Positions 1 to 64,000 of a stretch of 64,000 nucleotides of DNA are shown piece by piece. The translations under genes and the position numbers were made by a program. Source of the DNA: Prevotella sp. (GTDB lineage: Bacteria > Bacteroidota > Bacteroidia > Bacteroidales > Bacteroidaceae); the NCBI GenBank assembly GCA_016281055.1, contig JAEEHW010000134.1:51658-115657 (forward strand), given 5' to 3'. Position 1 is the first letter of the stretch, and each line of letters opens with the position of its first letter. Below the pieces are notes generated by a model. That model ran no database searches, was not told where the DNA came from, and saw nothing but the letters and a program-made list of their open reading frames with translations.

Positions 1-1
1 T

Positions 2-466
2 CAGGAGCAGTTGGATAAGCTTTATCAGAAGTTCCTTGAGATGGCTGATAAGAAAAAGCAGCTGAATGACGAGGATTTGTTAGTGCTCACGGGGGCATCA
101 ATAAACACTTCTGAGCATTTGGTTAAGATGGAGTCTTTGCAGGTTACATCTGGTAAAGGTATTACGCCGGTTGCAGCCATTAAGTTGAAGATTGCCAATG
201 AAGTGTTTGAGGCTGCTGCTACCGGTAATGGTCCAGTAGATGCGAGCATCAAGGCTCTTAAGCAGATTATTCACCGCCAGATGGAACTGAAGGAGTTGAC
301 CATTCAGGCAATAAGCAAAGGTTCTGATGACCTGTGTAAGGTACACGTGCAGGTTGAGCATGAAGGTACGGTATATTACGGATTTGGTTCTAACACAGAT
401 ATCGTAACTGCTACGGTGGAAGCATATATAGATTGTATAAATAAATTCAAGGTTGCAAAATTATAA
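2..466 (+). CDS. leuA: 2-isopropylmalate synthase, C-terminal (regulatory domain) part; truncated by window start
   Basis: Open frame from window edge; LeuA allosteric-domain-like sequence ([16 protein letters not shown]...[22 protein letters not shown]); directly followed by leuC and leuD. Confidence 0.85.
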
Positions 467-473
467 AAACATT

Positions 474-1868
474 ATGAATACATTATTTGATAAAATTTGG
501 GATAGACATATCGTTCAGACTGTAAAAGACGGACCTACACAGTTGTATATAGATCGTTTGTATTGTCATGAGGTGACAACACCTCAGGCTTTTGATACAT
601 TGCGTGACAAGGGACTGAAGGTTTTCCGTCCAGATCATGTTTTCGCCATGCCAGACCACAACACACCTTCTGACCAGCAGGAACGCATAGACGATCCAAT
701 AGGCAGAAAGCAGGTGGAGACATTGAAAGCAAACTGTGAGGAGTTTGGCATCAAGCACTTTACCATGGGAACGAAAGATAACGGTATCATCCATGTCGTT
801 GGTCCAGAGAAAGGTTTGTCTTTGCCTGGAATGACAATAGTCTGTGGTGATTCTCATACATCTACCCACGGTGCAGTGGGAGCTCTTGCAATGGGAATAG
901 GTACGTCAGAGGTGGCACAGGTTCTGGCATCAGAGACAATCCTGCAGTCTAAGCCCAAATCAATGCGTATCAATATAGAAGGTGAATTACAACCAGGTGT
1001 GACGGCCAAAGACGTTGCGCTTTACATCATGGCGCAGATGACGACATCAGGTGCAACAGGTTATGTTGTAGAGTATGCCGGTTCAACCATTAAGAATATG
1101 TCTATGGAAGGTCGTCTTACACTGTCAAACCTGTCTATAGAAATGGGTTCACGTGCTGGTATCATTGCACCAGATGAGACGACATTCGCATATCTTAAGA
1201 ATCGTGAATATGCACCTAAGGGTGAGGATTGGGATAAGGCAGTAGAATATTGGAAGACCTTGAAGTCTGATGATAATGCCGTATTTGACAAGGAAGTGAC
1301 ATATTATGCAAAGGACATTGCACCACGTATCACATACGGTACAAACCCTGGTGCCGGTATTGCAATAGATGGTACAGTTCCTACATTAGAATCTGTTTCT
1401 GCAGAGGAGCGTGCTCAGTTAGAGGCACAGTTGGCATACATGCAGTTCAATCCGGGTGAGAAACTGGAGGGACATCCGGTGGACTATGTTTTCCTTGGTG
1501 CATGTACCAATGGTCGTATTGAGGATTTCCGTGCCTTTGCATCTATAGTAAAAGGAAAGAAAAAAGCAGACAGCGTGGTAGCATGGCTCGTGCCTGGTTC
1601 ATGGCTTGTGCGCCAGCAGATAATAGATGAGGGTATTGACAAAATACTTGAGGAAGCAGGTTTTGAACTGCGTTTGCCTTCATGCTCTTCATGTTTGGCT
1701 ATGAATCCAGACAAGGTTCCTGCAGGCAAACTGTCAATCTCAACTTCTAACAGAAACTTCGTAGGAAGACAGGGACCTGGTGCACGCACCGTCCTTGCAT
1801 CACCATTGACAGTAGCTGCTGCGGCTATAACTGGTGTAATAACAGATCCACGTAAATTCATCAATTAA
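474..1868 (+). CDS. leuC: 3-isopropylmalate dehydratase large subunit
   Basis: Aconitase-family sequence ([53 protein letters not shown]); start at 474 preferred over the upstream codon at 453. Confidence 0.95.
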
Positions 1869-1881
1869 TGACATAAGAAAC

Positions 1882-2496
1882 ATGGCTAAACAGAAATTCA
1901 ATATAGTAAAATCTACTTGTATTCCAATTGCAATAGATAATAACAATACAGACAACATCATACCAGCGCGATACCTTGCATTTACAACGCGTGATCCTAA
2001 GTTTTATGGTGATGCTTTTATGCATGATCTGCGTTATGATGCAAATGACAAACCTATTGAGGGTTTTGTTATGAATAAGCCGGAGTTTTCAGAAGCACCG
2101 CGTGAGGGAATACATGAAATCATTGTTGGTGGCAAGAACTGGGGTTCAGGTTCTTCTCGTGAGCATGCAGCATGGGCTATAGCCGGTTATGGCATTAGGG
2201 TTGTCATATCGTCAAGTTTTGCTGACATTCATAGAAACAACCTGCTTAACTGCTTTGTATTGCCAGTGATTGTTTCTCCAGAATTCCAGGCAGAGCTGTT
2301 TGACAGTATTGAGAAAGACTCAAATACGATAGTTACTGTTGATTTGCCAAATCAGACAGTGACCAACGAGGCTACAGGCCATTCTGAGAAATTTGAAATC
2401 AACGGATACAAGAAGTATTGTTTGGAGAATGCTCTTGATGATATCGATTTCCTGCTTGAAAATCAAGATAAGATAGTAGAGTGGGAGAGCAAGTGA
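1882..2496 (+). CDS. leuD: 3-isopropylmalate dehydratase small subunit
   Basis: LeuD-like (NIIPARYLAF..., GKNWGSGSSREHAAWAI), adjacent to leuC. Confidence 0.95.
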   Translation: MAKQKFNIVKSTCIPIAIDNNNTDNIIPARYLAFTTRDPKFYGDAFMHDLRYDANDKPIEGFVMNKPEFSEAPREGIHEIIVGGKNWGSGSSREHAAWAIAGYGIRVVISSSFADIHRNNLLNCFVLPVIVSPEFQAELFDSIEKDSNTIVTVDLPNQTVTNEATGHSEKFEINGYKKYCLENALDDIDFLLENQDKIVEWESK

Positions 2497-2530
2497 TTAA
2501 TTCACAGGGAAATTCTTTTTTCAATTTGAT

Positions 2531-2911
2531 ATGATGAAGAAGATATTATTTATATTGGTGATGATGACTATTTGCATTAATGCAAATAGTCAGACATCAC
2601 TTAATCAGATAGTATTGTTTCAGAAGGATTCTGTCAATGTACCAGAATTTCAAATTGCTCAGGTAGGTCTGTTGGCAGATTATTTCAAGGCTCACCCCAA
2701 GGAAATGTTCTTCATTGGTGGTTTTACATCTGAGAATACGCCACCAGAGCGTGTGGACTCAATATGTGAACAACGAGCTCAGGCCGTCAGAAAGATGTTG
2801 ATGGAGAAATTTGGGGTTGATTGTACATATATCATAGCCATAGGAGTTGGAGTGAGTAGGAAATCACCCGAACCAGAGTTTAATGAGAAGGTGGAATTCT
2901 TTAAAAAGTAA
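2531..2911 (+). CDS. secreted OmpA-C-like small protein
   Basis: Signal peptide plus OmpA-like pattern (IGGFTSENTPPERVDSICEQRAQAVRKMLMEKFGVD); within the leu gene run. Confidence 0.55.
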   Translation: MMKKILFILVMMTICINANSQTSLNQIVLFQKDSVNVPEFQIAQVGLLADYFKAHPKEMFFIGGFTSENTPPERVDSICEQRAQAVRKMLMEKFGVDCTYIIAIGVGVSRKSPEPEFNEKVEFFKK

Positions 2912-2952
2912 AGAATAGATATTCAGGTTTTCGGTAAAGCAAGAGATAGTTG

Positions 2953-4485
2953 ATGCAGGATAGAATAGAAATAATGGACTCCACACTCCGTGATGGTGAA
3001 CAGACAAATGGAGTGTCTTTCTTGCCTCATGAGAAACTAAGCATAGCAAAGATACTGTTGCGAGATGTGAAGGTTGATCGTATGGAGGTTGCTTCTGCCC
3101 GTGTTTCCGATGGTGAAAAGGATGCGGTGAAGATGATTTGTCGCTATGCTGAGCAATTGGGAAGGTTGGAAGCTATAGAGGTATTGGGTTTTGTAGATAA
3201 CGGAAAATCCATAGAATGGATAAAGGAGTGCGGTGGAAAAGTCATCAATTTACTCACCAAGGGTTCTGAAAACCATTGTGTGCATCAACTGAGCAAAACA
3301 CCTGATGAGCATATTTCTGATATAAAATCCAACATTGCTCTTGCTCAAGAGAACGGATTGATGGTGAACATTTATCTTGAGGATTGGTCAAATGGAATGA
3401 AAAATTCTCCAGACTATGTGTATCATCTGATTGATTCGTTGAAAGATGTTGGAATTAAACGATTTATGCTTCCGGATACGCTCGGAGTGCTTACGCCAAA
3501 TGAAACTGCGTCATATTTCAAGAAGATGACAGACAGTTTTCCCGCTATACATTTTGATTTCCATTCACATAATGATTATGACTTGGCTGTAGGAAACAGT
3601 CTTGCTGCCGTTTTGAATGGCGCAAGTGGTTTGCATGTCACAGTTAACGGGTTGGGTGAGCGTTGTGGTAATGCACCTCTTGCATCGATACAGGCTGTGC
3701 TGCATGACCAGTGTGGTATTACCACATCCATAGATGAGAGTATGCTTAATGAGGTAAGCCGCGTGGTAGAAGGATACAGCGGTATTGCAATAGCCCCCAA
3801 CCAGCCCATCGTAGGAGAGAACGTGTTTACTCAGGTGGCAGGAGTTCATGCTGATGGAGATAACAAGCATAATCTGTATTGTAATGCGCTTGTTCCAGAA
3901 CGTTTTGGACGCAAACGAGAGTATGCCTTGGGTAAAAATTCCGGCAAGGCCAATATAGAACGTAATCTTACAGAGTTGGGGTTGGATTTGACGCCAGAAC
4001 AAACGAAAAAGGTAACGAAAAGGATTACGGAACTTGGAGATAGAAAGGCACTGGTCACTCAGGAAGACCTTCCATATATCGTTGCAGATGTATTGAAACA
4101 TTCTGCGCCAGCGGAGCGTGTTAAGTTGAAAGGCTATATGGTAAGTCTTTCGTATGGTTTGAAACCACATGCTTGTGTGAAGATAGATATAGATGGTAAA
4201 AGGTATGAGGCTGATTCAAGTGGAGATGGTCAATATGACGCATTTGTAAAGGCATTGCGCAATATATATAAAATAGAGTTGGGACGTACCTTCCCTATGT
4301 TGGAAAACTATGCCGTATCGATTCCACCAGGTGGACGTACTGATGCTTTGGTGCAGACTCAGATCACATGGAGGATGAAGGATGGTCGTGTGTTGCGTAC
4401 AAGGGCTCTTGATGCAGACCAGACAGAAGCGGCTATCAAGGCAACAATAAAAATGTTAAATCATATAGAAGCAGAGTTTAGTTGA
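2953..4485 (+). CDS. alpha-isopropylmalate synthase family protein (citramalate synthase / second IPMS-like)
   Basis: HMGL-like N-terminus (IEIMDSTLRDGEQTNGVSF, HSHNDYDLAVGNSLAA, NGLGERCGNAPLA) and C-terminal LeuA dimer domain. Confidence 0.85.
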   Translation: MQDRIEIMDSTLRDGEQTNGVSFLPHEKLSIAKILLRDVKVDRMEVASARVSDGEKDAVKMICRYAEQLGRLEAIEVLGFVDNGKSIEWIKECGGKVINLLTKGSENHCVHQLSKTPDEHISDIKSNIALAQENGLMVNIYLEDWSNGMKNSPDYVYHLIDSLKDVGIKRFMLPDTLGVLTPNETASYFKKMTDSFPAIHFDFHSHNDYDLAVGNSLAAVLNGASGLHVTVNGLGERCGNAPLASIQAVLHDQCGITTSIDESMLNEVSRVVEGYSGIAIAPNQPIVGENVFTQVAGVHADGDNKHNLYCNALVPERFGRKREYALGKNSGKANIERNLTELGLDLTPEQTKKVTKRITELGDRKALVTQEDLPYIVADVLKHSAPAERVKLKGYMVSLSYGLKPHACVKIDIDGKRYEADSSGDGQYDAFVKALRNIYKIELGRTFPMLENYAVSIPPGGRTDALVQTQITWRMKDGRVLRTRALDADQTEAAIKATIKMLNHIEAEFS

Positions 4486-4491
4486 TATAAT

Positions 4492-4531
4492 AAATAATGA
4501 GCGTATCAAGCAAATGATACGCTCATTATTT
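4492..4531 (+). terminator. strong hairpin terminator, probably bidirectional
   Basis: 17-bp perfect inverted repeat AAATAATGAGCGTATCA/TGATACGCTCATTATTT with 6-nt loop, between convergent genes. Confidence 0.85.
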
Positions 4532-4557
4532 TATGTATTTATTTGTATGTCTGGATA

Positions 4558-5724
4558 TTAGTACCCCAGATTGTTTAAGTTTATACGGGCATTTTCATTA
4601 CCCATATTGGTTGCACGCTGGAACAACTCTCTTGCTTTATTTATATTTTGGTGTACGCCCTGACCATCACGGAATAACTCTCCAAGTTTGTTGATTGCAT
4701 CAGCATGATTTTGGTCAGCAGCTTTCTGATACCAGACATAGGCTTGGTAGAAATTCTGAACCACTCCTGTACCTGTTCGATAGCAGTCGCCTAAACTCGT
4801 TTGGCCATATTCACAATTCTGTTTTGCAGATTTCTCATACCATTCAACAGCTTTTTTATAATCAATATCAGTGCCTCTGCCATATTGGTAACTGTTACCG
4901 AGATTATATTGTCCTAATGCGTGACCTGCATGTGCAGATTTTGTGTAATACTTAAATGCTATGTCATCGTTTTGCTCTACTCCAAGGCCGTCGTGATAGA
5001 AGAAACCTACATAGTTCAGGGCTTCTCCGTCACCTTTCTCTGCCATCATTTCATAGTAGTAACGGCTTTTTACATAGTCAACGGCAATTCCGTTTTTACC
5101 ACTCCAATAAATATATCCTAAGTTACTGATGGCGGTATTATTGCCATGCTCCGCAGCTTTCTCATACCATTCTATGGCTTTGTGGATGTCTTGTTCAAGA
5201 CCGTGTCCAGAATCATACATGTAGCCAAGACTAAGCATCGCTCCGGCATAACCTTGGTCTGAGGATTTTAAGTACCAGATGAAGGCTTTGTCGTAATCTA
5301 CAGTAGTACCATGTCCAAACTCGTAACATGTTCCAAGATTATTCTGTGCGGCAGCATGTCCTGCCTCTGCAGCCAGGGAATACAGACGAAAAGCCTTGTC
5401 ATAGTCGGCATAGCCATCATTCAAGTCTGCATTGCATAAATCTCCGGCAAGGCGATTCATAGCTTCGGGATTGCCTTCACGAGCCATCTTCTCCAATCCT
5501 GGTATGGCCTTTTTATAGTATGTGGTGGCAACATCATTGTCAATCTTTGCACCACCTCTACCAAGTGCATAGCAATCACCGATGGCATCTGTTGCACAGG
5601 CATCACCATTAGATGACATTTCGAGCAATGTGTTTAAGTCAAGCGAAGCATAGTTTGTGTCCTGGGCTATCGCATTTGATGCAAATAATACTGTAAGAAA
5701 CAGTGGGGTGATTATTTTCTTCAT
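4558..5724 (-). CDS. secreted Sel1-like repeat (SLR/TPR) protein
   Basis: Signal peptide; repeated AxxxLGxxYxxGxGxxxDxxKAxxWYxKAA motifs. Confidence 0.9.
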   Translation of the reverse strand: MKKIITPLFLTVLFASNAIAQDTNYASLDLNTLLEMSSNGDACATDAIGDCYALGRGGAKIDNDVATTYYKKAIPGLEKMAREGNPEAMNRLAGDLCNADLNDGYADYDKAFRLYSLAAEAGHAAAQNNLGTCYEFGHGTTVDYDKAFIWYLKSSDQGYAGAMLSLGYMYDSGHGLEQDIHKAIEWYEKAAEHGNNTAISNLGYIYWSGKNGIAVDYVKSRYYYEMMAEKGDGEALNYVGFFYHDGLGVEQNDDIAFKYYTKSAHAGHALGQYNLGNSYQYGRGTDIDYKKAVEWYEKSAKQNCEYGQTSLGDCYRTGTGVVQNFYQAYVWYQKAADQNHADAINKLGELFRDGQGVHQNINKARELFQRATNMGNENARINLNNLGY

Positions 5725-5737
5725 GGCTCTAAGTTTT

Positions 5738-6484
5738 TTAAAGTTTTAGATTATTCTTTATCCATGCTGTTACTTGGTCGGCAATGGATTTCATTCCTTT
5801 TACAGAAGGATGTCCTTGTTGCTTGTCAACATCTTTCAAGTCGAGGCAAGGAACACTGTAGTGAGCACATATTGTATGAACAGACTCGTTAATCTCTTCT
5901 TTGAGTTCAGAGTTGAGTATGAATAGCAACTTCGCATTTGGGTAGTTTGTCCTTAGATCTGCAAGAAGCTTTGCCATGGCAGGACGGAAGTAATATAGCT
6001 GCTCTGTGGTTTGGTTGCCGTAAACATACTCGCCTATTGGCGCACCACACCATGAATCATTCGTGCCACCACAAATGAGTATGATGTCAGGATTTCCGAG
6101 TTTGTTGCTGCGGTTCTCAAACGACCTGTTTGTGTAGTCGCGGTGTTCTTTAAAACCTTCCAATGGAACACTTGGTTCTGGACCTTTTGAGTATCCAGTG
6201 TGGCATATTGTGGATCCAGAGAATGCATTGTTCACCTCCAGTTGGGCATCAAGGTTGCTGATGACCTGGTGCCACCATGTCTGCTCAACTGTGCGTACAT
6301 CATTTCTTCTGTTCAACTTTGGATTTTCAGGCTTGAAATACCAAATTTCGTTTGTGTCAGGCGTAAGATATCCTTCATAGGTAGAGTAGCTGTCGCCAAA
6401 GATTGTAATCTTGGTCTTTTCTTCTGCGCAGACATTAGACGACAGTGTGCATATTAATGCAATTAGTGAGATAATTTTTTTCAT
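5738..6484 (-). CDS. SGNH/GDSL hydrolase, secreted
   Basis: Signal peptide, ITIFGDSYSTYEG block I, GGTNDSW block III, HPSVKGM block V. Confidence 0.85.
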   Translation of the reverse strand: MKKIISLIALICTLSSNVCAEEKTKITIFGDSYSTYEGYLTPDTNEIWYFKPENPKLNRRNDVRTVEQTWWHQVISNLDAQLEVNNAFSGSTICHTGYSKGPEPSVPLEGFKEHRDYTNRSFENRSNKLGNPDIILICGGTNDSWCGAPIGEYVYGNQTTEQLYYFRPAMAKLLADLRTNYPNAKLLFILNSELKEEINESVHTICAHYSVPCLDLKDVDKQQGHPSVKGMKSIADQVTAWIKNNLKL

Positions 6485-8286
6485 TTTAGGTATTGTGTTA
6501 ATGGTGAATTATTCTTTCTCAGTCCTTTTGCAAGGCTTTGTGCATTATTGCGTGCTCCAAGCATAGACGTGTGTGTATGGTCATGGTTGAAATAAGCGTT
6601 GGCTTTTGCTTTCGCTTTCTCTGAACTTTTTGCTTTGCCACACACTTTGTCAATGGCATCAGCGGAAATATTGTGAATGTCCACAAACTCAACCCCTGTT
6701 TCTTCTGCAATAATCTTGTCCCATTCAGTAATATAGTCGTCGTTACGGCGTTCTATATACTGACGATTTTTCTTTTCACATACAGGATATAATTTTCCAA
6801 CGGTAGAACCTGTGCCTTTATGCCATTCGTTGCGTGGTGTGAAAGACAGAATGATAGGTGTTGCTCCTTTTTCCTTGCAATCTTGAATCATTTTCTTCAG
6901 ATACCATCCGAAGGAATATACAACCTCGTATTTGCCAGACGCAGCAGATTTATATACTCGGCATGTGTCTTTATATGTGGCAATCACGCCTCGTTCCTTG
7001 TCCCTGTCTATTCCTCCTATATCGTTGTGTCCGAATTGAATCAGTACATAGTCACCAGGACGTAAAGTGTTATATACTTCCTCCCAGCGGTTGTCATTCA
7101 TGTATGTACGTGTGGAGCGCCCTGCTTTTGCGCAGTTTATGAAAGTGCATTTGCTTTCGTCAAATACAGTGTATGCCAGGGCACCCCAGCCCCACATTCC
7201 GTTAGGATTCCTGTCCTCATTTTTGCCAGTGGAGTCACCGCATAGATATATCCTCGTTTTCGTTTTCTTCTCAGTCGGATTCTTTGATTTGCCGGTGACC
7301 ACTCCCTTCGAATCGTAGTTGTCTGGTTCCCATGCCAATAACTTTTCCTCGTAGTTAGGTCTTACTTTCTCCTGTATAAGGTATGATTTCAGTTTTGCTA
7401 ATCGTGGATCATTGCATTCATCAAGACCTTCAGCGGCCGAGGCGGCGTTCATTCTTGCTCCGAATGCAGACGAGTGTATTTTGTCAAGGAAGAAATGGTA
7501 GTCTGTCTTCCAAGGTCCGTATTTCTCCAGTTTCTTGGCAGAGATGTCGTTCAAGTCAATTACCGGGACGTCCATTTCCTTGCCTATGGCAAAGATGGCA
7601 GGAGTGAAATCTGTCAATTTCCTTTGGATTGTTTTGCCATCTTGTTCGTATGCATTGCGTGGCGTTAGTGTGAATAGTACAGGGAAGGCTCCTTTTTCGC
7701 GTATTTCGTTAATGAATCGTCTTGTGTAACCTCCAAAGGTATATACTGTATCTTGACAGTTCCTTACCTTATTAAATATGACGACAGAGTCATCCCTCAG
7801 ACTTAGTTTTCCATCAGGGCGATAACTCGAGCGAGCGCGCACCTCATCAATAGGGCCGTTATCGTTGTGGCCAAGCTCTAAAAATACGTAGTCGCCTTTT
7901 TTAATACCCTTGAGAGTGCGTGGCCATAAGTCTGGTGATTTGTAAAAAGTGCGTGGTGATGTGCCGCCAAGAGCATGGTTCTCTACAGTGATTTTGTTTT
8001 CATCGAAATATTCATGCTCATAGAATCCCCATCCCCATTGACCATTATTTCCGTTACCCATTGTTCCTGTACGCATGGTGGAGTTTCCTACCAGGAATAG
8101 TACAGGGTTGTTACCCTTGCGTGAGGAGCCAGGTACGGGACGCGCTGTGTTAGCCAAGGCAATAGAGTCTGCTGTGAGGTCTCTGACTCCGTTTATGTCA
8201 AGCCATATTTCACCTTGTTTCTCGTTTTGTGCTGAAATAGAGAGGGTGGAAGATATGATTAATGACAGTATGATTATTCTTTTCAT
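6481..8286 (-). CDS. tandem-domain SGNH hydrolase (rhamnogalacturonan acetylesterase-like)
   Basis: Two consecutive SGNH domains: LVGNSTMRTG...LGHNDNG and LCGDSTGKNED...FGHNDIGG. Confidence 0.85.
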   Translation of the reverse strand: MKRIIILSLIISSTLSISAQNEKQGEIWLDINGVRDLTADSIALANTARPVPGSSRKGNNPVLFLVGNSTMRTGTMGNGNNGQWGWGFYEHEYFDENKITVENHALGGTSPRTFYKSPDLWPRTLKGIKKGDYVFLELGHNDNGPIDEVRARSSYRPDGKLSLRDDSVVIFNKVRNCQDTVYTFGGYTRRFINEIREKGAFPVLFTLTPRNAYEQDGKTIQRKLTDFTPAIFAIGKEMDVPVIDLNDISAKKLEKYGPWKTDYHFFLDKIHSSAFGARMNAASAAEGLDECNDPRLAKLKSYLIQEKVRPNYEEKLLAWEPDNYDSKGVVTGKSKNPTEKKTKTRIYLCGDSTGKNEDRNPNGMWGWGALAYTVFDESKCTFINCAKAGRSTRTYMNDNRWEEVYNTLRPGDYVLIQFGHNDIGGIDRDKERGVIATYKDTCRVYKSAASGKYEVVYSFGWYLKKMIQDCKEKGATPIILSFTPRNEWHKGTGSTVGKLYPVCEKKNRQYIERRNDDYITEWDKIIAEETGVEFVDIHNISADAIDKVCGKAKSSEKAKAKANAYFNHDHTHTSMLGARNNAQSLAKGLRKNNSPLTQYLK

Positions 8287-8299
8287 TGTTAAGCTCGTA

Positions 8300-9007
8300 T
8301 TATTGTTTTTTTAGAAAAAAAGTTGTGTATATGTTGATGGCAGACCTGAGGTCGCCGGTGATAATCTCTGCTTTTCTCGTATATGCCCTGTATGCAGTGC
8401 GTTCTTCTTTGTTAGCAAGGTGTTTGGTGATATTGCTCTCTGTCGCTTCAAACACGTCATCATTCATTTGTATGTAGAAGATATTCTTTGTGGGTAGTGG
8501 CTCCTGCTCGCTGATGTTTGCGCTTTCCCTTACAGACATGTCAAGATTCATTGCATTTAATCCTGCAATGTCAATCATGCTGCTGCGTTCTGCCACTCTC
8601 TTGTTTCTTACATCCTCATCATACTGTGCTTTGTCCAGTTCAAATAGTTGAAGCAATTTGTATTTCTTGTCGCCAACGGTGTCTTCACATAATACTTTAA
8701 GTAGTTTGTCGTGATGTTCTATATATTTGGAACCGTCTTTGAAAAGTACATTCTTTACTGTACCTTCTTTTGCCAGCAAGTATTTTCCTGTGGCACTTTT
8801 GTACCAAAGGTAATTGTTGTAGATGTGTATGTTACCAGTGACATTTAGCGTTTTCCCATCCATGGTGTGTACTATACAATGCTCGAAGTCATTGTATATA
8901 AATGGCCATGATGGGGTAGGGAGCCATGAATTATCCGTTTTGTCTTGGCACCATGCAAGACGTGTCGCTAATACTAATAAGACAAGTATGGTTAGTATTT
9001 TTTTCAT
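8300..9007 (-). CDS. hypothetical secreted protein
   Basis: 235-aa ORF with signal peptide, good codon structure, own spacer. Confidence 0.6.
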   Translation of the reverse strand: MKKILTILVLLVLATRLAWCQDKTDNSWLPTPSWPFIYNDFEHCIVHTMDGKTLNVTGNIHIYNNYLWYKSATGKYLLAKEGTVKNVLFKDGSKYIEHHDKLLKVLCEDTVGDKKYKLLQLFELDKAQYDEDVRNKRVAERSSMIDIAGLNAMNLDMSVRESANISEQEPLPTKNIFYIQMNDDVFEATESNITKHLANKEERTAYRAYTRKAEIITGDLRSAINIYTTFFLKKQ

Positions 9008-9023
9008 AGTGTGTATGAGATTT

Positions 9024-10166
9024 TTATTTGTTTTTATGTTTTAGGGTGATAACCACTATTTCCCTGGGCATCCCAAATCTGAAGGGGAAGTTACCGCCTA
9101 TTCCTGTAGAAACATTGAGCAAGCATTTCTTTTCACCTTTTTCATAATAATGCTCACCTCCCCATTCTTTATACATCATCGAAGCAGGGCTCCATCCAAA
9201 TATTGAAAACTGAGTGCCATGTGTATGTCCGCTGAGAGTTATGTTTGGTGAAAATTCTGTAAGGATGTGACTTCTCCAGGCATTAGGGTCATGGCTCAGC
9301 ATTATGATGAACGATTGTGTGTCAACGCCGGATAATGCCTTTTTTATATTACCATATTGTGGAAATGGTGCTTTGCCCCAGTTCTCCTCTCCAACTATAT
9401 AGATGGAGTCATTAGAACGGTGTATCAGTCTGTTTTCATTTTCCAGCAGCTGCCATCCAAAGGAGCGTTGTGTCTGTCGCGTTCTCGCCACGAGTGCAGC
9501 TCGTTCGCGGTTTGTTACCCTTATATATGAAGAATAGTCATGATTCCCCATTATAGACATTATGCCGTCTTTTGCATGCAGAGCGGAGAAAGCCTGTTGA
9601 TGTGTTATCAACTCTTCTGGCGTAAAATTCTCAATGTCTCCAACGAAGCATACAAGGTCTGGGTTTAGGCTGTTAATCTTGTCAATGCTTTCTTTCAGCA
9701 GATGTTTGTATGGACCATAGAAAGAGCCAACATGTGCGTCAGAGAATTGCACTATCTTGTAGTTGTCAAACCCTGATGGTACGTCTGTACTTTCATACAC
9801 GACCTCTCTTACTTTCAGTTGGCAGAAACCGTATGTGATTCCCCACAGTATGATGCCTATTATTCCAACGGCAACTAACATGCCTATGTAGGTACCAACT
9901 TTCGGAATAAAAGAGAAAAGAGAAAAGAGAAGTTTTGGGACGCAAACGAGGACCATTAACAGAAGGAATATGTTCGTCGTAGCATATTCCTCTACCAATC
10001 CTTTGTTGAAGAACAGAAACTTAATGAAGAATCCGATGACGATTGTCAGTGGCGCCCACCACGTCCACCGCCACATCGATGTAGTATTGATGTAGCGGTG
10101 GAAGATGTAGGCATCACTCAGAAAAGCAAGTGATATGACTATTATAGGAACAAATAGTCGAACCAT
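9024..10166 (-). CDS. membrane metallophosphoesterase
   Basis: N-terminal TM helices; FSDAHVGSF, GDIENF, GNHDY, LSGHTHGTQ motifs. Confidence 0.9.
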   Translation of the reverse strand: MVRLFVPIIVISLAFLSDAYIFHRYINTTSMWRWTWWAPLTIVIGFFIKFLFFNKGLVEEYATTNIFLLLMVLVCVPKLLFSLFSFIPKVGTYIGMLVAVGIIGIILWGITYGFCQLKVREVVYESTDVPSGFDNYKIVQFSDAHVGSFYGPYKHLLKESIDKINSLNPDLVCFVGDIENFTPEELITHQQAFSALHAKDGIMSIMGNHDYSSYIRVTNRERAALVARTRQTQRSFGWQLLENENRLIHRSNDSIYIVGEENWGKAPFPQYGNIKKALSGVDTQSFIIMLSHDPNAWRSHILTEFSPNITLSGHTHGTQFSIFGWSPASMMYKEWGGEHYYEKGEKKCLLNVSTGIGGNFPFRFGMPREIVVITLKHKNK

Positions 10167-10189
10167 AAAAGTATAGTTTTTGTAACTAT

Positions 10190-10591
10190 TTACTTGGTTG
10201 GAGCTGTTGGTGCAGCAGGTGTGCCTTGGTCAGCCTTTGCAGGAGCTGCATTCTGCTTCTGAGGAGTCTGTGCCTTCTGCTGTGTAGCACCAAATCCCTG
10301 AATGTTGTTAGGGTTCGTAGTCTGCTGTTCTGTTGCGGCTTTCTCAATTACAGAGCCTTCTGCAACAGCAGATGGAACACAATAAGCGCATGCGATGGAT
10401 ACCACAACCATGAAACCAGCAAGAGTCCAAGTTGCCTTCTCGATGAAATTTGTAGTCTGACGTACGCCAGCTACGCTGTTAGCACTTGCGAAGCCAGAAG
10501 CCAGTCCGCCTCCCTTGGATTCCTGAATGAGTACGATACCAATCATCAATACTGCTGCGAGTACGATTAAAATTACCAATAAAGTGTACAT
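10190..10591 (-). CDS. secG: preprotein translocase subunit SecG
   Basis: Two TM helices and the VLIQESKGGGLASGF SecG motif with a Q/A-rich tail. Confidence 0.9.
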   Translation of the reverse strand: MYTLLVILIVLAAVLMIGIVLIQESKGGGLASGFASANSVAGVRQTTNFIEKATWTLAGFMVVVSIACAYCVPSAVAEGSVIEKAATEQQTTNPNNIQGFGATQQKAQTPQKQNAAPAKADQGTPAAPTAPTK

Positions 10592-10606
10592 TTTCTTTTT
10601 TTGTGT

Positions 10607-11434
10607 TTATTTTTTATTATTACTATTTTGTATCAATATAAGCTTTTTCAAGAAACGCTGCTGGTCGTCAAAATATAGATTTTTCTTACCATTTGTTTCG
10701 TTTATCTTGTCCATGATGTCTAAGGCCTTTTGATACCGGCCTTGTTTGACATATATGCTTGCCAGAGTTTCCGTGAGTATTTCCTCTTCGGGGTCGTTCT
10801 TGCTTTCTCCGTCTATTTCTATGTCAGGAACGCTTTCGGGTTCGTCGGGCAGTGTGAATCGACCTCCATCATTCTGTATGAATTTGTCTATCAGGTCGCT
10901 GCCGTTCATCGTTGAAGCATTTGCTTCACCCGCTTCGCCGTCATTGTTGTCATATCCCTGCAGTTCCTCGAAGTCTGTTGACAAAAGGTATGCCACGTAA
11001 TCCACTGTCGCATCTGCAGCCGTTGGCTTCCTGTGTTTTGCCTGTGTTTCGGCTTTCGTGCGTTCTTCTTCTTTTTCCTCCTCTGGAATCTGTTGAAGGT
11101 ATGTGTCTATCAGTGAAACAGTACGCGACTCTGTTTCATCATCTGATACGGTTATCCGCCTGTCCGGTTGGTTCTTAAAGCTCTGTGGTGATTTCTTCTT
11201 CAGTCTGTAGTGAGCTGCCTCAACCAGGTTAAACAGGATTTTCCTGTCTGTGAAGTATATTGCGGAGCGTCTCAGTTCTTCGTCGAAAGAAGGGTCGTGA
11301 AGTAGATACAGGTTTTTGAGCATAAGCAGACGGGCAGGCTGATAGTAGGGATATTCTGCTGTCAGTCTGCGAAGCTCGTAAAGAGTTTCTCTGTTCATCC
11401 TTTCCGGATGTTGTGCCAATTCTTGTATACTCAT
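10607..11434 (-). CDS. hypothetical TPR-like protein
   Basis: MSIQELAQHPERMNRETLYELRRLTAEYPYYQPARLLMLKNL; C-terminal TPR-like LASIYVKQGRYQKALDIMDKI; start reassigned from 11506. Confidence 0.75.
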   Translation of the reverse strand: MSIQELAQHPERMNRETLYELRRLTAEYPYYQPARLLMLKNLYLLHDPSFDEELRRSAIYFTDRKILFNLVEAAHYRLKKKSPQSFKNQPDRRITVSDDETESRTVSLIDTYLQQIPEEEKEEERTKAETQAKHRKPTAADATVDYVAYLLSTDFEELQGYDNNDGEAGEANASTMNGSDLIDKFIQNDGGRFTLPDEPESVPDIEIDGESKNDPEEEILTETLASIYVKQGRYQKALDIMDKINETNGKKNLYFDDQQRFLKKLILIQNSNNKK

Positions 11435-11439
11435 TTGTT

Positions 11440-11961
11440 TCACCAATTTGCCACGGTGGCATTGAATATCTGTTCGCAAATGTTTTTCGACATTTGTGTT
11501 ACACACTCTTCCTGTACAGCTGCTAATGTCTGTGTACTTTCATACGTTTCCGTAGCAGTAAACGACCTTTCGAAATCCTCGTCATGGTTCTTTGTGTTTA
11601 CGAACCTCACGTTGACGGTCATTGAAAGTTCTGTCTGTGCAGAGTATCCGTCTGCTGATACAGATTTGTTGCGCTGTGCATATTGTGTTATCTCTCCTTC
11701 TATTCTTAGGTCACCGTCACGCTTCACCTGGGTGAGTCGTGTTTGTGAGCCATATATGTCCTTCAACTGGTTGTTGAAGATAGATGCCATTGGTCCCCAT
11801 ACATACGTTGCCCTTATAGGGAAGTCCTTTATCTGTATGGTCTTTGTCTTAGAATAGTCTATGCTCGCACCATTGAATTTATATGAAATGGAACATGCAG
11901 TAATCATACATATAATGACTACAAGACCCGTTGTGAGTATGTACTTGTTCGCTGCCTTCAT
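11440..11961 (-). CDS. lptE: LptE-family LPS-assembly lipoprotein
   Basis: Lipobox (ITACS), SISYKFNGASIDYSKTKTIQIKDFPIRA, located between secG block and sigma-54 activator. Confidence 0.8.
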   Translation of the reverse strand: MKAANKYILTTGLVVIICMITACSISYKFNGASIDYSKTKTIQIKDFPIRATYVWGPMASIFNNQLKDIYGSQTRLTQVKRDGDLRIEGEITQYAQRNKSVSADGYSAQTELSMTVNVRFVNTKNHDEDFERSFTATETYESTQTLAAVQEECVTQMSKNICEQIFNATVANW

Positions 11962-11964
11962 TAT

Positions 11965-13143
11965 TTACATGTCAAACTCCTTAAGCCTTCTGTATAGTGT
12001 GCGTGTGGAAATGCCGAGGTCTTCAGCGGTTTTCTTCCTGTTCCCGTTGTTGCGTTCAAGGGCTTTTTCCAGCATCACACGGCTGAGGTCGTTGAGGTTC
12101 AGGTTCTCTGGTTCAGATATCTCCTGTGCTATAGCATCGAAAGTACCGGGCATAGCATATCCGTTGGGTATGGTATAGTTGCCGGCATCGTCTATCTGCT
12201 TGCGCAGGGAGTTTATCTCATGTCTGAGGTCAGACACGTTGCTTCTCATCTCATATAGAATCTTAAACAGCATCTCGCGCTCGTTTTCGTATGAGCGGTT
12301 TGAGCTTTGCGGAGCAATGGTTGCCAACTGTGTGCTTTCCTCATCCTGTGGAATGAACTGCAGTATCTTCTCCACGTCAATGTGGCGTTCCTGGCACAGC
12401 ACGGACATCTGTTCCGTTATGTTCTTCAACTGGCGCACGTTGCCTGGCCATTTGTATTTCTTCAGTACCTCTTTCGCATCGTTGGTCAGTTCTATGCGTG
12501 GCAGGTGGTATTTCTCTGACATCTGCATGGCAAACAGCCTGAAGAGCAATACTATGTCGTCGCCACGGTCACGCAGTGGGGGCATTTGTATGACGATGGA
12601 GTTGAGACGGTAATACAAGTCCTCCCTGAAGCGGCCTTCGCTGATAGCCTTGCGCATGTTGACGTTGGTGGCAGCAACGATTCTTACATCTGTTTTCCTT
12701 ATGTCCTGACCGCCCACTCGTATGTATTCGCCTGTTTCCAGTACGCGCAGCAAACGCGCCTGTGTGGCGAGGGGCAGTTCTCCCACCTCGTCAAGGAAGA
12801 GTGTACCCTTGTCTGCAACGCCGAAATAACCCTCGCTTTCGCCTATTGCGCCAGTGAACGAGCCTTTCTCGTGTCCAAACAGTTCAGCATCGATGGTACC
12901 TTCAGGGATAGATCCGCAGTTTATTGCGAAATACTTTTCTCTCCTTCGTGGTGAAGTGTCATGTATTATGCGCGGTATTATCTCCTTGCCTACGCCGCTT
13001 TCTCCCATTATGAGTACGGACAAATCGGTATGTGCCACCTGTAGTGCCACGTCGAGGGCACGGTTCAACGCATCGCAGTTTCCTACGATGTTATAGCGTT
13101 GCTTTATGGTCTGCAGTTCTTTTAAGTCCATATCAAGATGCAA
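11965..13143 (-). CDS. sigma-54 interacting transcriptional activator without receiver domain
   Basis: Walker A GESGVGKE, GSFTGA loop, Fis-type HTH at C-terminus (NRKKTAEDLGISTRTLYRRLKEF). Confidence 0.9.
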   Translation of the reverse strand: MHLDMDLKELQTIKQRYNIVGNCDALNRALDVALQVAHTDLSVLIMGESGVGKEIIPRIIHDTSPRRREKYFAINCGSIPEGTIDAELFGHEKGSFTGAIGESEGYFGVADKGTLFLDEVGELPLATQARLLRVLETGEYIRVGGQDIRKTDVRIVAATNVNMRKAISEGRFREDLYYRLNSIVIQMPPLRDRGDDIVLLFRLFAMQMSEKYHLPRIELTNDAKEVLKKYKWPGNVRQLKNITEQMSVLCQERHIDVEKILQFIPQDEESTQLATIAPQSSNRSYENEREMLFKILYEMRSNVSDLRHEINSLRKQIDDAGNYTIPNGYAMPGTFDAIAQEISEPENLNLNDLSRVMLEKALERNNGNRKKTAEDLGISTRTLYRRLKEFDM

Positions 13144-13196
13144 AGGTACGAATTTTTTTTAAGAAACTTTTATTTTCGTTTCTTAATTTTCAATTT

Positions 13197-14057
13197 TTAA
13201 CTTATATAAGTGACGTTTTCACGTCTGTGCTCCGCTGGGTTAAACCCTTTCTTCTTTACTGTGAAACGTGTTTTGTCACCTGCCTCCTTGCGCTCATGAT
13301 ACATTTTCTGTAGTGGATTGGCAAATGGCAGGTCATATTCTTGCCTGTTTCTTATTATGTCTATCGTGGTGAATATGGCATGCAGGATGTCTTCTGCTTC
13401 TGCTGAGGTGGTGGGGATGTCTGTGCCCGACAGTATGGTCACCACTCCGTTGGTCGTCAAGTCGTTGAGGTCCTCGTCGGTATTCTTCTCGTTTGTTACG
13501 ATAACGGCGTCATAGGAGGTGTAATCGTTGTTCTTGAAGAAAGTCCCTGATGCCAGCGGACCGAATACCTGTATGCCGTTTTTCACCAGTTCTGACACGG
13601 CTGGCGCTATTGTCGTTATCTCCACTGACGTTTCGTCTGTCTGTATGTTGTCGTTGTATGACAGAACTGCGATTCGTGGGTTTTGCACAGACAGGTCTCT
13701 CTTTAGTATGTCTGCCAACTGTGTAGCTGACTGTATGATGTCGTCTTGTGTCATGTTCCTTACTGACATCACGCGGCATTTCTCCATGACCCTTGTCACG
13801 ACTATCTTCGCTGCATCGCCACCACCGGCATGTGCCACTGCCTTCCTTGGCTGCATCTGCATCGGCAGGCATACGATACCCTGCACCTGTCCTTTCCTGC
13901 AGTCTTCTATGGCATCGCGCAGTGCTTCCAATTCCGGTTGTCCGTCGGCGCCATACAGTGTTATTGAACACAGGTCGGTAAGGTCTTCTTCTCTCAACAT
14001 GCTGTTGAGTATCTCATGCTTTTCTTTTGGGGCGTTGCCCACGAGTGCGATATTCAT
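13197..14057 (-). CDS. degenerate PdxA (4-hydroxythreonine-4-phosphate dehydrogenase) homologue
   Basis: Residual PdxA landmarks (GIQVFGPLASGTFF..YDAVIV, DIIRNRQ..NPLQKMYHE) but catalytic/metal-binding motifs not found. Confidence 0.65.
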   Translation of the reverse strand: MNIALVGNAPKEKHEILNSMLREEDLTDLCSITLYGADGQPELEALRDAIEDCRKGQVQGIVCLPMQMQPRKAVAHAGGGDAAKIVVTRVMEKCRVMSVRNMTQDDIIQSATQLADILKRDLSVQNPRIAVLSYNDNIQTDETSVEITTIAPAVSELVKNGIQVFGPLASGTFFKNNDYTSYDAVIVTNEKNTDEDLNDLTTNGVVTILSGTDIPTTSAEAEDILHAIFTTIDIIRNRQEYDLPFANPLQKMYHERKEAGDKTRFTVKKKGFNPAEHRRENVTYIS

Positions 14058-14077
14058 ATTTGTCGTTTTTATGTACG

Positions 14078-15157
14078 TTATTGTGACTTCCTCATGGTGT
14101 TGAGCAGTCCGCAGGCGGCAAAGATGTCTTGTCCGCGCGATGCTCTTATTGTAGTGAATATTCCGTGTTTCGTCAAGTAGTCGCGCAACACTTCCATTCT
14201 TCCCTCGTTGCTTGTCTTCAGCGGCACGTCAGGGATGTTGTGGAATCGTATCAGGTTCACCCTGCAATCCAGTCCGTCAAGCAGTCTTACTATCTCCCTG
14301 GCGTATGTCATGGAATCGTTCAGGCCGTCAAAGACGATGTATTCGAATGACAGCCTGCGCTGGCGTGATGTCTGTTCTTCCATGCCATAGCCGTATTCCG
14401 AGCGTTGTTGCCTTCTGAAGAACGGGTATTGCTTCAGCAACTCTATCACGTCCTTTATAGGCATGGCCTTCTCCGCCGGCATCAGCTGCATGCGCTGTTC
14501 GTGTATCGGAGAGTGAAGCGATATTGCCAGGTGACATTCGCTTTCCTCTATGAAGCGCTTCAGCTTGTCTTTGATGCCTACGCTGCTCACCGTTATTCTG
14601 CGCGGGCTCCAGGCATACCCCCAGTCGGCTGTCAGTATCTCTGTTGCTTTCAGTACGTTGTCAAGGTTGTCCATGGGCTCTCCTTGTCCCATGAACACTA
14701 TGTTTGTCAGTTTCTCACGTTCTGGCAGGCTGTATATCTGGTTTATGATATCTGCCGTGGTGAGTGACCCCTCGAACCCCTGCTTGCCAGTCTGGCAAAA
14801 CAGGCAGTTCATCTTGCAGCCCACCTGACAGCTTACGCAGAGCGTGGCCCTGTCGCCGTCGGGTATATACACTGTTTCAACGAATTTGCCTGACAGGGTG
14901 GGGAAGAGATACTTCTTCGTCCCGTCTTTCGATTCCTGCACCTCTGCATACTCCATTGCCCCTATTTGGTAATGCTCAGTCAGCACTCCACGGTTTTTCT
15001 TCGATATGTTGGTCATGTCCTCAATCGATTTTATGTGTGAAGTGTATAGCCACTGCGCTATCTGTCCGCCGGTAAAGGCGGGCATGCCCAGTTCCTTGGC
15101 GGCGTTCCGCAGTTCGCCCTGTGTCATCCCAATCAAGGGGAGTATGTTAGAGTCCAT
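14078..15157 (-). CDS. rlmN: 23S rRNA (adenine2503-C2)-methyltransferase
   Basis: Radical SAM CQVGCKMNCLFCQTG; FMGQGEPMDN; C-terminal RASRGQDIFAACGLL. Confidence 0.95.
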   Translation of the reverse strand: MDSNILPLIGMTQGELRNAAKELGMPAFTGGQIAQWLYTSHIKSIEDMTNISKKNRGVLTEHYQIGAMEYAEVQESKDGTKKYLFPTLSGKFVETVYIPDGDRATLCVSCQVGCKMNCLFCQTGKQGFEGSLTTADIINQIYSLPEREKLTNIVFMGQGEPMDNLDNVLKATEILTADWGYAWSPRRITVSSVGIKDKLKRFIEESECHLAISLHSPIHEQRMQLMPAEKAMPIKDVIELLKQYPFFRRQQRSEYGYGMEEQTSRQRRLSFEYIVFDGLNDSMTYAREIVRLLDGLDCRVNLIRFHNIPDVPLKTSNEGRMEVLRDYLTKHGIFTTIRASRGQDIFAACGLLNTMRKSQ

Positions 15158-16157
15158 TAGGGTTGTTCTTTTGGAAGTTCCATGAGTCGCGGCACATGTC
15201 CTCTATGCCGTATTGTGCCTCCCATCCCAGTTCCTTCTTTGCCTTCTCCGGGTTGCAGTAGCAGGTGGCGATGTCGCCCGGGCGGCGTGGCTTGATGGAG
15301 TAGGGCACCTTCAGTCCGTTGGCTTTCTCAAAGGCCTTCACCACGTCGAGCACGGAGTAACCGTGGCCAGTGCCGAGGTTGTAGATGGCAAGTCCGCAGT
15401 TCCTCTCTATGGCTTTCAGTGCTGCCACGTGTCCTGTGGCGAGGTCAACAACGTGTATGTAGTCGCGCACTCCTGTGCCGTCTGGCGTGTCATAGTCGTT
15501 GCCAAACACTCCCAGCTCCTCGCGCATGCCTATGGCTGTCTGAGTGATATACGGCATCAGGTTGTTTGGTATGCCGTTAGGGTTCTCGCCTATCAGTCCC
15601 GACTTGTGCGCACCAATCGGGTTGAAGTAGCGCAGCAATACCACGTTCCATTCGTTGTCGGCCTTCTGCACGTCCTTCAGCACCTCCTCGAGCATTGACT
15701 TTGTCTGGCCGTATGGGTTGGTGCACTGTCCCTTCGGACATTCCTCTGTGATAGGTATGATGGCGGGGTCGCCATACACCGTGGCTGATGATGAGAATAT
15801 GATGTTCTTGCATCCGTTGTTTCTCATTACGTCGAGCAGCACAAACGTGGCGTTCATGTTGTTCTCGTAGTATTCAAGGGGCTTCACGCAACTCTCACCC
15901 ACCGCTTTTAATCCGGCGAAGTGTATCACTGCGTCAATCTTCTGAGTCTTGAATATGTTGTCCATGGCGTCGTGGTCGCGCACGTCGGCATTGACAAATG
16001 TAACCTTCTTGTCTATTATCTTCTCTACTCTCTTTACTGCCTCCTCCTTTGAATTGACAAGATTATCCACGATAACCACTTCGTGTCCTGCCTTGTCCAG
16101 TTCGATTGCTGTGTGCGAGCCAATGTATCCGGCACCGCCTGTTAAAAGAATTTTCAT
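15147..16157 (-). CDS. galE: UDP-glucose 4-epimerase
   Basis: LLTGGAGYIGSHTAIEL; NPYGQTKSMLE; GTGHGYSVLDVVKAFEK. Confidence 0.95.
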   Translation of the reverse strand: MKILLTGGAGYIGSHTAIELDKAGHEVVIVDNLVNSKEEAVKRVEKIIDKKVTFVNADVRDHDAMDNIFKTQKIDAVIHFAGLKAVGESCVKPLEYYENNMNATFVLLDVMRNNGCKNIIFSSSATVYGDPAIIPITEECPKGQCTNPYGQTKSMLEEVLKDVQKADNEWNVVLLRYFNPIGAHKSGLIGENPNGIPNNLMPYITQTAIGMREELGVFGNDYDTPDGTGVRDYIHVVDLATGHVAALKAIERNCGLAIYNLGTGHGYSVLDVVKAFEKANGLKVPYSIKPRRPGDIATCYCNPEKAKKELGWEAQYGIEDMCRDSWNFQKNNPNGL

Positions 16158-16230
16158 TGTTTTTATGTTGTTTTGATCATTTTTTATTGTCAGGTAATCT
16201 CCGTTCTGTTAGAACCCCACCATAAATTAA

Positions 16231-16240
16231 TGCAAAGGTA
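16231..16240 (-). promoter_or_regulatory. Bacteroidetes-type promoter for galE (-7 TACCTTTG; TTG 20 bp upstream)
   Basis: Reverse complement TACCTTTGCA with TTG-N20 spacing. Confidence 0.6.
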
Positions 16241-16419
16241 CTAATTTTTTCTCAATTACAAGAAAAAAATACGAAAAAACACTATCTCGCGTTGCTTCTC
16301 CATGCTTGCAGAGGGTGTTCCCATCATTGTTTTACAGAAAACAACCGCTTTTTTGGATAAAAATTTGGCTGTATAAGTCTTTTTTCGTAATTTTGCACGC
16401 TTAAACACACCTACAGACA

Positions 16420-18528
16420 ATGACTTTATATAGATATCTCTTAGTGGTACGACACATTTTCATTGCATCATTCCTGATGATGCCTGTGGCGTGTGCATAC
16501 GCTGACAATGACACTGACTGGGAGGCATATCTGCAGGAGTTGTGCGAAAACAGCGACGAGGGCGCCGCTGCTTTCGAGACGGCATACGAACACCTGACCG
16601 AACTGCAGGCTGAGCCTCTTGACGTCAATACCGCCGAGGTGGCGCAACTGCTGCAGATTCCCGGACTTGACCTCAATGTCATCAATGACATCATAGAGTA
16701 CCGCGAGAAATACGGACACCTGAAATCCATCACCGAACTGGCGCTCATTCCTTCCATCGACAACAGGCTGCGCACATTCCTTTCATCCTTCCTCGTCGTC
16801 GGCGAGGCGGAGCGCCTACCCTGGTACAGTCGCGAGCAACTGCAGAAATCCTTGAAACATCTGAAGCATACCGTGCTGTTGTCGGCATCCATCCCCACGT
16901 ATTACCGTGCCGGCGATACCGGCATGTCGTCGGTTAATGGCAACAGATACGCCGGTGCATACCTCGGCGACCCCGTGAAGCACTCCCTGCGCTATAGCGT
17001 GAAGATGGGCAGCCATGCAGCCCTTAACGTCACCGGCGGCAAGACCGCCGGCGAACCCTTCGGCACTGACGGCAACGGCATGGGCTATGACACCTATTCC
17101 TTTAATGTCAGCGCAAACAGGATAGGACATCTCAACCGCATCATCATCGGGCATTTCCGCGCACAGTTCGGCATGGGACTGACCGTAAACAACAGTTTCA
17201 CGATGGGCAGGCAGGCCATGCTTTCGTCTGTCGGACGTCTCACCAGCGCCTTCACTCCCCACGGCAGCGCTGGCGACGGCAGGCACTTCCAGGGCATTGC
17301 CGCAAGCGTGGATTTCTCCAAGCGCCTCCAACTCTCTGCTTTCGCCTCATGCCAGTATCTTGATGCCACGCTCAACGCCGACTCCTCATCAGTCTCTTCC
17401 TTGCTCTATTCGCCCCAGCACCGCACGCGCAGCGAGATGGCGAAGAAGCACAACACCATGCAGACTGACCTCGCTGCCCATCTGCGATACCTCTCCCCAC
17501 TCACCGCCAAGGTGCAGTGGAGCATCGGGGCGTCATTGGCATACACGGCGTTCAGCCGCACGCTCAATCCCACCTTCAGCCCTGCCGACACCGTCAGTGC
17601 CTCGCGCCTCTACCGCCTGCACCATCCGCACGGCACACGCTTTTGGAATGTCGCTGCCGACTACAGCCTGCGCTGGCGCACCCTCACGCTGAGCGGCGAG
17701 ACCGCCCTCAACGACCAGGGCGCCATTGCCACCGTCAACACCGTTTCATGGCGCACTGCGCAACGCCTCACGCTGTCTGCCGTGCAGCGTTACTACGCCT
17801 ACCAATACTACGCCCTCAACGGCTCCTCGTTCAGCAGCGGCAACAGCGTGCACAACGAGAGCGGACTGTATCTCGCGGCGAGATACCTCCCCTCTGCCCG
17901 CATCACCATCGAGGCCTACACCGACATCGCCTATTACCCCTGGCTGCGATACCGCGTGTCGGGCTCGTCATACTCATGGGACAACTGCCTCAGCGCCACC
18001 CTTTCCCACAGGGAATGGACCCTTGCGCTGCGCTACCGTGCCAACAGCCGCCAGCGCGACGTCACCGCCAACGGTGCTAAGCGCCTCGCATGGCGCACCG
18101 ACCAGAAGTTACGCCTTACGGCAACATACCAGACCGACAGGCTGTCACTGCGCATGCAGACAGAAGGCTGTTGCCTCACCTTCGACAACCATTCCAGTGG
18201 CATCATCGCCTCGCTGCAGTCTGGCTATGCCTTCGCTCCCCAATGGAGGGCATACGCCATGGGAGCATACTTCCATACCGACGACTACGACTCACGCCTT
18301 TACGCCTACGAGCGCAGTATTCTTAACAATCCCTCTTTTACGTCATATTACGGCCACGGTCTCCGCCTTGCTCTGATGCTCCGTGCAGACCTCTCCTCGC
18401 ATATCATGGCAACGGTCAAAGCAGGGCATACACACTACTTTGACCGTGAAAGCATCGGCACAGCCGAGCGCACCATCTATTCCAACCACCAGACAGACAT
18501 CGACCTGCAGGTGAGGGTGAAATTCTAA
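16420..18528 (+). CDS. helix-hairpin-helix (ComEA-like) protein with C-terminal outer-membrane barrel-like region
   Basis: LDVNTAEVAQLLQIPGLDLNVINDIIEYREKYGHLKSITEL HHH motif; long aromatic beta-strand region ending in QVRVKF. Confidence 0.8.
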   Translation: MTLYRYLLVVRHIFIASFLMMPVACAYADNDTDWEAYLQELCENSDEGAAAFETAYEHLTELQAEPLDVNTAEVAQLLQIPGLDLNVINDIIEYREKYGHLKSITELALIPSIDNRLRTFLSSFLVVGEAERLPWYSREQLQKSLKHLKHTVLLSASIPTYYRAGDTGMSSVNGNRYAGAYLGDPVKHSLRYSVKMGSHAALNVTGGKTAGEPFGTDGNGMGYDTYSFNVSANRIGHLNRIIIGHFRAQFGMGLTVNNSFTMGRQAMLSSVGRLTSAFTPHGSAGDGRHFQGIAASVDFSKRLQLSAFASCQYLDATLNADSSSVSSLLYSPQHRTRSEMAKKHNTMQTDLAAHLRYLSPLTAKVQWSIGASLAYTAFSRTLNPTFSPADTVSASRLYRLHHPHGTRFWNVAADYSLRWRTLTLSGETALNDQGAIATVNTVSWRTAQRLTLSAVQRYYAYQYYALNGSSFSSGNSVHNESGLYLAARYLPSARITIEAYTDIAYYPWLRYRVSGSSYSWDNCLSATLSHREWTLALRYRANSRQRDVTANGAKRLAWRTDQKLRLTATYQTDRLSLRMQTEGCCLTFDNHSSGIIASLQSGYAFAPQWRAYAMGAYFHTDDYDSRLYAYERSILNNPSFTSYYGHGLRLALMLRADLSSHIMATVKAGHTHYFDRESIGTAERTIYSNHQTDIDLQVRVKF

Positions 18529-18733
18529 GGAATAGTTCTGATACACTATTTCATCCTTGCGGAGTTAAGAGAATTTAGGGGAGTTAAAGGGAGTTAAGAG
18601 ACAATACTTTCACCTATTACTACAGTCATTTTTTAACTACTATAGACTCCCATTAGTCACTAAGCAAGCAGAGCTTGCGAAAGTTGATTAATTTGTACTA
18701 AAACACGTCATTTTTGTAATCAGTATCCTTTGC

Positions 18734-18821
18734 ACTGTAATACGATAGCTTTTACCATGTAATTTGATAGCTATTGCACTATAATATGATAGCTTTTACA
18801 GTGTAATATGATAGCTTTTAC
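18734..18821. repeat. 4 x 22-bp tandem array, unit ~ACTGTAATATGATAGCTTTTAC
   Basis: Units at 18734, 18756, 18778 and 18800, period exactly 22 bp; degenerate fifth unit to the left. Confidence 0.95.
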
Positions 18822-18918
18822 AACGCCCTCTGTTTCTTTCTGTAAACCAGTCTGTTATGTGCTGTCTGTGACGAATAAAATATAAAAATGTAGAGAAGGG
18901 AACATTTAACATTTCTGA

Positions 18919-19392
18919 TTATTCAGACAATTCATTGATTATTCTCTGGAAATCAGTGCGGATATATTTCTCAAACTGTGGCTTGACATACTCTACCCCT
19001 TTTTTCTTACCGTTAAACCAGATAGTACGTTTTCCTGCATTTTTGCCCGTTTTATTCTGCACAGACTCCTTGATAAATTCGGCAGATGACAAAATCCACA
19101 TAGTACCATTTTCACCCAAACGTTCTGAATAGAAAACAAACCAATAGTTAGGACGGTGTTCATGCTCGATAGCAGCAAACAGGGCAGCATCACCATCTAT
19201 TACATTCTTTGAGCGTGCCTTTATCTGCACTTCAACAAAAGTACCATCTGGGCGGCGCACAACAGCATCGATACCTTTGTCATCAACGACTGGCAGATAT
19301 ACATCAAGACCTTCTTTTAGCATTTGTCCAATAAGATAATGTTCTATGCGCTTGCCGAAGGATGCAAGGTTTGTAAATGAGTGATTTTTCAT
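18919..19392 (-). CDS. putative PD-(D/E)XK-fold / DUF4365-like protein
   Basis: GIDAVVRRPDGTFVEVQIKAR matches D...ExK core spacing. Confidence 0.6.
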   Translation of the reverse strand: MKNHSFTNLASFGKRIEHYLIGQMLKEGLDVYLPVVDDKGIDAVVRRPDGTFVEVQIKARSKNVIDGDAALFAAIEHEHRPNYWFVFYSERLGENGTMWILSSAEFIKESVQNKTGKNAGKRTIWFNGKKKGVEYVKPQFEKYIRTDFQRIINELSE

Positions 19393-19437
19393 ATTAAAGT
19401 ATTCTTAATTATGTACCTCAATATTGTTCATCATTGC

Positions 19438-19468
19438 AAAATTACGAAAAAAAGCCCATTCGTCCAAA
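19438..19468 (-). promoter_or_regulatory. promoter for the DUF4365-like gene (TTTG-N20-TAATTTTG)
   Basis: Minus-strand -33 TTTG and -7 TAATTTTG with 20-bp spacing, upstream of start at 19392. Confidence 0.5.
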
Positions 19469-19568
19469 TAAAATACCTAAATTGTTATTCTGGGCATCGC
19501 AGACACTACGATAAAAACCTCATTTTTAGGTATTGTGGGGAATGGGGAAAAGCAGTAACTTTGCACTC
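19465..19568 (+). promoter_or_regulatory. 104-bp regulatory cassette copy 1, with inverted repeat ATACCTAAA...TTTAGGTAT and -7 TAACTTTG
   Basis: Matches 29007..29110 without gaps, 5 mismatches counted by eye; TAACTTTG at 19556-19563. Confidence 0.9.
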
Positions 19569-19620
19569 GCAAACTCGCTAAGGCGACCACGAGCCTGCTG
19601 TGCAGACACTCGTTGTTTGC

Positions 19621-19719
19621 TTCGTGCGATAACATTGTCACTCGCAAATCAGAGACGTGCACCATTCTGGTGAATGACATGCACTATTTGTTTCGTGCGA
19701 TAACATTGTCACTCGCAAA
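19621..19719 (+). repeat. two identical 28-bp direct repeats TTCGTGCGATAACATTGTCACTCGCAAA
   Basis: Copies at 19621-19648 and 19692-19719. Confidence 0.95.
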
Positions 19720-19867
19720 CTCGCAATAAGATTGAAAGATGGAAAGATTGAAAAATTGAAGTTGCAGGAAGATTGAAGGATGGAAAAATTGAAAAATGAA
19801 AGTTGCCATGCGGTAAAAAACTTCAATTCTTCAATTCTTAAGTTCTTCAACTCTTCAATCCTCTACC

Positions 19868-19961
19868 AAAATGAAAAAGGGATACCACAAGACTAAAGCG
19901 TGGAAATCTTAACGCAAAGGCCTGTATGGCATCCCAAACAAAATTAGACGTTGCAAAGGTA
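19868..19961 (-). ncRNA. candidate small structured RNA (promoter + folded core + U-tract)
   Basis: Minus-strand TTG-N20-TACCTTTG promoter (-7 at 19954-19961), closing stem GGGAT/ATCCC, inner hairpins, then TTTTTCATTTT. Confidence 0.3.
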
Positions 19962-19962
19962 T

Positions 19963-22023
19963 ATGTTTTTTTTCAATAAAGCAAAATATTTCGGACGCAA
20001 AGCATTTTTTTGCGTTTTTTTAACCTTGCCTGCTTCTTTTACAGCAGCGCAGGACAGTACTTCCATAGGACAAAAGGACGTGGAACTCAGCGACGTGGTC
20101 GTGGAGGGTGGCACGGTGAGGAAATATCAGGGCACGGTGAATGCTGAGATGATTTCCACCACTGAACTTTTTCGCGCTGCCTGCTGTAATCTCGGCGAGA
20201 GCTTCTCAACCAATCCTTCGGTGGATGTGAGTTATTCTGATGCCGCCACTGGTGCGCAGCAGATAAAGTTGCTCGGACTTTCTGGCACTTACGTGCAGAT
20301 GCTGACGGAGAACATTCCCAACTATCGCGGCGCGGCTATGCCTTACGCCTTGAGTTATGTGCCTGGCACCTGGATGCAGAGCATACAGGTGTCGAAGGGG
20401 GCCTCGTCGGTAAAGAATGGTTATGAGAGCATCACGGGACAGATAAACGTGGAGTTTAAGAAACCGCAGGCAACGCAGTTTCTTGAGGCTAATGCCTTCC
20501 TCAACACTATGGGGAAATGGGAGGCGAACTTCCAGGGCAACCTGCACCTTGGAAAGAAATGGCGCACGGCGCTGCTGCTGCATTACGAAGACATGAACTC
20601 TGCCCACGACAGCAACAAGGACGGGTTTGTAGATATGCCCAAGGTGCGCCAATACAGTGCCATGAGCCGCTGGTTTTATAAAAGCACGCACCACATGTTG
20701 CAGTTCAGCATAAAGGGCATGAAGGAGAAACGTTGCGGCGGACAGATAGGGCATGACAGTCACCATGCGTGCGACCCTTACCTTATAAATATTGACAATG
20801 ACCGCTATGAGGCTTTTGCAAAGAATGCGCTTCTGTTTAACGACTCGCACAATACCAACATTGCGCTGATACTCTCTGGTTCACTGCATCTGCAGGATGC
20901 CGCATACGGCAACAGACAGTATGAGGTGAACGAGAAGAACTTCTATGCCTCGCTGATGTATGAGGCCGCCTACGGCGAGCACCACAGCCTGTCGGCAGGC
21001 ATTAGCCTTAATCATGACTATTTTAGTGAAGAGTTAAGAGTTAAGAGTGAAGAAGGTTCATCACATTTTTCACTTTTCACTTCTCACTTTTCACTTCTTC
21101 CCAAAGAAACCGTCCCCGGTGCATACGTGCAGTACACATATAAAGTGGGGGAGACGCTGACAGCCATGTGCGGACTGCGCATTGACCATAGCAATGTGTA
21201 TGGCACGTTCTGGACACCACGCGCACATGTGAAGTGGGCGCCGGGCAGCATTGTGTCGCTGCGCGCATCGGTGGGCAAGGGCTACCGCACGCCGCATGTG
21301 CTGGCAGAGAACAACAACCTGCTGGCAAGCAGCCGCAGTCTGCTGGTAAGTGAGCGGATAAGCCAGGAGGAGGCATGGAACTACGGCATCAGCATGCAGT
21401 GGAACATACCCGTAGCCGGCAAGACGCTGAACCTCAATGCAGAGTATTATTATACGAACTTCTTGCACCAGATGGTCATCGACATGGACACTGACCCACA
21501 CGCTGTGATGTTTCGCAATCTTGACGGCGACTCATATTCGCATACATGGCAGGTGGATGCTACATATCCGTTCTTTAGAGGTTTTACGGCAACAGCCGCA
21601 TATCGCCGCACAAACGTGAAGTGCACCTATGGCGGACTGCTGATGGAGAAACCGCTGACAAACCGCTACAAGGGACTGCTCACCATGTCGTACAAGCCCG
21701 GACTGGGGAAATGGCAGTTTGACCTCACGCTTCAACTGAACGGCGGCGGACGTATGCCTGCTGCCTATCAGAACGCTGACGGCACACAGTCGTGGGGCAC
21801 GGAGTTTAAGGCCTACGAACAACTCAATGCACAGGTGACGCGCTACTTCCGTCACTTCTCCATATATGCGGGTGGCGAGAACATCACGGGCTTCAAGCAG
21901 AAGAACCCCGTCATCGGTGCTGACAATCCGTGGGGCGACACGTTCGACTCCACAGTGGTATGGGGACCTATGCGCGGAGCAATGTATTACATTGGCATAC
22001 GCTTCAACTGGAAAAAGATATAG
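19963..22023 (+). CDS. TonB-dependent outer-membrane receptor
   Basis: Plug (VELSDVVVEGGTVRKYQGTVNAEMIS, GASSVKNGYESITGQINVEFKKP) and barrel with terminal aromatic strand; ATG at 19963 preferred over TTG at 19951. Confidence 0.9.
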   Translation: MFFFNKAKYFGRKAFFCVFLTLPASFTAAQDSTSIGQKDVELSDVVVEGGTVRKYQGTVNAEMISTTELFRAACCNLGESFSTNPSVDVSYSDAATGAQQIKLLGLSGTYVQMLTENIPNYRGAAMPYALSYVPGTWMQSIQVSKGASSVKNGYESITGQINVEFKKPQATQFLEANAFLNTMGKWEANFQGNLHLGKKWRTALLLHYEDMNSAHDSNKDGFVDMPKVRQYSAMSRWFYKSTHHMLQFSIKGMKEKRCGGQIGHDSHHACDPYLINIDNDRYEAFAKNALLFNDSHNTNIALILSGSLHLQDAAYGNRQYEVNEKNFYASLMYEAAYGEHHSLSAGISLNHDYFSEELRVKSEEGSSHFSLFTSHFSLLPKETVPGAYVQYTYKVGETLTAMCGLRIDHSNVYGTFWTPRAHVKWAPGSIVSLRASVGKGYRTPHVLAENNNLLASSRSLLVSERISQEEAWNYGISMQWNIPVAGKTLNLNAEYYYTNFLHQMVIDMDTDPHAVMFRNLDGDSYSHTWQVDATYPFFRGFTATAAYRRTNVKCTYGGLLMEKPLTNRYKGLLTMSYKPGLGKWQFDLTLQLNGGGRMPAAYQNADGTQSWGTEFKAYEQLNAQVTRYFRHFSIYAGGENITGFKQKNPVIGADNPWGDTFDSTVVWGPMRGAMYYIGIRFNWKKI

Positions 22024-22147
22024 GGAGTATTAAGGATTGATAGGGGAGTGAAAAGGGAGTAGAAAAGAAGTGAAAGGGACAAATGCGTTAGACTGATGAA
22101 TATGCAAGCGTAATGTCTTAACTCCTTATCTCCTTAACTCCTTATAG
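22024..22147 (+). repeat. palindromic purine/pyrimidine intergenic element E1
   Basis: GGGAGTGAAA-rich arm, core GGGACAAATGCGTTAGACTGATG, CGTAATGTC, TAACTCCTT arm. Confidence 0.8.
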
Positions 22148-22186
22148 CTTATAATTAATCAATAAATAAAAACATCAAAAAACAAA

Positions 22187-22693
22187 ATGAAGAAAATTGG
22201 AATGTTTATGGCTGCCATGATGATTGCAGCCACAGGTTTTGCAAAAGACATCAAGACCGTAGTATTCAACACCGCACCTGAGATGCACTGCCAGAACTGC
22301 GAGAACCGCATCAAGGAGGGACTGAAGTTTGAGAAGGGCGTGAAGGACATCAAGACAGACTTGGAGACAAAGACTGTCACCATTGAGTATGATGCAGACA
22401 AGACCAGCACCGACAAACTCGTGGAGGCTTTCGCAAAGATTAACTACACAGCAACAGAGGCCAAGGCTGGTGGTTGCAAGTGTAAGCACGCTGAAGGTCA
22501 GGGTTGCTGCAAGAAAAAAGCAGAAGGCGAAGGCCATAAGTGTAAGCACGCAGAAGGCGAAGGTCACCATTGCAAGAAGGAAGGTGAAGGCCATCAGTGC
22601 AAGCACGCCGAGGGCGAAGGTCACCACTGCAAGAAGGAAGGCGAAGGCCATCAGTGCAAAAAGCATGCCCAGACAGCAGAAGAAACAAAGTAA
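22187..22693 (+). CDS. heavy-metal-associated (HMA) domain protein with Cys/His-rich repeat tail
   Basis: APEMHCQNCENRIKEGL (MxCxxC); tail GEGHHCKKEGEGHQCKHAEGEGHHCKKEGEGHQCKK. Confidence 0.9.
   Translation: MKKIGMFMAAMMIAATGFAKDIKTVVFNTAPEMHCQNCENRIKEGLKFEKGVKDIKTDLETKTVTIEYDADKTSTDKLVEAFAKINYTATEAKAGGCKCKHAEGQGCCKKKAEGEGHKCKHAEGEGHHCKKEGEGHQCKHAEGEGHHCKKEGEGHQCKKHAQTAEETK
22481..22675 (+). repeat. coding tandem repeats for KHAEGEGHHCKKEGEGHQC (19-aa / 57-bp unit)
   Basis: Visible in DNA and translation. Confidence 0.85.
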
Positions 22694-22765
22694 TCAAATG
22701 ACATTAACGTAAGAAAGACTATTTTTCCCAAACAAAATTAGACAAACAAAAACAAAATTAGACAA

Positions 22766-24043
22766 ATGAAAAAGATTTTCAGGAAACTCGCCGTGCTGGC
22801 ACTTGCGTGCCCGCTGGTACTTGCTGCGTGCAGCAGCGACGATGACGCACAGCGTCTTATCAATGTAGTGTTTAACGCAGCCCCTGCCGTTGACGGCACG
22901 CTCGAACTCAGTGCCCTGGAGGGTACAGAGGTGATGTTCACCGACGTGCGCAACCAGGATGCCAAGTCGTTTACGCTCGATGCTGAGGGTAAGGCAAACG
23001 TTGCAATCGCCCCAGGTACTTACAACATCTCTATCAGCAAGACTGTGAAGAACGAGCAGGGTGAGGACGTGAAGATGGCTATGGTTATGGAGAACGTGGC
23101 ACTGACACAAGACCTGCAGGTGGTTGACGGCAAGGTTACGTCGCTGCCGATGAGTGCGCTGGGCCAGGACTTCATCTTCTCTGAGGTGTTCTTCAACGGT
23201 GAGACAAACTCTGGTCGCATGATGCACCCCGATCAGTACATCGTACTTTTCAACCCAACAAACGAAACTCTCTATGCAGACGGTATCTGCATTGCCGTGA
23301 CACAGCACATCTCATGGTGGGACAAGAAGCCTTGGTATGACTCATTCTATCCAAACCGTGTGCCTATCGGTGGATTCATCACCATCCCTGGCAACGGCAC
23401 CGACGTGGCAGTGGCTCCAGGCGAGAAACTGGTCATTGCCTTCACTGCAGTGAACCACGCAGAGGTGGTTACGACAGTCAACGACGTAGAGATTGCTTAT
23501 GACCATGCCGTTGACCTCTCTGGTGCTGACTACGAGATATACTACGGTCCAGATGCAAGCGACGTGGACAATCCTGATGTGCCAAACGTGCTGATATCAG
23601 AGAACGGCGACTCTTACGGTTTCTTCTTCCAGCCACGCGGCTATGTAAGTCCGCTCATCTTCCGCCTTGCTGACGGCAAGCAGGAGACCATCGATGCCTT
23701 CATTGCTGCAAACGCAAGCAAGTTCACACAGACCACAGAAGAAGGCGACGTGGAGAGCGTAATCTGGTCGGTTGAGACAAGCAAGATTCTTGACGGCATA
23801 CAGACCAGCGATGTGCCGCAGGACGTGAAGACACGCTGCATCCCAGTGGTGGTTGACGAGGGTAAGTTCCTTGTAAACGGCTGTCACCGTCAGGAACTCT
23901 GCATCCGCAAGGAGATAAAGGTTGGCGACAAGATTTTCTATCAGGATACCAACAACAGCTCTGAGGACATGGAGGACGTGAACGAGCGCAAGGCCGCCGG
24001 CAAGTATCAGACAGCATTCCCTCTTGGTTGGAGAATAAAATAA
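22766..24043 (+). CDS. DUF4876-like lipoprotein
   Basis: Lipobox LVLAACSS; conserved EVFFNGETNSGRMMHPDQYIVLFNPTNETLYADG; TonB/DUF6850 neighbourhood. Confidence 0.75.
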   Translation: MKKIFRKLAVLALACPLVLAACSSDDDAQRLINVVFNAAPAVDGTLELSALEGTEVMFTDVRNQDAKSFTLDAEGKANVAIAPGTYNISISKTVKNEQGEDVKMAMVMENVALTQDLQVVDGKVTSLPMSALGQDFIFSEVFFNGETNSGRMMHPDQYIVLFNPTNETLYADGICIAVTQHISWWDKKPWYDSFYPNRVPIGGFITIPGNGTDVAVAPGEKLVIAFTAVNHAEVVTTVNDVEIAYDHAVDLSGADYEIYYGPDASDVDNPDVPNVLISENGDSYGFFFQPRGYVSPLIFRLADGKQETIDAFIAANASKFTQTTEEGDVESVIWSVETSKILDGIQTSDVPQDVKTRCIPVVVDEGKFLVNGCHRQELCIRKEIKVGDKIFYQDTNNSSEDMEDVNERKAAGKYQTAFPLGWRIK

Positions 24044-24100
24044 TGCACAATGCATAATGCACAATGCACAATTGGCTCCGCATGATAATGCATAATGCAA
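24041..24100 (+). repeat. (AATGCACAATGCATA)n low-complexity element
   Basis: TAATGCACAATGCATAATGCACAATGCACAATTGGCTCCGCATGATAATGCATAATGCAA. Confidence 0.85.
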
Positions 24101-24262
24101 GTTTTGGGGAGTGAAAGGGGAGTAGAAAAGGAGTGAAAGGGGAGTGATAGGGACATTGCATTTTGCCTGTCCGCAAAGTCTAATACACATGTCACTATCA
24201 CTCTCTTATCACTCCACTATCACTTCTCTATCACTCCCCTAAAACCACTCTAACTCCTCCTT
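24101..24262 (-). repeat. palindromic purine/pyrimidine intergenic element E2 (core on minus strand)
   Basis: Revcomp core GTGACATGTGTATTAGACT at 24177-24195, flanked by GGGAGTGA and TCACTCCC arms. Confidence 0.8.
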
Positions 24263-24284
24263 ATCTCCTAAAAAATAAAAAGAA

Positions 24285-27047
24285 ATGATAACCCGACTAT
24301 TACTCTCTCTCCTCCTCGCCATCATCACGCTGGCGGCAGATGCCCAGACGTGCACGGTGAGAGGAAGGGTATATACAGAACACGATGGCGAGGCGGCAAG
24401 CTTCGCCATCGTGAGTATTAATTCGCAGGAACTAAAGACCGTCTGCGACATCAACGGACGCTTCGAACTGCACGGCGTGCCAGTGGGCAAGCAGGTAATA
24501 GAGGCGGAATGCCTCGGATATGCAACCACGAAGCATACCTTCACGGCATCGCAGGGCATGGCTGACATCCGTCTGACCCTGAAGAACAACAGCTTCGCCC
24601 TGCCCGAACTGCAGGTGATGGCAAAGAAAAGCCGCATGGGCAAGGTACTTGTTGACGAGACGGCGCTGGAGTACATACAGCCCACGTCGCTGGCCGACGT
24701 GATGCTCTTGTTGCCCGGCTCGGTGTATAAGGAGAACAACCTGACACAGTTTTCGCAGATATCGTCGCGACAGGTGGGCACGGATGCCAACACGTCGCTC
24801 GGCGTGGGCGTGGTGACCGACGGCGCACCGATGACCAACGACGGCGTGCGCACGCAGCTCGTGGGCGTGACCTCCAACTCGTCGGGCAGCAGCGACGGCG
24901 AGATAAAGAGTCGCACGGGCATGAACCAGGGTGCCGACATGCGCATGATTTCCACCGACCACATACAGAGCGTGGAGTTTACGCGCGGCATATCGTCGGC
25001 ACGCTACGGCAACCTATCAAGCGGCATGATAAGCATACAGTCGAAGCACGGCGTAACACCCCTGCGCATCCGACTGAAAAGCGACCTGAAGAACACCCTG
25101 GCATACGTGGGCAAGGGATTCCGCCTTGGAGAAAAGGCCGGCACACTGCATGCCGGACTGGATTTCCTGCACTCTATCGACGACATACGCGAGGAGATGG
25201 ACAAGTTTTCACGACTGACGGGACAGCTGTATTACAATAACCAGCTGATGCTGGGCGCATACAGGCTCAACCTTGATGCGCGCCTGAGCCAGACGCTGAC
25301 CGTCAGCAAAATGAAGAAAGACGAACTGACATACGAGTATGACGAGCTATACAAGGCCGACTACTCGCGCACGGCGCTGATGCTGAAGGGTGGGCTGACG
25401 CTGGGCAAGCCGTGGATGGACCAGCTGGAGATGGTATTGCAGGCAGACTATACCCGCGACCGCATTACGCGCCACCGCATGGTGCTATCTGGCACAGGTC
25501 CGCTCAACGTGCCGCTGGCCCATGAGGAGGGCGAGCACGAGGGCATATACCTGCCGCGCAAGTATTACAGCGACTTTTACATCGACAACAAGCCACTCAA
25601 CATCTATGCGCAGCTGAATGCCGTGTCGCGCCTTGCGCTCATGAGGCACACGATGCTTAACATGCAGTATGGTCTGGAATACACCAACGTGAAGAACCAC
25701 GGACAGGGGGCTGTCATAGAAGACGAGACGCGACCGCCGTTTCCCTACGACAACTCATACATGCGCCCGCGCCCCAACTGGGCCATACCGTCGCTGGGCA
25801 CGGGGGCAGCCTACATGCAGGCCGACTTCATATATGATGACAGGCAGCGCAACGTCGTCACGCTGTCACTGGGCGGACGACTGACCGAGATGATGAACCT
25901 GCCTTCAGACTATTACCTGCACCGCCGTGTGCTGGCAGACCCGCGCATGAATGTGTCATACACCTATGGTGCGCAGTGGAAGCACACGCTGCGCATGGGC
26001 TACGGCACGGAGAGCAAACTGCCCACGCTCGACTATCTCTATCCGGAGAAGCTATACAAGGACTTCTACATGCTCAATGCCTACACCTATGACCCGCAAT
26101 ACCGCCACCTGATAACATATACAAACATCTTTGACGTGACCAACACGCAACTCAAGGCCAACAAGAACCATAAGTTTGAGGTGGGATATGACCTGGACTA
26201 CAGGGGCTTCAGCCTGTCGCTGACGGGATTCTATGAGAAGTCAGACCATGGCTTCGAGTATTTCAGGCAATACATGCCGCTAACCTATGACCTGTATCAG
26301 ACACTGCGCGAAGGCGTGGACATCAGCGGCCGCACTCCGCAGAAGGAGGATTACGAGCATGAGCGATACACAGTCTTTACTACGGCGAGTCGTGTGCAGA
26401 ACTCAAGCAAGGTGACGAAGCGCGGACTGGAGTACCGCATCATCTTCCCACGCATAAAGAGCCTGCTGACAACGGTGGAGGTAAACGGTGCATACTACAA
26501 GACGGAGTATGCCTCGTCGTTGCCTGAGTATTACTATCCCGACGTCAGAATAGGCGGCAAGGAATATCCATACGTCTGCATATACGACCGCGATGCGCGC
26601 ACGGTGTATTCAAGGTTCAACTCAAACGTATGGTTCAACACCCACATACCGATGTTCAAACTCTTCATAACAAACTTCTTCCAGATAGTGTGGTATAACT
26701 CTTCGCAGTACAAGGACACTCACGACATGGTGCCGGTGAAATACATTGATTCCGACGGACTGGTGCATGACATGGATGATGCCATGCGCACCCTCATAGC
26801 TGCCGACGACCCAGTGGTGCGCTATTTCAAGCAGACGCTCGATCCTGCCAAATATGCATTGACGAAGAAACCTGTTTCGCTGCTGTGGAACATCAAGGCC
26901 ACAAAGGAATTCAAACGCGGCACGAAACTGTCGTTCTTCGTCAACGGACTACTCGACGTGAGTCCGGCATACGTAAGTGGCACAAGCATTACGAAACGCG
27001 AATGGCACGACCCGTACTTCGGACTGGAACTGTATGTTAATTTATAG
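24285..27047 (+). CDS. TonB-dependent receptor with N-terminal carboxypeptidase-regulatory-like domain
   Basis: CTVRGRVYTEHDGEAASFAIVSINSQELKTVCDINGRFELHGVPVG; plug and barrel. Confidence 0.9.
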   Translation: MITRLLLSLLLAIITLAADAQTCTVRGRVYTEHDGEAASFAIVSINSQELKTVCDINGRFELHGVPVGKQVIEAECLGYATTKHTFTASQGMADIRLTLKNNSFALPELQVMAKKSRMGKVLVDETALEYIQPTSLADVMLLLPGSVYKENNLTQFSQISSRQVGTDANTSLGVGVVTDGAPMTNDGVRTQLVGVTSNSSGSSDGEIKSRTGMNQGADMRMISTDHIQSVEFTRGISSARYGNLSSGMISIQSKHGVTPLRIRLKSDLKNTLAYVGKGFRLGEKAGTLHAGLDFLHSIDDIREEMDKFSRLTGQLYYNNQLMLGAYRLNLDARLSQTLTVSKMKKDELTYEYDELYKADYSRTALMLKGGLTLGKPWMDQLEMVLQADYTRDRITRHRMVLSGTGPLNVPLAHEEGEHEGIYLPRKYYSDFYIDNKPLNIYAQLNAVSRLALMRHTMLNMQYGLEYTNVKNHGQGAVIEDETRPPFPYDNSYMRPRPNWAIPSLGTGAAYMQADFIYDDRQRNVVTLSLGGRLTEMMNLPSDYYLHRRVLADPRMNVSYTYGAQWKHTLRMGYGTESKLPTLDYLYPEKLYKDFYMLNAYTYDPQYRHLITYTNIFDVTNTQLKANKNHKFEVGYDLDYRGFSLSLTGFYEKSDHGFEYFRQYMPLTYDLYQTLREGVDISGRTPQKEDYEHERYTVFTTASRVQNSSKVTKRGLEYRIIFPRIKSLLTTVEVNGAYYKTEYASSLPEYYYPDVRIGGKEYPYVCIYDRDARTVYSRFNSNVWFNTHIPMFKLFITNFFQIVWYNSSQYKDTHDMVPVKYIDSDGLVHDMDDAMRTLIAADDPVVRYFKQTLDPAKYALTKKPVSLLWNIKATKEFKRGTKLSFFVNGLLDVSPAYVSGTSITKREWHDPYFGLELYVNL

Positions 27048-27194
27048 GGGGGAGATAGGGGGAGTTAAGGGGAGTTAGAGGAGTTAAGGGACATGTGTGT
27101 CAGACTAATGGATAAGTAAAACGTAATGTCCTTTAACTCCTTAACGGAGCGCAGCAGAGTGATAACTCCCTTTAACTCCCCTTAACTCCTTAAA
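27048..27194 (+). repeat. palindromic purine/pyrimidine intergenic element E3
   Basis: GGGGAGTTA arm, core GGGACATGTGTGTCAGACTAATG at 27088, ACGTAATGTCC, TTTAACTCC arm. Confidence 0.8.
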
Positions 27195-27217
27195 CAAACA
27201 AAAACATCGAATAACGA

Positions 27218-28867
27218 ATGAAACGTATAATATATATAATGATTTGCGTGGTTGCAGCAACGTACGCAGCGGCGCAGGAGCCTGTCAGTCTGTCGCTCTC
27301 ACCAGCAGAACAGCGGCAGACCGCATTTGCCGCCACTGCCGACCGCAGCAGTCACAATGCATTGACGGATAACCCTGCATGGCTTGCTACAAAGCAGTTT
27401 GTGGGCGATACCACAGCGTTGCAGGGACTGGTATATGCCGGTGTGGCGGGCTCTGACAGCGACGGCGACTTCATGCACTATGAGGGCACAGGCACTACCG
27501 ACTGGCGCATAGGAGCCAGTGGCACCTACGTCACGCCGCACAGCGGAACCCTCTCGGGCAGCATACAGTATGCGCGCGGCAAACACCGCAACATCGGGTG
27601 GAGCGCCATGCGTATGCCCGAACTATACTTGCCCTACATCTCTACAGATTCATGCGGCGGCGACTTTAAGTTTGACAGCTACTATGCCGAGGGCGCATAC
27701 TCCTTCAGCATCAACACATGGACGCTGGGGGCGCGTATGTCGTTCTACGGCGAACAGTCGTGGCGACTTACTGATCCTCGTGCGCTGAACAACACCACAT
27801 GGCTGCGCTTTACCGCCGGAGCAACTAAGCAACTGGGGCAGCACCTCGTGATGCTTAGTGCCGGCTACGGGCGCAACAAACAGCATGAGCAACTGCGCTA
27901 TTGGCGTCCGGGACAGCAGGACCGCTTCTTCGTGTGCTATGGCTTCGGACTCTACGATACACGCCAGAGTGCAGTGTCGTTTGGCAAGGCTCGTATGTTC
28001 TACATAGACGAGTTCACCGCACGTCTGCAATATCTCTCACCTGCATCAAAAGCCCTGCGGCTGCATGCCTCGTTAGGATATACCCACCACAGCATGGCGA
28101 CGGAGGAGAGCGATATATACAACCTTTATGAGAGCCGAACCGGCATCATCGAGCCACAGATGGTGCTTGCGTGGCAACCGGATGAGAGATGGACGGTCAC
28201 GCTGGGTGCCAGTGCAAGCATTGAGGCTCGCAAGGGCTATGAGAACATAATAGAGGAATATCTTGCCAATGCCGACTACAACAGTTATGACTTCCGCACC
28301 ATCGACTCGCAGCAGAACTATGTCAGGGATGTGAACACGGCTGATGTCTCGCTGAGTGTCTCAAGGCAGTTCGGCAGGCTTTCACTCACTGTCCTTGGCG
28401 GGATGTCAGCCAACGGCTATGAAGAGAAATACCTCGGCGGCGTGTATAGCATAAAGGTGAATACCTCCATGCCTTACGTCGGACTTGAAACCGGCTGGCA
28501 GGCAGGTCGCCGCGATGTGCTTGCCATGTCACTCCGCTATGGCAAGAGCACCGTAGGTTCGCACCATTACGACGTTTTGATGCAGAACACCAAGGTGAAG
28601 CACCTCGACTTTCAGCAGGCTTTCGCACCCTACGCCTATCGTGTGGCAGACCTGACGAAGTTCGCTCTTTCCCTCTCATGGGAGCACAGTCTCGCTCACC
28701 TCACCGTAGGATTGTCGGCAAGCTATTATTCAGCCAGCGGCGACCGTCTGACAGACGCTGTATATACCGGTACCATAGGCTATACCTCCACCGCCCCTAT
28801 GATTTCCGTTAATCCCGATGCTCACAGAGAGCACAGGGGCAGCCTTACAGCATATGTGAGGTTCTGA
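27218..28867 (+). CDS. DUF6850-like outer-membrane beta-barrel protein
   Basis: Signal peptide, alternating aromatic strands ending SLTAYVRF; next to DUF4876/TonB genes. Confidence 0.75.
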   Translation: MKRIIYIMICVVAATYAAAQEPVSLSLSPAEQRQTAFAATADRSSHNALTDNPAWLATKQFVGDTTALQGLVYAGVAGSDSDGDFMHYEGTGTTDWRIGASGTYVTPHSGTLSGSIQYARGKHRNIGWSAMRMPELYLPYISTDSCGGDFKFDSYYAEGAYSFSINTWTLGARMSFYGEQSWRLTDPRALNNTTWLRFTAGATKQLGQHLVMLSAGYGRNKQHEQLRYWRPGQQDRFFVCYGFGLYDTRQSAVSFGKARMFYIDEFTARLQYLSPASKALRLHASLGYTHHSMATEESDIYNLYESRTGIIEPQMVLAWQPDERWTVTLGASASIEARKGYENIIEEYLANADYNSYDFRTIDSQQNYVRDVNTADVSLSVSRQFGRLSLTVLGGMSANGYEEKYLGGVYSIKVNTSMPYVGLETGWQAGRRDVLAMSLRYGKSTVGSHHYDVLMQNTKVKHLDFQQAFAPYAYRVADLTKFALSLSWEHSLAHLTVGLSASYYSASGDRLTDAVYTGTIGYTSTAPMISVNPDAHREHRGSLTAYVRF

Positions 28868-28901
28868 AAGTAAAATTGATTGGGAAGAAAGAAGAAGGAA
28901 G

Positions 28902-29202
28902 GTTTATTAGTAAAACAAGCAAACCTACAACTTTCATCAATCCACCCTTCATCCAAAAACATCAATCCACCCTTCAACTCTTCAATTCTTTAATTCTTCA
29001 ATTATACAAATAAAATACCTAAATTGTTATTCTGGGCATCGCAGACGGCATGATAAAAACCTCATTTTTAGGTATTGTGGGGAAGGGGGAAAAGCAGTAA
29101 CTTTGCACTCAGAAATGAAGAAGGTTGGAGGGAATAAGGAGGAATGTTTATTAGTAAAACAAGCAAACCTTCAGCTTTCATCAATCCATCCTTTATCCAA
29201 AA
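28902..29202 (+). repeat. 57-bp direct repeat pair flanking the promoter cassette (28902-28958 and 29146-29202)
   Basis: GTTTATTAGTAAAACAAGCAAACCTnCAnCTTTCATCAATCCAnCCTTnATCCAAAA, 4 mismatches. Confidence 0.9.
29007..29110 (+). promoter_or_regulatory. 104-bp regulatory cassette copy 2, upstream of flavodoxin
   Basis: Near-identical to 19465..19568; -7 TAACTTTG at 29098-29105. Confidence 0.9.
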
Positions 29203-29226
29203 TATTAACGTTAAAAAAGAAAGAAA

Positions 29227-29721
29227 ATGAAAAAGACTATTGTAGTATTTGGCAGTTCTACGGGAACTTGCGAAGGAATTGCTGGCGACATCGCTGCAAA
29301 ACTCGGTACTGAGGCAATCAGTGTCAGCGACCTCACTGCTGACGTGATAGCAGAGAACGAAAACCTCATTCTCGGAACGTCCACATGGGGCGCTGGCGAG
29401 GTGCAGGATGACTGGTATGACGGACTGAAAGTGCTGAAAGGCGCTGACCTCAGCGGCAAGACAGTGGCACTCTTCGGCTGTGGCGACTCGGCATCGTACT
29501 CCGACACCTTCTGCGGTGGCATGGCAGAGATTTACAATGCGGCAAAGGCGGCTGGCGCAAACATCATCGGTGCCGTTGATGCTTCTGAATATAGCTATGA
29601 TGACTCAGAGGCCGTGATTGACGGCAAGTTCGTAGGTCTGGCACTCGACAACGACAACGAGGAGGGCAAGACCGCTGGCCGCATAGATGCGTGGGTGGCT
29701 GCAATCGGTCAGTCATTATGA
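29227..29721 (+). CDS. fldA: flavodoxin
   Basis: TIVVFGSSTGTCEGIAGDIAAKLG; GTSTWGAGEVQDDWYDGL; GCGDSASYSDTFCGGM. Confidence 0.95.
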   Translation: MKKTIVVFGSSTGTCEGIAGDIAAKLGTEAISVSDLTADVIAENENLILGTSTWGAGEVQDDWYDGLKVLKGADLSGKTVALFGCGDSASYSDTFCGGMAEIYNAAKAAGANIIGAVDASEYSYDDSEAVIDGKFVGLALDNDNEEGKTAGRIDAWVAAIGQSL

Positions 29722-29740
29722 ATTTTTAAAAGCTAAAGTA

Positions 29741-30184
29741 ATGAATCCATACAGCGACAACAAAATAGATGCTCCCATCGGCTCTGATGCTCCGATGCGC
29801 GTATTGATGAACCACATATACGAATATCAGAAGGGCGTGCGCCGCATGGTGCTATATACCTTCAACAAGAAGTATATGCACTATGCCGTGGAACGGCTGG
29901 AGCGCCAGGGCATAGACTATGTGGTGTCACCGTTGCAGGGCGACAACGTCAACCTGTTCTTCGGACGCAGGGAGTGCCTGGATGCCATACGCATGATAGT
30001 GGTGCGCCCGCTCAACCAGTTGTCGCCGGAGGAGGACTTCATTCTTGGTGCCCTGCTTGGCTACGACATCTGCATGCAGTGCGAGCGTTATTGCGACCGC
30101 AAGCAGAGGTCGTGTGAAGCCAAGGGGATTTTTCAAAAGCGTACGTCCACGCCTGCCATGACGGTGGCACGCGGCATGGGGTAG
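29741..30184 (+). CDS. DUF2023 family protein
   Basis: MRVLMNHIYEYQKGVRRMVLYTF...CMQCERYCDRK; partner of flavodoxin. Confidence 0.8.
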   Translation: MNPYSDNKIDAPIGSDAPMRVLMNHIYEYQKGVRRMVLYTFNKKYMHYAVERLERQGIDYVVSPLQGDNVNLFFGRRECLDAIRMIVVRPLNQLSPEEDFILGALLGYDICMQCERYCDRKQRSCEAKGIFQKRTSTPAMTVARGMG

Positions 30185-32010
30185 CCCTTGTTAATCTCAT
30201 AGCGCTGGGCAAGGAGGTTCTCTCCACGGGCCCATAACTGCAGCATACTGTTCACACGGTAGGCTACAGAAGCGTTGAGGAGACAGAAGGTTTCTTTCTC
30301 TTCTGTCGCGCCTATCATAGTATAAAGGTTGTTTATCATCATAAGGCCTGCGGTGGCTGTCCACTTATTGCAGGAATAGTCAACACCGAGGAATCCCTTG
30401 TATTCGGGGGCGCCAATGACCTTGTTCTTCATGTGGAGGAAGGCATGGTTGGTACTTACGCCCCAGTGGGAGCTGATGCGGTATGAGGCTTCCAGTTCGG
30501 CACCGTAGTTTTCTATCTCGCCGGTGTTGATGTTTTTTGGCGTTCCGTCGGTGGTGACGGTCTGAATCATGTTGTCGCCCTTGATATAGAAAAGGTTGAG
30601 GGCGTAGGTGAGGCTTTTCAGGTTGTGGCGCCACGACAGTTCATAGTTCCACAGGCGCTCGGCCTTGAGTTCTTCGTTGGCTGACTTATAGAGGAACATC
30701 TCCTTTGGGGTGGGGTTGCGGAATCCCTTGCCTGCCATGAACTTTACTTCGCCCGTAGTGACAGGACGTATCACGATGCCGCCCTGCGGTATCCACTCGC
30801 CGCCGGCAACGGAATGGTGGTCGTAGCGCAGACCGGCATCAAGGGTGAGCCACGGTGCCAGTTCCTGACGGAAATCCACATAGCCTGCGACTTCGTTCTC
30901 ATGTGAATGGCAGCTCTGCATCTTGCGCTGCGGGGTGGTCACCACCTCGCCAGTCTCACGGTTGGTATAGTAGGCGTTGCCGTAGATGTGCTGGTAGTCG
31001 AAGCCTGCGGTGACGGTGTTGCCACTGAATAGGTGGGCGCTCTGATAGAGCGAGAAGCCTGCCACGGCATCCTTGGAGCGGAAGAGGTCTGTCTGCGGCT
31101 TGCCGCCGTTGGCGTTGTAGCCATCGTTAATCTTGTGACGTCCGAAGTTGTCGTAGATGCTCAGCGCACCGCTGGTGTTGGCATAGTGGTTTTCTATCAC
31201 GAGGCTGGCGGCGCCGCGAGTAATCCACTGGTCGTTCTCCAACTTGGGGTTGGCAACCTCGCCGGGGTTGCTGGCATTGAAATGGGTGAGGTCGAGGTCG
31301 AGGTAGGTGTTCCAGTGCTGGCTGATGTCATAACCCAGTTTGACGTAGCCGCCGTATTGCTCGAAGCCCATGTTGGGACGGTGGTTGTCGGTGCGGCCGT
31401 ATTGTGCTGCCACGGTGGATGAGAAGCGTCCCTTCCTTATCTGGTTGGAGACCTCTGCCTGCACCGTGCCGTAACTGCCGGCGGCGAGGCTGACGTTGGT
31501 AAATACGCCTTCCTGCCTTGCCTGGCGTGTGACGATATTCATCACGCCTCCCATGGCATTGGTGCCATAGAGCACGGAGGCCGGGCCGCGAACTATCTCC
31601 ACACGCTCAGCCATGAGGGTCTGGTAACTGTCGGAGATGGGGTGTCCGAACACGCCCTGATACTGCGGATGTCCGTCGATAAGCACCAGCATCTGACCAG
31701 CACCGCCTGCAAGTCCGCGCATGCTGATGCCGCCGGCGGCGCCTGTAGAAACGCCGTAGCCCATCATTCCGCGGCTGGTGACGAAGAGCGACGGCACTTG
31801 CTGCATGGCAGTGGGCAATATGTTGGACTGATGCTGCACGGTAAGCGCTTGACGGTCGATGACCGTCACGGTCATGGGCAGGTGCCTGATGTCGGTGGCG
31901 CTGCGGGTGCCGGTGACCACTATCTCCTGCAGTTGCTGGTTGTCGGTCTGTGCATATGCTGCGGCACACACGGACATGGCTGTGAAAGCCGTAAAGAGTT
32001 TACTTTTCAT
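30133..32010 (-). CDS. TonB-dependent receptor (siderophore/cobalamin-size class)
   Basis: LQEIVVTGTRSATDIRHLPMTVTVID, VEIVRGPASVLYGTNAMGGVMNIVT. Confidence 0.9.
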   Translation of the reverse strand: MKSKLFTAFTAMSVCAAAYAQTDNQQLQEIVVTGTRSATDIRHLPMTVTVIDRQALTVQHQSNILPTAMQQVPSLFVTSRGMMGYGVSTGAAGGISMRGLAGGAGQMLVLIDGHPQYQGVFGHPISDSYQTLMAERVEIVRGPASVLYGTNAMGGVMNIVTRQARQEGVFTNVSLAAGSYGTVQAEVSNQIRKGRFSSTVAAQYGRTDNHRPNMGFEQYGGYVKLGYDISQHWNTYLDLDLTHFNASNPGEVANPKLENDQWITRGAASLVIENHYANTSGALSIYDNFGRHKINDGYNANGGKPQTDLFRSKDAVAGFSLYQSAHLFSGNTVTAGFDYQHIYGNAYYTNRETGEVVTTPQRKMQSCHSHENEVAGYVDFRQELAPWLTLDAGLRYDHHSVAGGEWIPQGGIVIRPVTTGEVKFMAGKGFRNPTPKEMFLYKSANEELKAERLWNYELSWRHNLKSLTYALNLFYIKGDNMIQTVTTDGTPKNINTGEIENYGAELEASYRISSHWGVSTNHAFLHMKNKVIGAPEYKGFLGVDYSCNKWTATAGLMMINNLYTMIGATEEKETFCLLNASVAYRVNSMLQLWARGENLLAQRYEINKGYPMPRATVMAGVDVRF

Positions 32011-34726
32011 TATCTGATACTATGTCATTATATTTCATTAAATATGTGTCGTACTGTGTGAGGAAACGGCGCTGTGGCTGACGTATCTCCACGGGGTCAA
32101 GAAACAGGTGGCCAAGCGCCTGTGGCAGTTTGCCGCCGCTGACCCTGCAGATACGGAAGTTGCCATGCAGCGTGCCTACATTCTTGGATATGACGGGGAA
32201 GGCTGTGCGCGAGAACTTCGGCCCCTGTCCTGACACGGCAGCATTGACGGTAACGACGATGCCGCGGTCTGTCTGCTCGAAATTCATGTTAAGGCTGTCG
32301 CCAACTACCAAGATGCCGTTGCCGTCCTTGTCGCTGAGGAAGGCTGCATCAACGCCCATGCGGTTGCCCTCGAAGTAGAGGTCGTCCTTGTGCAGTGCCC
32401 AGATGCCGTAATTGTTGGAATGGTTGCGGCCGGGATAAGAGGCGAGCGGACCCATGCCCAGCCACTGCACGCGGTCTATTTCCGGGGGCAGCAGCCATGC
32501 TATGCCGAGTTCGGAAAGGAAGCGGTCGGTGTTGTCGGGGGTGAGGGTGTAGTCAACATTCAGGCTGCCGTCAGGCTGTTTGCCTGTCTTGATGAAGGCC
32601 CTGACAAATGTATTGTCAAGAGTCTGCAGATAACGCTCTATGCGTTGGCCCTTTACCTTCAGCATCTCTGCCATGGTGGGCTTGCGCCCCACACGTATGA
32701 GAAACTCCGGAATTGTCATGGGTTCAGACTTCAGCTCCACGTCGGAGAGATGTGGGATGTTCCTTGCAAACTGCTGTTGCAGGAACGTATTGCCGTCCTT
32801 GTCGGTGATGTCCAAGCGCAGTATGGATAAGGATGAGAAGTGGGGCAGCGGCAGCGCCACCTTCACGCTGTCGTGGGGTGCGCACTGTGGCGAGAAACTG
32901 TCGAACATCACCGAGTCAACATCTGAATTGGAATAAGCCATCATAGACCAGTCGAAGGTCACGTTGTCCTTCAGGTCGAGGAAGTCGTGGCGGTTGACTA
33001 TGGTCAGCGTGTCGCCGGAAACGCTGCTGACGAAAGCACGTGCATAGTTGCGCTGCAGTTCATAATAGTTTGGCAGCGGCGTGCGGTCAGCATACACCAG
33101 TCCGTCAGTGCCCTTGTTGCCGTACATCTCAAAGCCTCCGTCCTCAGAGGTGAACACACGTTCTTCATAACCATAGCGGCTGTTGAGTCGTTCCCTGAAC
33201 GGCATGCCCTGGTCTGCCCATTCCCACACGCTGCCGCCGGCAATGCCCGGGGTGCGCTCGATGATTTCCCACTGGCGGTCATGATCCTCAAAAGATATGC
33301 CGAGCGTGTGGCAGTATTCCGTGAATATGACTGGGCGGTCAAGGTGCTGGTAGAAGCCGGCAATCTGACCAGTAGTGGGATAGTGAGGCGCATATATAGG
33401 AGCGGCAGAGGGGAATCCCTTTGCATTGTCGCCCTCGAAGAAACGGCGGAAGTAACTGCCCACCTGCGGATAGCAGTATGGGCGTGTGGGGTCAAGTTCC
33501 TGCTTAACGTAATCGCCCAGCCTAATGCAGATGTCGGTAAGCGGATTCTCGTTGCCAAGGCTCCAGATAAGCACCGAGGGGTGATTCTTGTCACGGCGTA
33601 TGGTGGCCTGCGCACGTTGCTGCAGCACCTCATAATAGGTGGAGTCATAAAGGTTCTTGTCGCCGAAACCGAAGGGCACCTCGTCGATAATGTAAAAGCC
33701 GAGCGAGTCTGCCAGTTCATAGAAACGCGGTTCACGCGGATAGTGCGACGTGCGGATATAGTTGATGGAGGCCTCCTTCATCATCTTCATGTCGCGTAAG
33801 ATGGAAGCTTCGTCAATGACTTTCACCGTAACAGGGTCAGTAGAGTGGCTCGTCACACCACGCAGCTTTATGGGCTTGCCGTTGAGTTTCAGTATGTTGC
33901 CGTCGATGGTAAGTTCGCGGAAACCGAACTTGTGTTCAAACACCTGCAGTGGTTTCCCCTTGCGCTGCAGTGTGGTGCGCAGCGTATAGAGATTAGGTGT
34001 CTCGGCAGTCCACAACAAAGGGTGTCCTACTCTGTCTGTTCCCACCACGTTTCCCATTGCATCAAGAATCTCATGGCTGACGGTGGTGTGGCGGTCGGCA
34101 TTGGCTATGCTGGCCTTGACACTGACCTCGCCAGTATTCTTCGTGGTTATCGTCAGGTCACTGAGGTGAGTCTCAGGCACTGCCATCAGTGTTACGTCGC
34201 GAAATATGCCACAAGGAGCCCAGTCGTCATTATAGTCGAAGTCACTGCCGGGGAAGCGTGTCATGACGTGCAGTCTGAGTTGCTGTTCCTCTTTTTTCTT
34301 GTTTATATATGGCGTGATGTCAAACAAGGCAGTGTTGTATCCCGACCGCCATGAGCCAGCCTCATGTCCGTTGATGAAGAGGTCGTAGCCATACAGTACG
34401 CCGTCAAAGCGTAACACTATGCGTTGCCCCCGCCATTCCTGCGGCACGATGAAGGTGGTAGTGTATTCTCCTGTCAAATCGAGCGCTTTGTCATAACTTG
34501 GTTTGCTGAAACCGTATGCCTCCCAGCAGCCAGGCACAGGGATGACTCCCTCCTTGCAGGAGGAGGAGTCACTTCTTTCATATACCTTCAGCGACCAGTT
34601 GCCATTCAGACTGCGCATCATCTTGCTGTCTGTCACCGGTAATATACCGCTGAAAGCATCCCTGACCTGTGCCATTGTGTTTGCAAGGCACAGGAGCAGA
34701 CACAATGTGCATACACCCTTTCTCAT
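32000..34726 (-). CDS. glycoside hydrolase family 2 (beta-galactosidase-like)
   Basis: LKLNGKPIKLRGVTSHSTDP, IRTSHYPREPRFYELADSLGFYIIDE, SLGNENPLTD, FTEYCHTLG. Confidence 0.9.
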   Translation of the reverse strand: MRKGVCTLCLLLCLANTMAQVRDAFSGILPVTDSKMMRSLNGNWSLKVYERSDSSSCKEGVIPVPGCWEAYGFSKPSYDKALDLTGEYTTTFIVPQEWRGQRIVLRFDGVLYGYDLFINGHEAGSWRSGYNTALFDITPYINKKKEEQQLRLHVMTRFPGSDFDYNDDWAPCGIFRDVTLMAVPETHLSDLTITTKNTGEVSVKASIANADRHTTVSHEILDAMGNVVGTDRVGHPLLWTAETPNLYTLRTTLQRKGKPLQVFEHKFGFRELTIDGNILKLNGKPIKLRGVTSHSTDPVTVKVIDEASILRDMKMMKEASINYIRTSHYPREPRFYELADSLGFYIIDEVPFGFGDKNLYDSTYYEVLQQRAQATIRRDKNHPSVLIWSLGNENPLTDICIRLGDYVKQELDPTRPYCYPQVGSYFRRFFEGDNAKGFPSAAPIYAPHYPTTGQIAGFYQHLDRPVIFTEYCHTLGISFEDHDRQWEIIERTPGIAGGSVWEWADQGMPFRERLNSRYGYEERVFTSEDGGFEMYGNKGTDGLVYADRTPLPNYYELQRNYARAFVSSVSGDTLTIVNRHDFLDLKDNVTFDWSMMAYSNSDVDSVMFDSFSPQCAPHDSVKVALPLPHFSSLSILRLDITDKDGNTFLQQQFARNIPHLSDVELKSEPMTIPEFLIRVGRKPTMAEMLKVKGQRIERYLQTLDNTFVRAFIKTGKQPDGSLNVDYTLTPDNTDRFLSELGIAWLLPPEIDRVQWLGMGPLASYPGRNHSNNYGIWALHKDDLYFEGNRMGVDAAFLSDKDGNGILVVGDSLNMNFEQTDRGIVVTVNAAVSGQGPKFSRTAFPVISKNVGTLHGNFRICRVSGGKLPQALGHLFLDPVEIRQPQRRFLTQYDTYLMKYNDIVSDNEK

Positions 34727-36849
34727 AGTTTCTTGTATTTCAGTTCAATCTTTGTATAGCGGTGTTCTTTGTTCCAGTGCTCAAAGAGTCCGAGTGGCTC
34801 GTTGAGAGCCTTGCCCTGTTGCATATATGTGGTACCGCTGGGAGCATTGGGGATAGAGGCAGCCTCACGCAAGTATTCATCGCAGTAGTTCAGGCTCTGG
34901 AATTCAGGCCATTCGTTGATTATGATGTCCATGCCCACGGCATCACACGCCACCTCGTCTTGCGATGCTATCAGCGAACAAGCCCAGTCACCGTTGAACG
35001 GCTCTTTCATCCATTTAGGATTGGGCGCACCGTTTACGTCGCGTGAACCGTATGTGCCGTCAATAAGGAACAACAAGGTTTTCTGCCCCATGTCCTTATG
35101 TGCCATCCAGTCAACAAACGTCTTGTAGTTAGGCTTGCCGCTGCGCTTGTCCTGGCTTATGTTGTTGTGCGCATTCTGTCGCCACAACAGGTTGATGTCG
35201 GTGGCACCATACCAGTTCTTGCTTGTCAGGGTAACGCCGGGGCCGGAATGAGTCTTGAGCAGTGCAGAGTTTATAAGGTAGTCGGCATCCGCTATGCACG
35301 TTGCCAGTCCGTGAGCCATCTTGCCGTTATCTACAGAATAGACTATCTGCTCGGGATAATACTCGCACTTCTCACGTCCGCTGCCGCCGATGTTGTCTAT
35401 CATGCGTACATGTGGAAACTCACGGTACACCTTGTTATATATGCTGTCAGTGATGGCACGGCTGGGTTCGCACAGCACTATGTCCTGCTCCCTGACGCCG
35501 CCGTCGTGAACCAGTGAGCGCACAAGTGCCAGCGTGGTGAACGGCGACGAGTTGAGTTCTATGGTGTCGTGGTGCGTAATGGCATTGTTCATGTTCAGTT
35601 TCACTGCAATCATCTCGCCTTTCTTATAGCCACGGTTGCCACGCTTGTGCTCCTTGTTGAAGTGCTTGAACAGAGCCTGCCATGCCTTCTTGGGGCTGGT
35701 CTCGCCCGTCAGCTGCATCACGCCCTCACGTATCAGTGCATCAGCCTTTGCCTGATCGTTCCAGCGGTCCTCCACCCACAGTCCGGTGTGTCCGTCCCAT
35801 GTGGCAACGCCCGGAGCGTGAACCCATGCCACCCTGCCCGGGTGTATGCCCTTGCCCTTGCCAATAGGCTCGTTAGGACCTACGAAGAGCTTAGGCTTCT
35901 GCGCATTGAACTCGCCGAAGAACAGTCGCTCGCGCTTCACGGCCTCGTCGAGCAGCTGTATGGTGGTGGAAGGTCCGAGGTCAGGGTTCTTCCATGCCCT
36001 CAGCTGCCACACTACCTTGCCGTCCTTGTCAACCTCCACTGCCTGCACAGGAGCATTCAGGGTGTCCATAGGAGTCTTGTTCCACTCGTTGTACCAGTTG
36101 TTTACTATGTGGTTGCCGTTCTTCAGGCGCACAGTCTTCTGTGGCTGCGTAACGCCAAACTCGGTGGTATTCATCTGCCACATCACGTGTCCCTGGCGGT
36201 TAATCTCCTGTATAAGGCCCTTTCTGCCGGTAATGAGCAGGTTGCCCTTAGGCAGCTCCTGCACAGACCATGGCAGGAAGCCCGTCCAGCGGTCCACCTC
36301 CTGTCCGTTGCTGTTATACTCGTGTATGCAGCCCAGCGACATGTTGGCTATGAGCAGGGTGCCGCGCTGTGTCAGACGTGCATTGCGGAACTGTCCGTGT
36401 ACCGAACTCTTGTCGTTTACCGGCAATTCAAACTCACGGACTATGCGGCATGACGGTATCTCCATCACCACCGCCTTGGCAGGCTTGCCGTTTTGCACAA
36501 ACACCACGTGGCTGCGGCCTATCGGCTGAATGGTGTGTATCTCTGTGCCTTCCGGTGCATCGTAATGCCACACCGTCTGGCTTGCCTGATTTACTTCGGC
36601 AATGCCGTACTGATGCGCCACGAGTATATTGTCGTCGCTCATCAGCACTGCATCGCTGATTTCTCCCTTCTTCAACTGGTCGTCGTATGCCCAGCTCACC
36701 TGTCCGTCCTTTACGATGAACATGCGTCGTTGCTTGCTCTGCCCGGCATAGAAGAAATTATGGCGCGACAACTGTGTGTCAATCCCCTGTGCCCATATTC
36801 CGAGTACAGACAACATTGCTAAAAAAAATAAGAAAACTTTTTTATTCAT
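34723..36849 (-). CDS. secreted beta-propeller-like + DUF362 fusion protein
   Basis: N-terminal repeated propeller-like strands (LPKGNLLITGRKGLIQEINRQGHVMWQ); C-terminal DUF362-like (IAVKLNMNN, LLKTHSGPGVTLTSKNWYG, DEVACDAVGMDII). Confidence 0.75.
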   Translation of the reverse strand: MNKKVFLFFLAMLSVLGIWAQGIDTQLSRHNFFYAGQSKQRRMFIVKDGQVSWAYDDQLKKGEISDAVLMSDDNILVAHQYGIAEVNQASQTVWHYDAPEGTEIHTIQPIGRSHVVFVQNGKPAKAVVMEIPSCRIVREFELPVNDKSSVHGQFRNARLTQRGTLLIANMSLGCIHEYNSNGQEVDRWTGFLPWSVQELPKGNLLITGRKGLIQEINRQGHVMWQMNTTEFGVTQPQKTVRLKNGNHIVNNWYNEWNKTPMDTLNAPVQAVEVDKDGKVVWQLRAWKNPDLGPSTTIQLLDEAVKRERLFFGEFNAQKPKLFVGPNEPIGKGKGIHPGRVAWVHAPGVATWDGHTGLWVEDRWNDQAKADALIREGVMQLTGETSPKKAWQALFKHFNKEHKRGNRGYKKGEMIAVKLNMNNAITHHDTIELNSSPFTTLALVRSLVHDGGVREQDIVLCEPSRAITDSIYNKVYREFPHVRMIDNIGGSGREKCEYYPEQIVYSVDNGKMAHGLATCIADADYLINSALLKTHSGPGVTLTSKNWYGATDINLLWRQNAHNNISQDKRSGKPNYKTFVDWMAHKDMGQKTLLFLIDGTYGSRDVNGAPNPKWMKEPFNGDWACSLIASQDEVACDAVGMDIIINEWPEFQSLNYCDEYLREAASIPNAPSGTTYMQQGKALNEPLGLFEHWNKEHRYTKIELKYKKL

Positions 36850-36873
36850 GTGATTTCATTAGTTAGTTTTCCG

Positions 36874-36881
36874 CAAAGTTA
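36874..36881 (-). promoter_or_regulatory. promoter -7 TAACTTTG for the DUF362/GH2/TonB operon
   Basis: Minus-strand TTG-N20-TAACTTTGCGG. Confidence 0.6.
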
Positions 36882-36986
36882 TATATTTTCCCCTTTTTAT
36901 GCAATCTTTTCAATGCAAAATGTCGTTATTTTACAATTAAAGCACGTTTTTGTTGTATTATATGCGTGGGTTAAAAGTTTTTTTGT

Positions 36987-36994
36987 TACTTTTG
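36987..36994 (+). promoter_or_regulatory. promoter -7 TACTTTTG for AraC gene
   Basis: Just upstream of 37011. Confidence 0.5.
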
Positions 36995-37010
36995 CAAAAA
37001 ACTATGAACT

Positions 37011-37865
37011 ATGAACTATAACCTCTCTCACCTCATGATACTTCATGCCGGTTGCTGTCATCACGACGGCGACTGGAACTGGAAGAACGTGCGCAGTCCG
37101 TTTGCACGTTTGTATTATGTTACTAAAGGTACGGCACAGGTATTGATGCCCGATGGTATAAAGACACTCAGTGAGGGGCATCTGTATCTTATTCCTGCGC
37201 ATGTCATGCACAGTGATGTATGCACATCGATATTTTCGCATCTCTATGTGCATGTGTATGAAACACCGGATGGAACGTCTGGAATCTTTGAAGAACTGAC
37301 GTTCCCGTTTGAGATTAAGGCGGAGGCTCTTGACCAGCAGTTGATGGAACGGCTTGTAATGCTGAACACGAAAATCAGTCTGCCGCAGTCAGATCCCCAG
37401 AGCTATGATAATCATGATGCCTTGCTTGCATATCTTCAGCAAGGCATAAGTCAGCCTCCATGCGAGCGGTTGGAATCACAAGGCATATTGCTAATACTGA
37501 TGTCGCGTTTTCTCAAGTATGCAACTCCCCGAAACAATATCAGTGACAGTCGCATACATAATGCCATCACATATATTCGCAGACATATGGACACGGATAT
37601 AGACATTGCTGCACTTGCAGAGATGTCTTTCATGTCGAAAGATCACTTTATACGTATGTTTCGTCTGCAGACGGGTACAACGCCAAATAACTACATTACG
37701 AGAAAGAAGATGGAGTCTGCCGAACTGCAGCTTATTGCTTCTGATATTCCCGTGAAGCAGATTTCTCACTCTTTGGGATATGACGACCATTCGTATTTCT
37801 CAAAACTCTTTAAGAAACACACCGGCATCACTCCCCTGCAATACCGAGTCACTCACAGACAATAG
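37011..37865 (+). CDS. AraC-family transcriptional regulator
   Basis: Cupin-like N-terminus; IAALAEMSFMSKDHFIRMFRLQTGTTPNNYI...ISHSLGYDDHSYFSKLFKKHTGITPLQYR. Confidence 0.95.
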   Translation: MNYNLSHLMILHAGCCHHDGDWNWKNVRSPFARLYYVTKGTAQVLMPDGIKTLSEGHLYLIPAHVMHSDVCTSIFSHLYVHVYETPDGTSGIFEELTFPFEIKAEALDQQLMERLVMLNTKISLPQSDPQSYDNHDALLAYLQQGISQPPCERLESQGILLILMSRFLKYATPRNNISDSRIHNAITYIRRHMDTDIDIAALAEMSFMSKDHFIRMFRLQTGTTPNNYITRKKMESAELQLIASDIPVKQISHSLGYDDHSYFSKLFKKHTGITPLQYRVTHRQ

Positions 37866-37874
37866 TTTTTTTGG

Positions 37875-37930
37875 GGGGAGTGAATTTTTAGGGTAGGGGA
37901 GTGATAGTGACATGTGTGTTGGACTGACGA
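37875..37930 (+). repeat. partial element E4 (purine arm + core only)
   Basis: GTGACATGTGTGTTGGACTGACGAT at 37907. Confidence 0.7.
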
Positions 37931-37933
37931 TAT

Positions 37934-38887
37934 TCAAACCACAGCAAGGTTGGTCTCCAGTTGCGTGGTGCTGCTGGCACCTACCAGTACGCTGGTGACA
38001 CCCTGCTGGGCGAGCACCCATCGTAAGGCTTGTTGTGCAATGGTCTCATTGCGCAGGTCAGCCTCTTTCTTCAGTTCGTTCAGGTATTCCAGCAACTGCG
38101 GTGTCAGCGCCTCTTTCTTCAGAAAATGCTCACGTGCCATGCGTGAATCTGTTGGGATACCGTTGAGGTAACGGTCAGTAAGCAGGCCCTGTGCCAACGG
38201 AGAGAAGGCTATGAAGCCGATGCCGTGTTCCTTGCAATAGTCGAGTACGCCCTCGTCTATGGGTTCACGGTCGAGCATGTTCAGACGTCCTTGATATATG
38301 AGCAACGGCACGTCGTGCTTGCGCAGATATTCGTCGGCAACTTTCAGTGCTTCCAATGGCCAGCGTGATATACCAACATAGAGTGCCTTGCCTGCCCGCA
38401 CTATGTCTACCAATGCCTGCAGTGTCTCCTCCAAAGGTGTCTCGGGGTCATAGCGGTGACTGTAGAACAGGTCCACATAGTCCAGGTGCATGCGTTTCAG
38501 CGACTGGTCAAGTGATGCCATGAGGTATTTGCGTGAACCCCAGTTGCCGTAAGGGCCGGGCCACATGTCATAGCCTGCCTTCGAGGCAATGAATAGTTCA
38601 TCGCGGTATGGTCGGAAGTCGTCATCCATCAGCCTTCCCATGGTCTCCTCCGCCGAACCGTACGGAGGACCGTAGTTGTTGGCAAGGTCGAAGTGCGTGA
38701 TGCCGTGGTCAAAGGCGTAGTGCGTGATGGCACGGCTGCGTTCGTACGGGTCAACACCGCCGAAGTTATGCCAGAAGCCGAGACTTACCTTGGGCAACAA
38801 TACTCCGCTGCATCCGCAACGTTGATACATCTGTGCCGACTTGTCATAACGATGCTCGTCGGCTGTATATATTCCTTTTAGTTCCAT
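37934..38887 (-). CDS. aldo/keto reductase (YghZ-like)
   Basis: HFDLANNYGPPYGSAEETMGRLM; YVDLFYSHRYDPETPLEETLQAL; SPLAQGLLTDRYLNG. Confidence 0.9.
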   Translation of the reverse strand: MELKGIYTADEHRYDKSAQMYQRCGCSGVLLPKVSLGFWHNFGGVDPYERSRAITHYAFDHGITHFDLANNYGPPYGSAEETMGRLMDDDFRPYRDELFIASKAGYDMWPGPYGNWGSRKYLMASLDQSLKRMHLDYVDLFYSHRYDPETPLEETLQALVDIVRAGKALYVGISRWPLEALKVADEYLRKHDVPLLIYQGRLNMLDREPIDEGVLDYCKEHGIGFIAFSPLAQGLLTDRYLNGIPTDSRMAREHFLKKEALTPQLLEYLNELKKEADLRNETIAQQALRWVLAQQGVTSVLVGASSTTQLETNLAVV

Positions 38888-39106
38888 GTCATTGTTTTTC
38901 TAAAGGGATAAAAAGTATTTCATGGGCAAAGTTACAAATTTTCTTTCAGATTGTTCTTTTTTTTATATATTTTTCCCGATAATTTGAATGTTTTTTGATT
39001 TTTTTTTGTAAATTTGCACTTGTATTGATTACAAGATAATGGCAAGAATGATATTATCCTAACAATTATAAAAAATTTATTACTAATTCTAACAAGTATC
39101 AACTCC

Positions 39107-40597
39107 ATGAAAAAATCATTTCTATTCATGCCGTTTATGGCAATGATGATGATTGCGGCACCATGCATGAAGGTGTCGGCAGAACCCGTGTTGACTGTTG
39201 AGGGCGGCCAGATACAGGGTGTGAAAACCGAAAAACCTGATGTATTCGCCTACAAGGGTATTCCCTACGCTGCACCGCCAATCGGTGACCTGCGTTGGAA
39301 AGAACCGCAGCCCGTGGTTGCATGGGATGGTGTGCGCATGTGTGACAAGTTCGGTCACCCAGGTTATCAGGCCGTACATTACCCCGGAGGCTACGCTACA
39401 GAATGGGGTTACGGTGATGAAGCACCATACAGCGAGGACTGCCTTTATCTGAATGTATATACGAAAGCTCCGGGACAGGCAGGCAAGAAACTGCCTGTGG
39501 CACTCTGGATACATGGTGGTGGCTACCGCGAGGGATGGGGCACCGAACCAGAGTTTGACGGTCAGGAGTGGGCTGCCAAGGACGTTGTGCTTGTCACCAT
39601 CAACTACCGCCTCGGTATCTTTGGTTTCATGACACACCCAGAGTTGTCGGCAGAGAGTCCGCACCACGTCAGTGGCAACTACGGCATCCTTGACCAGATA
39701 CAGTCTTTGAAGTGGATAAAGGCAAACATTGCACAGTTTGGCGGCGACCCTGACAACGTGACCATCTTCGGACAGAGTGCAGGTGCTGGCAGCGTGCGCA
39801 CATTGTGCGAAAGTCCGCTGGCACGCGGCTTGTTCCATAAGGCTGTCATCATGAGCGGCGGCGGCATCAATGTGCCGGCAAAGAAAGGTGAGGAAGCCAA
39901 GCCTGCCACACCGATGAACCGTTTCTTCACCTACAACCCATCTCTGAAGGAGAGTGAGGCTGAAACCAAGAAAGTGATGGACTGGGCTGGACTGACCGAC
40001 CTGAAGAAACTTCGTGCAGCATCAACAGAAATTATGTACACCGTAGGTCAGCTTTACAATATGGTCACTAAGGATGACGTATTCCTTATGCAGCGTCCTA
40101 TCATCGATGGCTACGTTTCGCTGAAGAGTTTTGACGAGGCCACACGTGAGGGCACCATTGCCGATGTGCCATATATGATAGGCTACACACTTAACGACAT
40201 GGGTTCGATGAGTGCCGGTATAGCTGAGTTCTGCAAGGTACGCGAGAGTAAGGGCGCAAAAGCTTGGGCATACGAGTTCGCCCGTCCGTTGCCAGATGAC
40301 GGCAAGCACCCGGAGGTTACCAACCGTCTGAAGGGAGCCTTCCACAGTAGCGACCTCTGGTATGTGTTCAAGAGTCTGAAGCACTGCTGGCGTCCGTGGA
40401 CTCAGGGTGACTGGGACTTGAGTGAGAAGATGCTTACTGCATGGACAAATTTCGCAAAGTACAGCAACCCTAACGGTGCTGACGGCAAGGGTCTGGGATG
40501 GAATACATGCACTGCCAAGAAACCACTTTTCATGCTCTTCAAACTTGATGCCAAGGATGCCGAAGCATCAGAAATGGGTGAGCCGATACTGCCATAA
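39107..40597 (+). CDS. type-B carboxylesterase, secreted
   Basis: YKGIPYAAPPIGDLRWKEPQP; WIHGGGY; IFGQSAGAGSV. Confidence 0.9.
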   Translation: MKKSFLFMPFMAMMMIAAPCMKVSAEPVLTVEGGQIQGVKTEKPDVFAYKGIPYAAPPIGDLRWKEPQPVVAWDGVRMCDKFGHPGYQAVHYPGGYATEWGYGDEAPYSEDCLYLNVYTKAPGQAGKKLPVALWIHGGGYREGWGTEPEFDGQEWAAKDVVLVTINYRLGIFGFMTHPELSAESPHHVSGNYGILDQIQSLKWIKANIAQFGGDPDNVTIFGQSAGAGSVRTLCESPLARGLFHKAVIMSGGGINVPAKKGEEAKPATPMNRFFTYNPSLKESEAETKKVMDWAGLTDLKKLRAASTEIMYTVGQLYNMVTKDDVFLMQRPIIDGYVSLKSFDEATREGTIADVPYMIGYTLNDMGSMSAGIAEFCKVRESKGAKAWAYEFARPLPDDGKHPEVTNRLKGAFHSSDLWYVFKSLKHCWRPWTQGDWDLSEKMLTAWTNFAKYSNPNGADGKGLGWNTCTAKKPLFMLFKLDAKDAEASEMGEPILP

Positions 40598-40741
40598 AAA
40601 CAGTCCTCTCCGCCTTATTTCCTTTTTGCCTAAATCTCCACAAATCAGAAAACTCATTTTAAGGGGCATTTGCGGAGGTTGGTGGACACATACCCCCAAA
40701 AGGATGCAGAGTTGCGTAGAGGGGCCTTAAAACGCTTTTTT

Positions 40742-40820
40742 CAATGCACAATTCACATTTTTTAATGCACAATGCACAATGCATAATGCATAATTGTGCC
40801 ATGCGGAATAAAAAATGCGC
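40742..40820 (+). repeat. (AATGCACAATGCATA)n low-complexity element, second copy
   Basis: TTTAATGCACAATGCACAATGCATAATGCATAATTGTGCCATGCGGAATAAAAAATGCGC. Confidence 0.8.
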
Positions 40821-40838
40821 GCGATACGTAATAATTGT

Positions 40839-40926
40839 GCATTAATCTGATAGCTTTTACACTGTAATAGCTATCAGATAGCCCAGTAATACGATAGCTT
40901 TTACCATTCAATATGATAGCTTTTAC
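40839..40926. repeat. 4 x 22-bp tandem array, same family as 18734..18821
   Basis: Units at 40839, 40861, 40883 and 40905; second unit has an inverted core GCTATCAGATAGC. Confidence 0.95.
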
Positions 40927-41184
40927 AGCGCATTAAGAAAACTTTACATTTTTAACATTATTCTATTTCTCCGATTTCAGATATTTTCAATACCTCATTA
41001 AGGGAAAGATTTAAAGAGAAAAGAAGCACACAATCAATCACTAAATGCCAAATGTCACATTGTTTTCTGCAAAATGTTTCACAGACAAAATAAAGTCTGT
41101 TTCGCAAGCTGTTATTTCTGAGATAATGTTTACTTTTGTACTTAAAATAAATACATGGCAATGTAGTTTTCATTTATATAATCA

Positions 41185-42876
41185 GTGTATAAACATCTTT
41201 TACTCATAATAATTGCTCTATGCTCATTCGGAATGGCTTCGGCTGATTCTGAATTTGTGCAATCTGGCATAGCATATAAAGTAGTTGCAGACAACATAGT
41301 TGATGTCATTGCACAAAAGGACAAGAAATGCTGTTACAAGACATTTAAAGACTCTTTGTTGAGAGTACCGTCAAGCATCATTCACGAAAACAAGAAATAC
41401 AAAGTGAAGTGCATTGAGAAAGCGGCATTTTCCACTTGGTGTGGAATGAAAAGAGTTGTCATAAGCAATGGTATTGAGGAGATACAAGACAAGGCTTTTG
41501 CTGGATGTGCGAACCTTGAATCCGTGTCTATACCCTCCAGCGTGAAGTCTATCGGAACAGAGAATATATTTGCTTTTTGTTTCAGTCTGACAGAGATAAT
41601 CGTAGATGACGGCAATACGGTCTTTGACAGTCGCAATGGATGTAATGCCATAATAAAAACTGCCGACAACTCTCTTTTATGTGCCTGCAAGTCAACGGTT
41701 ATCCCAACAACTGTTGAAAAAATAAACAGTTATGCTTACACGGGGCTTCAGATAACATCTATCAGTATCCCTGTCGGCGTAAAGACAATCAGCGAGTATG
41801 CCGTATGCCAATGTAAGCAACTGGAGCAGATTACCATATCTTCGTCTGTAGAATCTATTGCACCACGGGCATTCGACCAATGTGACAATGTAAAATCGGT
41901 GTCGGTTGATAAGAATAATAAATATTTTGATTCAAGGGACAACTGCAATGCCATAATAGAAGACAAGGAAATGCTTATCTGGGGATGCAGCACGACAAAG
42001 ATTCCTTCTGGGGTTGCCGAAATCGGAGAGTATGCTTTCGCATGGTGTGGGACATTGCGTGAAATAACAATACCTGAGGGCGTGGAATATATAAACAGAG
42101 ATGCTTTTACAGGTTGTTCTGCACTCAAGGTTGTGAAACTACCCTCCACTCTTGTGGGATTTGAAGGTTTCTCGCATTTCATCTATTGTACCTCGCTGGA
42201 CAGCATATATATACCGCAAAATGTAAAGAAAATCCCATCCGACATTTTTGCTGGATGCACATCGTTGACGAGGATTATTGTTGACAAGAGAAATGTGTGG
42301 TATGATTCACGCAATGATTGTAATGCAATAATCCATAGTTCTGACAACAGTTTAATCGCAGGGGGCAAGGGCTCCACTATTGTGGAAGGAGTCAGGTCTA
42401 TAGCAGAGAACGCATTTCTGATGAGCGGAGTAACATCAATACATATTCCAGCGTCTGTAGAATACATTGATTCTACTGCATTTCGCAAGAGCGAGAATTG
42501 TAAGGCAATCACTGTTGACAAAGAAAATGCAAAATACAAGTCAGACGATTCCAATTCTATTGTAGAAAGAGCCACAAACAAAATGATTCTCGCTTGTTCG
42601 ACTACCAAGATTCTTCCTAAAGTATCAAGTATAGGGGGATATGCATACCTTAATACTTCGGCAAATGTAATCCTTCCATCGGGAATAAAGGAAATAGGAA
42701 ATCGTGCTTTTGCAGATTGTAAAGACCTGTGTTCCATTTTCATTCCATCAACGGTAAAACACATAGGCAGATTTGCATTTATTGGTTGCAAATATCTGTC
42801 TGACGTTGTTCTGATGGGTAATGATCTGGTTATAGACAAACAAGCTTTTGAAGGCTGTGATTTAATTAGGAAATAG
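41185..42876 (+). CDS. BspA-like leucine-rich repeat (LRR_5) surface protein
   Basis: Signal peptide; LRR_5 repeats with recurring YDSRNxCNAII modules; GTG start. Confidence 0.9.
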   Translation: MYKHLLLIIIALCSFGMASADSEFVQSGIAYKVVADNIVDVIAQKDKKCCYKTFKDSLLRVPSSIIHENKKYKVKCIEKAAFSTWCGMKRVVISNGIEEIQDKAFAGCANLESVSIPSSVKSIGTENIFAFCFSLTEIIVDDGNTVFDSRNGCNAIIKTADNSLLCACKSTVIPTTVEKINSYAYTGLQITSISIPVGVKTISEYAVCQCKQLEQITISSSVESIAPRAFDQCDNVKSVSVDKNNKYFDSRDNCNAIIEDKEMLIWGCSTTKIPSGVAEIGEYAFAWCGTLREITIPEGVEYINRDAFTGCSALKVVKLPSTLVGFEGFSHFIYCTSLDSIYIPQNVKKIPSDIFAGCTSLTRIIVDKRNVWYDSRNDCNAIIHSSDNSLIAGGKGSTIVEGVRSIAENAFLMSGVTSIHIPASVEYIDSTAFRKSENCKAITVDKENAKYKSDDSNSIVERATNKMILACSTTKILPKVSSIGGYAYLNTSANVILPSGIKEIGNRAFADCKDLCSIFIPSTVKHIGRFAFIGCKYLSDVVLMGNDLVIDKQAFEGCDLIRK

Positions 42877-42911
42877 CAATAAGTGATTTTGTTTCACATC
42901 AACATAAAAAT

Positions 42912-42968
42912 GTATCATACCGTCCCATATAATAATGTCGGGGCTTTGGTATGATACTTTTTTTATTT
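42912..42968 (+). terminator. hairpin terminator
   Basis: GTATCATACC ... GGTATGATAC followed by T-rich tract. Confidence 0.7.
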
Positions 42969-43003
42969 AACTTTGTAGTTCGTTAATTATATGCTAACTG
43001 ACA

Positions 43004-45127
43004 ATGAAAAGAAAATCAGTATTATTTCTTTTGGGACTGCCGATAGTGATGTCGGCACAGAACCCGATTATCAGGGATCAGTTTACGGCTGACCCCACCG
43101 CTCGAGTTTTTAATAACAAGGTTTATGTTTACCCCTCACATGACATCTTTCCGCCTGACGGACAGAGGCAGGACTGGTTCTGCATGGAAGACTACCATGT
43201 GTTCTCGTCGGAGAACCTCACCGAATGGACAGACCACGGAATGATTCTGTCACAGCTGACCGTGCCTTGGGGTAATCCGGCTGGCTACTCCATGTGGGCA
43301 CCTGACTGTGTGTATAAAAACGGGAAGTATTATTTCTACTACCCTAATGCTCCGAAAAGCGGCAGAGGCTTTGCCATCGGCGTAGCCACGGCCGACAGTC
43401 CGGAAGGACCATTCACCTGCCAACCGGAACCCATCAAGGGCGTTTCGGGCATAGACCCCTGCGTGCTCGTTGACGACGACGGCTCTGCCTATATCTACTG
43501 GAGCGGCATGGGCATCAGAGGTGCTAAACTGAAGGATAACATGCTGGAACTTGACGGCGAACTGCAGGAGATGAAGATGCCGCGCCGTGAGGGACAGCCA
43601 GAGATGCCGCCGATGAAAGTGGGCGGACAGGTGATGGAAGGCCTGCCCGACGGTTTCAAGGAAGGACCGTTTGCCTTCAAGCGCGGCGACTGGTATTACC
43701 TCACCTTCCCATGGGTGCGCGGCGACAACAGCAATGGAAAGAACCCTACGGAAACACTGGCATACGCCATGTCTAAATCGCCGCTGGGTCCTTGGGATTT
43801 CAAGGGCGTCATCATGGCTGAGCACGAAAACCACTGCTGGACAAATCACCACAGCCTCATAGAATACAAGGGACAATGGTATATCTTCTACCACCACAAC
43901 GTGTTCTCTCCAAGTGACGACAAACGCCGTTCCGCACAGATAGAGAAGGTGTTCTTCAATGCTGACGGCACCATCCAGGAGGTAAAGGAAACAATGCGTG
44001 GCGTGGGTGTCAACAGCGCAACGGAGAAAATTGAGATAGACCGTTACAGCAGTGCCAGTGCCGGAGTGACTACACAGTTGATAGATACGGTGAACACATT
44101 CCGCAGCCTTGAGGCCACATTGCCGCAGAAAGGCAGCTGGATAAAATACAATGATGTGGACTTCAGCTGTATTACCGACGGTTACATCGTTGTAAACGCC
44201 AAGGCTGCAGGAAATACCAAGTTCGCAATACGTGAAAAGAGTGCCAACGGCAAGGTGATTGCGCAGTTCGACATGAAGGTGAAGCCTGACGCAGGAGACC
44301 AGTCGCCATTCCGCCGCGACCTCAGCAACCAGTGGCTTACGCAATCTGCTGTACTGGACTACACCCCGAAGGGAGTGACTGACTTGGTCGTAACATGCGA
44401 AGGCGATGCAAGCGTAAGCATTGACTGGGTACAGTTCAAGAACCGTGCGAAGTATTTCTCACCAGTCACCACCGCGAGTGCACAGCCTGACGATGAAGGC
44501 TTCATACGTCGTTGGCTGGTATTGGAACCCATTGACAAGCCGAACCGTGGCAATACCGTGTTTACGGATTCATACCTGCGTGAGCACTTCAACATGGAGT
44601 ATTTCAAAGGACAGCAGACCATCGTACCGAAAGACGGCCAGAAGGTCAAGGTGTCGTTCAAGCAGGAGCAGGTGCCGGCGGGCTTCGGCCGTGGCAATCA
44701 GGCAGAGCCAGCCAAGCCAGAGATTAAGACTGTCAACCAGACCCTGACATGGCATGCGCTTGACAGCGAGAACATGAACGTGAAACTCTTCCGCTTTGCC
44801 GAGAAGTGGAGCAACAAGGTGTATGGCGTGCTCTTCTGGACCGTCACCATCATTGACTGTGATGAAGACATCGAGAACGTGCGCCTGGCCGTGGGTTCCA
44901 ACTCTGCATCCATGTGGTGGCTCAACGGCAAGGAGGCGCTTCTGATGTCAGGCGACCGCCGCATGGTGAAGGACGATGCCATGTCGCCGCGCCTTACACT
45001 GAAGAAGGGACGTAACATCCTGCGCGGCGCCATCATCAACGGCCCCGGCATGAGTGACTTCTGCGTACGCTTCCTCGACGAGAAAGGCAACCCAGTTAAG
45101 AATTATCAGATTAAAACCAACAATTAA
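43004..45127 (+). CDS. glycoside hydrolase family 43-like protein, multi-domain
   Basis: NPIIRDQFTADPTARVFNNKVYVYPSHD; WAPDCVYKNGKYYFYYP; IDPCVLVDDDGSAYIYW. Confidence 0.9.
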   Translation: MKRKSVLFLLGLPIVMSAQNPIIRDQFTADPTARVFNNKVYVYPSHDIFPPDGQRQDWFCMEDYHVFSSENLTEWTDHGMILSQLTVPWGNPAGYSMWAPDCVYKNGKYYFYYPNAPKSGRGFAIGVATADSPEGPFTCQPEPIKGVSGIDPCVLVDDDGSAYIYWSGMGIRGAKLKDNMLELDGELQEMKMPRREGQPEMPPMKVGGQVMEGLPDGFKEGPFAFKRGDWYYLTFPWVRGDNSNGKNPTETLAYAMSKSPLGPWDFKGVIMAEHENHCWTNHHSLIEYKGQWYIFYHHNVFSPSDDKRRSAQIEKVFFNADGTIQEVKETMRGVGVNSATEKIEIDRYSSASAGVTTQLIDTVNTFRSLEATLPQKGSWIKYNDVDFSCITDGYIVVNAKAAGNTKFAIREKSANGKVIAQFDMKVKPDAGDQSPFRRDLSNQWLTQSAVLDYTPKGVTDLVVTCEGDASVSIDWVQFKNRAKYFSPVTTASAQPDDEGFIRRWLVLEPIDKPNRGNTVFTDSYLREHFNMEYFKGQQTIVPKDGQKVKVSFKQEQVPAGFGRGNQAEPAKPEIKTVNQTLTWHALDSENMNVKLFRFAEKWSNKVYGVLFWTVTIIDCDEDIENVRLAVGSNSASMWWLNGKEALLMSGDRRMVKDDAMSPRLTLKKGRNILRGAIINGPGMSDFCVRFLDEKGNPVKNYQIKTNN

Positions 45128-45141
45128 GATTATCAAGAGTC

Positions 45142-46620
45142 ATGATTAAATATACAAAAGAGAGACGCAGACTGCTTTGCGCAGCATTCTTCACTCTTCA
45201 TTCTTCACTCCTCACTATTCAGGCACAGGTTGGCGCACCTTACATACATGACCCCTCGACCATTGCAGAATGTGAAGGAAAATACTACACCTTCGGCACC
45301 GGTGGCGGAGGCCTGATTTCAGAAGATGGCTGGACATGGAACAGCGGTGCCGACCGTCCCGGCGGTGGTGCTGCACCTGACGTTCTGAAGATTGGCGACC
45401 GTTACCTTTGCATCTATGGTGCCACTGGCGGCGGTCTCGGCGGCGGCCATGCCGGACGCATCCTCACGATGTGGAACAAGACACTCGACCCGAAGTCGCC
45501 TGATTTCAAGTGGACCGAGGCAGTGGAGGTATGCGCCTCTGACGGCATGGAAGACCAGGATGCCATTGACCCCGGATTGCTCCTTGACCCTACCACGGGC
45601 AGACTGTGGGTAAGCTATGGCACATACTTCGGCACCATACGTCTTATAGAAATTGACCCAAAGACTGGTTTCCGTGTCAGCGGCAACAAGGAGAAAGACA
45701 TCGCCATCGACTGTGAGGCTACTGACCTGATATACCGTGACGGATGGTATTATCTGCTTGGCACCCACGGCACATGCTGCGACGGTGTTAATTCCACGTA
45801 TAATATAGTGGTAGGCCGCTCACGCAGCGTGCAGGGCCCTTACCTTGACAATGTGGGTCGCGACATGTATCACGGCGGTGGCAAGATGGTGATAGCCGCC
45901 GGTGACCGTGTGTGTGGCCCCGGACACTTCGGACGCACCATAATCGACGAAGGCGTTGAAATAATGTCATGCCACTATGAAGCTGATTTCGAAGTCAGTG
46001 GCCGCAGCGTTCTTGGCATACGCCCACTGCTGTGGAAGAACGGCTGGCCTGTGGCAGGCGACAAGTTCAAGGGCGGCACATTTGAAATAGAGAGTGAGCG
46101 CCGTGGCTATGCACTGGAACTTGCCGTCGATTTTGTGCGTATGAAACAGGAACGTCAGGGCTGGTTCAACCGTGAGCAGATGCAGCAGCCTGTCAAGCCT
46201 ATCGCCAACCAGACACTGGCTGAGGTTATCGACACATGGCCAAAGGGCGACATCCCTGCACGCATAGGCGACTATATGTTCCGTCCGCATCAGCGTTGGA
46301 CTGTGACTCCTGCTGAGGGCAAGGGCGGCTACTTGGGTGGCCCTTACTTCAAGATTGTCATCGAGGGTACTGAGCGTGCACTCGCTGCCACGGCAGACAA
46401 GGAAGTTACCACTGTGCCTGCATACACCGGAGCCGACGAACAGTTATGGCGCATTGAGCAGCTGACAGACGGCACCTTCCGCATCATGCCTAAGACAATA
46501 CCGGGCATGGAAGGCACCAACACTCGCTATTGCCTCTATTCAGCAGGCGACTCCACACCTACCCTCGCTGAATATGACTTCAACAGCGACAACTCAAAGT
46601 GGAATTTCCGCAATCATTAA
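45142..46620 (+). CDS. glycoside hydrolase family 43-like (arabinanase-type)
   Basis: YIHDPSTIAECEGKYYTFGTG; DPGLLLDPTTGRLWVSYGTYFG; CGPGHFGRTII. Confidence 0.85.
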   Translation: MIKYTKERRRLLCAAFFTLHSSLLTIQAQVGAPYIHDPSTIAECEGKYYTFGTGGGGLISEDGWTWNSGADRPGGGAAPDVLKIGDRYLCIYGATGGGLGGGHAGRILTMWNKTLDPKSPDFKWTEAVEVCASDGMEDQDAIDPGLLLDPTTGRLWVSYGTYFGTIRLIEIDPKTGFRVSGNKEKDIAIDCEATDLIYRDGWYYLLGTHGTCCDGVNSTYNIVVGRSRSVQGPYLDNVGRDMYHGGGKMVIAAGDRVCGPGHFGRTIIDEGVEIMSCHYEADFEVSGRSVLGIRPLLWKNGWPVAGDKFKGGTFEIESERRGYALELAVDFVRMKQERQGWFNREQMQQPVKPIANQTLAEVIDTWPKGDIPARIGDYMFRPHQRWTVTPAEGKGGYLGGPYFKIVIEGTERALAATADKEVTTVPAYTGADEQLWRIEQLTDGTFRIMPKTIPGMEGTNTRYCLYSAGDSTPTLAEYDFNSDNSKWNFRNH

Positions 46621-46663
46621 AAGAACTGTATAATCAAAAACAAAAAAATAAGAGATTAAGAAC

Positions 46664-47521
46664 ATGAAAAAGTATTTATTGACTGGTATTATGTTACTGG
46701 CAACATTTATCGGTGCACAGGCCGAACCAGACCCGAATTTCTACATCTATCTCTGTTTCGGACAGTCAAACATGGAGGGCAATGCCCGTCCAGAGGACGT
46801 TGACAAGGAAAACGTTGACGAGCGTTTCCAGATGCTGGCATGTGTGGATTTCCAGAACCCTGCCCGCAAGATGGGACAGTGGTACACTGCCTATCCTCCT
46901 ATCGTACGTCAGCACACAGGCCTTGGCATGGCAGACTATTTTGGTCGCACCATGGTCAAGGAACTGCCTGCGAATGTGAAAGTGGGCGTTGTTGACGTTG
47001 CCATTGGCGGCACAAAGATTGAAGGCTTCATGCAGGACAAGGTGGCTGCATACATTGATTCCATGAAGCCGCATGAGCAGTGGCTGAGAAATTTCTACAA
47101 GGAATATGACAACGACCCTTACAAGCGACTGGTTGAGATGGCAAAGATTGCCAAGCAGTCAGGTGTCATCAAGGGCATTCTGCTGCATCAGGGTGAGTCA
47201 AACAACATGCAGCAGGACTGGCCGCAGAAGGTGAAGCAGATTTATGACAACCTTATCAAGGACCTTGGCCTGAACGCTGCAGAGACACCACTCCTTGTAG
47301 GTGAGACCGTACGCACCGAGGTGGGCGGTCACTGTGGTGGTCACAACGCCGTTATCGCCACCGTACCCAGTGTCATCCCCAACTCTTACGTCATCCCTGC
47401 AAGCCTCTGCTCACAGCGCGGCGACGGCCTGCACTTCACCGCCGAGAGCTACCGTCTCATGGGTAAGCGCTATGCCCAGCAGGCACTGAAGCTGTTGGGG
47501 ATTAGTGTTAAGGCAGAGTAA
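46664..47521 (+). CDS. sialate O-acetylesterase / SASA-type carbohydrate esterase
   Basis: IYLCFGQSNMEG; VDVAIGGTKIEG; LLHQGESNN; GDGLHFTAESY. Confidence 0.85.
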   Translation: MKKYLLTGIMLLATFIGAQAEPDPNFYIYLCFGQSNMEGNARPEDVDKENVDERFQMLACVDFQNPARKMGQWYTAYPPIVRQHTGLGMADYFGRTMVKELPANVKVGVVDVAIGGTKIEGFMQDKVAAYIDSMKPHEQWLRNFYKEYDNDPYKRLVEMAKIAKQSGVIKGILLHQGESNNMQQDWPQKVKQIYDNLIKDLGLNAAETPLLVGETVRTEVGGHCGGHNAVIATVPSVIPNSYVIPASLCSQRGDGLHFTAESYRLMGKRYAQQALKLLGISVKAE

Positions 47522-47585
47522 ACATCCTACGAAAATAAGTATTATAAAAACGACATCATTTAATGTTTTATGATGTTGGATAAAA

Positions 47586-47675
47586 TAATAAAAGGACAGA
47601 CTTCACAGTCTGTCCTTTTAATCTATACAAAAACATTATGAACTTTTATCTTATCAACAAATTGTTGTTAATTTC
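47586..47675 (-). ncRNA. candidate ~90-nt small RNA between cassette-type promoter and terminator
   Basis: Minus-strand TTTTAGGTATTGT-N18-GTAACTTTGCA upstream, strong terminator downstream, no CDS between. Confidence 0.3.
47590..47619. terminator. 13-bp perfect hairpin, bidirectional terminator
   Basis: AAAAGGACAGACT-TCAC-AGTCTGTCCTTTT. Confidence 0.85.
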
Positions 47676-47678
47676 ATA

Positions 47679-47714
47679 ATGCAAAGTTACTAAGTTTTTA
47701 TATATTGTACAATA
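47679..47714 (-). promoter_or_regulatory. third, reduced copy of the cassette promoter half
   Basis: Same 13-mer and same spacing as the 104-bp cassettes; AATACC-N8-GGTATT palindrome extends to 47717. Confidence 0.55.
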
Positions 47715-47743
47715 CCTAAAACAAGGTATTTCATGAAACTCAC

Positions 47744-49063
47744 TTATTTGTTATTGACTATTACCTTGACACGAGAAATGCGTCTTTGTTCTTTCTTTAG
47801 AATTTCCAACGTGATGTCCTTATAGTTAAATGATTCGTGTATGCTTGGGAAATCACCTTTCAATTCAAGTAATAAGCCCGCAAGAGTGTCAACATCAGCC
47901 ACATCATCGAAGTAATCATCGTCAAGCATTAGATGACGTGACAGATCAACCAGCTTTGTCTTACCTTCAAACACAAATGTGTTGTAGTTTAGTTTTGTGT
48001 ATGTTTGTTCCTCTTCGTCATATTCATCGCTGATTTCACCTACAATTTCCTCAAGGATGTCTTCAAGTGTTATAATGCCGCTTGTTCCACCAAACTCATC
48101 TACGACAACAGCAATGTGCACTTTGTTAGCTTGAAACTCATGAAGTAGGTCGTCTATCTTCTTTGTTTCAGGAATGAAATATGCTGGTCTGATTAGGCTT
48201 TGCCATCTAAAATTTGCAGGTTTGTTGATATGTGGAAGCAAGTCTTTGATGTATAATATTCCACGTATGTCGTCTATGCTATCCTTGTATATGGGAATCC
48301 TGCTGTAATTGTTTTCTATAATGCTCTTTATCACATCGGTAAATGATGTGGTGATGTCTATGTCGATAATGTCTTGTCGACTGGTCATTATCTCTCTAAC
48401 CATTTCGTCTGAGAAACGTATTACCCCTTGTAATAAATCCTTCTCTTCTTTGATTTCGTTCTTGTCTGTCATCTCCAGAGCCTGTTCTAGTTCGTCAACG
48501 CTGAGAACATGGTTTTTCTTCTGAACAATCTTTTCTGCTATTATCCCAGAGCCTAACAGCAATGTTTCTATTGGCCAGAAAATCTGTCGTGCAAGAAGAA
48601 TACCATTTACTGTTTTTCTGCAAAAAGTAAGAGGGGATATTCTTGAATATACTTTTGGAATGATTTCACCAAAAAGCAGGAGCAGAAATGTCAGTAAAAC
48701 AGTGATGCATATAAATTGTAGCCAATAGGCATTTCCGAAATCTACAATTTTGGAGAAGACATAATTCAGAAGCATTATTATTGTAACATTGACAAAATTA
48801 TTTGTTATCAGGATTGTTGCCAATGTCCTTTCTGAATCCTTTCTTAAAGTCAGAATCTTTTTGTCCCTTTCCTTTTCCTCGTCAAGTTCAGACAGTTCTT
48901 TTGGTGACAGACTGAAGAATGCAATTTCTGCTCCACTTGCAAAACCTGACATGAGTAACAGAATAATGGTCAATGCCAAACATAACACTACAGATATGTT
49001 TGGAGTGTTAATATGGACTTCAGAAAATACAGAATATATATTAGATAAATCCAACACAATCAA
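47744..49063 (-). CDS. gldE: GldE-like CNNM/DUF21 + CBS membrane protein
   Basis: DUF21 N-terminus, CBS pair (MTSRQDIIDIDI, VVVDEFGGTSGIITLEDILEEIVGEI), next to ssb. Confidence 0.8.
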   Translation of the reverse strand: MIVLDLSNIYSVFSEVHINTPNISVVLCLALTIILLLMSGFASGAEIAFFSLSPKELSELDEEKERDKKILTLRKDSERTLATILITNNFVNVTIIMLLNYVFSKIVDFGNAYWLQFICITVLLTFLLLLFGEIIPKVYSRISPLTFCRKTVNGILLARQIFWPIETLLLGSGIIAEKIVQKKNHVLSVDELEQALEMTDKNEIKEEKDLLQGVIRFSDEMVREIMTSRQDIIDIDITTSFTDVIKSIIENNYSRIPIYKDSIDDIRGILYIKDLLPHINKPANFRWQSLIRPAYFIPETKKIDDLLHEFQANKVHIAVVVDEFGGTSGIITLEDILEEIVGEISDEYDEEEQTYTKLNYNTFVFEGKTKLVDLSRHLMLDDDYFDDVADVDTLAGLLLELKGDFPSIHESFNYKDITLEILKKEQRRISRVKVIVNNK

Positions 49064-49557
49064 AAGGGTATTATTTTACTATAGTCCTGACCATCTACGT
49101 TTGCAAGAGAATCTTCAGGCATCGTTTGTGATGATGAAATAGCTTGCTGCGTTGATGTCTGCGACGGTGTTGTTTGCGATGTTTCTGTTTGTGACAATGA
49201 TACAGCTTGTTGTGTTGATTGTGACGATGAGCGTGGTGTCAGTAGCTCCAGATTGTCAACAATTATCTCTGTAGCAATATGCTGTATTCCTTTTTTGTCA
49301 TCATAATTTCTATATTGCAGTCGGCCATCAATATATATCTTGTCTCCCTTATGTACATATTGTTCTACTACCTTCGCCAACCGTCGGTAGAAGATTAAGG
49401 TATGCCAGTCTGTTCTGTCTGGTACTTTCGTGCCATTTTGCAGGGTGTAGCCTTTTTCTGTTGTAGCAAGTCTTAATGTTGCTATAGCTTGGTCTGCTCC
49501 ATAATATCTAACATCAGGATCTTTGCCTACATTGCCTATCAATATAACCTTATTCAT
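49060..49557 (-). CDS. ssb: single-stranded DNA-binding protein
   Basis: MNKVILIGNVGKDPDVRYYGADQAIATLRLATTE; S/T/Q-rich linker; C-terminal IIPF tip. Confidence 0.9.
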   Translation of the reverse strand: MNKVILIGNVGKDPDVRYYGADQAIATLRLATTEKGYTLQNGTKVPDRTDWHTLIFYRRLAKVVEQYVHKGDKIYIDGRLQYRNYDDKKGIQHIATEIIVDNLELLTPRSSSQSTQQAVSLSQTETSQTTPSQTSTQQAISSSQTMPEDSLANVDGQDYSKIIPF

Positions 49558-49558
49558 A

Positions 49559-50110
49559 TTATTCGATGACCTCTGATTTTACAAATCCCAGGAATTTACA
49601 TTTGAAGTTCTTACCTCTTGCAGCAGGAAACTGTGATCTTTTGTCAACGCGAGTCATAAGATGTTGCACTATTCTGTCATAGCAGTCTCGTTGAGAGTTT
49701 GCTATGCATCTTACACAAAATGTTGTGTCACGGTATTCGCATTTACCTACATGATTCATGATGACACGCTTGAATTCTATTGTTCCTTCGTACCATCCCT
49801 TTAGTTGTTCGTTAAGGCGTTTTTGCTCGTTCTCCTTTGCTTCAGACATTATGGAGTTTTTGCCTCTGACTGCTTTCTTGTCTTTGAAGTCCTGCATGGT
49901 CTGCGCCTCTGTCTTGATAACGATGAAATAAACCCTTGAACGTACTTTGTATCTTTTGGGATATAAAACATTGCTTGCTGCATATGTACGCAAATCATCT
50001 GCCAACTCTCTGGTCATATTGATTTCAGAGATTGACGATAGGAATTCAATAGCATCATCCACACTATGAACCAAAGTCTCATAGTCGAAATACCTCAGAT
50101 ATAAATTCAT
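49559..50110 (-). CDS. hypothetical protein
   Basis: 183-aa ORF immediately upstream of ssb on the same strand. Confidence 0.65.
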   Translation of the reverse strand: MNLYLRYFDYETLVHSVDDAIEFLSSISEINMTRELADDLRTYAASNVLYPKRYKVRSRVYFIVIKTEAQTMQDFKDKKAVRGKNSIMSEAKENEQKRLNEQLKGWYEGTIEFKRVIMNHVGKCEYRDTTFCVRCIANSQRDCYDRIVQHLMTRVDKRSQFPAARGKNFKCKFLGFVKSEVIE

Positions 50111-50182
50111 CTTAAAATGGAAATGTGTTTTTACTTATATAATAGGGAATTGCGTTTAGGAAGCATAACATGAACGAAAAAG

Positions 50183-50255
50183 AGCGGAAAACGGGACTCG
50201 GACCCGCGACCCCAACCTTGGCAAGGTTGTGCTCTACCAACTGAGCTATTTCCGC
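50183..50255 (-). tRNA. tRNA-Gly(GCC)
   Basis: Cloverleaf GCGGAAATAGCTCAGTTGGTAGAGCACAACCTTGCCAAGGTTG...TTTCCGC. Confidence 0.95.
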
Positions 50256-50270
50256 ATATAATAAAATAAG

Positions 50271-50354
50271 TGAAGAGGAGGAGACTCGAACTCCCACGTC
50301 GCAATTGACACTACCCCCTCAAAGTAGCGCGTCTACCAATTCCGCCACCTCTCC
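50271..50354 (-). tRNA. tRNA-Leu(GAG)
   Basis: Class II tRNA GGAGAGGTGGCGGAATTGGTAGACGCGCTACTTTGAGGGGGTAG... Confidence 0.93.
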
Positions 50355-50405
50355 AAGTATTTTATTATTTACAAGAAATAATAAAATTTCCAATTAAATA
50401 TATCG

Positions 50406-50487
50406 TGCCCAAAACAGGACTCGAACCTGCACGTCTCTCGACACACGCACCTGAAACGTGCGCGTCTACCAATTCCGCCACTTGGGC
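50406..50487 (-). tRNA. tRNA-Leu(CAG)
   Basis: Class II tRNA GCCCAAGTGGCGGAATTGGTAGACGCGCACGTTTCAGGTGCGTG...TTTGGGC. Confidence 0.93.
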
Positions 50488-50535
50488 TTATCAAGAATTT
50501 GTCAACTGGATTATTTCTTGTTGTTCCAATAAGTG

Positions 50536-50608
50536 AGCGGAAAACGGGACTCGGACCCGCGACCCCAACCTTGGCAAGGTTGTGCTCTACCAACTGAGCT
50601 ATTTCCGC
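50536..50608 (-). tRNA. tRNA-Gly(GCC), second copy
   Basis: Sequence identical to the 50183..50255 tRNA. Confidence 0.95.
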
Positions 50609-50751
50609 ACTATCTTTACCTTATTTTTTATAGTCTTAAGGTGCATTTCCCTAAATGCGATGCAAAGGTAGTCATTATTTTGAAAACTCACAAATTTTTC
50701 AATGTTTTTTTTAGAAGAACATGTAAAAGTACCTTTGAAATTTGATTAATA

Positions 50752-51711
50752 TCAATTAAGATAGCCGTTGATAAACGATAAAGCGTTCATTTTCTTCTTT
50801 CCACTTGGTTGGAGGCACTCTATCTCTAAAAGGCCGTCATTGCATGAAATATACATTTTTTTCTTGTTTTTTATGACTTTTCCAGGTACATGTTCTTCTT
50901 CACAATATATTTTTTCTCCACATTTATATATTTTGACTTCCAATTCAATCCCATTGGGCATCGTTATTGTTCCCCATGCTCCTGGTATAGGGGAGAGTCC
51001 TCGAATGAAATCGTATATCTCTTTTGTTTTTTTTGTCCAATCTATCTTACATGTATCTTTGAATATCTTAGGTGCTGTTTTTAATTCTTTGCATTTGCAA
51101 AGCATTTTGTCTTGTGGCATGCTTTCTACTGTACCATCTCCGGCAATAATCATATCGACAGTTTTTATTGCTATCTCGGCTCCTAGATTCATTAATCCAT
51201 CATACACATACTCTACATTTGCATCTTCTGGGATGTCAAAAGGTGATTGTAATATAATACGACCAGTATCTATGTCGTGGTCTAAAAAGAACGTAGTTAC
51301 ACCAGTTGTGGTCTCGCCATTTATGATTGCCCAGTTGATTGGTGCAGCTCCTCGGTATTGTGGTAATAGTGCTGCATGTACATTAAATGTTCCAAATTTA
51401 GGCATAGCCCACACTGCTTCTGGCAACATTCTGAATGCAACGACAATCTGTAGGTCTGCTTGATATGAACGCAGTTGCTCTAGAAAGTTTTCGTCTTTCA
51501 TCTTTTCTGGTTGCAAGATATCTATGCCGTGTTCGATTGCATATTCTTTGACGGCTGGTGCTCGTAACACAGAACCATGTCTTCCAACGGGCTTGTCTGG
51601 CTGTGTTACCACTGCTACGACATTGTATTCTCCTTCTACTAATGCTTTAAGTGTACCCACTGCAAATTCAGGTGTACCCATAAAGATAATTCTCAAATCT
51701 TTTTTATCCAT
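50752..51711 (-). CDS. fmt: methionyl-tRNA formyltransferase
   Basis: IIFMGTPEFAVGTLKALVEG; NVHAALLPQYRGAAPINWAIINGE. Confidence 0.95.
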   Translation of the reverse strand: MDKKDLRIIFMGTPEFAVGTLKALVEGEYNVVAVVTQPDKPVGRHGSVLRAPAVKEYAIEHGIDILQPEKMKDENFLEQLRSYQADLQIVVAFRMLPEAVWAMPKFGTFNVHAALLPQYRGAAPINWAIINGETTTGVTTFFLDHDIDTGRIILQSPFDIPEDANVEYVYDGLMNLGAEIAIKTVDMIIAGDGTVESMPQDKMLCKCKELKTAPKIFKDTCKIDWTKKTKEIYDFIRGLSPIPGAWGTITMPNGIELEVKIYKCGEKIYCEEEHVPGKVIKNKKKMYISCNDGLLEIECLQPSGKKKMNALSFINGYLN

Positions 51712-51738
51712 TTATTTTTTTATGCCTATATTCGTTTA

Positions 51739-53523
51739 TTAATCATTACTCATATCTGCAACCATCTGGCGATATTGGCTATATAAATGTGCTCTTGATA
51801 TATATCCATATAGTTGACCGTCTTCATTGAGTACTGCAAGATTTTCTGCTCTGGTCATGTCAAAGGCCTGCATTACTTCCTCCATAGTATCATTAAGTCG
51901 CAATACATGAGGTGGTTTGTTCATCAGTTGTGCTACAGTGAAATGATGATACAACTCTGTCCTGAATACTATATGTTTCAGTTTCTTTAGATCTATTTCT
52001 CCAATCAATGTTCCGGCACCATCTATCACTGGTAAAACTTCGCTTTTGCTTTTACTGAGAGCCTGCACCAGTTTCATAAGTTCCATGTCTTTGTCAACTG
52101 GTGTGTAGTCGCGTTCTATTACAGAGTCCAGTGTCATCAATGTCAAGATACTTCGGTCTGTATGATGCGTTATTAGTTTTCCTTGTCTGGCAAGTCGCAT
52201 GCCATATATACTATGTGGTTCGAAAATGAGTATAGTTAGGTATGCACAGACGCTGACAATCATCAAAGGCATGAATAATGTATATCCTGCTGTCAGTTCT
52301 GCAATCAAGAACACACCCGTCAACGGTGCATGCATAACTCCTGACATGACTCCTGCCATTCCGAGTAGTGCAGCATTCTCTTCCGGGAAATAGACTCCTA
52401 TTTCATATGTATTCCATATATGGGCGAAGAAAAAACCAGCAAAAGCGCCTATAAATAATGATGGTGCAAACGTACCACCGCAGCCGCCTCCGCCATTAGT
52501 ACTTGCTGTTGCAATCGTTTTGGTCAATATCACACCGCCGATATACATTAGCAAGACTTTGCTTCCATGTCCAGCAAATAATGAGTTGTTCATTACTTCG
52601 TGCCATGTGGAACTGTCGTTTCTCAACAAGATATTTATATTGTGGTATCCTTCACCGTATAATGATGGAAAAAGGAAAATAAGGATACTAAGAGTGATTC
52701 CTCCAAGAGCCAATTTCGCATATCTGTTTTTTATCTTTGCAAAAATTCCTTCACAGAATGTCATCATTCTTATGAAATACAAGGATATCAGTCCACAGAA
52801 CACTCCAAGAAGAATATTTGAAGGTACTCTGTTGACATTCCAGGGATTATTCAAGTGAAAAGAGAATAATTGATCGTCACCGACCAATACATACATAAAG
52901 CATGTAGCTGTAACACTTGCTATCAAGATTGGTGATATACTTGCCATTGTAAGGTCTATCATCAAAACCTCAATGGTAAAGACCAATCCAGCTATTGGTG
53001 CTTTGAATATTCCTGCAATAGCAGCGGCTGCACCGCATCCTACAAGCAACATTAGGGTTTTGTTATTCATCCTGAATTTCTGCCCTAGATTGCTCGCGAT
53101 GCTTGAGCCTGTCAGAACTATAGGTGCCTCGGCTCCGACTGAGCCACCAAAACCGATGGTGATGGCGGAAGCCACCACTGATGACCAGCAGTTATGAATT
53201 GCCAGTCTGCTTTTTTTTGATGATATGGCGTAAAGAATTCGTGTTATTCCATGTGAGATGTTATCTCTGACGACATATTTCACAAACAACATTGTCAACC
53301 ATATTCCCACAACTGGGAATATTAGATACAACCAAGTATATCCAGTTGTAATCATTTGGTCAAGCACAAGTCCTTGTATTAATCGTATCAGTGTGTGCAA
53401 TAAGTATGCAGCGAGAGCTGCAAACATACCCACAAGAAACGACAATACCAACGTGAATTGTCTGTCAGACAGATGCTTTTGTCGCCAGGTCAGAAAATTA
53501 TTGAAATAAACGCTTGTCTTCAT
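51739..53523 (-). CDS. ClC-family chloride channel/transporter with C-terminal CBS domains
   Basis: GFGGSVGAEAPIVLTGSSIA; GGGGCGGTFAPSLFIGAFAG; CBS pair. Confidence 0.93.
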   Translation of the reverse strand: MKTSVYFNNFLTWRQKHLSDRQFTLVLSFLVGMFAALAAYLLHTLIRLIQGLVLDQMITTGYTWLYLIFPVVGIWLTMLFVKYVVRDNISHGITRILYAISSKKSRLAIHNCWSSVVASAITIGFGGSVGAEAPIVLTGSSIASNLGQKFRMNNKTLMLLVGCGAAAAIAGIFKAPIAGLVFTIEVLMIDLTMASISPILIASVTATCFMYVLVGDDQLFSFHLNNPWNVNRVPSNILLGVFCGLISLYFIRMMTFCEGIFAKIKNRYAKLALGGITLSILIFLFPSLYGEGYHNINILLRNDSSTWHEVMNNSLFAGHGSKVLLMYIGGVILTKTIATASTNGGGGCGGTFAPSLFIGAFAGFFFAHIWNTYEIGVYFPEENAALLGMAGVMSGVMHAPLTGVFLIAELTAGYTLFMPLMIVSVCAYLTILIFEPHSIYGMRLARQGKLITHHTDRSILTLMTLDSVIERDYTPVDKDMELMKLVQALSKSKSEVLPVIDGAGTLIGEIDLKKLKHIVFRTELYHHFTVAQLMNKPPHVLRLNDTMEEVMQAFDMTRAENLAVLNEDGQLYGYISRAHLYSQYRQMVADMSND

Positions 53524-54089
53524 TATCTGATTATCGTCACCTCTCCATTTTTTCGCAGTCTTATAATTGACGAAGGTTGATGGGGCTTATGCTCATTACG
53601 CCGTGATTTGCATACATAATCTACTGCATTTAATATATCTTCTGATATGTCTCTGTAGTTTTGTGCTGCAGGTTCTCCGCTGATATTAGCACTTGTTGAC
53701 ACAATGGGTTTTTGCATTCTGTAACATAATTGCTTTGAGAACTCCTCTTGTGTTATGCGCATGGCAATGCTGCCATCCTCTGCTATGAGGTTCTCAGCCA
53801 ATCCATTTGCTCCATCGAGTATTACTGTCGTGGGGCGTGTAGAAAGGTTCATGACATCCCATGCAACATCGGGAACGTCTCTGACATATCGTTGTATTCT
53901 GTTGTCTGAATCAACAAGACAAATCATGGCCTTGGATTCTTCACGTTTCTTTATCTTGTATATTCTTGCTACGGCCTCAGCATTTGTTGCGTCACAACCT
54001 ATACCCCATACTGTATCGGTAGGGTAGAGTATGACTCCCCCTTTTCTCATACACTCAACAGCGGCCTTTATGTCTTCTGAATAATCCAT
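53523..54089 (-). CDS. L-threonylcarbamoyladenylate synthase (TsaC/Sua5/YciO family)
   Basis: GGVILYPTDTVWGIGCDATN; KPIVSTSANISGEPA. Confidence 0.92.
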   Translation of the reverse strand: MDYSEDIKAAVECMRKGGVILYPTDTVWGIGCDATNAEAVARIYKIKKREESKAMICLVDSDNRIQRYVRDVPDVAWDVMNLSTRPTTVILDGANGLAENLIAEDGSIAMRITQEEFSKQLCYRMQKPIVSTSANISGEPAAQNYRDISEDILNAVDYVCKSRRNEHKPHQPSSIIRLRKNGEVTIIR

Positions 54090-54099
54090 TTATTAGATT

Positions 54100-55050
54100 C
54101 TATTTTACGATGCTTGCTGCGCCTAACACTGCAGCATTTGCTCCATCCAAAGTTGACAATAGGAATTTGGCTTTATTCTTGTAAATTGGCATTACTATCT
54201 CATCATATGTTTTTCGTATTGGGGCAAGCAATAGTTCACCAGCTTTTGCCAATCCTCCGAAAAAGATAAAAGCTTCTGGCGATGAGAATACAGCCATGTT
54301 TGCGCAGGCCTCGCCCATTATCTTGCCAGTGAAGTCGAAAATCTTGTTTGATATGGCATCCCCTTTTTGTGCAGCCATCGAAACATCGTATGATGTTATT
54401 TCGTCTATTGGGATGTCCCGCAGCAACGATGGTTCGTCGCTTTCGCTCAAGAATTGTTTTGCAGTACGGACCACTCCTGTTGCAGAGCAATATGTTTCAA
54501 GGCAACCTCTTCTGCCACAACCACACAGTCTGTCACCCGGTTTCACCAACAGATGTCCCAATTCACCGGCATTTCCATCAGAGCCATATACTAATTCTCC
54601 ATTGCATACTATGCCTGAACCTACTCCTGTGCCTAATGTCAGGACAATGAAATCTTTCATGCCTTTTGCCACGCCGAATTTCATCTCGCCCATAGCTGCA
54701 GCATTTGCATCATTAGTAAGTGTTACTGGCAACCCGTTAAGTTTATCACTGAACATCTTTGCCAATGGTACGACACAATCATGTGCCCATGCAATATTAG
54801 GGGCATACTCTACGCATCCACTGATAATATTGCCGTTAGGAGCACCTATACCCATGCTGGAGATATATTCCAAACCTCCGACATTCTTTATAATGGGAAG
54901 CAAAGCGTTCATTGCCGCTTTCACATAGGTGTCGGCATCGTCATATCCTTTTGTCTTGATGGAAGCCTGCTCTATGATTTTTCCTTCGGCATCTACAATG
55001 CCGAATACACTATTGGTACCTCCAAGATCTAGTCCTATTGTGTATTTCAT
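54100..55050 (-). CDS. ROK-family kinase (glucokinase-like)
   Basis: IGLDLGGTNSVFGIVD; GNAGELGH; CGCGRRGCLETYCSATG. Confidence 0.92.
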   Translation of the reverse strand: MKYTIGLDLGGTNSVFGIVDAEGKIIEQASIKTKGYDDADTYVKAAMNALLPIIKNVGGLEYISSMGIGAPNGNIISGCVEYAPNIAWAHDCVVPLAKMFSDKLNGLPVTLTNDANAAAMGEMKFGVAKGMKDFIVLTLGTGVGSGIVCNGELVYGSDGNAGELGHLLVKPGDRLCGCGRRGCLETYCSATGVVRTAKQFLSESDEPSLLRDIPIDEITSYDVSMAAQKGDAISNKIFDFTGKIMGEACANMAVFSSPEAFIFFGGLAKAGELLLAPIRKTYDEIVMPIYKNKAKFLLSTLDGANAAVLGAASIVK

Positions 55051-55057
55051 TGTCTTT

Positions 55058-56170
55058 TTATTTTACAACGCCTTTTTCAAGATATTCTGCCAAATTGGTA
55101 CGCATTACACTTGCAACGTGATCTGCGGCAACTTTCTCCATGTCATGCTTCACCATTATCTGTACCAACTCTTCAAATGTTGTTGTCAGTGGATTCCATC
55201 CTAATTCTTTCTTGGCTTTTGACGGATCACCCCACAGGTTGACCACATCCGTAGGACGATAGAAGTCTGGTGATACTTCCACGAGTGTCTTGCCTACGAG
55301 GTTTTCTGGGCCTTTTACGCATATTCCTTTTTCATCCATTCCCTCGCCCTTGAATTCCAGTTCTATGCCGGCAGCCTTGAATGCATAGTATGCAAATTCA
55401 CGTACAGAATGTTGCACACCTGTTGCAATGACGAAATCCTCAGGAGTGTCATGCTGAAGAATTAGCCACATACATTCTACATAGTCTTTGGCATATCCCC
55501 AGTCACGAAGGCTTGACAGATTACCAAGCAGCAGTTTCTCCTGCTTTCCCTGCGCAATACGTGCTGCGGCAAGTGTTATCTTCCTTGTTACGAATGTCTC
55601 GCCTCTGCGTTCCGACTCATGGTTGAACAGAATGCCGGAGCAACAGAACATGTCATACGCTTCTCTGTATTCTTTTATTATCCAGTAACCGTAGAGTTTT
55701 GCCACTGCATACGGTGAATATGGGTGGAATGGTGTGTTTTCGTTCTGAGGCACTTCCTCGACCTTACCATAGAGTTCTGAAGTTGATGCCTGATATATTT
55801 TACATGTTTTCTCCAAATGGTTAGTGCGCACAGCTTCCAATATGCGCAATACGCCCACAGCATCCACATCGGCAGTGAACTCAGGCGCATCAAAACTTAC
55901 CTGTACGTGGCTTTGGGCAGCAAGGTTGTATATCTCAGTTGGCTGTACCTGTCCTACAAGTTTCACAAGTGACATGGAGTCACTCATGTCTGCATAGTGC
56001 AAATGGAAGTTTGGTGTTCCTTCAAGGTGGGCTATTCGCTCGCGGTAGTCTACTGATGAGCGACGTATGATACCATGTACTTCATAGTTCTTTTTTAAAA
56101 GGAATTCGCTCAGATATGAACCGTCCTGACCTGTTACACCTGTTATCAGTGCTATATTCTTCTTTTCCAT
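55058..56170 (-). CDS. gmd: GDP-mannose 4,6-dehydratase
   Basis: [56 protein letters not shown]. Confidence 0.96.
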
Positions 56171-56182
56171 GTTTTCTGTTAA

Positions 56183-57355
56183 TTATCTTTTAATACTGTT
56201 TTTATACCAATCAAATAATTTTCCAACGCCCTCTTCAATCTCTACCTTGTGTGTCCAACCGAGTCTGTGCAATTTATCAACGCTGATAAGCTTGCGCATG
56301 GTACCGTCTGGTTTTGATGCGTCAAATACCACTTCTCCTTCAAAACCTACAGCTTTAACAACGAGTTCCGACAGTTCACGTATGGTAAGTTCCTTTCCGG
56401 TACCTACGTTGATGTGGCAATTCCTTATCTCGCCAAGTTGCGGCAGCGCACCGCCGCGACCAGCAGAGTGATTGCGATCGACGGCCCCATCGACGCTTGC
56501 ACCGTAGTGTACGCTGGAGTATTTCTCTATGCCGATAATATCTTTGAAGTCAACATTCAGCAGACAGTGCACGCTGGCATCTGCCATGTCCTCGCTCCAG
56601 AGGAACTCACGCAACGGCTTTCCTGTTCCCCACAAAGTAACCTTATTGTCTTCTATGCCGTATTTTGCCAGAACTTCAAGTATCTTCTCCGTCGTATCAT
56701 TACCGGAAATTCCCTCCACCGGACGCTTATCCATGTCCATTCTTATCGCATCCCAGTCTGCATCATGTATGAGTTTGGCAAGATATACCTTGCGCATCAT
56801 GGCAGGCATAACGTGAGAATTCTCAAGGTGGAAGTTGTCGTTAGGGCCATACAGGTTCGTAGGCATCACGGCTATATAGTTAGTGCCATACTGCAGGTTG
56901 TACGATTCGCACATTTTCAGTCCGGCAATCTTCGCTATGGCATATTCCTCGTTGGTATATTCCAGTTCAGAAGTTAGCAGACAGTCTTCCGACATCGGCT
57001 GTGGAGCATTCTTCGGATATATGCAGGTAGAACCAAGGAACAGCAGTTTTTTTACACCATGAGCGTATGCCTCACTGATAACATTACATTGAATCTTCAT
57101 ATTCATCATGATGAAGTCGGCACGGTATAGCGAGTTTGCCATGATACCGCCAACGAAGGCTGCTGCCAGAACCACAGCATCAGGTTTTTCTTCGTCAAAG
57201 AATTTCCTTACAGCTAACTGGTCTGTCAAATCAAGTTCACGGTGTGAGCGTCCAACAAGATTTTCATACCCTCTCGCTTTCAAATTGTTCCATATTGCAG
57301 AACCAACAAGTCCGTTGTGGCCGGCAACATAAATCTTACTATTCTTTTCCAGCAT
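56183..57355 (-). CDS. fcl: GDP-L-fucose synthase
   Basis: IYVAGHNGLVGSAIW; FLGSTCIYPKNAPQPMSEDCLL; adjacent to gmd. Confidence 0.95.
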   Translation of the reverse strand: MLEKNSKIYVAGHNGLVGSAIWNNLKARGYENLVGRSHRELDLTDQLAVRKFFDEEKPDAVVLAAAFVGGIMANSLYRADFIMMNMKIQCNVISEAYAHGVKKLLFLGSTCIYPKNAPQPMSEDCLLTSELEYTNEEYAIAKIAGLKMCESYNLQYGTNYIAVMPTNLYGPNDNFHLENSHVMPAMMRKVYLAKLIHDADWDAIRMDMDKRPVEGISGNDTTEKILEVLAKYGIEDNKVTLWGTGKPLREFLWSEDMADASVHCLLNVDFKDIIGIEKYSSVHYGASVDGAVDRNHSAGRGGALPQLGEIRNCHINVGTGKELTIRELSELVVKAVGFEGEVVFDASKPDGTMRKLISVDKLHRLGWTHKVEIEEGVGKLFDWYKNSIKR

Positions 57356-57358
57356 TTT

Positions 57359-58303
57359 CTATTTTGTTTTTAATTCCTCCATGATGTAATTTATTTCTTC
57401 TGGCTCCAAATCTATGGACATTCCCCTGACTTGGGCTTCCAACGGGTGTCCATCTATGCTTACGGGCATATATCTGTCAGAATAGATTTCCACTCCTCTT
57501 GTCCTGTATGGTAATACGCGCTTGTGGTTAAGCAGTTTTCCGCGAACAAAGAGCCAGATAGCTTCGATGTGCTGTGACAGTAATGTGCTGCGAACCAATG
57601 TAACATCAAGTGTGCCGCTGTAGGGGGTGGCGTTGGGTGTTTGTCCATATCCCCAAGCACTGCCTATGCAGAGTGTCAATATTCTGTGTGTCTCTTTCTG
57701 TGAGTTTATGATATATTTTACTCGTGTGTTCATTCTCTGAAACAAAGTCAACAGTAATGACACGGCAAATGATATTTTTCTAGACCAAAGTATGCGGCGT
57801 GTTTTCTGACGTAGCGACTGGATACTTGCCAGCAGTCCTATGTTTACGCAATTCAGGAAATAGCGTCTGCACTTTTCTCCTTCTTTGTTCTTATATCTCA
57901 CACATCCTACATCTATCGCTCTGATGCGGCATTGTTTTATGCTTCTGACACTTTTTTCTACATCCTTGTATGTCAACCCCCAGAATGCAGCAAAGTCGTT
58001 CATCGTTCCATTGGGGATAACGCCCAGGACTATATTTTCCCTAACGTGTCTCTCTTGTCTCATTATGCAATTCACGGCATCGTTAAGTGCTGCGTCTCCT
58101 CCTGCAATGACAATAGTCTTGTAGTTGTTGTTTATCAGCATCATGACCAACCTCTCCACACTTTGTCGTTCCTCGCTCTGTATCATGTCATACTTGACAT
58201 CATACTTTGCCAGTGTTGCGGCAATTAATTCCCAGCGTTTCTTTGACGATGAGAAAGGCCGGTGGGTAGGGCAATATATTATTCCTATATTATTGTTGTT
58301 CAT
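57359..58303 (-). CDS. diacylglycerol/lipid kinase-like protein (YegS family)
   Basis: TIVIAGGDAALNDAVNCIM; LGVIPNGTMNDFAAFWGL. Confidence 0.85.
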   Translation of the reverse strand: MNNNNIGIIYCPTHRPFSSSKKRWELIAATLAKYDVKYDMIQSEERQSVERLVMMLINNNYKTIVIAGGDAALNDAVNCIMRQERHVRENIVLGVIPNGTMNDFAAFWGLTYKDVEKSVRSIKQCRIRAIDVGCVRYKNKEGEKCRRYFLNCVNIGLLASIQSLRQKTRRILWSRKISFAVSLLLTLFQRMNTRVKYIINSQKETHRILTLCIGSAWGYGQTPNATPYSGTLDVTLVRSTLLSQHIEAIWLFVRGKLLNHKRVLPYRTRGVEIYSDRYMPVSIDGHPLEAQVRGMSIDLEPEEINYIMEELKTK

Positions 58304-59238
58304 TTTGCCAACTGCAATATCTTTTCTACAGTTTCTTCAAGTTCTTCATCATTTTCTGGCCGTTCCACCCAGTTTATCTTTATCCCTCTGCGTTCCATTC
58401 CTCTAAACCATGTCATCTGTCGTTTTGCGAATTGGTGTATGGATATTTCCAATTTTTTCACCATATCGTCATATTCCATCTGACCTGTTGCATACAGTGT
58501 GAGGTATTTGTATTCCAAACCATAATATATCAGGTCTTCAGGTTTAATGCCTTCCGCTAATAAGCTACGAACTTCATCAACCATTCCGGCTTTGAGTCGT
58601 TGGTGCAGTCTGGCGGTGATTTTTTTACGTCGCAATTCCCTGTCAATGTTTACACCTACTACTAGGGTATTTTTTGATAGGGGCTCATGGTTTAATTCTT
58701 GTGTAAATTGCTTGCAATCTTTCATGTAAGTCTCTATCTCTATTGCTCTTATTGCTCTTTGTGCTGTGTCAACATCAGTAGTGTTGTGCATGTTGGAGCC
58801 ATTCTGCTCTTTCAGTGTTTTGAGCATTTCTGTGAGTTCTGCAAGCGATTTATCCTTCAGCTTGTTTCTCAATTCTGTATTCTGTGGTACGTCTGCTAAT
58901 TGATAGCCCTTCAGGACGGCTTCAATATACAGTCCTGTTCCTCCGCACAATATGGGTGTTCTGCCACGTTTTACTATGTCGTTATAAGCCACATGGAAAT
59001 CATTCATGTATTGAAATAAGTTGTATTTCGTGCCAGGCTCCACGATATCTATGAGATGGTATGGTATTGTTTTACCGTCGCTTTGTGTATAATCATCCAA
59101 ATCCTTGCCGGTGCCGATATCCATACGCTTATATACTTGACGTGAGTCGGCGGAGATTATTTCTCCGCCAACTCGCGCAGCAAGTTTCGTAGCGATTGCA
59201 GTCTTACCACTTGCAGTGGGGCCAAGAATACATATCAT
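58300..59238 (-). CDS. miaA: tRNA dimethylallyltransferase
   Basis: ILGPTASGKTAIATKLAA; ISADSRQVYKRMDIGTGK; FAKRQMTWFR. Confidence 0.95.
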   Translation of the reverse strand: MICILGPTASGKTAIATKLAARVGGEIISADSRQVYKRMDIGTGKDLDDYTQSDGKTIPYHLIDIVEPGTKYNLFQYMNDFHVAYNDIVKRGRTPILCGGTGLYIEAVLKGYQLADVPQNTELRNKLKDKSLAELTEMLKTLKEQNGSNMHNTTDVDTAQRAIRAIEIETYMKDCKQFTQELNHEPLSKNTLVVGVNIDRELRRKKITARLHQRLKAGMVDEVRSLLAEGIKPEDLIYYGLEYKYLTLYATGQMEYDDMVKKLEISIHQFAKRQMTWFRGMERRGIKINWVERPENDEELEETVEKILQLAK

Positions 59239-59269
59239 GATTTTACTTGAATACAGATTGCTTGACTTT

Positions 59270-62200
59270 TTAATATTCCTGCCAACTCTTTATCTGCAGG
59301 TCGTCGAGCGACAGTTTGCAGAAGGCTTCGATGAATGCAGATGCCAGACGTGCGTTGGTTATCAATGGTATGTTGTGGTCAATGGCTCCACGACGTATCT
59401 TGTAACCGTTGGTCTGCTCACGCTTTGTGTGGTCTTTAGGAATATTCACGATAAGGTCAAACTTATGGTCGTGAATCATGTCCATCACGTTAGGTATCTC
59501 CTTGTGTGCTTCGTCAGGCCATCCTACAGCTATAGCCTTCACGCCGTTATCACCGAGGAACTTGGCCGTACCCTCCGTTGCATAAATGGTATAGCCAGCC
59601 TTCTGCAGAGCCTGTGCACCGTCAAGCAGAGATGCTTTCTCCTTGGTGCCTCCCGAAGACAACATTATGCCTTTTTCCTTTGAAGGTATCTTGTAACCTG
59701 TAGCAATGAGCGAATTGAGCAGCGCCTCTTCAAAGGTATCGCCCATACATCCCACCTCACCGGTGGAACTCATGTCTACACCAAGTACCGGGTCTGCGTT
59801 CTGCAGACGGTTGAATGAGAACTGGCTTGCCTTCACACCCATGCGGTCAATGTCGAACACGCTCTTGTCTGGTTTCTGATAAGGTGCATCGAGCATTATC
59901 TTCGTTGCAGTTTCAATAAGGTTGCGCTTCAGCACCTTGCTGACGAATGGGAATGAGCGCGACGCTCTGAGGTTACACTCAATAACCTTCACGCTACCAC
60001 CCTTGGCGAGATACTGTATGTTGAATGGACCGCTGATGTTCAGTTCCTTGGCAATGGCCTTGCTTATCTTCTTTATCTGGCGCATGGTGGCGAATGTTAT
60101 CTGCTGTGCAGGGAACACCATTGTGGCGTCACCAGAGTGCACACCGGCATATTCCACATGCTCAGAGATACCATATTCCACTACGTCGCCGTTCTGTGCT
60201 ACACCGTCAAACTCTATCTCGTTTGTTTCCTGCATGAACTGTGAAATCACGACAGGGAACTCCTTGCTCACCTCGCTTGCCGCAGCAAGGAAGCGCTCCA
60301 ATTCTTCATCGTTGTGACATACGTTCATGGCAGCACCCGACAGCACGTATGACGGACGTACCAGCACAGGATAGCCAACTTCGTCAATGAACGTCTTCAC
60401 GTCCTCCATGCTTGTCAGTGCACTCCACTTCGGCTGGTCTATGCCCAACTGGTCAAGCATGGCACTGAACTTGCCGCGGTTCTCTGCACGGTCGATGCTC
60501 ACAGGACTTGTTCCGAGAATTGGCACGCTCTGACGATACAGCTTCATGGCGAGGTTGTTCGGTATCTGACCGCCAACGCTGACTATCACACCGCGAGGAC
60601 TCTCAAGGTCTATGACGTCAAGGACACGTTCAAACGACAACTCATCGAAGTACAGACGGTCACACATGTCATAGTCCGTTGACACTGTCTCTGGGTTGTA
60701 GTTAATCATAATAGACTTGTAACCCAGTTTTCTTGCCGTATTAATGGCGTTCACCGAACACCAGTCGAACTCCACACTCGAACCGATGCGGTAAGCACCC
60801 GAACCAAGCACTATGACTGACTTCTCGTTGTTATAGTAGTTGATGTCATAACCCTCTACAGAGTATGTCATATAGAGATAGTTTGTCAGTTCCGGATGTT
60901 CACTTGCCACCGTCTCAATACGTTTCACTGCAGGCAGGATTCCGAGTTTCTTACGGTACTGACGTACTGCAAGGTTCTCTTTCTCCATGTTGGTGCCTTT
61001 CTGTTTCAGTACGAAACGTGCTATCTGGAAATCTGAGAAACCGAGAATCTTGGCCTGGCGCATCGTTTCTGGGGTAATCTCTTCAAGCGTGTTGAGAGCC
61101 TCCAGTTTATGCTTGTAATCAACGATGTTCTTCATGCGCTCTATGAACCAAGGGTCTATCTTTGTAAGTTCATATATGCGGTCAACAGTGTAGCCTTCCT
61201 CCAATGCCTGCGCAATGGCAAAGATACGCATGTCGGTAGGATTGCTCAGTTCCTCGTCGAGGTTGTCAAACTTAATGTGGTCATTGCCCACGAAACCGTG
61301 CATGCCTTGGCCAATCATGCGCAGACCTTTCTGCAGCAGTTCCTCAAATGTACGGCCGATAGACATTATTTCGCCCACTGACTTCATCGAAGAACCTATC
61401 TTGCGACTTACGCCTACGAACTTTGTCAAGTCCCAGCGAGGTATCTTACATATCAAGTAGTCAAGTGACGGAGCAACGTATGCCGAGTTCGGTGTGCCCA
61501 TCTCGCCAATCTGGTCGAGCGTATAGCCCAATGCTATCTTCGCAGCAACAAATGCCAATGGATAGCCAGTGGCTTTTGATGCCAAAGCAGATGAGCGGCT
61601 CAGACGGGCGTTTATCTCGATTATACGGTAGTCGTTTGTCTCTGCGTTGAACGCATACTGTATGTTACACTCACCCACAATGTTCAGGTGACGCACACAC
61701 TTAATTGCAAGTTCCTGCAGCATCTTCACCTGCTCATCAGTCAGAGAGCATGTAGGTGCAACCACGATAGACTCACCTGTATGTATGCCCAACGGATCGA
61801 AATTCTCCATTGATGCCACGGTGAAACAGTGGTCATTGGCATCACGGATTACCTCAAACTCTATCTCTTTCCAACCTTTAAGACATTCCTCCACCAACAC
61901 CTGTGGCGCAAAGGTAAAGGCACTTTCTGCTATCTCCTTGAATGTCTCCTCGTCAGGACATACGCCAGAGCCGAGTCCGCCGAGAGCGTATGCAGAACGA
62001 ATCATTATAGGATAGCCTATGCGGCGGGCGGCGGCAACGGCACTCTCCATTGTTTCGCAAGCCTCGCTCACTGGCACTTTCAAATCAACTTTGTTGAGTT
62101 CTTTTACGAACAGATCACGGTCTTCGGTATTCATGATGGCCTCCACGCTGGTACCCAGCACCTGCACGCCATACTCCTTCAACACACCTGTCTGATAAAG

Positions 62201-62497
62201 TTCCGTACCACAGTTCAGAGCTGTCTGTCCACCGAATGCCAGCAGTATTCCGTCTGGGCGTTCTTTCTTTATCACCTCTGTCACAAAATGTGCGTTCACT
62301 GGCAGGAAATACACCTTGTCGGCTATACCTTCACTTGTCTGTATCGTTGCAACGTTTGGGTTGATAAGCACACTGCTGATACCTTCTTCACGCAGGGCTT
62401 TCAGAGCCTGCGAACCAGAATAGTCAAACTCTCCGGCCTGTCCGATCTTCAGGGCACCAGAACCTAATACAAGTACTTTCTTCAGTTGATTCTTCAT
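59270..62497 (-). CDS. carB: carbamoyl-phosphate synthase large subunit
   Basis: Full-length duplicated ATP-grasp architecture; VLVLGSGALKIGQAGEFDYSGSQALKAL. Confidence 0.97.
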   Translation of the reverse strand: MKNQLKKVLVLGSGALKIGQAGEFDYSGSQALKALREEGISSVLINPNVATIQTSEGIADKVYFLPVNAHFVTEVIKKERPDGILLAFGGQTALNCGTELYQTGVLKEYGVQVLGTSVEAIMNTEDRDLFVKELNKVDLKVPVSEACETMESAVAAARRIGYPIMIRSAYALGGLGSGVCPDEETFKEIAESAFTFAPQVLVEECLKGWKEIEFEVIRDANDHCFTVASMENFDPLGIHTGESIVVAPTCSLTDEQVKMLQELAIKCVRHLNIVGECNIQYAFNAETNDYRIIEINARLSRSSALASKATGYPLAFVAAKIALGYTLDQIGEMGTPNSAYVAPSLDYLICKIPRWDLTKFVGVSRKIGSSMKSVGEIMSIGRTFEELLQKGLRMIGQGMHGFVGNDHIKFDNLDEELSNPTDMRIFAIAQALEEGYTVDRIYELTKIDPWFIERMKNIVDYKHKLEALNTLEEITPETMRQAKILGFSDFQIARFVLKQKGTNMEKENLAVRQYRKKLGILPAVKRIETVASEHPELTNYLYMTYSVEGYDINYYNNEKSVIVLGSGAYRIGSSVEFDWCSVNAINTARKLGYKSIMINYNPETVSTDYDMCDRLYFDELSFERVLDVIDLESPRGVIVSVGGQIPNNLAMKLYRQSVPILGTSPVSIDRAENRGKFSAMLDQLGIDQPKWSALTSMEDVKTFIDEVGYPVLVRPSYVLSGAAMNVCHNDEELERFLAAASEVSKEFPVVISQFMQETNEIEFDGVAQNGDVVEYGISEHVEYAGVHSGDATMVFPAQQITFATMRQIKKISKAIAKELNISGPFNIQYLAKGGSVKVIECNLRASRSFPFVSKVLKRNLIETATKIMLDAPYQKPDKSVFDIDRMGVKASQFSFNRLQNADPVLGVDMSSTGEVGCMGDTFEEALLNSLIATGYKIPSKEKGIMLSSGGTKEKASLLDGAQALQKAGYTIYATEGTAKFLGDNGVKAIAVGWPDEAHKEIPNVMDMIHDHKFDLIVNIPKDHTKREQTNGYKIRRGAIDHNIPLITNARLASAFIEAFCKLSLDDLQIKSWQEY

Positions 62498-62540
62498 TGT
62501 GTTTCTATATGATTATTTGTTTATGATCAGTTTATCTTTG

Positions 62541-62552
62541 CAAAGTTATAAA
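62541..62552 (-). promoter_or_regulatory. promoter -7 (TAACTTTG) for carB
   Basis: Minus strand TAACTTTGCAAAG just upstream of 62497. Confidence 0.5.
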
Positions 62553-62677
62553 AAAAAACACAATTCACCAATTATTTTCACATCTTTTTGTTAATTATGT
62601 GGTAGCATTTCCTAATTATGTAACTGTCAGTCGTACCATAGATGCTGTATGTGTTGTATTTGGCTATGATCAACAGT

Positions 62678-63112
62678 TTATTGGACAGGTTCTGTTTGCT
62701 CGCCGTTTAGGAACATATTTACTATCTGGTTTGCATCAGCCATGGTTATTTCTCCGTCACCGTTCACGTCGGCTGCTCTTAGGTCGAAATCTTCTGGCTT
62801 GTCTGTTGATAGGAAATAGTTTACCACCATGTTTGCGTCAGCCATTGTGATAGATCTGTCTCTGTTTACGTCACCATGCACTGATGCATACCTAATTGTT
62901 ACCCACTGGTTTACGTATGGTTGATATCTTCGGCGCTCGTAGTAGCAGAAACTGTTTTGCTCAAAGTATGCCTTGCCGCTTTCACCTCTCATCTCCATAT
63001 TGTCATCCATTTCGAGGAAGGCAATGATTTTGGCGCACTGTTCCGTGCCGAATACATGCAGTTCAGTTTTTTCACCGCTTATGCATAGGTGTGTAACGTA
63101 TGACTCTGTCAA
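62678..63112 (-). CDS. short dockerin-type-I protein (possible fragment)
   Basis: Two dockerin repeats GDVNRDRSITMADANMVVNYFL and ADVNGDGEITMADANQIVNMFL; TTG start, in-frame TAA just upstream, no signal peptide. Confidence 0.6.
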   Translation of the reverse strand: MTESYVTHLCISGEKTELHVFGTEQCAKIIAFLEMDDNMEMRGESGKAYFEQNSFCYYERRRYQPYVNQWVTIRYASVHGDVNRDRSITMADANMVVNYFLSTDKPEDFDLRAADVNGDGEITMADANQIVNMFLNGEQTEPVQ

Positions 63113-63234
63113 TATATTGTTTACGTTTTATGTTTGCAAAGTTACGATTATTTTTTCATATCTCAAAAGATAAGTAAAAAATATTTTGTCAGACTTTATT
63201 GGTAAGCAGATGAATACTCTTTTTGTAAAAAAGA

Positions 63235-63270
63235 AAAAGTGACAGAGGAATTGCTTCTTCAGTCACTTTT
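63235..63270 (-). terminator. rho-independent terminator of rhaD
   Basis: Stem AAAAGTGAC/GTCACTTTT with U-rich tail on the minus strand. Confidence 0.75.
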
Positions 63271-63291
63271 GTTATTGGTATTATCTAATCC

Positions 63292-64000
63292 TTAGCATGG
63301 ACGGGTCTTTGGAAGGTTGAATACGTCCTGTACCTCCTTCATTGCCTCTGCTGTCATGCCGTCTGGCTCACTGCCCATGTTGCGTGCACACATGTAGATG
63401 TTGGCAGCCTTGCAGAGTACGTCGGTCTGGTCGAAGGCATCCATGATGTCCTGGCCTACGGCTACGGTGCCGTGCTTCTCCCACAATACTACGTCGTGAG
63501 TCTTGATCTGCTCAAGTGTGTCCTTTGCCAGTTCTACTGATGATGGCAGACCGTAAGGTACAATGCCGATACCCAGAGGAGCGAAAGCAAGTGTCTCAGG
63601 AATCATAGACCACAGCACACGTGTCATCTCGTCGCCCTTGAGGAAACGCTGTATGTGGCTCATTGCAACCAACTCAATAGGGTGAGTGTGCAGTGTTGCC
63701 TTGTAGCATGAACCTGTCTCAAGCAGGTAGTTCTGCAATGCGAGGTGTGTTGGCAACTCTGATGTAGGTGCAACAGGCTCGTCGGCAATGATTTCATAGC
63801 TTGCGCAGTCGTCGCAGATACGAACGATAGAACCGTTCTGCATAGGCCAGCGTGCGAGATCACGCATACGCTTACCGGTACCCTTGCAGTAGAAGTACTT
63901 ACCCTTCAGCTGTGGAAGTACCATGCCAATCTGCTTTACAGGAGCGATTGCAGGCATTGCCTTGCACTCATCGTCCATAAACTCAGTTACATTAACGGTG
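63292..64000 (-). CDS. rhaD: rhamnulose-1-phosphate aldolase, 5' end beyond the window
   Basis: TVNVTEFMDDECKAMPAIAPVKQIG; ATLHTHPIELVAMSHI; VVLWEKHGTVAVG; frame open to window end. Confidence 0.92.
   Translation of the reverse strand, partial: TVNVTEFMDDECKAMPAIAPVKQIGMVLPQLKGKYFYCKGTGKRMRDLARWPMQNGSIVRICDDCASYEIIADEPVAPTSELPTHLALQNYLLETGSCYKATLHTHPIELVAMSHIQRFLKGDEMTRVLWSMIPETLAFAPLGIGIVPYGLPSSVELAKDTLEQIKTHDVVLWEKHGTVAVGQDIMDAFDQTDVLCKAANIYMCARNMGSEPDGMTAEAMKEVQDVFNLPKTRPC

What the first reader, a model, noticed from the sequence alone, without database searches (positions are those of the whole stretch)
19465..19568. Duplicated 104-bp regulatory cassette links a metal-uptake operon and flavodoxin
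19465-19568 and 29007-29110 align without gaps with 5 mismatches. Each has an outer inverted repeat (ATACCTAAA ... TTTAGGTAT), a ~50-bp centre, and ends in a Bacteroidetes -7 box (TAACTTTGCACTC) with TTG 20 bp upstream, inside the right arm. One copy precedes the TonB/HMA/DUF4876/TonB/DUF6850 operon, the other flavodoxin-DUF2023. Conservation well beyond the core promoter, including the spacer, suggests a co-regulated module. Flavodoxin and TonB receptors are classically iron-limitation genes, so an iron or redox regulator is the leading inference.
Basis: partly seen in the sequence, partly recalled or inferred. Interest (0 to 1): 0.7.

Follow-up and report, generated by a model that had tools for sequence, protein, structure and literature searches.

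The report
Iron-starvation promoter switch in Prevotella
The duplicated 104-bp stretch is a promoter carrying a binding site that recurs, always at the same distance from the promoter core, in front of the iron-scavenging genes of most Prevotella genomes searched, probably read by a hemerythrin-LuxR (CdhR-like) regulator, and the same switch also appears to drive a small RNA that I could not find described.

Summary
What is conserved elsewhere is smaller: a ~22-bp operator (AAAATCATnATTTTTAGGTATTG) whose final TTG is the -33 element, exactly 20 bp before the -7 box. It occurs in 246 of 276 Prevotella genomes (reversed control: none). Of 87 downstream genes, 26 are TonB receptors and 24 flavodoxins, with chelatase, TetR, PepSY and DUF4876 genes: classes published as induced by low iron. 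The operator, sometimes inverted, also precedes the gene of a hemerythrin-LuxR (CdhR-like) protein, in other families too; that protein is the best regulator candidate, though binding is not shown. The full 104-bp identity reflects recent promoter copying, not constraint. A third operator (47710-47731, minus) precedes no ORF but a ~90-nt candidate small RNA with an exactly conserved core and covarying terminator; in relatives it is freestanding behind this operator or in the 3' UTR of fldA, so it may be an iron-sparing RNA (targets not shown). The leader of copy 1 also belongs to an apparently undescribed family of tandem hairpins at transcription starts.

The parts
19465..19568 (+). cassette copy 1, promoter of the TonB/HMA/DUF4876/TonB/DUF6850 operon
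29007..29110 (+). cassette copy 2, promoter of fldA-DUF2023
19472..19489 (+). O1, upstream operator-like site AATACCTAAATTGTTATT (copy 1)
   Evidence: second half-sites upstream in 35/90 genus promoters vs 7.3 expected
29014..29031 (+). O1 (copy 2)
19514..19535 (+). O2, main operator AAAACCTCATTTTTAGGTATTG; its TTG is the -33 element (copy 1)
29056..29077 (+). O2 (copy 2)
19556..19563 (+). -7 box TAACTTTG (copy 1), 20 bp after O2
29098..29105 (+). -7 box TAACTTTG (copy 2), 20 bp after O2
19563..19629 (+). leader hairpin unit, class B, starting at the transcription start region
   Evidence: model R2, 98.6 bits; fold
19638..19700 (+). leader hairpin unit, class A
   Evidence: model R1, 84.6 bits
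19951..22023 (+). TonB-dependent receptor
   Evidence: Pfam
22187..22693 (+). HMA-domain protein with His/Cys-rich tail repeats
22766..24043 (+). DUF4876 protein
   Evidence: Pfam
24285..27047 (+). TonB-dependent receptor with carboxypeptidase-regulatory-like domain
   Evidence: Pfam
27218..28867 (+). DUF6850 protein
   Evidence: Pfam
29227..29721 (+). flavodoxin fldA
   Evidence: Pfam
29741..30184 (+). DUF2023 protein
   Evidence: Pfam
47710..47731 (-). third operator AAATACCTTGTTTTAGGTATTG
47682..47689 (-). -7 box TAACTTTG, 20 bp after the third operator
47586..47680 (-). candidate small RNA of ~90 nt (ends approximate)
47625..47642 (-). conserved core TTCATAATGTTTTTGTAT of the small RNA
   Evidence: exact 19-mer in 21 loci
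47590..47619 (-). intrinsic-terminator-like hairpin of the small RNA

Best explanation
Each cassette is a vegetative Bacteroidota promoter (-33 TTG, 20 bp, TAnnTTTG) with a ~22-bp operator fused to its -33 element and a second operator-like site about 42-47 bp upstream. One transcription factor reads this operator and couples uptake (TonB/HMA/DUF4876 operon), iron sparing (flavodoxin in place of ferredoxin) and a small RNA to iron limitation. The factor is most likely the CdhR-like protein (hemerythrin sensor plus LuxR/GerE helix-turn-helix). The operator centre near -42 and its use in both orientations fit a dimeric class-II activator that works when the hemerythrin di-iron site is empty. Shown here: the operator, its fixed spacing, the regulon content, its presence at the regulator's own promoter, the conservation of the small RNA. 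From the literature: low-iron induction of these gene classes, and CdhR acting on hmuYR in Porphyromonas. Inferred: the CdhR-like protein as binder (about 0.65), activation rather than repression (about 0.5), loss of iron as signal. That one conserved factor uses this operator for iron genes I hold at about 0.9.
For: TTTAGGTATTG-N20-TAnnTTTG in 246/276 genus genomes, reversed control 0; all listed hits of the N15-20 search have N20, and all spacings N21-40 together give 18 listed hits in 17 genomes. fldA orthologues fetched by protein carry it. Of 87 downstream genes: TonB Plug 26, flavodoxin 24, CbiX 4, hemerythrin+GerE 3, TetR 3, PepSY_TM 2, DUF4876 1. These classes rise in low iron in P. 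intermedia, P. gingivalis or B. thetaiotaomicron (PMC10434189). The regulator gene is in 59/60 genus genomes, carries the site flipped or in the same sense, and in 5 genomes of other families an order-wide hit lies 121-181 bp from it, about 0.015 expected. CdhR is reported as activator of hmu, and hmu, PG1019-1020, PG1178-1181 and cdhR rise together in a PG_0686 mutant (PMC10101095).
Against: No binding or expression data in this organism. The site before the regulator gene could mean that it is only a target. TetR and Fur-like proteins exist in this group and TetR genes are in the regulon. About half of the 30 genus CdhR promoters inspected showed no clear site in a simple scan. Some hits precede genes without an iron link (enolase, phosphoglycerate mutase).
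Confidence: 0.65

Rival explanations
1. The operator belongs to another metalloregulator, a Fur- or DtxR-family repressor that blocks the -33 element when iron is plentiful.
For: The operator overlaps the -33 element, where repressors often sit; the half-site TTAGGT recalls DtxR/IdeR half-sites (own knowledge); a DtxR-family gene is listed among low-iron genes of P. gingivalis.
Against: The motif does not resemble a Fur box; no Fur or DtxR gene was seen among the 87 downstream genes, whereas the hemerythrin-GerE gene recurs and keeps the site in other families. The B. thetaiotaomicron fur locus is reported as not iron-affected.
Confidence: 0.2
2. TTTAGGTATTG-N20-TAnnTTTG is the recognition sequence of an alternative (ECF) sigma factor rather than an operator; SigCH of P. 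gingivalis is reported to act on cdhR and hmuYR.
For: Rigid 20-bp spacing; SigCH paper cited in PMC10434189.
Against: The same element works inverted (AAATACCTAnnnATnATGATTG-N20-TAnnTTTG) at regulator promoters, which a sigma factor would not tolerate; the -7 boxes are ordinary vegetative ones; extra half-sites lie upstream in 35/90 promoters vs 7.3 expected.
Confidence: 0.08
3. The 104-bp cassette is a mobile promoter or recombination relic without shared regulation.
For: The G000 TonB promoter matches the G001 fldA promoter over 225 bp at 90.7%, more than the two fldA promoters share with each other, so promoters have been copied between sites.
Against: Only two full copies in the genome; the operator part is conserved in hundreds of genomes in front of iron genes.
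Confidence: 0.05

Closest known systems
CdhR (PG1237, with hemerythrin PG1236) of Porphyromonas gingivalis; BT_0519-0520 of B. thetaiotaomicron
   Same: Same two domains, hemerythrin and GerE; published as activator of hmuYR and as iron-responsive.
   Different: Fused in one protein here, as reported for P. intermedia. In the papers I could read I found no operator, no genus-wide regulon and no link to a small RNA; the original CdhR papers were not held.
Fur regulon of other bacteria
   Same: Iron uptake plus flavodoxin turned on by lack of iron; operator at the promoter.
   Different: Different operator; the probable sensor is a hemerythrin-LuxR protein.
RyhB-type iron-sparing small RNAs
   Same: Short RNA with conserved unpaired core and intrinsic terminator, behind the iron-regulated operator.
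   Different: No sequence relation, no Rfam match, often inside the fldA operon 3' UTR; expression, targets and function not shown.
Class-II activator sites of the LuxR/NarL type (lux box)
   Same: Site centred near -42, abutting the -33/-35 element; GerE-type helix-turn-helix candidate.
   Different: Unequal halves (AATCAT / TAGGTATT); binding not shown.

Membership tests
CdhR-type (hemerythrin-GerE) regulon | Genome encodes a hemerythrin + GerE protein | tested here: met
   G000:C106; PF01814 1.6e-14, PF00196 8.6e-18; 59/60 genus genomes
CdhR-type (hemerythrin-GerE) regulon | Same operator at the regulator's own promoter | tested here: met
   AATACCTACAAATGAGTATTG-N20-TAACTTTG in G000; further cases in the genus and other families, not in every promoter scanned
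CdhR-type (hemerythrin-GerE) regulon | Direct binding of the regulator to the operator | not testable with these tools
   needs EMSA or DAP-seq
Iron-limitation stimulon of Bacteroidota | Gene content equals published low-iron-induced classes | tested here: met
   fldA-DUF2023, TonB, DUF4876, TetR/MMPL, hemerythrin-LuxR
Iron-limitation stimulon of Bacteroidota | Induction by iron lack in this organism | not testable with these tools
   no expression data for this genome
Vegetative Bacteroidota promoter | TAnnTTTG with TTG about 20 bp upstream | tested here: met
Fur regulon | Fur-box-like operator | tested here: not met
   consensus compared by eye with the Fur box (box from own knowledge)
RyhB-like iron-sparing small RNA | Freestanding unit: iron operator, promoter, intrinsic terminator, no ORF | tested here: met
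   window 47586-47731 minus and L093, L132, L157, L167, L295; transcription not shown
RyhB-like iron-sparing small RNA | Represses mRNAs of iron-using proteins | tested here: inconclusive
   complementary runs of 11+ nt: 8 vs about 0.5 in mononucleotide shuffles, but duplex energies no better than shuffles

The most novel reading that the evidence does not exclude
Prevotella runs an iron-limitation system that does not rest on Fur: a hemerythrin-LuxR regulator with a defined operator switches on uptake, flavodoxin and a previously undescribed ~90-nt iron-sparing small RNA, encoded either alone or in the fldA 3' UTR.
Probability: 0.4. Interest if true: 0.85.

Novelty: new variant of a known kind. 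Interest (0 to 1): 0.7.

Why it matters
[quoted passage not shown] This gives a concrete operator, a conserved regulon, a named regulator candidate and a candidate small RNA, all directly testable, in one of the most abundant gut and rumen genera. If the small RNA spares iron, it would fill a role for which I found no described RNA in this phylum in the literature I could search.

Tried and rejected
Rfam on the region: only chance-level microRNA hits. DUF4876 as genus-wide query: only 4/150 genomes, so the TonB operon is rare and fldA was used for footprinting. Literature search for the motif string: nothing relevant. Reading the outer arms as one stem-loop was dropped because each arm alone fits the operator. 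An ECF-sigma reading was rejected because the element also works inverted. A small-peptide reading of the sRNA core (ATGTTTTTGTAT = MFLY) was rejected because the codons after it are not conserved. Target prediction by duplex energy in 1.2 Mb of the G207 genome was no better than shuffles; the first attempt timed out. Matches at rlmN, pyruvate:ferredoxin oxidoreductase and ilvD (named from the protein sequence by own knowledge) were picked after the fact and are leads only.

Full report
The observation. The two segments are as described: 104 bp, no gaps, 5 mismatches, each with ATACCTAAA ... TTTAGGTAT arms and a -7 box TAACTTTG whose TTG lies 20 bp upstream inside the right arm. Pfam confirms the gene calls.

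What is conserved. In the nearest relative, G001 (Prevotella sp. RGIG1502, goat abomasum), the fldA promoter keeps 88% over the 104 bp, while the promoter of the TonB operon keeps 80% of about 55 bp. The G000 TonB promoter matches the G001 fldA promoter over 225 gap-free bp at 90.7%, beyond both ends of the cassette, whereas the two fldA promoters share only the 104 bp there. So the near identity within this genome reflects recent copying of a promoter between two sites. Across fldA orthologues of Prevotellaceae fetched by protein similarity, only the right part persists: AAAAxCATnATTTTTAGGTATTG followed by 20 bp and TAnnTTTG.

The operator. TTTAGGTATTG-N20-TAnnTTTG occurs in 246 of 276 genus genomes, and the reversed pattern in none. 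Every listed hit of the N15-20 search has N20, and spacings 21 to 40 together yield 18 listed hits in 17 genomes. In 90 promoters the positions left of TTTAGGTATTG also carry information (consensus AAAAATCATTATTTTTAGGTATTG), and a second half-site (ATACC or GGTAT) lies within 45 bp upstream in 35 against 7.3 expected. The window cassettes fit this: O2 is 19514-19535 and 29056-29077, O1 is 19472-19489 and 29014-29031.

The regulon. The first gene behind 87 genus hits was scanned with Pfam: TonB Plug 26, flavodoxin 24, CarbopepD_reg_2 16, CbiX 4, GerE 3 and hemerythrin 3, TetR 3, LCM 3, PepSY_TM 2, DUF4876 1. The hits in this genome are the TonB operon, fldA, a TetR gene and an MMPL-type gene on contig 120, and the locus at 47.7 kb. 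Published transcriptomes report the same classes as induced by iron lack: fldA and DUF2023 about 160-fold and TetR/ABC/MMPL operons strongly in P. intermedia, DUF4876/TonB 21- to 214-fold in P. gingivalis, hmu, fldA and hemerythrin-LuxR BT0519-0520 in B. thetaiotaomicron (PMC10434189). That paper contains no occurrence of 'motif', 'promoter' or 'binding site'.

The regulator. This genome encodes one hemerythrin protein, fused to a GerE domain, the arrangement reported for the P. intermedia counterpart of CdhR. It is present in 59 of 60 genus genomes. Its own promoter carries the operator, in G000 and many others in the opposite orientation (AATACCTACAAATGAGTATTG-N20-TAACTTTG; AAATACCTAnnnATnATGATTG-N20-TAnnTTTG), in some in the fldA orientation. 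In an order-wide search, five hits in genomes of other families lie 121-181 bp from this gene, three upstream on the same strand and two divergent, against about 0.015 expected. CdhR is described as an activator of hmu in P. gingivalis and rises together with hmu, PG1019-1020 and PG1178-1181 in a PG_0686 mutant (PMC10101095). The step from 'has the site' to 'binds the site' is inference.

Mechanism. The operator centre falls about 9 bp upstream of the -33 TTG, near -42, and both operator ends can supply the TTG. This geometry is that of class-II activators (own knowledge of lux-box and NarL sites). Repression by occlusion of -33 is not excluded. The hemerythrin domain suggests that iron, oxygen or both are sensed; no data here distinguish these.

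The small RNA. The third operator in the window, 47710-47731 on the minus strand, is followed by a -7 box, no ORF, and after about 90 nt a strong terminator-like hairpin. The 99-nt stretch folds 5.6 standard deviations better than shuffles. Its core TTCATAATGTTTTTGTATA recurs exactly in 21 of the 326 loci then held. Twenty-nine distinct copies align as ATCTTGTTCGCgAAAT (in most) - core - terminator. All nine terminator pairs show compensatory changes, 84 double-changed cells against 26 in shuffles. The copies stand either 35-145 nt behind an operator promoter or downstream of fldA or fldA-DUF2023; I saw no genome with both, but most genomes were seen only in part. No Rfam family matches. Induction by iron lack follows only if the operator acts as proposed. 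Target search was inconclusive.

The leader hairpins. Directly at the start region of copy 1 stand two hairpin units (19563-19629 and 19638-19700). Models built from such units find 48 matches in this genome, and in the loci inspected a unit series begins at GCAC right behind a -7 box, in front of unrelated genes (glutamine synthetase-like, SusD-like, proA-like, a tRNA; gene names partly own reading). Stems covary. Units were found in 8 of 120 genomes sampled, and no Rfam family matched in the loci tested. Because they occur at unrelated genes, they are probably not part of the iron switch.

Noticed in passing
window 19563-19700; L003, L009, L014, L018, L020, L221-L250: Family of 66-75-nt hairpin units, often in tandem, starting exactly at the transcription start region (TTT|GCACTC) of unrelated genes; 48 matches in this genome, found in 8 of 120 relatives; arms next to the start vary from locus to locus with matching partner. 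No Rfam match in the loci tested. Mobile hairpin or leader element, origin unknown.
   Followed up: partly
window 28883-28958 and 29127-29202: 76-bp direct repeat (88%) flanking cassette copy 2, which may mark how the cassette was inserted.
   Followed up: no
window 22518-22664: Tandem repeats encode a His/Cys-rich tail (GHKCKHAEGEGHHCKKEGEG) on the HMA protein, a possible metal-binding tail.
   Followed up: no
L083, L091, L097, L103: Terminator-like hairpins lie in the leader between the operator promoter and the first ORF, a possible attenuator or a further short RNA.
   Followed up: no
L147, L164: An operator promoter about 400 bp upstream of fldA, leaving a long leader of unknown content.
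   Followed up: no
G207 (Segatella buccae, L327-L386): 1792813, 2028762, 1990870: Start regions of genes that read as rlmN, pyruvate:ferredoxin oxidoreductase and ilvD show 10-12-nt complementarity to the sRNA; picked after the fact.
   Followed up: partly
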